DNA from: a bacterium
Lineage (GTDB): Bacteria > SZUA-79 > Acidulodesulfobacterales > Acidulodesulfobacteraceae
Reading direction: 5' to 3'
Length of the DNA: 33,297 nt
Assembly (NCBI GenBank): GCA_021828445.1
Contig: JAJZJD010000003.1
Span: 1-33,297 of the forward strand
In this document: positions 1 to 33,297 of the stretch, one piece after another
How the letters are laid out: each line of letters starts with the position of its first letter
Numbering within the stretch: the stretch's first letter is position 1
Notes under the pieces: model-generated
Databases searched by the model: none
Seen by the model: only the letters and a program-made list of their open reading frames with translations
Told to the model about the DNA's origin: nothing
Position numbers and translations under genes: made by a program

Positions 1-1
1 G

Positions 2-886
2 AGCGAAGTTTTAAGCCTTGGACAAAAAATCAACGTAAAGGTAATTAAGTTCGACGAAGAGAAACGCAGGGTATCGCTTGGATATAAACAGCTTTTCGAC
101 GATCCGTGGCAGAATATTACGGAAAGGCATAAACCCGGAGATATCATTGAAGGAGTTATAATAAATATCACGGATTACGGCGCATTCGTCGAGCTGGACG
201 ACGATGTAGAGGGACTTATACATTTATCCGAAATGTCCTGGGATAAAAAACAGAGCGACCCGAAAACATTCCTGACGAAAGGGCAGAGAGTCAAGGCTTA
301 TATATTAAGCATAGAGCCCGATACCAGAAAATTATCTTTAAGCTTAAAAAGACTGACGGAAAGCCCGTGGAATTTATTGAAAGAAAAATATACCGTAGGC
401 ACGGTAGTCGACGGCACGGTTAAAAATATTTACGAATTCGGTGTTTCCGTCGAATTAGAGCCGAATTTAGAGGGATATATAAAACAGAACGATTTTTCAT
501 GGACGAAAAGAACGAAGCATCCCCATGAACTGTTTAAGCAGGGCGACGCTGTTAAAGCCGTCGTTTTAAGTATAGACGAAGATAAGCAGAGGATTTATCT
601 CGGAATAAAACAGCTCACGGAAAGTCCCTGGTCGCAAATTAAAGAAAAATATTCCGTAGGTTCCGTAATAACCGGAACAGTTTCCAACATAACGGAATTC
701 GGTATTTTCGTCCAGATAGAAGACGGAATAGAAGGGCTTATACACAATTCAAAAATTCCGGAAAATTTTATAACGGAGAACAATATAACTAAAGGTTCTA
801 AAATAAACGCAGAGATAATTATGCTGGACGTTAACGAACAAAAAATCGGGCTATCTCTTATCAACGTAGCGCAGGATAATAAATAA
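2..886 (+). CDS. rpsA: 30S ribosomal protein S1-like, repeated S1 domains (5' truncated by window edge)
   Basis: The reading frame is open from base 2 (SEVLSLGQKINVKVIKFDEEKRRVSLGYKQL...) through the listed 233..886 ORF; repeated S1 motifs 'G..V.G.V..I..FG.FVEL....EGLIH.S'. Confidence 0.93.
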   Translation, partial: SEVLSLGQKINVKVIKFDEEKRRVSLGYKQLFDDPWQNITERHKPGDIIEGVIINITDYGAFVELDDDVEGLIHLSEMSWDKKQSDPKTFLTKGQRVKAYILSIEPDTRKLSLSLKRLTESPWNLLKEKYTVGTVVDGTVKNIYEFGVSVELEPNLEGYIKQNDFSWTKRTKHPHELFKQGDAVKAVVLSIDEDKQRIYLGIKQLTESPWSQIKEKYSVGSVITGTVSNITEFGIFVQIEDGIEGLIHNSKIPENFITENNITKGSKINAEIIMLDVNEQKIGLSLINVAQDNK

Positions 887-888
887 CT

Positions 889-1815
889 ATGGGTATAAAT
901 AAACATCCTTTTTTAAGCGGATTATTTTTCTTAGCCGTATTCGTGGGAATATTCGCTATATTTATTTATTTTATACTTTTTAAGTTTAACGCTAAATCGA
1001 ACTATGAAGTAGTCAGGGGTTCCTCCAATAATGCCATAGGCATAATCGATTTAACCGGCACTATTACAAGCTCTTCCGGTTTTATCAGACTGCTGGAGCA
1101 TTACAAGCATGACCCGGACGTTAAAGCCGTCATAGTAAGAGTAAATTCTCCCGGCGGAGAAGTTGCGCCCTCGCAGGCTATTTACGAACAGCTTATGAAA
1201 TTCAGAAAGCAAAAAAAAGTTGTCGTATCAATGGATTCGGTAGCGGCTTCGGGAGCTTACTACATTTCTTCCGCCGCCGACGAAATAATTGCCGAACCCG
1301 GAACGCTCACCGGTTCGATAGGCGTTATCATGGAAATGCCCAATTTTTATAAACTGATGAAAAAAGTGGGAGTTTCTTATAACTACATAGTAAGCGGACC
1401 TTATAAAGATATAGGGACGCCTTTTAAAGAGATGACTCCTATGCAGAGGAAAAAATTGCAGGGCGTAGTTATGAACGTTTACGGACAGTTCGTATCGGCG
1501 GTCGCAAAAGGCAGAAATCTCAAAGTATCTTACGTTAAAAAATTAGCGAACGGCATGGTTTATTCAGGACAGCAGGCTCTTAAATATCATCTTGTAGATA
1601 AACTCGGGGATTTTCAGGATGCCGTTAAGGCGGCGCAGAAATTAGCAGGAATAAAAGGCAGTGCGACGTTGATATATCCGGTTAAGAAACAGCCTAATTT
1701 ATTTCAGTCTTTTATAAAAAGAGCCGTAAAGTCTTTTGTCGGCAGTATAGGCGGCTCAGCTTTTTTTAAGAATCCGGCTTTTGTATCGTACGGCAGCGCG
1801 AGGTTAGACTTTTAA
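889..1815 (+). CDS. sppA: Signal peptide peptidase SppA (S49 family)
   Basis: N-terminal TM segment; 'VNSPGGEVAPSQAIYEQL', 'SMDSVAASGAYYISSAADEIIAEPGTLTGSIGVI' typical of SppA. Confidence 0.93.
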   Translation: MGINKHPFLSGLFFLAVFVGIFAIFIYFILFKFNAKSNYEVVRGSSNNAIGIIDLTGTITSSSGFIRLLEHYKHDPDVKAVIVRVNSPGGEVAPSQAIYEQLMKFRKQKKVVVSMDSVAASGAYYISSAADEIIAEPGTLTGSIGVIMEMPNFYKLMKKVGVSYNYIVSGPYKDIGTPFKEMTPMQRKKLQGVVMNVYGQFVSAVAKGRNLKVSYVKKLANGMVYSGQQALKYHLVDKLGDFQDAVKAAQKLAGIKGSATLIYPVKKQPNLFQSFIKRAVKSFVGSIGGSAFFKNPAFVSYGSARLDF

Positions 1816-1841
1816 TATAAAATAATATTTTTATATTTTTT

Positions 1842-2327
1842 ATGGAAATTATTTATGCCCCATGGCGGATGGATTATTTAGTTAAAGATAAATCTAAAGA
1901 CGAATGCGTTTTCTGTATCGACAGCAAATGTTTCGACGATAGATACGTTCTATTTAAAGGAAACCATTCCTACGTAAAACTTAACACTTTCCCTTATAAC
2001 TGCGGACATCTCTTAGTTATTCCATATGTTCACACAAAAGAGCTTAACGGACTTCCATTCGAAGCAGGGGCGGAAATAATGAAACTTTTGTCTTTAAGCT
2101 GCGATATACTTAAAAAAGTTTACAGATGCGATGCTCTAAACGTCGGTTTGAATATCGGCAAAGCCGCCGGCGCCGGTATAGAACAGCATCTTCATTTTCA
2201 TATAATACCGAGATGGGAAGGAGACGTCAGCTTTTATACCGTTTGTTCGGAACTCAGGGTGGTTTCGGAAATATTAGACGATACTTATAATAAGCTCATC
2301 GGCGATTTCAAGAGCATTAAACTCTAA
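1842..2327 (+). CDS. HIT family hydrolase
   Basis: HIT motif 'QHLHFHIIPRW' and 'CVFC' N-terminal motif. Confidence 0.9.
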   Translation: MEIIYAPWRMDYLVKDKSKDECVFCIDSKCFDDRYVLFKGNHSYVKLNTFPYNCGHLLVIPYVHTKELNGLPFEAGAEIMKLLSLSCDILKKVYRCDALNVGLNIGKAAGAGIEQHLHFHIIPRWEGDVSFYTVCSELRVVSEILDDTYNKLIGDFKSIKL

Positions 2328-2346
2328 ACGGAGGTATCGATTTCAA

Positions 2347-2592
2347 ATGGCAAAAATTATAAATATTGTCCTATTGATAGTTTTTGTAATATTAGTTCTC
2401 GATTTTACCATACAGAACCATATACGCGTCAGCGTAAAACTTTTCGGATTTCAGTCTATTAAACTTCCTATTTCCGTTATAGTTTATATCGCAATATTAA
2501 TAGGAATTTTAATCGCCCTTATATATCATTTTTATTCGGTATATAAAATAAAAAAAGATTTTAAAAAAGCGGATAAAAATGAACAGATATGA
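2347..2592 (+). CDS. LapA/DUF1049-like small membrane protein
   Basis: 81 aa, two hydrophobic segments, 'DFTIQNHIRVSVKLFGFQSIKLPISVIVYIAILIGILIALIYHF'. Confidence 0.7.
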   Translation: MAKIINIVLLIVFVILVLDFTIQNHIRVSVKLFGFQSIKLPISVIVYIAILIGILIALIYHFYSVYKIKKDFKKADKNEQI

Positions 2593-4055
2593 CAGTACCG
2601 GGCTTTTTTGGAAAATATAGCTTAGAAAAGTCTATAAAGAAAATTTTTTATGATTACGGATACGGAGTTTCGGCTCTTAATTTAATTGAAAGCATAGGAG
2701 CGGTATCCGAAAAATTAGGATTTAAATCATTTCTTATCGGCGGTTTTCCAAGAGACGTTTTAATATACATATTAAAGTCGCATGCCGAATCCGCAGGATA
2801 TTATAAATCTTCCAAAGTTTTTAACGATTGTTCCGGATTTTTAGATTTAGACGTTGCCGTAGAAGGCGGTTCGGAAAAGCTCGTATCTGCGGTTAAAAAC
2901 GATAAAAATTTAAAATCCCTCCTGAATTCTTTAAATATGCACGAAAGGTTTGGAACGGCGCTTGCGGAATTTTACGTAAGCGGAAAACCTTTAAAAATAG
3001 ATTTTGCTTCTTTAAGGACGGAAATTTATATAAAATCCGGAATGCTTCCTGAAGTAAATACATCGTCCGCAACCCTTGAAAAAGATATTGCCAGAAGAGA
3101 TTTTACCGTTAATACCGTTGCTTTTTCGGTTAATCCGTCGAATTTTCTTGAAATAACAAGTTATTCATCGGGAATAGAAGATATTTTAAATAAAAAAATT
3201 AAAATCCTCCATGAATTAAGTTTTATAGACGACCCTACGAGAATTTTCAGGGCAGTCAGATTTGAAAAAAGGCTCGATTTTCATATAGACCGCGGAACGT
3301 TAAAACTTTTAAAAGAAGCCTTAGCGCAAAAAGCCTTAGATAATGTTTCGGGCAAAAGAATAACCGCAGAATTATATATTTTGCTTAAAGAAAAAAATCC
3401 GGAAATATATTTTGAAAGATTGGATAAACTGTCGGTTTTAAGTTCTATCAATCCAAATTTAAGATTTTTAAAAAAAAATAGAATTATTATTAAAAGAATA
3501 AACCGTTATTTCGGCGAAGCAAAAAATTTTAAAATTTTAAACGAAATCTTTAAAAATACACACGAAGGCAAAAAATTATTTTATCTGGCGGGAATTTTTT
3601 ACGGTTTGAACGGAAACGAATTAAAGGAAGTTTCGGAAAGATTAAGGTTGGGAAAGCCCGTCGAGGAATATTTAAAAAAGTTATTATTCATAGACAGGGA
3701 TGAAATCGATAGTTTAAAAAATGATTATAAAGGAGATAACGCCGTCGGACTGTATAAAAATTTCAATAAGATAGAAGGCAAAAGTCTTCTGTTTTATTTA
3801 TTTCAACACGAAGACGAAAAAAAAGCCGATTTGATTTTCAGGAAAATTGTAGTAAGATATTTAGAAAAATCCGTTTCGGAAAAGCCGTTTTTAAACGGCG
3901 GCGACATTAAAGCTATGGGTATTTGCGAAGGACCGGTTTGCGGAATAATTCTTAACGAAATAAAATCTTTAAAAGCCGCCGGCAAACTTAAGAATAAAGC
4001 CGACGAAATTAAATACGTCGAATCGCAATATTTAAAAAACATAAAAAAGAACTGA
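2589..4055 (+). CDS. CCA tRNA nucleotidyltransferase / poly(A) polymerase family
   Basis: 'LIGGFPRDVLI', 'LDLDVAVEG', 'RRDFTVNTVAFSV', 'DDPTRIFRAVRFEKRLDF'. Confidence 0.9.
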   Translation: MTVPGFFGKYSLEKSIKKIFYDYGYGVSALNLIESIGAVSEKLGFKSFLIGGFPRDVLIYILKSHAESAGYYKSSKVFNDCSGFLDLDVAVEGGSEKLVSAVKNDKNLKSLLNSLNMHERFGTALAEFYVSGKPLKIDFASLRTEIYIKSGMLPEVNTSSATLEKDIARRDFTVNTVAFSVNPSNFLEITSYSSGIEDILNKKIKILHELSFIDDPTRIFRAVRFEKRLDFHIDRGTLKLLKEALAQKALDNVSGKRITAELYILLKEKNPEIYFERLDKLSVLSSINPNLRFLKKNRIIIKRINRYFGEAKNFKILNEIFKNTHEGKKLFYLAGIFYGLNGNELKEVSERLRLGKPVEEYLKKLLFIDRDEIDSLKNDYKGDNAVGLYKNFNKIEGKSLLFYLFQHEDEKKADLIFRKIVVRYLEKSVSEKPFLNGGDIKAMGICEGPVCGIILNEIKSLKAAGKLKNKADEIKYVESQYLKNIKKN

Positions 4056-4080
4056 TAACTTTAAAAATGGAGGCGCGAAA

Positions 4081-5436
4081 ATGATCGAGTTCAATTTTAA
4101 AAACGTTTTAAATTCGGTGATTGATGAAAACGGCATCGAAGAATTCGCCGTCAGGTCGCTTGAGAATGAACTTGTCGAAGCAAGAAGAAGCCTTAACGAA
4201 CTCAGGCGCAACGGTGAAATAGGATTTTACGACGAAATATCGAATATGGGCATGGTGAATGAAATTAAAGCCGCATCCGAAAGTTTTTTTTCTAAAAATT
4301 TTAAAACTTTATACGTATTCGGAATGGGCGGTTCGTCCCTCGGAGCCATATTTTTAAAAGAAGCAATGTCCGGTATGTTTAAAAGCCGAAAAGACGGCGG
4401 CGCCGACGTTATTTTTTCGGAAAATATAGACCCTTCTTATTTAAAAAACAACCTCGATTCTATAGATTTTAAAAAAACTTTATTCTGTTTCGTTTCTAAA
4501 TCTGCAGATACTATAGAAGTAGTTTCGCAATTTTTTATCGTAAAGGAAATATTAGAAAAAACCGTAGAAAATTATAAAGAAAATTTAATTTTTATTACCG
4601 ATAAAAAGAGCGGTTTTTTAAGACAATATGCCGACGAAAACGGGATTGCCGTTTTAGATATCGCTAAAAACGTAGGCGGAAGATATTCGATAGTAACCGC
4701 CGGCACTCTTTTTCCCGCATGCGTCATGGGATTAGATATAGAAAAATTTCTGCACGGTTCTTTGACTTACAGAGACAATATTCTCAATAAGGGGGTTTTT
4801 GAAAATAATCCGGTATATACCATGGCGGCGGTTATATATCTTTTTTATGCAAAAAAGAAAAGAAATATATTCGTTCCTTTTGTTTACGGCGACTATTTGA
4901 GAGAGTTTGCGAGATGGTTCAGGCAGTTATTTGCGGAAAGTCTTGGAAAGGATTTGATTTCTCCCACTCCGGTACCTGCTGTAGGAGCTACCGACCAGCA
5001 TTCTCAGCTTCAGCTTTATATGCAGGGTCCGCAGGATAAATTGATAGGATTTTTCTGCCTTAAAGATTTCGGCGCGGATTATAGCGTAAATTCCTCCGGA
5101 TTTAATGAATTTGCCTATTTAAACGGCAAAAAACTTTCCGGAGTTTTAATGAACGAATTAAAAGGCGTCGAGCTGGCTCTTGCTATAAATAAAAGACCTT
5201 CGTTCAGGGTTACTTTAGATAAAATAGACGAATTTAATCTCGGCGAACTTTCTTTTATGTGCATGGAAGCCGTCGCGGTTCTCGGAATGTTATTAAAAAT
5301 AAATCCTTTCGACCAGCCGGGCGTCGAAAAAGGAAAGAAATTCGCCTATCTTCTTATGGGAAGAAAGGACGATTCGCTGTCGAAAGAATCGGAAGAATTA
5401 AAAAGATTAAACGCAGTTCCCGATATGCTTTATTAA
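4081..5436 (+). CDS. pgi: Glucose-6-phosphate isomerase
   Basis: 'GMGGSSLGA', 'VSKSADTIEVVSQF', 'GATDQHSQLQLYMQGPQDKLIGFF', 'DQPGVEKGK'. Confidence 0.93.
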   Translation: MIEFNFKNVLNSVIDENGIEEFAVRSLENELVEARRSLNELRRNGEIGFYDEISNMGMVNEIKAASESFFSKNFKTLYVFGMGGSSLGAIFLKEAMSGMFKSRKDGGADVIFSENIDPSYLKNNLDSIDFKKTLFCFVSKSADTIEVVSQFFIVKEILEKTVENYKENLIFITDKKSGFLRQYADENGIAVLDIAKNVGGRYSIVTAGTLFPACVMGLDIEKFLHGSLTYRDNILNKGVFENNPVYTMAAVIYLFYAKKKRNIFVPFVYGDYLREFARWFRQLFAESLGKDLISPTPVPAVGATDQHSQLQLYMQGPQDKLIGFFCLKDFGADYSVNSSGFNEFAYLNGKKLSGVLMNELKGVELALAINKRPSFRVTLDKIDEFNLGELSFMCMEAVAVLGMLLKINPFDQPGVEKGKKFAYLLMGRKDDSLSKESEELKRLNAVPDMLY

Positions 5437-5498
5437 ATCGTCACAAATTGGAAAGGACGGAATTCAATTCCGGCACCGTCACAACCCGGAAAATATTT

Positions 5499-6431
5499 AT
5501 GCTTAAAAAAATAATAGTAATAGGAGGTCCGACATGTTCGGGAAAAACGGAATTTTCTATAGAACTGGCTGAACGTTTCGGCGGCGAAATAATAAATTTC
5601 GATTCGATGTGTTTTTACAAATATTTCGATATAGGAACGGCAAAGCCGGGCGCCGAGGCAAGAAGCAGGGTAAAGCATCATCTTATAGATATAAAATATC
5701 CTGATGAAGAATATAACGCGCGGACGTTTTCCGAAGATGCCGAAAAATTGATAGACGATATGGCTTTACGCAGAAAAATTCCCTTTTTTACGGGCGGAAC
5801 GGGTCTTTATATTAAATCTTTAATATACGGGCTTTCTCCGATTCCGGAAATAGACAAAACCGTTTTTCGCGAAAAAGCTTCGGAATTAATAAAAGAGAAA
5901 GGACTTCTATTTTTATACGAAACGGTGAAACAAATAGATCCGGTATATGCTTCCAGAATATCGTCTTCCGATACGCAGAGAATTACCAGGGCTTATGAAG
6001 TTTATTGCGCTACCGGCAAACCTTTATCTTTTTATATAGACAAAAATCCTTTTGGACGGCATAGGTACGATTTTTTATGTTTTAACTTATATCCTCCGAA
6101 AGATTATTTAAAATCGTGTATAATAGAAAGAACTTCGGCTATTATAAAAAAAGGCTTAGTCGAAGAAACGGAAAAAATATTGAGTATGGGATATAAAACC
6201 GATTTAAAGCCTTTTAAAGGAATAGGCTACAGGGAGTCGCTAATGTATTTAAACAAAGAACTGCCTGCGGAAAAAGATTTATACGATAAAGTAGTTTCTT
6301 CTACTTTAAAATACGCAAAAAGGCAGTTTACTTTTTTTAAAAAATTTGAAAACGTTTTGCCTGTTTATTTTACCGATTTAAATGCAAAGATAGAATTTTC
6401 GTCAAAATATATCGAAAGGTTTTTAGAATGA
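5499..6431 (+). CDS. miaA: tRNA dimethylallyltransferase MiaA
   Basis: 'IIVIGGPTCSGKTEFSIELA', 'FDSMCFYKYFDIGTAKP', 'FTGGTGLYIKSLIYG', 'KGIGYRE'. The 5259 start in the track overlaps pgi; ATG at 5499 fits the family start. Confidence 0.93.
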   Translation: MLKKIIVIGGPTCSGKTEFSIELAERFGGEIINFDSMCFYKYFDIGTAKPGAEARSRVKHHLIDIKYPDEEYNARTFSEDAEKLIDDMALRRKIPFFTGGTGLYIKSLIYGLSPIPEIDKTVFREKASELIKEKGLLFLYETVKQIDPVYASRISSSDTQRITRAYEVYCATGKPLSFYIDKNPFGRHRYDFLCFNLYPPKDYLKSCIIERTSAIIKKGLVEETEKILSMGYKTDLKPFKGIGYRESLMYLNKELPAEKDLYDKVVSSTLKYAKRQFTFFKKFENVLPVYFTDLNAKIEFSSKYIERFLE

Positions 6432-7537
6432 CTCAGAGAGCTTTGCTTGTCGGAATAAACAGCGATTCGGATATCGAAAAAAGCAGGGATTCGTTAGAAG
6501 AACTTCAAATGCTTTCCGAAACCGCGGGTGCGGAAAATGTTTTCAGCGTTTTAAAAAACATAAAAAAAATAGACCCGGCTTATTATCTTTCTAAGGGCAT
6601 GCTCGAAGAAATAAAAGATAAAACGGTTTCGGAAAATGCCGATATAGTAATAATCGATGCCTCTTTAAGTCCTGCGCAGGAGCGCAATCTTTCGGAATAT
6701 TTCGATTTAAACGTAATAGACAGGACGAGGCTGATTCTCGACATATTTGCCGTTAACGCAAGGACGGCGGAAAGCAGATATCAGGTCGAACTTGCTATGA
6801 TGAATTATATACTGCCCAGGCTTAAAGGCGCAGGAATAATGCTTTCAAGAACCGGAGCAGGCATAGGAACGAGGGGTCCCGGCGAAACTAAATTGGAAAC
6901 GGACAGAAGAAAAATAAGGCTTAAAATTACGCATATAAAGGAAAGGCTGAAACTTTCAGAAAAAACAAGAACGCTTCACAGGTCTAAGAGAAGCAGGCAG
7001 GGTTTTTTGACGGCGGCTATAGTAGGTTATACTAATTCAGGAAAAACGACCCTAATGAAAAGTTTGACCGGTAAAGGAGAAAAAGGCGAAAATAAGCTTT
7101 TTGCGACGCTTGGGACGAAAACGGCTTCAATTTACGACGATGCAAGAAAGAAAAAAGTTTTAATATCCGATACCGTAGGTTTTATTCAAAATCTTCCGCT
7201 TTTTTTAGTCGATTCTTTTAAAGCTACGCTTGAGGAAACGGTTCAGGCGGATTTATTGATACATGTAATAGACCCTTTACAAAATTCGATAATGGATAAG
7301 TCCGGCGAGGTTATTAAAATATTAAACGATATAGGAGTTAAAGATAAAACGATTCTTACGGTTATAAATAAAACAGACCTTATAGGCGAAGAACAGGCGG
7401 ATTTTTTGAAAAATAAGTTCGAAACGATTACAGGCGGTCCCGTTATAGCCGTTTCCGCTAAAACCGGAAAAAATATAGATTTATTAAAAGAAAAAATATT
7501 CGATTTATTAAATATGGAGCAATATAATGGTAAATAA
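6428..7537 (+). CDS. hflX: GTPase HflX
   Basis: 'GRGPGETKLETDRR'-type motif (GTRGPGETKLETDRRKIR), 'AIVGYTNSGKTTLMKSLTG', 'LISDTVGFIQNLPLFLVDSFKATLEE'. Confidence 0.95.
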   Translation: MTQRALLVGINSDSDIEKSRDSLEELQMLSETAGAENVFSVLKNIKKIDPAYYLSKGMLEEIKDKTVSENADIVIIDASLSPAQERNLSEYFDLNVIDRTRLILDIFAVNARTAESRYQVELAMMNYILPRLKGAGIMLSRTGAGIGTRGPGETKLETDRRKIRLKITHIKERLKLSEKTRTLHRSKRSRQGFLTAAIVGYTNSGKTTLMKSLTGKGEKGENKLFATLGTKTASIYDDARKKKVLISDTVGFIQNLPLFLVDSFKATLEETVQADLLIHVIDPLQNSIMDKSGEVIKILNDIGVKDKTILTVINKTDLIGEEQADFLKNKFETITGGPVIAVSAKTGKNIDLLKEKIFDLLNMEQYNGK

Positions 7538-8261
7538 GTTTATGCGCGTTATATTTTTTTTAACGGTTTTATGTATTTCATTCCTCACTTTTTCTGCCGA
7601 TGTTTTCGGCATGAGCGTTAAAGTCAAAACCTACGTCGTAATTCCTAAAAGCGAAGCGGCATCCGGGCCTTCCGCAGGACTTCAGCAAACGGCAATAAAA
7701 CGTGCGATAATGCTGTCGGTGAAAACTGCCGTAAAACGTCTTATAGGCAAGAAAATTTTTTTAAAAAAACAAACCGGTATTATTCTTAAAAAAAATATCT
7801 ACCCGAACGGACAAAAATATATATACTCGTTTAAGGTTTTAAAGTCGGGAGAATATCTTAATCTTTATTATATAAGCATAAAGACGCATATAAGAGCCGG
7901 AAGTTTAACAAATGCCCTTAAAACGCTCGGATTTCATATACTTAAAACGGAACATTCAGGCAAAAAAGCCGTTTACGGCGTTTATTACGTAAAATTTACC
8001 GGCAGCTTTAATAACGAAGATTCAAACCTGTTTCAGAAACTAATGATTAAATATTCGCATCACCTTAAAAATTTATATATATCTTCGTTTTCGGAAAATT
8101 ACGACGAAATAAAAGTTCTTTACTACGGAAGTATCGTCAGGCTGTTAAAGAGGGTGGATTTTATAATAAAGTCTTATCTTGACGCAAAAATAACTACCGC
8201 AGACAATAATACCGTAACGATAAACGTAATCGGCGGTAAAGCCGGAAAAAAAACGCCTTAA
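7527..8261 (+). CDS. Hypothetical exported protein
   Basis: Signal-peptide-like N-terminus (FMRVIFFLTVLCISFLTFSADVFGMS); no family recognised. Confidence 0.6.
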   Translation: MVNKFMRVIFFLTVLCISFLTFSADVFGMSVKVKTYVVIPKSEAASGPSAGLQQTAIKRAIMLSVKTAVKRLIGKKIFLKKQTGIILKKNIYPNGQKYIYSFKVLKSGEYLNLYYISIKTHIRAGSLTNALKTLGFHILKTEHSGKKAVYGVYYVKFTGSFNNEDSNLFQKLMIKYSHHLKNLYISSFSENYDEIKVLYYGSIVRLLKRVDFIIKSYLDAKITTADNNTVTINVIGGKAGKKTP

Positions 8262-8264
8262 ACG

Positions 8265-8735
8265 TCAGAACAATCCGAATATATTTTTCAGAGAAGTTAT
8301 AGCCATAGAGTTCAGATAAAAGTTAAATATTGAATAAAGAAAAATACTGACGAACATAGGTATGAAGAAATAATAGTAAATATTTTTATTTTTTTCGTAT
8401 AAAACACCGAGAGCAAGCGATATAGGCGGAGCGCCGATGAACATCTGTCCTATAAACAGCCCTATTATAGGTCCGTATTTTTCAATATAATTATGCGCTT
8501 TTCTGCCTTTTTTAGAAGAAATCATCCTGTGTATAAATTTAATGGATTTTAGCTTTAAACCGGCGTAAAATAGAGCAGAACATAAAATAGTTTCAGAAAG
8601 AGTTATTAAAAAGATGCTTGCATAGGGATTTAATTTATAATAAACGGCGTATGCCGTAGATACGTATTTTCCGCCTATTAACGGAGTCATATTGATAGCC
8701 GTCATTATAATATATTTTAAATATAAAGGTTTCAT
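8265..8735 (-). CDS. Small multi-spanning membrane protein (possible small multidrug export / DedA-like)
   Basis: 156 aa, several hydrophobic helices; convergent with 7527..8261. Family assignment tentative. Confidence 0.6.
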   Translation of the reverse strand: MKPLYLKYIIMTAINMTPLIGGKYVSTAYAVYYKLNPYASIFLITLSETILCSALFYAGLKLKSIKFIHRMISSKKGRKAHNYIEKYGPIIGLFIGQMFIGAPPISLALGVLYEKNKNIYYYFFIPMFVSIFLYSIFNFYLNSMAITSLKNIFGLF

Positions 8736-8793
8736 GCAGATTTCTCAACGGTTTTAAACATACCGTATTTTTGTTTTTTTAGCATTAATCTGG

Positions 8794-8824
8794 TATAATT
8801 ATAACTGTAAATAATATAATTATA
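8794..8824. promoter_or_regulatory. Two copies of palindrome TATAATTATA upstream of hsp20 (possible -10/operator)
   Basis: TATAATTATA at 8794-8803 and 8815-8824, 21 bp apart, in the divergent intergenic region. Confidence 0.35.
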
Positions 8825-8851
8825 AAGTATAAAATTTATCGGAATAAAAAA

Positions 8852-9193
8852 ATGTACTATTTTGCGCCTGTCTCCGATATGTTCGAAACTGCGGATTATA
8901 TAGCCGTATATGTAGAGCTTGCCGGAGTCAGAAAAGAAGATATAAATATAGAAGTCGGCGGAGGAATGCTTGAAATCAGGGGTATTAAACGCCGTTTCGG
9001 AACGAATGAAGAATATAATTTTCAAAGAATGGAAAGGCCTTTCGGCTTATTCAGAAGAAGGTTTAGTTTGCCTTCTTCCGCAAGCTATGACGGCGTCAAG
9101 GCGTCTTTCGAGGAAGGTCTGCTTGAAATAATTATACCTAAAAAAAAGGGAAGCGGAGGATTTAAAATTTCCTGCATTGAAATTAACGATTGA
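8852..9193 (+). CDS. Small heat shock protein, Hsp20/alpha-crystallin family
   Basis: 'YIAVYVELAGVRKEDINIEVGGGMLEIRGIKRR', 'FGLFRRRFSLPSS', 'ASFEEGLLEIIIPKK'. Confidence 0.92.
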   Translation: MYYFAPVSDMFETADYIAVYVELAGVRKEDINIEVGGGMLEIRGIKRRFGTNEEYNFQRMERPFGLFRRRFSLPSSASYDGVKASFEEGLLEIIIPKKKGSGGFKISCIEIND

Positions 9194-9238
9194 AAGACAA
9201 ATAATGCAAAAATACTATTAAGGACGGTAAACAAAATT

Positions 9239-11572
9239 ATGTTTAATTTAGACTATTACGAAGACAAGCTTTCAGAAAGCGGATATAGGGTTTTAACGAT
9301 TTCCATAGAAGAATCGAAAAGAAGAAAACATTTTTATCTCGGACCGGAGCATATTTTTTATGCCCTTACTTTGGTTGACGAGGATCTTTTAAATGAAATT
9401 TTTTTAGAGTTAAGAATCGACAAAAGAAAGATAATGAAGCTTTTGAACGATTATATGATGTCTTCCGACCAGTACGTCGGCGAAGGAATGAAAATTCCCC
9501 TTCAAACAAGAAATTTATTTAAAAGCGCTTACGATTATGCGCAGAGTGCGGGCAGAAACCTTATAGAATCTACGGATTTTTTAATGGTAATGTTTCAGGA
9601 GCCGAGTTCCGCTCCAAACAAAGTCTTTAAAGCGCTCGGCGTGGATTCGGTTGTGCTTGCCGATAAAATTTTTCAGAAAATGAGGGAAAGAAGGAGCAGA
9701 AGCGACGAAAACAGAAGAAAATACGACCTTCCCTATACCCTCAGGCAGCATGCCGTAAATTTAAGCAAACTTGCAATTATGGACAAACTGCCTTTAGTAT
9801 TCGGAAGGGAAGAAGAAATTACTCGGCTGATGGAAATACTCTGCCATATAGACAGGCCTAATTCGGCTATAATAGTCGGCGAGCCGGGCGTCGGAAAGAC
9901 GGCGGTAGTAGAAGGCCTTGCAAGAAAAATAGAACTTGAACCCTACAGCGTTCCAGCAAGGCTCAGGAATAAAATTATAGTAAATCTCCAGATGAATTCC
10001 TTAGTGGCCGGAACGGTTTTCAGGGGCATGTTCGAAGACAGGATGGAAAAGATAATAAACGAACTGAAGTCCAGAAAAAATATAATTTTATTCGTCGATG
10101 AAGTGCATACCATTATCGGCGCCGGTTCCGCAATCGCGGTTCCGAGCGATGCGGCAAATATATTAAAATCCTCACTCGCTAGAGGCGAAGTGCAGATTAT
10201 CGGAGCGACGACCCTTTCGGAATACAAGGAATTTATTTCAGAAGACGAAGCCCTTGCCCGCAGATTCAGATTAGTCAACATAAACGAGCCTAATATAGAG
10301 GATACGAAAAGAATACTCTATGGGCTTAAAAGAAGATTTGAAGATACGTACGGCGTAGAAATAGAAGATTCCGCTCTCGACGAGTCGCTTAAATTGTCGT
10401 CCCGCTATTCCAAATCTTTAAGGCTTCCGGACAAAGCTATAAGCTGGGTAGATTCCGGATGCGTAAAAGCGGAAATATACAACGACGATAAAATAGTTAA
10501 AAAGGAAAATATCTATCAGGTAATCGCCCAGGAAACAGGCATGTCCGTAGATCTGATTAAAAGAGACGTGCTGGAAAGATTTCAGGATATGGAGGAATTT
10601 TTCTCAAAAAGGATAGTAGGACAGAAAGACGCAGTTAATTCTTTAGCAAAACATTTAAGGCTGAATAAAGGGCCTTTGAAAGGAAATTTTAACAGACCCG
10701 ATGCCGTGCTTCTTTTTTTAGGTCCTACGGGAGTCGGCAAAACGGAAACCGCAAAGGCTATGGCGGAATACTTGTTCGGTTCCGAAAGAAATATAATCAG
10801 GATAGATATGTCGGAATATAAAGACGGCTCGATAGCCGTGGATAAATTAATAGGTATGCCGAGAGGCATAGTCGGTTCTTCGAGAGGCGGAACTTTAACC
10901 AATCAGGTAAAAGATAACCCTTATTCCGTAATTCTTTTGGACGAAATCGAAAAAGCGAGCGATCTCGTATTTAATCTTTTCCTCCAGGTTTTCGACGAAG
11001 GTTTTCTAACCGACGGAAGAGGCAAAAGAGTTTATTTTTCGGATTCCGTAATTATTATGACGTCGAATCTGGGTTCGCATGAATTTTCAAAATTTACGAA
11101 ACCGCTTGGTTTTATAGAATCAAACGATATAGTAAAGTCTATTAAAGGAACGATAAATAAAGAAATCGAAAACTTTTTTTCTCCGGAATTTATAAACAGA
11201 ATAGACGATATTGTTATCTTTTCGCCGCTTACTAAAGAAGAAGTTAAAAAAATCGCATTGATGCATATTGAAACTATAAATAAAACTATGTCGGAACACG
11301 ACAAAGAAATTATCGTTAACGACGCCGCTTTAGAAAAATTAGTCGAGACCGGTTACAGTTCTAAATTCGGAGCAAGATTTTTAAAGCGTACCATAGACGA
11401 TCTTATTAAGGTTCCTCTGACGCTTAAATGGAAAGAGGGCGACATATTTACCGCCGAACTTAAAGACGGCGAGATATCTATCTCATCCGGTAAAAATCCC
11501 GAAGACGGCGATATTGCAAAAAAAGTTAAAAACGGAAAAGAAAAATATAAGGAGGAGCCTGATTATGCTTGA
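9239..11572 (+). CDS. ClpA/ClpC-like double AAA+ ATPase (no M-domain)
   Basis: Clp N-domain repeats; two Walker A (GEPGVGKT, GPTGVGKT) and Walker B (ILFVDEVH, ILLDEIEKA) motifs; no coiled-coil M-domain between AAA modules; 'PLGF' candidate ClpP loop. Confidence 0.9.
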   Translation: MFNLDYYEDKLSESGYRVLTISIEESKRRKHFYLGPEHIFYALTLVDEDLLNEIFLELRIDKRKIMKLLNDYMMSSDQYVGEGMKIPLQTRNLFKSAYDYAQSAGRNLIESTDFLMVMFQEPSSAPNKVFKALGVDSVVLADKIFQKMRERRSRSDENRRKYDLPYTLRQHAVNLSKLAIMDKLPLVFGREEEITRLMEILCHIDRPNSAIIVGEPGVGKTAVVEGLARKIELEPYSVPARLRNKIIVNLQMNSLVAGTVFRGMFEDRMEKIINELKSRKNIILFVDEVHTIIGAGSAIAVPSDAANILKSSLARGEVQIIGATTLSEYKEFISEDEALARRFRLVNINEPNIEDTKRILYGLKRRFEDTYGVEIEDSALDESLKLSSRYSKSLRLPDKAISWVDSGCVKAEIYNDDKIVKKENIYQVIAQETGMSVDLIKRDVLERFQDMEEFFSKRIVGQKDAVNSLAKHLRLNKGPLKGNFNRPDAVLLFLGPTGVGKTETAKAMAEYLFGSERNIIRIDMSEYKDGSIAVDKLIGMPRGIVGSSRGGTLTNQVKDNPYSVILLDEIEKASDLVFNLFLQVFDEGFLTDGRGKRVYFSDSVIIMTSNLGSHEFSKFTKPLGFIESNDIVKSIKGTINKEIENFFSPEFINRIDDIVIFSPLTKEEVKKIALMHIETINKTMSEHDKEIIVNDAALEKLVETGYSSKFGARFLKRTIDDLIKVPLTLKWKEGDIFTAELKDGEISISSGKNPEDGDIAKKVKNGKEKYKEEPDYA

Positions 11573-12008
11573 TAAGGAAGGTGAAAAATCTTTCAAAGTA
11601 ATAGATAAAAGGAAAATTTCGGATGCCGAAGAAATGGAAGAAATGAAAGAAGCAAAAAATACCGAAGAAGCGAAATCTGCGGAAAAAGCCGATGAAAATA
11701 CGGATGAAACCGCCGCCGATTCCGAAAAAAAAGCCGCGGATGAAACCGCCGCCGATATGCCCGATTTTGAAGCGGATTTTGCTGCTTTCATCTATTCGTT
11801 GAATACGCAGGCGCTTCTTTTTATGGGGAAGATACCAAACCCAATATCCAAAAAATACGAAAAAGATTTGGGAACGGCTAAATACTTGATAGATACTATA
11901 GACATGCTTTCTAAAAAGACTAAAGGAAATCTTGACGAAAATGAAGCTAAACTTATAGAAAATATTTTATACGACCTAAGGATGGCCTATATTTCCGAAA
12001 AAAAATAA
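11565..12008 (+). CDS. DUF1844 family protein with acidic/Ala-rich N-terminus
   Basis: C-terminus 'FAAFIYSLNTQALLFMGKIPNP...DLGTAKYLIDTIDMLSKKTKGNL...'; ATG at 11565 preceded by AAGGAGGA; overlaps the end of the clp gene. Confidence 0.8.
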   Translation: MLDKEGEKSFKVIDKRKISDAEEMEEMKEAKNTEEAKSAEKADENTDETAADSEKKAADETAADMPDFEADFAAFIYSLNTQALLFMGKIPNPISKKYEKDLGTAKYLIDTIDMLSKKTKGNLDENEAKLIENILYDLRMAYISEKK

Positions 12009-12048
12009 ACCGTTTAGTTTAGGAAAGTTGCGGAGGTGATATATTTTT

Positions 12049-14661
12049 ATGAATCTTAATAACTTTACGATAAAATCTCAGGAATTAATAGAGCTTACGA
12101 TAAATACGGCTAAAGAGTCTAAAAATCCGGAAATATCGGATTTGCATTTATTATATGCCCTGCTTAATTACGACGAAAACAGCATAGCATTGTCTATTTT
12201 TAAAAAAATAGGGATAGACTTAAAATCTTTTACGGATCAATTAGAAGGCGCTCTGTCTAAACTTGCCGTCGTAGAAGGAGGCATGGAGCCGGCTTTTTCT
12301 TCTTCTATGAAGCGTATTTTAGATGCCGCGGAAAAAAATAAAAATTTTATGAAAGACGATTTCGTTTCGGTCGAACATTTCGTTCTTGCAATGTTTGACG
12401 TCAAAGATACAAAGTCTTACGAAATCTTAACGAAATTCGGATTAACCAAAGACGGCGTCCTTAAAGTTTTAACCGATATAAGAGGAAATACTAAAGTTAC
12501 CGACCAGAATCCGGAAGACAAATATCAGGCGTTAGAAAAATATACGGTAAATTTAACCCAGCTTGCAAAATCCGGAAAAATCGATCCGGTTATAGGCAGA
12601 GACGGCGAAATAAGAAGAATTATGGAGGTGCTGTCAAGGCGGACTAAAAACAATCCCGTTCTGATAGGCGATCCGGGCGTCGGCAAAACCGCGATAGTCG
12701 AAGGGCTTGCCAAAAGAATCGCCGACGGGGACGTTCCCGAAATTCTTAAAGAAAAAACCGTCCTTTCGTTAGACTTAGGTTCTTTAATAGCCGGAGCTAA
12801 ATACAGAGGCGAATTCGAGGACAGGCTTAAAGCGGTAGTAAAAGAGATAAAGTCTTCCGAAGGCAGGATAATAATATTTATAGACGAACTGCACAATCTT
12901 GTCGGTGCCGGAAAATCCGAAGGAGCGATGGATGCGTCTAATCTTCTAAAACCGGCTCTTGCAAGAGGGGAGTTAAGGGCTATAGGAGCGACTACTCTTG
13001 ACGAATACAGAAAATATATAGAAAAAGACGCCGCGCTTGAAAGAAGATTCCAGCCTGTTTTCGTGGACGAGCCGTCCGTAGAAGATACTATTTCTATACT
13101 CAGGGGACTCAAAGAAAGATACGAAGCGTATCACGGAATAAGAATAAAAGATTCGGCTTTAATTGCGGCGGCTACGCTGTCCCACAGATATATTACCGAC
13201 AGATTTTTGCCGGATAAGGCTATAGATCTTATGGATGAAGCGTCGGCAAAATTAAGAATAGAAATAGATTCTATGCCGTCGGCTCTCGATGAAATTCAAA
13301 GAAATATCATCAGAATTAAGATAGAGCAGGAAGCGCTAAAAAAAGAAAAAGACGAAGAATCCAAAAAAAGATTGAAAGAACTTGACGAAGAGCTTGCAAA
13401 TCTGGAAGAAGATTTCAATCAAAAGAAAGCAAAATGGCACAACGAAAAAGAGTATATTCAAAAAATCGGCGAAATTAAAAAAGAAATAGACTCTCTTAGA
13501 ATCGAAGAACAGAGATACGAAAGAGAGGGAAAGTACGATAAGGTAGCTGAAATAAGATACGGCAAATTAAACGAACTGGAAAAGAAACTTGAAGACTTAA
13601 ATAAATCGCTCATTGCAATGCAGGAAAACGGAAGCTTTTTAAAAGAGGAAGTGGATTCCGAAGACATTGCAAGGGTGGTGGCTAAATGGACGGGAATACC
13701 CGTTTCCAAACTTATGGAAGGAGAAAAAGAGAAACTTCTTCAAATTGAAGAACACCTTCACAACAGGGTAATATCCCAGGATGAAGCAATTAACAGCGTA
13801 GCCAATACTATCAGGCGTTCAAGGGCGGGTTTATCCGACGTAAATAAACCTATAGGCTCTTTTATGTTTCTCGGGCCGACCGGCGTCGGGAAGACCGAAC
13901 TGGCAAAAGCTCTCGCCGAATTTTTATTCGACGACGAAAACAATATAGTAAGAATAGATATGTCCGAGTATATGGAAAAGCATGCCGTATCGAGACTTAT
14001 AGGCGCTCCTCCAGGCTACGTCGGCTACGAAGAGGGCGGACAGCTTACGGAAGCGGTCAGAAGGCGTCCTTACAGCGTAGTTTTGTTTGACGAAGTAGAG
14101 AAAGCCCATCAGGACGTGTTTAACGTAATGCTTCAGCTTCTAGACGACGGAAGGCTTACCGACGGACAGGGAAGAACGGTTGACTTTAAAAATACGATTG
14201 TCATTATGACATCCAACATAGGTTCCGATATTATACAAAGTTACAGCGGCAAACAGTACGAAGAAATGAAAAACAGCGTTAACGGAATTTTAAAAAATTA
14301 TTTCAGGCCCGAGTTTTTAAACAGATTAGACGATATAATAATATTCCATGCTTTAAACGAAAACGATATAATGAAAATCGTCGAAATACAGCTGAAAAAA
14401 CTCATTAACGTACTTAGGGAAAGAGGTATAGACGCTGAATATACCGATTCTTTGCTGACATTTATAGCAATGGAAGGTTACGATCCTATTTACGGCGCAA
14501 GACCCCTAAAGAGAGCGGTTAAGTCTTTCATACAGGATAAAATTGCCGTCGATTTATTATCCGGTGCAATCGTTTCCGGCGATTCAATAGTTATAGACTA
14601 TAAGGAAGAATCCGGCGTAATCGTCGAAAAGGTTACGGTAGTTACTGCCGAACCTGCTTAA
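12049..14661 (+). CDS. clpB: ATP-dependent chaperone ClpB
   Basis: Two AAA+ modules with long coiled-coil M-domain; KYRG and GYVG pore loops; 'LGPTGVGKTELAKALAEFLFDDE'. Confidence 0.97.
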   Translation: MNLNNFTIKSQELIELTINTAKESKNPEISDLHLLYALLNYDENSIALSIFKKIGIDLKSFTDQLEGALSKLAVVEGGMEPAFSSSMKRILDAAEKNKNFMKDDFVSVEHFVLAMFDVKDTKSYEILTKFGLTKDGVLKVLTDIRGNTKVTDQNPEDKYQALEKYTVNLTQLAKSGKIDPVIGRDGEIRRIMEVLSRRTKNNPVLIGDPGVGKTAIVEGLAKRIADGDVPEILKEKTVLSLDLGSLIAGAKYRGEFEDRLKAVVKEIKSSEGRIIIFIDELHNLVGAGKSEGAMDASNLLKPALARGELRAIGATTLDEYRKYIEKDAALERRFQPVFVDEPSVEDTISILRGLKERYEAYHGIRIKDSALIAAATLSHRYITDRFLPDKAIDLMDEASAKLRIEIDSMPSALDEIQRNIIRIKIEQEALKKEKDEESKKRLKELDEELANLEEDFNQKKAKWHNEKEYIQKIGEIKKEIDSLRIEEQRYEREGKYDKVAEIRYGKLNELEKKLEDLNKSLIAMQENGSFLKEEVDSEDIARVVAKWTGIPVSKLMEGEKEKLLQIEEHLHNRVISQDEAINSVANTIRRSRAGLSDVNKPIGSFMFLGPTGVGKTELAKALAEFLFDDENNIVRIDMSEYMEKHAVSRLIGAPPGYVGYEEGGQLTEAVRRRPYSVVLFDEVEKAHQDVFNVMLQLLDDGRLTDGQGRTVDFKNTIVIMTSNIGSDIIQSYSGKQYEEMKNSVNGILKNYFRPEFLNRLDDIIIFHALNENDIMKIVEIQLKKLINVLRERGIDAEYTDSLLTFIAMEGYDPIYGARPLKRAVKSFIQDKIAVDLLSGAIVSGDSIVIDYKEESGVIVEKVTVVTAEPA

Positions 14662-14668
14662 GACTTGA

Positions 14669-14709
14669 TTTTGCCGTTTTGACAATTTATTATTGTCAAA
14701 ACGGCAAAA
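14669..14709. repeat. Perfect inverted repeat, 18-bp arms, 5-nt loop
   Basis: TTTTGCCGTTTTGACAAT-TTATT-ATTGTCAAAACGGCAAAA just after the clpB stop; no clean T-tract follows. Confidence 0.9.
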
Positions 14710-14808
14710 GTTTATAAACTTTTTATAAACTTTTTAAAGGTGTCAGATTTATTTATTTACCTACTGCCGACTGGGTTTGCTAATAATTTACTACTTTTAT
14801 TTTGATTA

Positions 14809-14824
14809 TGGCACGGTTTTTGCA
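14809..14824 (+). promoter_or_regulatory. Sigma-54 (-24/-12) promoter for the HtrA-family protease
   Basis: TGGCACG-GTTT-TTGCA, identical to the sigma-54 consensus TGGCACG-N4-TTGCA; intergenic, 43 bp upstream of the ATG at 14868. Confidence 0.8.
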
Positions 14825-14867
14825 TTAATAAAATTAAACGAAAAAATTAAGAGAGGGTTTTGAGATT

Positions 14868-16361
14868 ATGAAATTGAAATTGAAGTCCGATTCAAAAATT
14901 ATCGGCGCAGGAGTAGCCGTTCTTATCGGTATAATAGCCGGGGTTATAATAACCGCAAATCTGCATCTCTTTAAAAAATCTATGGCGGAAGGAACCGCTC
15001 CGGTAATTTATTCTACCACGAATTCTACGGTGCCCGCGCAGAACGGACCAAGCAACTTCATCGCATTGATAAAAAAAGATAAACCCTTCGTAGTAAATAT
15101 AAGGACGACCCAAAAAGTTAAAAGCGGACCTTTTCAGATGTATGAAAGTCCATTCGGCACGCAGCCTAACCCGTTCGGCAATTTTTTTAAAAATTTTTTT
15201 AATAACGCTCCGCAGGCGACATATACCGAAGAAAGTTTAGGCTCCGGAGTAATTATAAGCAAAAACGGATACATAATTACTAATAATCACGTTATAAAAG
15301 GAGCGACTAAAATATACGTAAAACTTTCTACCGGCAAAACGTTCAGGGCAATGGTTATAGGCAAAGACCCGCAGGTAGATCTCGCCCTGCTTAAAATAAA
15401 CGACGGCAATAATCTTCCGGCGGCGGTACTCGGGGATTCCGCAAAATCTCAAATAGGCGAATGGGTACTTGCCATAGGCAATCCGTTCGGTTTAGGCTGG
15501 ACGGTAACGAACGGAATTATAAGCGCGAAAGGCAGAGCTATCGGAGGACCTTACGAGGATTTTATTCAAACAAATGCCGCCATTAATCCCGGAAACAGCG
15601 GCGGTCCGCTGATCAACATGAAAGGACAGGTAATAGGCATTAACACTGCAATTATAAAAGGAGCTCAGGGAATAGGCTTTTCTATACCGGTAAACGTAAT
15701 AAAAGAAGTCCTTCCTGAGCTGGAAACAGGCAAAATAACAAGGGGATGGCTCGGCATAGAAATTCAGAGGATTACGCCGTCACTTAAAAAAGCTTTTAAT
15801 CTTCAAACTACGCGCGGAGCCTTGGTTTCTTCAGTTGTTCCCGGCGGGCCTGCGGCAAAAGCGGGTTTAAAAAGCGGCGACGTCATAATAAAATTTAACG
15901 GAATAAAAGTAAAAGAGATGTCCCAGCTTCCGTGGCTAGTCGGCAATACTAAACCCGGAGCAACCGTTCCGATAGAGGTAATTAGGAACGGGGAAAAGAT
16001 AAATTTATCTATAACAGTAGGCAATTGGAACAGCAAAAGCAATGTTTTTAACATAAAAACCAAGAAAATTTCGGCAAAAAAATTAGGAATAACCGTTGTT
16101 CCTCTTACTCCTCAAAATATGCAGAGTTACGGGATACAGAACGTTCGCCACGGAGTTATAGTAGCAAAAGTCATACCGGGCGGCGCAGGCCAAAGAATGG
16201 GTATAATGCCCGGCGATGTTATAGAATCGATTAACCATCATATTGTCAATAATATATCCGAGTATGTCGGCGATATAGACAGGGCGGAAAAATCAAAACA
16301 GTTCCTGTTTTATATAAGGCGTGGCAATATGAAACTTTATCTGGCTTATTCGATAAAATAA
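14868..16361 (+). CDS. Do/HtrA (DegP/DegQ-like) periplasmic serine protease with two PDZ domains
   Basis: Catalytic His 'TNNHVIKGAT', Asp 'DPQVDLALLKI', Ser 'NPGNSGGPLINMKGQVIGINTAI'; two PDZ-like repeats. Confidence 0.95.
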   Translation: MKLKLKSDSKIIGAGVAVLIGIIAGVIITANLHLFKKSMAEGTAPVIYSTTNSTVPAQNGPSNFIALIKKDKPFVVNIRTTQKVKSGPFQMYESPFGTQPNPFGNFFKNFFNNAPQATYTEESLGSGVIISKNGYIITNNHVIKGATKIYVKLSTGKTFRAMVIGKDPQVDLALLKINDGNNLPAAVLGDSAKSQIGEWVLAIGNPFGLGWTVTNGIISAKGRAIGGPYEDFIQTNAAINPGNSGGPLINMKGQVIGINTAIIKGAQGIGFSIPVNVIKEVLPELETGKITRGWLGIEIQRITPSLKKAFNLQTTRGALVSSVVPGGPAAKAGLKSGDVIIKFNGIKVKEMSQLPWLVGNTKPGATVPIEVIRNGEKINLSITVGNWNSKSNVFNIKTKKISAKKLGITVVPLTPQNMQSYGIQNVRHGVIVAKVIPGGAGQRMGIMPGDVIESINHHIVNNISEYVGDIDRAEKSKQFLFYIRRGNMKLYLAYSIK

Positions 16362-16445
16362 ATTTTAGATACGCAATATAGTAAATAAAAAGTTTTCTCA
16401 AAACCAAGACAAACTGTAAGCTTTCCATCACTCCTCCTAAAGGTG

Positions 16446-16480
16446 GCCCGGTTCCGTAAAAAGAGCCGGGCTATTTTTTT
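16446..16480 (+). terminator. Rho-independent terminator
   Basis: GCCCGGTTC-CGTAAAAA-GAGCCGGGC stem (one G-U) followed by TATTTTTTT. Confidence 0.85.
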
Positions 16481-16509
16481 ATCTTCCCGTATGATAAAAT
16501 ATTACTCTA

Positions 16510-18468
16510 ATGAATGATAATTTTATTCTCGGAACCGCCGGTCATATCGACCACGGAAAATCTTCCCTCATTAAAGCTTTAACCGGCATAGAGACCGACA
16601 GATTAGAAGAAGAAAAAAAACGGGGCATAAGTATTGTTTTAGGTTATGCCTATATGCGTTTTCCTTCGGGTATTTCCGCAGGAATAGTCGATGTTCCCGG
16701 TCACGCTAAATTTATCAAGACCATGGTTTCAGGTTCGGCCGGTATGGACGGCGTTTTGCTTGTAATTGCGGCGGACGACGGAATAATGGCGCAGACCAAA
16801 GAGCATCTGCTTATTTTAAAACTTCTCGGAATAAAACTTATAATTCCGGTAATAACGAAGATAGATGCAGTTTCTTCCGAAATCCTCGTAAAAAGAGAAT
16901 CCGAAGTAAAGCAATTTTTAAAAATATACGGTTACGAAAAATTTTCGTCGAATATCTTTGAAGTATCGACAAAATCAGGTAAAGGAATCGAAGAATTAAA
17001 AAAAAATATAGAAAAAATTTTTCAAGAATATAATTCGCAGAGGCAATATAGTAAAATTCATACTCCCGATAAAGTTTTTCTGCCTATAGACAGAATTATT
17101 TCCTCAAAAGGTTTCGGGACGATATTGGCCGGCACCTTAAAGTACGGAACTTTTAAGGTAAACTCCGAAATTCAGATAATGCCGCCGGGTATAACGGCAA
17201 GGGTAAAAAGCATAGAATCGCATAATAAGCCGGTCGATACGGCTTTTAAATCAATGAGAATATCCGTCAACGTTCCTTCGGTAAAAAAAGAAAACGTAAA
17301 ATTTGGAGACGTTATCTCCGAAAAAGATTCTTTAACTGCGTCAAATGCCGTTTTAGCCAAAGTTTTTTACGACTTTGAAAACAAAAAAGACCTTAAAAGC
17401 CATATTAATTTTATGTTTATGACCGGAACGTCGTCCGTTGCCGCCAAAATAATAGTTTTTAATCATGAAAAGAAAATTAAACCGGGAGAATATTCATATG
17501 CTTTGTTTAAATTAAACGGCGAAATAGCTTCGATGACCGGCGAAAAATTTATTATAAGGGATATAGGAGCCGGAAAAACTATCGGCGGCGGTACTATTAT
17601 AGATTCTTCGGCGGATTATGAATACTCCGAAATATTTAACGAATTATACGAAAATATTATTTCCGATAATGCAAACGAAGCGGTTTACGGTTTTGTAAAA
17701 ATATTCCAAGTCGTTAATTTAGAAAATATTTATAAAAAATTCAATTTAAATTTATCAGATTTTTTCAGCGTTATAGAGCGGCTAAGAAATGACGGAAAAA
17801 TAATAACAGGCAATAAAAACAGGTATGCATTTACTTCGGATTTTTATAATAAAGGAAAAAAAATATTAACGGGAATTATAGGAAAAGATAAAAAAATTTA
17901 CGGCAAAACCGAACTTTTCAATGTTTTTACGGAAAGCCTAAGCGGGGAAAATATTTATAAAGCGGCTTATAAAACGGCGGATATTTTTTTCGATATTTTG
18001 ATAAACGATTTGTTAAGCGAAAAGTATATATCATACGACAGTATAGGAAATATAATTCCGAAAGGGCTTGAATGGGTTAAAGAAATTAAAACGGACATTC
18101 CGCCGGAATATGCCGGCGCGGCAAAAAAAATAGAAAATTTATTAATTTCAAACGGAAACAGCGTTCCTGACTACGGCGATTTAGAAAGAAAAATCGCCCT
18201 GCCCAGAAACACATTAAATTATATATTGAGTTTAATGCTTAAGTCGTCAAAAATCGTAAAAGTCAAACGCGATATGTATTATTTAAAAGAACAGATTGAC
18301 GGCATAAAATCGAAATTAGACGTTTTTTTCGATAAAAATGAAAAATTGGAGCCTAAGGATATAAAAGAAATTGCCGGAGTTTCCCGAAAATATGCCATAC
18401 CTCTGCTGGAATATTTCGACGGTATCGGATATACGGTAAAAAAAGGAGAATACAGAATTAAAAAATAA
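16510..18468 (+). CDS. selB: Selenocysteine-specific elongation factor SelB
   Basis: 'GTAGHIDHGKSSLIKALTGIETDRLEEEKKRGISIVLGYAYM', 'GIVDVPGHAKFIKTMVSG', C-terminal winged-helix-like region. Confidence 0.93.
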   Translation: MNDNFILGTAGHIDHGKSSLIKALTGIETDRLEEEKKRGISIVLGYAYMRFPSGISAGIVDVPGHAKFIKTMVSGSAGMDGVLLVIAADDGIMAQTKEHLLILKLLGIKLIIPVITKIDAVSSEILVKRESEVKQFLKIYGYEKFSSNIFEVSTKSGKGIEELKKNIEKIFQEYNSQRQYSKIHTPDKVFLPIDRIISSKGFGTILAGTLKYGTFKVNSEIQIMPPGITARVKSIESHNKPVDTAFKSMRISVNVPSVKKENVKFGDVISEKDSLTASNAVLAKVFYDFENKKDLKSHINFMFMTGTSSVAAKIIVFNHEKKIKPGEYSYALFKLNGEIASMTGEKFIIRDIGAGKTIGGGTIIDSSADYEYSEIFNELYENIISDNANEAVYGFVKIFQVVNLENIYKKFNLNLSDFFSVIERLRNDGKIITGNKNRYAFTSDFYNKGKKILTGIIGKDKKIYGKTELFNVFTESLSGENIYKAAYKTADIFFDILINDLLSEKYISYDSIGNIIPKGLEWVKEIKTDIPPEYAGAAKKIENLLISNGNSVPDYGDLERKIALPRNTLNYILSLMLKSSKIVKVKRDMYYLKEQIDGIKSKLDVFFDKNEKLEPKDIKEIAGVSRKYAIPLLEYFDGIGYTVKKGEYRIKK

Positions 18469-18565
18469 AACATCCCATTTTTTCCGTTTTTTTGCTATAA
18501 TAGAAGACGGAATAAACTTTAGCTTAATTTTCAATAATTTAATTTGTATTATTTTAATAAACTAT

Positions 18566-20017
18566 ATGCCTTATAAAGATCTGCACGAATTTATCGGAGT
18601 TTTAGAAAAAGACGGCGACCTAAAAAGGATCAGCGCTCCGGTCGACAGGATTTTGGAAATCGCCGAAATTGCAGACAGGACGGTAAAAAAAGAGGGTCCG
18701 GCTCTTTTATTCGAAAACGTTAAAGGATATAATTTTCCCGTTTTAATAAATATGTTCGGCTCCAACAAGCGAATATTGAAGGCTTTTGAAGTCGAAAATC
18801 TCGACGGCGTAGCAAAAAGGATAGAAGAAATAATAGACCCCGAAATTCCTACCAATTTTTTTGAAAAGATAAAATCTCTTTCAAAGCTTAAAAAACTTGC
18901 GGATTATATGCCTAAAATAGTAAAAAACGCTAAATGCAAAGAGGTTATTGTGGATAAACCGCCTCTTTTAGATATTCTGCCGGTTTTAAAAACATGGCCG
19001 GAAGACGGCGGTCCGTTTATTACTCTTCCGCTTGTTTTTACTAAAGATCCCGAAAAAGGCTCTACTAACGTAGGCATGTACAGAATGCAGGTTTACGACG
19101 ATACTTCATGCGGGATGCACTGGCATATACATAAAGACGGCGCAAGACATTTCAGAAAATATAAGGAATTAGGAAAAAAAATACCGGTTTCGGTAGTAAT
19201 AGGTTCAGATCCGTCCGTTATTTATTCGGCAACCGCTCCTCTGCCTCCGGATATCGAAGAGATGATGTTTGCGGGTTTTTTAAGAGGCGAAGCGGTCGAA
19301 TTAGTTAAATGCGAGACTAACGATATATATGTTCCGGCTAACGCCGAATTCGTGCTTGAAGGATACATAGACCCGGCCGAGGATTTAAGGATAGAAGGAC
19401 CTTTCGGCGATCATACGGGATATTATTCGTTGGAAGATTTTTATCCCGTTTTTCACGTAACTTTGATAACGCACAGGAAAGATGCGGTATATCCGGCTAC
19501 GATAGTAGGCAAGCCTCCCATGGAAGACTGTTATATAGGAAAAGCTACCGAAAGGTTTTTTCTTCCGGCTATAAAAAAGATTTTTCCGGAAATAGTAGAT
19601 ATGAATCTTCCTTTCGAGGGAATATTTCACGACCTTGCTTTCGTAAGCATTAAAAAAAGTTATCCGGGGCATGCAAAGAAGATTATGCACGGCATATGGG
19701 GACTGGGTTTAATGATGTTTACCAAAATTATAGTAATACTTGACGAAGACGTAAACGTTCAGGACAGAAGCGAGGTTATCTGGAGGATTTGCAACAATAT
19801 AGACCCTAAAAGAGATATAACTTTCGTAGAAGGGCCGATAGACGTTTTAGAGCATGCTTCCGATATTCCTAATTACGGCTCAAAAATGGGCATCGACGCT
19901 ACGAAAAAATGGGCATCGGAAGGCTATAAAAGAAAATGGCCGAACGATATAACGATGTCCGAAGAAATAAAAAAACTTGTCGATGCAAAATGGAAAGAGT
20001 ACGGTATCGATGCTTAA
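18566..20017 (+). CDS. ubiD: UbiD family (prenylated-FMN) decarboxylase, likely in menaquinone biosynthesis
   Basis: 'DLHEFIGVLEKDGDLKRI', 'GMYRMQVYDDTSCGMHWHIHKDGARHF', 'EGPFGDHTGYYS', 'TIVGKPPMED'. Confidence 0.93.
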   Translation: MPYKDLHEFIGVLEKDGDLKRISAPVDRILEIAEIADRTVKKEGPALLFENVKGYNFPVLINMFGSNKRILKAFEVENLDGVAKRIEEIIDPEIPTNFFEKIKSLSKLKKLADYMPKIVKNAKCKEVIVDKPPLLDILPVLKTWPEDGGPFITLPLVFTKDPEKGSTNVGMYRMQVYDDTSCGMHWHIHKDGARHFRKYKELGKKIPVSVVIGSDPSVIYSATAPLPPDIEEMMFAGFLRGEAVELVKCETNDIYVPANAEFVLEGYIDPAEDLRIEGPFGDHTGYYSLEDFYPVFHVTLITHRKDAVYPATIVGKPPMEDCYIGKATERFFLPAIKKIFPEIVDMNLPFEGIFHDLAFVSIKKSYPGHAKKIMHGIWGLGLMMFTKIIVILDEDVNVQDRSEVIWRICNNIDPKRDITFVEGPIDVLEHASDIPNYGSKMGIDATKKWASEGYKRKWPNDITMSEEIKKLVDAKWKEYGIDA

Positions 20018-20897
20018 AAAAATTAAAAACACTTTAGAATTAGTAAAATTTTCCCATACTATTTTCGTTCTGCCTTTTGCGCTGAGCGCTTTTTTTCTTG
20101 CTTTTTACGATAAATATCCGCATTCTTTCGGCACGCCTTTTTTTTACTATAAAATAATATGGATTATTATCGCAATGGCTTCAGGAAGAAGCGGAGCTAT
20201 GGCGTTCAACAGGATAATCGACAGAAAAATAGACGCTAAAAACAAAAGGACTATGTCGAGGACGCTTCCAAAAGGCGAGCTGTCCGTTTTGTACAGCGTT
20301 ATTTTCGGAATACTGTCTTATGCGGTGCTTGTAATTGCGGCATATGAACTTAATTTTACCTGCTTCGTGCTTGCCCCATTAGTGATAGCTTTTGTAACTT
20401 TTTATTCTTTTACTAAAAGATTCACTTTTTTTTCCCATCTCGTGCTTGGAATAAGCATGGCATTAGGGCCTCTGGGAACCTGGCTTGCCGTAACCGGCAG
20501 TTTGGATTATAAAATTTTAATTCTCGGTCTTGCGGTAGTTTTCTGGGGCGCCGGATTCGATATACTTTATGCCGTAATGGATTACGATTTCGACGTCGCA
20601 AACGGACTTTTTTCGGCGCCGGCGAAATTCGGAGTTAAAAATGCCGTAATAACTGCCAGGATATTGCATTTATTTGCCTTGTTCTGCCTTGTTTATTTAT
20701 ATTTTTTATTTAATCTTAATTTTTTATATATTATCGGGATAGTGCTGGTTACCGGATTTTTTGCATACGAGCATATTCTTGTTTTTAAAAGTTTGGATAA
20801 TATCGACATGGCGTTTTTTACCATGAACGGTTATATATCTATTACTTTTTTCGTATTTATGTCGCTAAGCATAGCGTATTATTATAAATTATTATAA
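20010..20897 (+). CDS. ubiA: UbiA family prenyltransferase
   Basis: 'MAFNRIIDRKIDAKNKRTMSRTLPKGELS' and 'DILYAVMDYDFDVANGLFSAPAKFG'; ATG at 20010 overlaps the ubiD stop and gives the family-like start. Confidence 0.92.
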   Translation: MLKKIKNTLELVKFSHTIFVLPFALSAFFLAFYDKYPHSFGTPFFYYKIIWIIIAMASGRSGAMAFNRIIDRKIDAKNKRTMSRTLPKGELSVLYSVIFGILSYAVLVIAAYELNFTCFVLAPLVIAFVTFYSFTKRFTFFSHLVLGISMALGPLGTWLAVTGSLDYKILILGLAVVFWGAGFDILYAVMDYDFDVANGLFSAPAKFGVKNAVITARILHLFALFCLVYLYFLFNLNFLYIIGIVLVTGFFAYEHILVFKSLDNIDMAFFTMNGYISITFFVFMSLSIAYYYKLL

Positions 20898-20930
20898 ATT
20901 ATTAGAAAAATTTATCGGCTCGGCTTTAAA

Positions 20931-21668
20931 ATGACGAAAAAATATTCATACATTCTTGCTATAACCGGCGCGTCCGGAGTAATATACGGTCTGAGCCTTC
21001 TTAAAGCTTTAATCGAGCATTCTTATTTCGTACACCTTATCGTTTCCGAGCCGGGTTTTACGGTAATGAAAGACGAACTTGATATGTTTAAAAACGGTTA
21101 TAATAATGAAGATAAAGCAAAAATTAGCAATAACGGCAATCCCGTAATTTCTAATTTCGACGCAAAACAAGAAATATTAAACTCTATAAAACTTAACTTA
21201 ACGTCAAGTTCCGATATTGCTTCTTCGGATGCGGCTTTTAACTCTTACGCAGGTATGTTTGAACTCTTAGACGAAAAATTTCTGGAGTCTAAAATTGCGA
21301 GCGGTTCGGCAAAAGAGGTGAAAGGCATGGCGGTAGTCCCGTGTTCTATGGGTTCGCTGGCAAGGATAGCATGCGGAATTTCCGGAAATTTAATTGAACG
21401 TGCGGCGGACGTAGTTTTAAAAGAAAAAAAAAGACTCGTAGTATGCCCGCGAGAAACTCCGCTCAACGATATACACCTTAAGAACATGCTGTCGCTATAT
21501 TCATCAGGTGCAATAATACTTCCGCTGATCCCCGGTTTTTATAATAAGCCTAAAACGGTAAGCGATATAGTCGATTTTATGACCGGCAGAATTTTGGACA
21601 GCCTTTCTATAGAGAACGATATATATAAAAGATGGGAAGGTTATAACGGAAAATATAATGAAAAATAA
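20931..21668 (+). CDS. ubiX: UbiX family flavin prenyltransferase with internal insertion
   Basis: 'ITGASGVIYGLSLLKAL', 'IASGSAKEVKGMAVVPCSMGSLARIACGIS', 'NLIERAADVVLKEKKRLVVCPRETPL'. Confidence 0.92.
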   Translation: MTKKYSYILAITGASGVIYGLSLLKALIEHSYFVHLIVSEPGFTVMKDELDMFKNGYNNEDKAKISNNGNPVISNFDAKQEILNSIKLNLTSSSDIASSDAAFNSYAGMFELLDEKFLESKIASGSAKEVKGMAVVPCSMGSLARIACGISGNLIERAADVVLKEKKRLVVCPRETPLNDIHLKNMLSLYSSGAIILPLIPGFYNKPKTVSDIVDFMTGRILDSLSIENDIYKRWEGYNGKYNEK

Positions 21669-22740
21669 AAATTTTGATTTAATCAAGGAAAAAGTTTATA
21701 ATGATATAAGGCTTACGGTTGAAGACGCCCTGTTTTTATTCGAATCTAAAGACCTGCTTTCCATAGGAGAGCTTGCGAACTATAAGAATAATAAAATTAA
21801 CGGAAGCAGCGTTTATTATATAGTTAATATTCATGTTAACTATACCAATATATGCATAAACAGGTGCGCATTTTGCGCCTTTTACAGGACGGGGAAAGAA
21901 AGCGACGCATATTCTATGAGCATAGACGAAATAATAGAATATATAGGAAAACATCATAAATTGAATAATTTTAAAGAAGTCCATATAGTTGGAGGCCTTC
22001 ATCCGTCGCTGCCTTACGGATTTTATTTAGACATGGTCCGCAGAATAAAAAAAGAATTTCCTTCCCTTATGATTCAGGCGTTTACCGCCGTAGAAATAGA
22101 CTACTTGTCTAAAATTTCGGGTTTGCCGGTAGAAACCGTGCTGTATGATTTAAAAGAAAGCGGTTTAAACAGTCTTCCCGGAGGCGGCGCCGAAATTTTT
22201 AATCCTGCCGTCAGAAATAAACTTTGCCCAAATAAAATCGGCGGCGAGAGATGGATTTATATTCATAAAGCGGCGCATAAGACGGGAATCGTTTCAAACG
22301 CGTCAATGCTTTACGGAGTAAAAGAAAGCTGCGCCGACAGGGTAAGCCACTTAAACGACATAAGAAACGCGCAAGACGAATCGGGAGGTTTTAAATCTTT
22401 CATCCCGTTTGCATTCCAGCCGAAAAACACCGCGGTCAAAAATTCATCGCTTACTTCCGGTTACGACGACCTTAAAGTTATTGCGACTGCCCGCCTTTTT
22501 TTAGATAATTTTAAACATATAAAAACTTTTTTCGTAAATCTCGGCATTAATCTTGCACAGGTATCTCTTTCTTTCGGCGCCGACGATTTCGACGGAACCC
22601 TGATAGAGGAAAAAATATCACATAACGCCGGTTCTTCTCAGCCCTCCGGCCTCAGCGTCAAAAATTTAAAAAAAATAATAACCGAAACTGGCAGGATACC
22701 CGTAGAAAGAGATACGGCTTATAATATAGCTTATAATTAA
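21658..22740 (+). CDS. mqnE: Aminofutalosine synthase MqnE (radical SAM)
   Basis: 'CINRCAFCAF' CxxxCxxC, 'EVHIVGGLHPSLPYGFYLDMVRRIKKEFPSLMIQAFTAVEI', 'LPGGGAEIF', 'FIPFAFQPKNT'. Confidence 0.88.
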   Translation: MKNKNFDLIKEKVYNDIRLTVEDALFLFESKDLLSIGELANYKNNKINGSSVYYIVNIHVNYTNICINRCAFCAFYRTGKESDAYSMSIDEIIEYIGKHHKLNNFKEVHIVGGLHPSLPYGFYLDMVRRIKKEFPSLMIQAFTAVEIDYLSKISGLPVETVLYDLKESGLNSLPGGGAEIFNPAVRNKLCPNKIGGERWIYIHKAAHKTGIVSNASMLYGVKESCADRVSHLNDIRNAQDESGGFKSFIPFAFQPKNTAVKNSSLTSGYDDLKVIATARLFLDNFKHIKTFFVNLGINLAQVSLSFGADDFDGTLIEEKISHNAGSSQPSGLSVKNLKKIITETGRIPVERDTAYNIAYN

Positions 22741-22796
22741 CGGAATAATTAATAACAATTTAAATTAATGTTTTAAAAAGTTTAAGGAGGCTAAAA

Positions 22797-23324
22797 ATGT
22801 TTAACTTAAACGAATTTGTATTTTATCCGGGCTACGGAGTTTGTACGGTAGAATCTATTTCTAAAAAAACGATAGGTTCCGCCGAAATGTCTTTTTACAA
22901 TATCAGGGTTTTAGAAAACAACGCGAAAATTATGATACCGGTAAAAAACGAGGCTGAAGTCGGACTTCGTCTTTTAATTAAAGAGAACGAGATACAGAAG
23001 GTTTTCGACGTTCTTGAGGAGAAAAGCGAAAAAAAGTCTTTCGCAAAAAAAGAATCCTGGAACAAAAGATTTAACGGATACAATATAAAATTATGCTCCT
23101 CATGCCTTTTTGAAGTTGCCGAAGTTCTGAGGGATTTATATACGTTAAAATGCGAAAAGGAATTGTCCTTCGCCGAAAAGAAAATGTTTGAAAAGGCAAA
23201 ACATTTAATAATAAAAGAAATTTCTACGGTTATGAACATGTCCGAAACATTCGTAGAAGAGAAAATAAAAAAAATATTTATTAAAAAAACCGAAACGCCT
23301 CAAAGTTTAAAATTGGATGCATAA
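22797..23324 (+). CDS. CarD/CdnL family transcriptional regulator
   Basis: 'FNLNEFVFYPGYGVCTVESISKKTIGSAEMSFYNIRVLENNAKIMIPVKNEAEVGLRLLI'; GGAGG RBS. Confidence 0.9.
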   Translation: MFNLNEFVFYPGYGVCTVESISKKTIGSAEMSFYNIRVLENNAKIMIPVKNEAEVGLRLLIKENEIQKVFDVLEEKSEKKSFAKKESWNKRFNGYNIKLCSSCLFEVAEVLRDLYTLKCEKELSFAEKKMFEKAKHLIIKEISTVMNMSETFVEEKIKKIFIKKTETPQSLKLDA

Positions 23325-23369
23325 ATTTTAATTTAAATTTAAACGCTTATTATAATATTTATCATATAG

Positions 23370-24485
23370 ATGAAAATTTTTAATAAAAAACCTATTCTTT
23401 TCGTCAGGGTATCTCTCGTTCTTATTTCGGCCGTTCTTGGTTTTTTAATCGGAAAAGAATACTGGCATAACGATTTTTTATCTTACGTAGGATTGCTGTT
23501 CGGTTTTACCATAGGCTTTATTGTTATATCCGTCGAAAAAAGCATGGAATCTATTTCGACCAAAAAAATACTAACCGGAGGAATCGGGCTTTTTATAGGG
23601 CTTTTTATAATCAATTATATTACGTACCAGCTTTTTAAATCTTTTTTTACCGGTTCGGATCTTGGTTATATTACATATGCTTTCGTAAATTTCGTCGCGG
23701 GTTATCTGGGATTAATTATAGGACTTAGGGTGAGCGACGATTTTTCGGTCGGCATAAGAATGCAGGGCGGGACCGCCTCCGGCGGAGTCGGAGAGCAGAA
23801 CCGGTTTAGGCAGGAAATGAACGCCGCTGCTAATATTTACGGCGTTAAAGCCGAAGATTCCGAACAGTGCCGCAATTACAAAGTTATAGATACCAGCTCT
23901 TTAATAGACGGAAGAATATTAGACGTATCTAAGACCGGTTTTATCGACGGAACTTTCGTTATTCCATCGTTTGTTTTACATGAACTGCAGCATATAGCAG
24001 ATTCCCAGGATCCGCTGAAAAGAGTTAAAGGCAGGAGAGGATTGGACATACTTAAAGAACTAAGGGAAGACAAAAATATTAATATAAAATTTACCGACGT
24101 CGATTATCCGAACATCAAAGAAGTAGATGCAAAGTTAATCGCTTTTGCAAAAGAAAATAACGGCAAGATTATTACAACGGATTTTAATCTTAATAAAGTT
24201 GCGCAGGTCAGGAATATAAGGGTCTTAAATATAAACGATTTAGTTAAGGCGCTTAGGCCTATTCTTTTGCCCGGCGAAAACATGACCGTTTTAATTGCAA
24301 AAGAAGGCAGGGAAAAAAATCAGGGCATAGCTTATATGGACGACGGAACTATGGTAGTAGTCGAAGATGCCATGAAATTAGTCGGTTCGGAATTAGATGT
24401 CGTCGTGACGAGCGTGCTCCAGACTTCCAGCGGCAGAATGATATTTACGAAAATAAACAGCGAAAAAGAGCATGCAGTCGTATAA
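23370..24485 (+). CDS. PIN/TRAM domain membrane protein (YacL-like)
   Basis: N-terminal TM helices; 'VIDTSSLIDGRILDVSKTGFIDGTFVIPSFVLHELQHIADS', 'RRGLDIL', C-terminal TRAM-like 'GREKNQGIAYMDDGTMVVVEDA'. Confidence 0.9.
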   Translation: MKIFNKKPILFVRVSLVLISAVLGFLIGKEYWHNDFLSYVGLLFGFTIGFIVISVEKSMESISTKKILTGGIGLFIGLFIINYITYQLFKSFFTGSDLGYITYAFVNFVAGYLGLIIGLRVSDDFSVGIRMQGGTASGGVGEQNRFRQEMNAAANIYGVKAEDSEQCRNYKVIDTSSLIDGRILDVSKTGFIDGTFVIPSFVLHELQHIADSQDPLKRVKGRRGLDILKELREDKNINIKFTDVDYPNIKEVDAKLIAFAKENNGKIITTDFNLNKVAQVRNIRVLNINDLVKALRPILLPGENMTVLIAKEGREKNQGIAYMDDGTMVVVEDAMKLVGSELDVVVTSVLQTSSGRMIFTKINSEKEHAVV

Positions 24486-24621
24486 AAACCGGAACGTAAT
24501 TATTTTTTCGATTAAATTGCGCATGCGTTTGAAACGGTAATGGAAACGAAATTAAATCCGGCCCCATTATCCGACCTCATTATTTAAGGCGATTAATATC
24601 GCAATTTTATTAATGAATCAG

Positions 24622-25425
24622 TTATCGGTTTTCGGCATGGAATTTTTTTAAAAACATTTCGGCTATTTCAACGTCCAAAGCCGACGTTATTTTGATGTTT
24701 AAATCGGTAGATTGTACGGGGAACACGGACAAACCTAAATTTTCGACCAAAGATACGTCGTCGGTCGAGATAAAATTTTCTTCCGCAGCTTTATAAACGG
24801 CTTTTTTGATAATATCGAACTTAAAAGTCTGCGGAGTTTTGGCAGAGATAAGCCTGTCCCTTAAAAGAGTTTTAAGTTTAACCGCGTCTGCTTTGTTTGC
24901 CGCCGTTTCTGCAATTTTATCTTTTCCTGCGTTAATTTCTTTTATGGTTTCCGTAACGCCTGAGCATAAGAACGCCGCGCCGCATTCCGCAGTTTTATCC
25001 AACAGCATGCTTAATTCGTTATCGGTTACAAAAGGCCTTGCGGAATCGTGGATAAATACGACGGAATTTTCGACGGCGCTTTCAGAACTTTCTTCGGACG
25101 CGTTTGCTTTTATATATTTATCTTCTATATATTTTATCGCATTATAAACGGATTCCTGCCGAGATTTTCCGCCGGTTATAATTTTTATTTTTTTGCTTTT
25201 TTCTTCCGAAAGATTTTTGCCGAAAAAAGCGTTCCAGTTAAAATCGTAAATTTGCGGAGGAGGAACCGTTATTATAATTGCGTCAAAATTAATTTTAGAA
25301 TTTAAAAAAATATCGAGACTGTGCAGGATAATTTCTTTATTTTGTATTTTGATAAGCTGTTTAGGCAAGGAAAAACCGGTACGCGAACCTGTTCCTGCGG
25401 CAAGCAATACGGCGTATATTTTCAT
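24622..25425 (-). CDS. ispD: 2-C-methyl-D-erythritol 4-phosphate cytidylyltransferase IspD
   Basis: 'AVLLAAGTGSRTGFSLPKQLIKI', 'VFIHDSARPFVTD', 'KTPQTFKFDIIKKAV', 'TDDVSLVE'. Confidence 0.93.
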   Translation of the reverse strand: MKIYAVLLAAGTGSRTGFSLPKQLIKIQNKEIILHSLDIFLNSKINFDAIIITVPPPQIYDFNWNAFFGKNLSEEKSKKIKIITGGKSRQESVYNAIKYIEDKYIKANASEESSESAVENSVVFIHDSARPFVTDNELSMLLDKTAECGAAFLCSGVTETIKEINAGKDKIAETAANKADAVKLKTLLRDRLISAKTPQTFKFDIIKKAVYKAAEENFISTDDVSLVENLGLSVFPVQSTDLNIKITSALDVEIAEMFLKKFHAENR

Positions 25426-25615
25426 TTTCCGGCTCCTTATATTCCGTTAAAATAGTGTCTATCATTTCTTTTAGATACCTTATCTTATAAACACATATCG
25501 CTTAAACAGCTCTGTCCCCGCCACAAATGGACATCCGCAAAAAACTTTCTATATTTAATTGACTGTTCCGTATTCGGTAAATAAAATCTGACACCTTTTC
25601 TTTCTAATGCTCTTT

Positions 25616-26125
25616 TTATCCCTTAGACAAAAGACAGACGGTGAAACATTCTATGGCTTTTTGTTTCCCGACGGAATCAAGCCCTTCTTTCGTTTTGCCT
25701 TTAATATTTATACGCGATTTATCGACGTTTAAAACGGAAGATACCGAACTTATCATCCGCTCTTTGTAAGACGAAACTTTAGGGGTCTGAGTTACGATAG
25801 TAATATCGGCGTTGACCAGACTGTAGCCTTGTTCTTTGACCAAACCGTATGCGTAATTTATTATTTCTATGCTGCTTACCCCTTTTGTGGATTTTAGGTT
25901 GTCGGGATATAAAACGCCTATATCCGGAAGCGATAAGGCTCCGAGCAGGGCATCCGTAAGCGAATGAAGCACGACGTCTCCGTCGGAATGAGCTTCAACC
26001 CCGATATGCTCCTCTATAAGCACCCCTCCGAGATATAATTTTTTTGCGGCATTTTCAAAAAGCGTAAATTCTAAAAACTTATGTATATCGTAACCGCTTC
26101 CTATTCTAAAACTGTCGTTTATCAT
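25616..26125 (-). CDS. ispF: 2-C-methyl-D-erythritol 2,4-cyclodiphosphate synthase IspF
   Basis: 'RIGSGYDIHKF', 'LGGVLI', 'AHSDGDVVLHSLTDALLGALSLPDIG', 'KGKTKEGLDSVG'. Confidence 0.95.
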   Translation of the reverse strand: MINDSFRIGSGYDIHKFLEFTLFENAAKKLYLGGVLIEEHIGVEAHSDGDVVLHSLTDALLGALSLPDIGVLYPDNLKSTKGVSSIEIINYAYGLVKEQGYSLVNADITIVTQTPKVSSYKERMISSVSSVLNVDKSRINIKGKTKEGLDSVGKQKAIECFTVCLLSKG

Positions 26126-26315
26126 AAAATCATTATAGCACGACTGCTTATTTAACGGAATATTTTTTTGGTTATGTATGCGTTTGATGTGGTATAATAT
26201 GAAGAAGAAAAAAAATAATCAAAAAAATATCTATCGGCGGATTAAGGTAGTAATAACGATAACTATAATAGCGCTATAGCGAATAAGTAATAATTAAATA
26301 AGGGAGAAAATTATT

Positions 26316-27383
26316 ATGAGAATGCTTTTTGAACCGATTGAGATAGGCGGAATAAAGATTAAAAACAGAATAATGATGGCGCCTATGTGTATGTATTCAG
26401 CTGTCGACGGCGTCGTAGGCGCTTTTCATACCGCGCATTTAGGGGCAAGAGCCGTGGGCGGCGTCGGACTTATTATGGTAGAAGCTACCGGCGTCAGTCC
26501 CGAAGGAAGAATCAGCCCTTACGATGCCGGAATATGGAACGAAAAGCAGGTCGAGGCTTTTAAGCCCGTCGTAGAATTTTGTAAATCCTGCGGATCGGTA
26601 ATGGGAATACAGCTGGCGCATGCCGGAAGAAAAGCATCGACTAACGCTCCGTGGCTTGGAGATAACCCCTTAAAAACCGGCGAAGGCGGCTGGCAGGTTC
26701 TTGGTCCCAGCCCTGTTCCCTTCGATGAAGGCTATCCCGTTCCGAAAGAGATGGATGAAAACGACATTAAGAAGGTTATAAATGATTTCGCAAACGGAGC
26801 AAAAAACGCCGGCAAGGCGGGATTTGACGCAATAGAAATACATGCAGCCCACGGCTATTTAATAAACGAATTTTTGTCGCCGCTGTCCAATAAAAGAACC
26901 GATAAATACGGCGGCAGTCTCGAAAACAGGGCAAGACTCCTGCTGGAAATTATAAGCGCTATAAAATCCGGCGGCTGGCCTAAAAACAAACCTATATTGG
27001 TAAGAATTTCAGCCGTCGATTGGGTGGAAGGAGGTTTCGACCTTGAATCGTCTATAGCCTTAGCAAAAATGCTGAAAGAAGCAGGGATATCTTTAATAGA
27101 CTGTTCTTCCGGCGGAACGTCTCCGAAAGCAAAAATGAATATATATTACGGCTATCAGCTCGGCTTCGCGAAAGAGATAAGAGAAAAAGCCGGTATCGCA
27201 GTTTCCGGTGTAGGACTTATTACGAAACCGGAATTCGCCGATTTTATATTAAGTTCCGGAACAGCCGATATGGTGGCTCTCGGCAGAGAACTGCTGCGCA
27301 ATCCATACTGGCCTCTTGAGGCTGCGCATAAACTCGGCGTAGATATCGAATGGCCGAAACAGTATTTAAGGGCTAAGTTTTGA
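26316..27383 (+). CDS. Old yellow enzyme / NADH:flavin oxidoreductase (YqjM-like)
   Basis: 'MRMLFEPIEIGGIKIKNRIMMAPMCMYSA', 'GIQLAHAGRKAS', 'HAAHGYLINEFLSPLSNKRTDKYGGSLENRARLLLEI', 'VALGRELLRNPYWP'. Confidence 0.94.
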   Translation: MRMLFEPIEIGGIKIKNRIMMAPMCMYSAVDGVVGAFHTAHLGARAVGGVGLIMVEATGVSPEGRISPYDAGIWNEKQVEAFKPVVEFCKSCGSVMGIQLAHAGRKASTNAPWLGDNPLKTGEGGWQVLGPSPVPFDEGYPVPKEMDENDIKKVINDFANGAKNAGKAGFDAIEIHAAHGYLINEFLSPLSNKRTDKYGGSLENRARLLLEIISAIKSGGWPKNKPILVRISAVDWVEGGFDLESSIALAKMLKEAGISLIDCSSGGTSPKAKMNIYYGYQLGFAKEIREKAGIAVSGVGLITKPEFADFILSSGTADMVALGRELLRNPYWPLEAAHKLGVDIEWPKQYLRAKF

Positions 27384-27542
27384 CAGACGTTTCATTTTCG
27401 TATTATTTTAACTATGCTTTCTATAGCTTTGCTTGCTTTATTCCTCTTAATAAGAAAGGTGTATAATAATTGATTTAATTTTAGATTGGTAATATAATTA
27501 TATGAAGTAATAGATAAATTAAATGTAAGGAGTATGATATAA

Positions 27543-27770
27543 ATGATTACCGCAAAAATAACTTCAAAAGGACAGATTACTATACCTAAAGACATAAGGG
27601 ATGTTTTAAAAAGCAGTATAATAAAATTCAATATTAAAGACGGAAAGGTCGAAATAGAGCCTGTTAAAGAAATTGCGGGTTCTCTTAAGAAATATACTAA
27701 GACCGTTAAAAAATATTCTTTCGCAGAAGAAAGAGAAACGGATTTTGAGTCCGGTTATGATTTTTTATAA
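27543..27770 (+). CDS. AbrB/MazE-like (SpoVT-AbrB) DNA-binding antitoxin-type protein, no adjacent toxin
   Basis: 'AKITSKGQITIPKDIRDVL' swapped-hairpin motif. Confidence 0.85.
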   Translation: MITAKITSKGQITIPKDIRDVLKSSIIKFNIKDGKVEIEPVKEIAGSLKKYTKTVKKYSFAEERETDFESGYDFL

Positions 27771-27840
27771 ATTGTTGATTTTAAAGAGTATTAACTCATG
27801 TAAAAAATAAGCCTATGTGAAAATCCGGCCATAATAAAAA

Positions 27841-28155
27841 TCAATTTTTCCATTCATCTTTTTCGGGTAAAGTCTTAAGATTTCTTTTACCATGAATAAT
27901 ACCGAGTATGACGATCCGAGATTCTTCTATTCTGTATATAAGGCGGTATGCTTTTATAAAAAGCTCGTGGACGGCGGAATTTGAAAATTCAGGCACTATG
28001 CGGCCTCTGTTAGGAAATTCTTTAAGGGAAAGGCTTGCATTTATGATTTCACGAACGAAAGACTTAGCATAAAAATGAGAATCTCTGGCTATATATGTCG
28101 CAATCGATTCAAGGTCGTCGGCGGCTTCTAATGTCCATATTATTTTGAGAGCCAT
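27841..28155 (-). CDS. RelE/ParE family toxin
   Basis: 'KIIWTLEAADDLESIATYIARDS', 'SLKEFPNRGRIVPEF', 'YRLIYRIEESRIVILGIIHGKRNL'. Confidence 0.9.
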   Translation of the reverse strand: MALKIIWTLEAADDLESIATYIARDSHFYAKSFVREIINASLSLKEFPNRGRIVPEFSNSAVHELFIKAYRLIYRIEESRIVILGIIHGKRNLKTLPEKDEWKN

Positions 28156-28328
28156 TTCGACATTTTCTCTTCAATTTCTTTTTCTTCGTAAATGCGGCCT
28201 TCTTCTTCATCCTTCAAACCGCGTTCAATTTTTTGTATTACATATAAATGATACTGTATATCTTCTAAAGTGCAATTATCAGGCAAGCGTTTGAGAAGAT
28301 CGGCGACTTCATTTTTGACCGTTTGCAT
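28140..28328 (-). CDS. Cognate antitoxin of the RelE/ParE module
   Basis: 62 aa acidic protein 'LLKRLPDNCTLEDIQYHLYVIQKIERGLKDEEEGRIYEEKEIEEKMSKWLSK'; overlaps the toxin start. Confidence 0.8.
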   Translation of the reverse strand: MQTVKNEVADLLKRLPDNCTLEDIQYHLYVIQKIERGLKDEEEGRIYEEKEIEEKMSKWLSK

Positions 28329-28419
28329 TTTTACCCCGCTAAATATTAATTACGTTATTTAGATGCTGTATTTATTATAGCATTTATAAAATTGAACATA
28401 TAGACTTCTTTATACTATT

Positions 28420-28614
28420 TTATAAATTCTGCCATGCTTTATCTTCCTCAGGTTTAAGCCAGTCTTTTTTAAGGGAGGATTCGCTTATAACGGCAGCTTC
28501 AAGTCTTTCCTGAATAGACTTCGTTTTTAAAAAATTCATAAAATCTAAAACCTCGTTAAGAAAAGGCTCCGGGCAATGTTCTATTTCATTTAAAAGTAAT
28601 TCTTTAGTACGCAT
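28420..28614 (-). CDS. DUF2281/VapB-like putative antitoxin
   Basis: 'LLLNEIEHCPEPFLNEVLDFMNFLK...WLKPEEDKAW'. Confidence 0.6.
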   Translation of the reverse strand: MRTKELLLNEIEHCPEPFLNEVLDFMNFLKTKSIQERLEAAVISESSLKKDWLKPEEDKAWQNL

Positions 28615-28840
28615 AATTCACCTTTTCATTCATGTCAACCTTTTCGCAGCCTTCCATTATAGCGCTTTCTATAAGTTTTAAATCATCGGAAGAAATTGAC
28701 CCTCTGAATTTGCACAGACTATCTCCCTTAACGCCTTTGGGGGATAACGAGTTTGCAAAGTCCAGAACGCGAAGCTGCATATCATAAGGTAGTTTATCTA
28801 CCTGATTTAATATATTTTCCTTTATATGAGCATTTGCCAT
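28604..28840 (-). CDS. DUF2281-like putative antitoxin, paralogous to the preceding ORF
   Basis: 'ILNQVDKLPYDMQLRVLDFANSL...AIMEGCEKVDM'; stop overlaps start of the 28420..28614 ORF. Confidence 0.6.
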   Translation of the reverse strand: MANAHIKENILNQVDKLPYDMQLRVLDFANSLSPKGVKGDSLCKFRGSISSDDLKLIESAIMEGCEKVDMNEKVNYAY

Positions 28841-28962
28841 AATAAATCACCTTTTATATCATAAATTAAAAACTATATACTTATGCTATTATTTTATCAG
28901 CTTTTTAAATAAATTCCAAACTTATAGAAAATTTTTAAAGGATAGAATACAGAATGCATACC

Positions 28963-29562
28963 TTATGCCTTGCTCGGCTTCTTAATCCCGAACTTTTTTG
29001 CCAAGAAGCTAATAAATTGTTTTGTATTTCCGATAGTCTTAGCCGCTTTAGTCATATTATAATCATTTTCCTTAAGGATTTCCTCTACGCGCTCTTTAGT
29101 CCATTCGGTTTTTTTACCTGGTTTTGAAGCCTTATAGATATCGTTCCAATTTTTAACGAACAGATAGGGTTCTTTTGGATTGTCGTTCCTTCCGAGCAGG
29201 CCTTCTTTTAAAAAAATATTTATAGCATTTAGCGCAAATTTCCGTTCTTCCTCAACATCCTTAGAGTCGTCTATTTTAATAAAATACGCAACGGATGTCG
29301 GAAACATATGATTGCCTATATCAAAAGGATTAAGTTTTTTAACTCGTGCTTTATTAGATTTCATCTGCAGTCTTCCCTCATTTTCGAATTTGGCGGCAGC
29401 TAAAAGCAGTTTAATCCATGACGCAATTAATCTGTCTTTTTCGGGATATTTATCTAAAGCCTTTATTTCCGGCATTAAATAAAAATTTAAAGGAAGTTTT
29501 ATATATTTCGGTGTATCTATATCAATATCTTTTTCTTCTAATTCTTCTTTTATATCATCCAT
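28963..29562 (-). CDS. Phage/plasmid replisome-organizer-like protein with C-terminal Fis-type HTH
   Basis: 'YIKLPLNFYLMPEIKALDKYPEKDRLIASWIKLLLAAAKFENEGRL' and 'LKENDYNMTKAAKTIGNTKQFISFLAKKFGI'. The track start (29571) is TTG; ATG at 29562 preferred. Confidence 0.6.
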   Translation of the reverse strand: MDDIKEELEEKDIDIDTPKYIKLPLNFYLMPEIKALDKYPEKDRLIASWIKLLLAAAKFENEGRLQMKSNKARVKKLNPFDIGNHMFPTSVAYFIKIDDSKDVEEERKFALNAINIFLKEGLLGRNDNPKEPYLFVKNWNDIYKASKPGKKTEWTKERVEEILKENDYNMTKAAKTIGNTKQFISFLAKKFGIKKPSKA

Positions 29563-29570
29563 AATTGTCA

Positions 29571-29599
29571 ATTATATAGAATAAAATTAAACGTGTCAA
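29571..29599 (-). promoter_or_regulatory. Consensus sigma-70 promoter for the replisome-organizer-like gene
   Basis: Minus strand TTGACA (29599-29594) - 17 nt - TATAAT (29576-29571). Confidence 0.7.
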
Positions 29600-29619
29600 T
29601 TAGTCAATTATTTTTTTAC

Positions 29620-29647
29620 TTGACAATTAATAAATTTGATATATAAT
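29620..29647 (+). promoter_or_regulatory. Sigma-70 promoter for the excisionase-like gene
   Basis: TTGACA (29620-29625) - 16 nt - TATAAT (29642-29647). Confidence 0.65.
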
Positions 29648-29674
29648 AATTGTAAAGTAATTATATCGTTGACT

Positions 29675-29881
29675 ATGGATAAAGACATTTTAATTATAAA
29701 CGAAGCCGCAACTTTTTTAAGAGTTTCTGCTACCACTTTAAGACGCTACATAGCTTCAAGGCAGATAACTTTTTATAAACTTCAAGGCAAAATTCTTTTT
29801 AAAAAAACCGATTTAGAAAAATTTTTAGAGTCTAAAAGAGTAGAAAGTTTCGATGAATTTAGAAATAAAAATATTTTGTAA
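29675..29881 (+). CDS. Excisionase/MerR-like HTH protein
   Basis: 'LIINEAATFLRVSATTLRRYIASRQITFYKLQGKILFKKTDLEKFLESKR'; ATG at 29675 gives the family-like start. Confidence 0.85.
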   Translation: MDKDILIINEAATFLRVSATTLRRYIASRQITFYKLQGKILFKKTDLEKFLESKRVESFDEFRNKNIL

Positions 29882-30116
29882 ATTTATATATTTTTTACTG
29901 CAGATAATCCCGTTCGCTCATTCAAAAGCGAAAATATTTAATATTGATGATTCTATTGCTATGCAGGGTAGAAAAAAGTCATCCGGAAGAACGTTGTGTC
30001 AATGGAAGAGCAGGCCACTTACTGATAACACACCGCAATTTTATTTCGTCTTGATAATACATAAACAATTGCAAGCGTCAGTCTAAAAGTAGTTCTTCTA
30101 AACCAATGAAAAATTA

Positions 30117-30138
30117 AAGCCGATTAATTCGGTTTTTT
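30117..30138 (+). terminator. Likely Rho-independent terminator
   Basis: AGCCGA-TTAAT-TCGGTT stem followed by TTTTT. Confidence 0.55.
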
Positions 30139-30151
30139 TAAGTAAGTTTAA

Positions 30152-30405
30152 GAAAGTCCGCAGATTAAAATCGTCAGTCCGCATTGGTACTGCTGATTTT
30201 TTAATTGACTTTCAAGCGGCTTTCTCTATGTTAAGCACATAGAAAAAGCCGCAAAATCGTGAATAATTTCGTTAGTTGCGCCTAAACGGCGGTATTAACG
30301 GACACGAACACAATATATAAGTTCCGAAGTTATACGGATTTGCCTTCCGTCGCATATTGCGAAAACAGGTTTTGTATTTAAAACCGGTGACGGTGTATTC
30401 GGAAC
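30152..30405. other. Noncoding region with serial inverted repeats (candidate structured RNA and/or recombination site)
   Basis: Hairpin A 30152-30213 (GAAAGTC...GACTTTC), hairpin B 30216-30252 (16-bp arms, one mismatch, loop TAAGC), multibranch C 30321-30405 (GTTCCGAA...TTCGGAAC enclosing three small hairpins). No ORF of note inside. Confidence 0.6.
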
Positions 30406-30438
30406 GCATAATAAGACTTACAAATAGTAGAGGCAAAT

Positions 30439-30741
30439 ATGGGCAAATTAACAGAATTTTATAAACAGCACCGCCGGTTATTCTTGGCGCAAAAGCACCA
30501 GAATACCTTTAAAACCCAAAAATTCAGGGACATGGCGGCTATTAAATTCTTTTCATTTTGCGAATCTCAAAATTTACTCCACACGGACGGAATACGCAAA
30601 AATCAAGTAATAAAAGATTTCTTCAATACTGAAGAAATGCTTAATAAATCAAATGAAACCCGCCGGAAATATTTTTTGGTAATTAAAGAGATTTACCAGA
30701 GGTTCTTTAAAATAAATATCGGAAACGAGGTTTTAAAATGA
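30439..30741 (+). CDS. Small protein resembling a tyrosine recombinase core-binding (SAM-like) domain
   Basis: 'TFKTQKFRDMAAIKFFSFCESQNL...NKSNETRRKYFLVIKEIYQRFF'; ATGA overlap with the downstream recombinase. Confidence 0.5.
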   Translation: MGKLTEFYKQHRRLFLAQKHQNTFKTQKFRDMAAIKFFSFCESQNLLHTDGIRKNQVIKDFFNTEEMLNKSNETRRKYFLVIKEIYQRFFKINIGNEVLK

Positions 30742-31736
30742 GCGGTAAAGCTATGAGCATAAAAAACGAATCTAAAATATCTTTTTTATCAAAAGAAATA
30801 TCGGAATTTATCAAGCGCGGTTCTTCTACCGCCGAAAAACTTTCCGCTACTTTAAAAGAAATTAAATCTCAAACCGGCATTAAAACCTTAAAGGATATGG
30901 AGCAGTCCCACATTAACGATATGATTACAGGATTAAAAAATAACGTCTCATCGGGAAATATGTCTTTATCTAACGCCAATTCTTATATTTCAAGTATTAA
31001 TAATATCGTTAGGTATATAGGCAGAGACGATTTGTACGTTATTAAAGCATCTGACTTCGGATTATCTCGGAACATATCCGAAAAAGACGGAATAAATAAA
31101 GAAAATACGAGAGAATCCGCCTCAGCATTTAAAACTTGGCTTAACGAAAAATACGCAGAAACAAACGATTTACGCTATGCGGCGATAAAGCATGCAGTCA
31201 GTATTCAATCGATTAATTTAAGATTAAGAGAGAGCCTCCAAATCAAACTATTAAATAAAGACTTGTCCGAAAATATTTTAAAAGTATCGGCAAAAGGCGA
31301 CGGTTCTAAAAACAGCCGCGAAAGAGAAATTAAATTAAATCCCGAACAAAAAGCGCTTCTTTTGGAAGCAAGAGCTTTTTTAAAAGAAAATCATCTTAAA
31401 AATCTCAATATTGGCACTATAAAACAAGGACGAAATTTTGCGAACAATATCTTAAAATCTTTTCGCACAGAAACCAACCTGTATTTTCACTATCACGGCG
31501 AAAGGCACTGGACAGCGCATGAGGCTTATAAGGAAGCGTGGAAGTCAAAAGGATACGATAATATCAAGTGCAGGGCAAGAACGGACGAGAGCAAAGCCGA
31601 GTGGATTAGCAGCATATTGGAAACGACCGGACTGTCCAAATCGGAATTTCAAACTATGGATAAAGAAATCAGGCAGGAAATATCGCGAAACCTCGGACAT
31701 GAAAGGATTGAAATAACAAATAGGTATTTGGGGTAA
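30738..31736 (+). CDS. Tyrosine recombinase/integrase
   Basis: Candidate catalytic residues: Arg in 'SINLRLRESLQIKL', H-x-x-R in 'HYHGERHWTAHEAY', 'LGHERIEITNRYLG' with terminal Tyr. Confidence 0.8.
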   Translation: MSGKAMSIKNESKISFLSKEISEFIKRGSSTAEKLSATLKEIKSQTGIKTLKDMEQSHINDMITGLKNNVSSGNMSLSNANSYISSINNIVRYIGRDDLYVIKASDFGLSRNISEKDGINKENTRESASAFKTWLNEKYAETNDLRYAAIKHAVSIQSINLRLRESLQIKLLNKDLSENILKVSAKGDGSKNSREREIKLNPEQKALLLEARAFLKENHLKNLNIGTIKQGRNFANNILKSFRTETNLYFHYHGERHWTAHEAYKEAWKSKGYDNIKCRARTDESKAEWISSILETTGLSKSEFQTMDKEIRQEISRNLGHERIEITNRYLG

Positions 31737-32143
31737 TGAAATTGAAAAATCTATCAAATAATATTGACCCATTCAGGATAAGAGTTAATAGAGAGATTTT
31801 AAAAACAGAAGCTACCAAAAAGTTTATCGAAAATCAAATTAGACATATTCTTACAGGAGAAAAGGTTAAAGTATTGAAACGAAACCCTGGCCATATAACA
31901 TTATGCGAAGTGGAAACAATGCCGCCGCCTGAACTCATAAAAGCTATATCGAAGTATTGCAGCGAAAAAGTCATCTTTAAACTAAAAGACGAAAATGAGG
32001 CCGCTTTCGAGTATTGGAATGAGTGGGAAAGAAAAAAGTTAAAGAAAATTAAAAATAATGAGAAGAGAAAAGCAAAAAGGAAGAGAAAAAGAATTTTAAA
32101 GGCAATATATCGAGGCTTTGCCCCGAACCCCACTTCTTTTTGA
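31736..32143 (+). CDS. Hypothetical basic protein
   Basis: Start overlaps the recombinase stop (TAATG); Lys/Arg-rich C-terminus (KKLKKIKNNEKRKAKRKRKRILK). Confidence 0.6.
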   Translation: MKLKNLSNNIDPFRIRVNREILKTEATKKFIENQIRHILTGEKVKVLKRNPGHITLCEVETMPPPELIKAISKYCSEKVIFKLKDENEAAFEYWNEWERKKLKKIKNNEKRKAKRKRKRILKAIYRGFAPNPTSF

Positions 32144-32156
32144 TGTCAAAAAGAAG
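32133..32156. repeat. Perfect inverted repeat, 11-bp arms, 2-nt spacer, overlapping a stop codon
   Basis: CTTCTTTTTGA-TG-TCAAAAAGAAG. Confidence 0.9.
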
Positions 32157-32229
32157 CAAAAACCAGTTGGGTATTGAAAGGAAATAAAAATAAATATTTT
32201 AGGCGCGCTCGTTGGCGCGCAGGCGTATT

Positions 32230-33129
32230 ATGATAGACACCGAAAAACTAAAAACGATTGAGGCAGATACGGTTTTAAATATGCTTGGACTTTCCTATGA
32301 AAAAACCGGAGACAGGCTTATGACTTTGGCAAGTTACAGAGATGAAAATACTGCAAGTATCTCAATCCAAAAACGTAACGGAAAATGGTTATGGAAAGAC
32401 TTTGGAAGCGGAAAGGGCGGCAGTTGGATTGACCTTGTCATGTTTGCTTTGAATTTAAGCTATATTGACGCTATAAAATTTTTAAATAATATTGAAAATG
32501 CGGAAATATGTAACGACAAGAAAAAATTTTCTTTTGGCCGCCAAGAAGAAAAAGGATTAAAACCTAACGGCATAGAAATAACCGCCGTAACGGAAATAAA
32601 AGACTTTGAGCTAATTGAGTATCTTCACTCACGAGCAATACATTTTATACCGGACGGGCTTAAGCAGATAAACTATTCCGTCATTAAAAATAATAAGACT
32701 TATCTAAATTCCGCTATAGGTATAAAAAATTCTTCAAGCGGATACGCCTTAAGAAATAAAAAAATAAAAATGAATATCGGAAAAAGCGCATATTCTTTAT
32801 TTTCTAAAGATTCTCAAAAACAGCTCGTTTTTGTAGTCGAAGGAATGTTCGACGGTTTAACAGTTGCAGAAAAGATGAAAGACAGATTATACGACTTAAT
32901 AATTTTGAATTCGGTAAAAAATCTTAACGCTTTTGTTCTAGAAATATTATCTAATTATAAAAATATAATTCTGGCTCTCGATAATGACGAAAGCGGCAAA
33001 GAAGCGGAAAATAAAATTATCAGCCAGATTAAAAGCGTCCCAATATATAAACTAAATTTTAAAGCAAAAGACTTAAACGCAGCTTTAATATTAAAAGAAA
33101 AAATAGGAGTTACCCTATGCCAGCTATAG
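32230..33129 (+). CDS. CHC2-like/Toprim primase lacking apparent zinc ligands
   Basis: CHC2-like fold text 'TLASYRDENTASISI...WLWKDFGSGKGGSWIDLVMFALNLSYIDAIKFL'; Toprim 'VFVVEGMFDGLTVAEK' and 'IILALDNDESGKEAENKI'. ATG at 32230 preferred over TTG at 32212. Confidence 0.85.
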   Translation: MIDTEKLKTIEADTVLNMLGLSYEKTGDRLMTLASYRDENTASISIQKRNGKWLWKDFGSGKGGSWIDLVMFALNLSYIDAIKFLNNIENAEICNDKKKFSFGRQEEKGLKPNGIEITAVTEIKDFELIEYLHSRAIHFIPDGLKQINYSVIKNNKTYLNSAIGIKNSSSGYALRNKKIKMNIGKSAYSLFSKDSQKQLVFVVEGMFDGLTVAEKMKDRLYDLIILNSVKNLNAFVLEILSNYKNIILALDNDESGKEAENKIISQIKSVPIYKLNFKAKDLNAALILKEKIGVTLCQL

Positions 33130-33297
33130 CGCCAATAACTTTTAAACCAGAGGAAAGAAAAAAGGTGTTTTGTCCGGTTCTTATGAAAGAATCGGACTGC
33201 GAACTGTCTTTTGGAAAATATTGTGATAAAAATCTGCCGGAAAGAATGGAATGCGCAATGCTTCTTGATATCCCAAGCATATACGGCTTAATTCCTC
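33117..33297 (+). CDS. Unknown protein, 3' truncated by window edge, Cys-containing N-terminus
   Basis: Open from ATG 33117, overlaps the primase stop; MPAIAPITFKPEERKKVFCPVLMKESDCELSFGKYCDKNLPERMECAMLLDIPSIYGLIP... Confidence 0.7.
   Translation, partial: MPAIAPITFKPEERKKVFCPVLMKESDCELSFGKYCDKNLPERMECAMLLDIPSIYGLIP

What the first reader, a model, noticed from the sequence alone, without database searches (positions are those of the whole stretch)
30152..30405. Dense, unexplained structured noncoding region in front of a recombinase operon
Three fold-prone modules sit in tandem in an ORF-free stretch. Hairpin A is 62 nt, closed by GAAAGTC/GACTTTC, with a second AT-rich stem inside. Hairpin B is GCGGCTTTCTCTATGT-TAAGC-ACATAGAAAAAGCCGC (15 of 16 pairs). 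Module C (85 nt) is closed by GTTCCGAA/TTCGGAAC and encloses ACGGA-7nt-TCCGT, CGCA-TAT-TGCG and GGTTTT-6nt-AAAACC. They lie between a likely terminator (~30117-30138) and the first operon gene (30439). This could be a leader/regulatory RNA, an element-encoded ncRNA, or a folded-DNA attachment or origin site. I do not recognise it as a known family.
Basis: partly seen in the sequence, partly recalled or inferred. Interest (0 to 1): 0.62.

Follow-up and report, generated by a model that had tools for sequence, protein, structure and literature searches.

The report
Structured RNA in DNA-transfer gene module
The folded stretch is a real, evolutionarily conserved RNA (with a second one just upstream) in front of a relaxase-like gene pair of a mobile island, the place where the Salmonella island SGI1 encodes a small RNA that it needs in order to move between bacteria.

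Summary
The folds are real: the region folds far better than shuffles (z about -7), and 18 homologous sites in 12 genomes of one bacterial family keep them. In 30257-30405, 27 of 39 base pairs show changes on both sides (0 of 500 shuffles); in hairpins A and B, 22 of 32 do. G-U outnumber A-C pairs 40 to 3, hairpin ends carry UUCG, GNRA and CUUG loops, and loop lengths vary: the folded molecule is the + strand, most likely RNA. No Rfam family matches.

Every site lies just before a 100-aa gene whose predicted fold is a tyrosine-recombinase core-binding domain. The 'recombinase' behind it is homologous to MpsA, the atypical relaxase of SGI1 (hhalign 99.3%). Two complete relatives sit in tRNA genes beside a separate integrase, so this region is not the attachment site. 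SGI1 encodes an essential transfer RNA (sgm-sRNA) at the corresponding place.

Best reading: a mobilization module whose RNA works like sgm-sRNA. Module and conserved structure are shown; transcription, function and oriT position are inferred. No sequence or fold homology to sgm-sRNA was found.

The parts
29620..29647 (+). sigma-70-like promoter (12 of 12) before the hth gene; possible start of a transcript through RNA1 and RNA2
   Evidence: consensus scan only
29675..29881 (+). hth: small excisionase/MerR-type DNA-binding protein
   Evidence: PF12728 E 2.9e-13, TIGR01764 E 5.4e-10
29897..29988 (+). RNA1, 5' domain: hairpin plus two-part stem-loop whose loop pairs with the 5' end (pseudoknot CTGCA/TGCAG)
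   Evidence: arms of 11 loci complementary within loci and less so between versions; pseudoknot replaced by GCTCAC/GTGAGC in G021:C25
29989..30110 (+). RNA1, 3' domain: long-range helix around conserved AGRCC-xCTT ... GGTCT-AAAGTA-GTT
   Evidence: sequence comparison and folds of 12 loci; pairs not counted formally
30117..30139 (+). intrinsic terminator-like stem with T run, stem sequence changes in step between loci
30152..30213 (+). RNA2 hairpin A
   Evidence: hairpins A+B: 22 of 32 pairs with changes on both sides, shuffles at most 14
30216..30252 (+). RNA2 hairpin B, near-invariant stem, loop of varying length
30257..30307 (+).
   Evidence: helices 1-3
30321..30405 (+). RNA2 module C: closing stem, inner helix and two hairpins with GNRA/UUCG/CUUG-type loops
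   Evidence: helices 4-7
30439..30741 (+). p100: MpsB-like protein, core-binding domain of tyrosine recombinases only
   Evidence: AlphaFold model pLDDT 85; best solved folds IntI, Cre, XerA (TM 0.61, 0.63, 0.56); sequence comparison with MpsB negative
30738..31736 (+). rec332: MpsA-like, tyrosine-recombinase-type relaxase with R162, H253, R256, H321, Y330 conserved
   Evidence: hhalign to SGI1 MpsA 99.3%, E 1.9e-20; alignment; fold
31736..32143 (+). p135: basic protein of unknown function, next gene in most relatives

Best explanation
The region encodes a structured RNA (RNA2), preceded by a second structured RNA (RNA1), in the mobilization module of a tRNA-integrated, probably mobilizable island. 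The 'recombinase' is an MpsA-like relaxase and the 100-aa protein an MpsB-like DNA-binding partner. RNA2 most likely works like the sgm-sRNA of SGI1: it is read in the direction of the relaxase genes, ends next to their start codon, is cut or read out of a longer transcript, and is needed as an RNA factor for conjugal transfer, probably in the assembly or delivery of the relaxase-DNA complex. The terminator between RNA1 and RNA2 would set how much full-length RNA is made. Shown here: conserved + strand, RNA-like structure; constant linkage to p100; MpsA homology; tRNA integration by another enzyme in relatives. Inferred: transcription, role in transfer, complex assembly. The transfer origin is expected close by, perhaps in the RNA1 region, but was not located.
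For: Covariation far above controls; G-U 40 against A-C 3 on the + strand; stable RNA tetraloops swapped between loci; all 18 sites directly before p100; rec332 homologous to MpsA, p100 with the MpsB-type fold; separate integrase and tRNA repeats in complete relatives, so the second recombinase needs another job; VirB4-type ATPase in the same genome. In SGI1 an RNA of about 230-277 nt encoded between oriT and the mpsA start, same strand, with a terminator-like repeat near its promoter, is essential for transfer (PMC9299015).
Against: No transcript data. Covariance models of RNA2 do not match the SGI1 region or other MpsA plasmids. p100 and MpsB are not related by sequence and the gene order is swapped. 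The SGI1 RNA core itself folds only weakly above shuffles (z -1.95). No oriT identified; an apparent shared oriT motif was not significant.
Confidence: 0.55

Rival explanations
1. RNA1 and RNA2 are a cis-acting leader: RNA1 with its terminator is an attenuator and RNA2 a 5' UTR element that controls expression of the p100-rec332-p135 operon.
For: Same strand, directly upstream of the first gene; terminator between the two RNAs; no conserved terminator between RNA2 and p100. In G026:C166 the closing stem contains the likely ribosome-binding site, 5 nt before the ATG.
Against: Distance from RNA2 to the start codon varies from 5 to about 80 nt, so a common ribosome-site switch is unlikely. The nearest studied system rejected control of mpsAB as the role of its RNA (PMC9299015). 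RNA2 is larger than most simple leaders.
Confidence: 0.25
2. The structure serves as single-stranded DNA: the transfer origin and leading region of the island, folded when the strand is nicked and transferred.
For: Origins for tyrosine-recombinase-like relaxases lie just upstream of the gene and consist of inverted repeats (PMC6414798, PMC8152469); SGI1 oriT folds at z -8.9; only one strand appears to be selected.
Against: Many G-U pairs, and UUCG/CUUG loops typical of RNA; about 255 nt plus RNA1 is far more than the 125-186 bp minimal origins; the intrinsic terminator covaries; stems tolerate complete sequence change, while protein-read origins conserve sequence.
Confidence: 0.15
3. It is a recombination site of rec332 (attachment, resolution or inversion site).
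For: Tyrosine-recombinase sites are inverted repeats often next to the gene; fold and catalytic residues are intact.
Against: The spacer of the best palindrome (hairpin B) varies between loci from 3 nt upward, whereas such sites need a fixed spacer; complete relatives are bounded by tRNA repeats beside another integrase; the structure is much larger than a core site.
Confidence: 0.04

Closest known systems
sgm-sRNA and mobilization module of Salmonella Genomic Island 1 (PMC9299015, PMC6414798)
   Same: MpsA homologue; small core-binding-domain partner; RNA-coding stretch of similar size on the same strand, ending beside the first relaxase-module gene; terminator-like element upstream; island integrated by a separate integrase.
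   Different: No sequence or covariance-model match between the RNAs; partner gene before instead of after the relaxase; second structured RNA here; oriT not located here; target is tRNA, not trmE.
Other tyrosine-recombinase-like relaxases: MobK of pIGRK, TcpM of pCW3 (PMC8152469)
   Same: Tyrosine-recombinase catalytic domain used for mobilization; origin upstream of the gene.
   Different: No partner protein of the MpsB kind reported for MobK and TcpM; no RNA reported in what was read.
Int-alpA and other element-associated ncRNAs, and bridge RNAs of IS110 elements (from memory, a lead only)
   Same: Structured RNA next to a recombinase gene of a mobile element.
   Different: No Rfam match at all; IS110 recombinases are unrelated enzymes; no search for target-matching loops was made.

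Membership tests
MpsA-type tyrosine-recombinase-like relaxase | Homology to MpsA over the catalytic domain | tested here: met
   hhalign 99.3%, E 1.9e-20, 256 columns; tblastn 25% over 88%, E 5e-9
MpsA-type tyrosine-recombinase-like relaxase | Conserved catalytic residues and tyrosine | tested here: met
   R162, H253, R256, H321, Y330 invariant in 14 relatives
MpsA-type tyrosine-recombinase-like relaxase | Small partner with a core-binding-domain fold (MpsB) | tested here: inconclusive
   Fold matches IntI/Cre/XerA core-binding domains although E-values are weak; no sequence match to MpsB
MpsA-type tyrosine-recombinase-like relaxase | Nicks DNA at oriT and is needed for transfer | not testable with these tools
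   needs experiment
sgm-sRNA | Encoded just upstream of the relaxase genes on the same strand | tested here: met
   18 of 18 sites before p100
sgm-sRNA | Sequence or fold homology to the SGI1 RNA core | tested here: not met
   models R1 and R2 find nothing in the SGI1 region
sgm-sRNA | Transcribed and essential in trans for transfer | not testable with these tools
   no expression data
Known Rfam family | Score at or above the gathering threshold | tested here: not met
Island attachment site | Island boundary with direct repeats at this region | tested here: not met
   in two complete relatives the repeats lie at tRNA genes; the window's own island is cut by the contig end
Integrative mobilizable element | Own integrase and tRNA repeats, relaxase, no own transfer apparatus seen | tested here: inconclusive
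   integrase and repeats in relatives; mobilization not shown

The most novel reading that the evidence does not exclude
Relaxases of the tyrosine-recombinase type generally work with a dedicated, large structured RNA as a component of the DNA-transfer complex; this family would be the first example outside SGI1-like islands, with a fold of its own, so RNA-assisted conjugation would be an old and widespread mode.
Probability: 0.3. Interest if true: 0.85.

Novelty: new variant of a known kind. Interest (0 to 1): 0.64.

Why it matters
SGI1's sgm-sRNA is, in the papers found here, the one RNA reported as essential for a tyrosine-recombinase-like relaxase, and how it works is unknown. This locus gives a second, remote system with dozens of compensatory changes, hence a dependable secondary structure, two RNAs, and an MpsA homologue beside them. 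It makes the question 'is an RNA part of these relaxase complexes?' testable by structure-guided mutation, and adds two RNA families absent from Rfam. MpsA homologues occur on 133 plasmid records, 97 of them typed as non-mobilizable, so the same parts may be overlooked elsewhere.

Tried and rejected
Rfam at gathering and relaxed thresholds: nothing. Recombinase in viral contigs: none, as single protein and as profile. Attachment-site reading: rejected by tRNA repeats. Recombinase core site in hairpin B: rejected by the variable spacer. Shared oriT motif with SGI1 (TCTATGC...GGTAGA...CGGAAGCC): attractive, but not significant by gapped alignment or chained exact matches (30 of 300 shuffles reach it and ordinary windows score as high); not claimed. 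Pairing between RNA1 (CGGAAG) and RNA2 (CTTCCG): dropped, because G026:C166 changes RNA2 with local compensation while RNA1 stays. SGI1 RNA core: folds only weakly (z -1.95), and an alignment with Aeromonas relatives was too poor for a consensus. MpsB against p100 by sequence: no. PDB sequence search with the rec332 profile: no hit. An antisense immunity RNA of the phage P4 kind was considered; no support was found.

Full report
1. Observation. The stretch 30140-30440 folds at -96.8 kcal/mol, 6.8 standard deviations below shuffles; 30151-30405 alone gives z -7.0. The minus strand gives a similar value, so energy alone does not tell the strand. Rfam has no match.

2. Relatives. The recombinase-like protein rec332 has relatives (about 35-92% identity for the full-length ones) in genomes of the same family only; record titles name uncultured bacteria, one of them a deltaproteobacterium. 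About 340 nt before the upstream partner gene p100 are 70-95% identical among 14 loci. A DNA search of the nearest relatives found no convincing solitary copies.

3. Covariation. A covariance model from six close sequences of 30257-30405 finds 16 loci, two of them divergent. On that alignment 96.6% of cells pair and 27 of 39 pairs show changes on both sides (shuffles 5.6 on average, none of 500 as high); sliding the partners leaves 3 to 6 such pairs. The alignment was fitted to the model, which favours it, but whole stems are replaced: GTTCCGAA/TTCGGAAC becomes GTTTAATGTTTC/GAAACATTAAAC in G023:C104, and TCGTG/CACGA becomes CCAGGT/ACCTGG in G022:C16. Hairpins A and B: 22 of 32 pairs, shuffles at most 14. 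A scan of 146 genomes gives 18 sites in 12 genomes, all in the one family. Two were not found through rec332; both again precede p100, truncated in one and without a following rec332 in the other. So the RNA tracks p100.

4. RNA rather than DNA. On the + strand G-U pairs outnumber A-C 40 to 3 in 30257-30405. In hairpins A and B the count is 29 to 17, with most of the 17 attributable to one conserved C-A mismatch in hairpin B. The last hairpin of module C is capped by GTGA, GAGA, GCAA, TTCG or CTTG in different loci, common stable RNA tetraloops; another hairpin carries GAAA or GCAA. Hairpin B keeps its stem while its loop changes length, unlike a binding site with a fixed spacer. These are arguments, not proof; single-stranded DNA is not excluded.

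5. A second RNA. Between the hth gene and the terminator lies another conserved stretch (29897-30139): a hairpin, a two-part stem-loop whose loop pairs with the 5' end (a pseudoknot), a long-range helix and a covarying terminator. Arms from 11 loci are fully or almost fully complementary within each locus and less so between versions; the pseudoknot changes from CTGCA/TGCAG to GCTCAC/GTGAGC in G021:C25 (arms picked by hand). An AT-rich -10-like box precedes the conserved 5' end in most loci, weak evidence in AT-rich DNA. In the window sequence alone this RNA does not stand out energetically.

6. What the genes are. rec332 is barely recognised by family libraries, but its two best-covered hits with good E-values among plasmids and phages are Salmonella records. 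The first was identified as the SGI1 mobilization region by the published P5 promoter, TTGACG-16-TAATAT (PMC9299015). Profile comparison with that MpsA: 99.3%, E 1.9e-20. p100 has a good model (pLDDT 85) whose nearest solved folds are tyrosine recombinases, IntI, Cre and XerA, over the length of p100, as described for MpsB (PMC6414798), though sequence comparison fails. rec332 models as a whole tyrosine recombinase.

7. The island. Relatives carry a second, ordinary integrase, in several cases beside a tRNA gene. Two are complete: a 48-bp tRNA-Arg repeat bounds 9.6 kb in G026:C166, and a 49-bp tRNA-Val repeat bounds 13.6 kb in G015:C110, a distant relative with 35% identity. So rec332 need not be the integrase there and the RNA region is not the boundary. 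Behind rec332 or p135 the genes change between islands: primase and DUF3987 protein, type III restriction-modification, KwaB-like protein, HerA-like ATPase with a D12 methylase, GajA/Old-like protein. A VirB4-type ATPase occurs in the same genome and in five relatives, so a helper is conceivable.

8. Mechanism. In SGI1, MpsA, MpsB, oriT and sgm-sRNA form the mobilization module. The RNA core (positions 1,295-1,572 of the module) lies between oriT and mpsA, comes from a longer transcript with a terminator-like repeat near its promoter, acts in trans, and does not appear to act by switching on mpsAB (PMC9299015). Strand, size, position against the genes and an upstream terminator correspond here. 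I therefore hold that RNA2 most likely works like sgm-sRNA (0.55), ahead of a cis leader (0.25), single-stranded oriT DNA (0.15) and a recombination site (0.04). It cannot be filed as sgm-sRNA: no common sequence or fold was found.

9. Limits. One family of bacteria, metagenome-derived contigs, no transcripts, oriT not located, hand-picked arms for RNA1, rough E-values for the covariance models.

Noticed in passing
29897-30139: A second conserved structured RNA with a 5' pseudoknot and an intrinsic terminator, absent from Rfam; in three relatives its 3' module (AGGCCTCTT ... AAAGTAGT) appears duplicated.
   Followed up: partly
L104, L107, L108, L109, L124-L129 (plasmids): MpsA homologues occur on 133 plasmid records; MOB-suite of these non-mobilizable. 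They may be overlooked mobilizable plasmids.
   Followed up: no
L032 13802-20553, L045 2403-7569, L063 1205-8883, L041 5406-7766: Cargo behind the mobilization module in relatives looks like anti-phage defence: type III restriction-modification, KwaB-like, GajA/Old-like, HerA-like ATPases.
   Followed up: partly
L049 7600-8128: The leader of a distant relative (35% identity, G015:C110) also folds very strongly (z -6.1) but is not matched by the RNA2 model; it may hold another version of the RNA.
   Followed up: partly
L103 (OX345320) and L105 (OR851053): A Salmonella 'plasmid' record holds the SGI1 mobilization region, and a record filed as a Salmonella phage shows the same MpsA match; both look like pieces of the island.
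   Followed up: partly
29571-29647: Two perfect sigma-70-like promoters point away from each other between repN (-) and hth (+).
   Followed up: no
32110-32160: The 3' end of p135 and the following bases (GAGGCTTTGCCCCGAACCCCACTTCTTTTTGATGTCAAAAAGAAGC) look like a small repeat element with an inverted repeat that reaches into the gene.
   Followed up: no
L055 3353-4194 and L056 8921-9757: Genomes of two different genera carry islands identical over at least 1,500 bp upstream of p100, with the same internal stop after rec332 residue 182; this suggests recent transfer.
   Followed up: no
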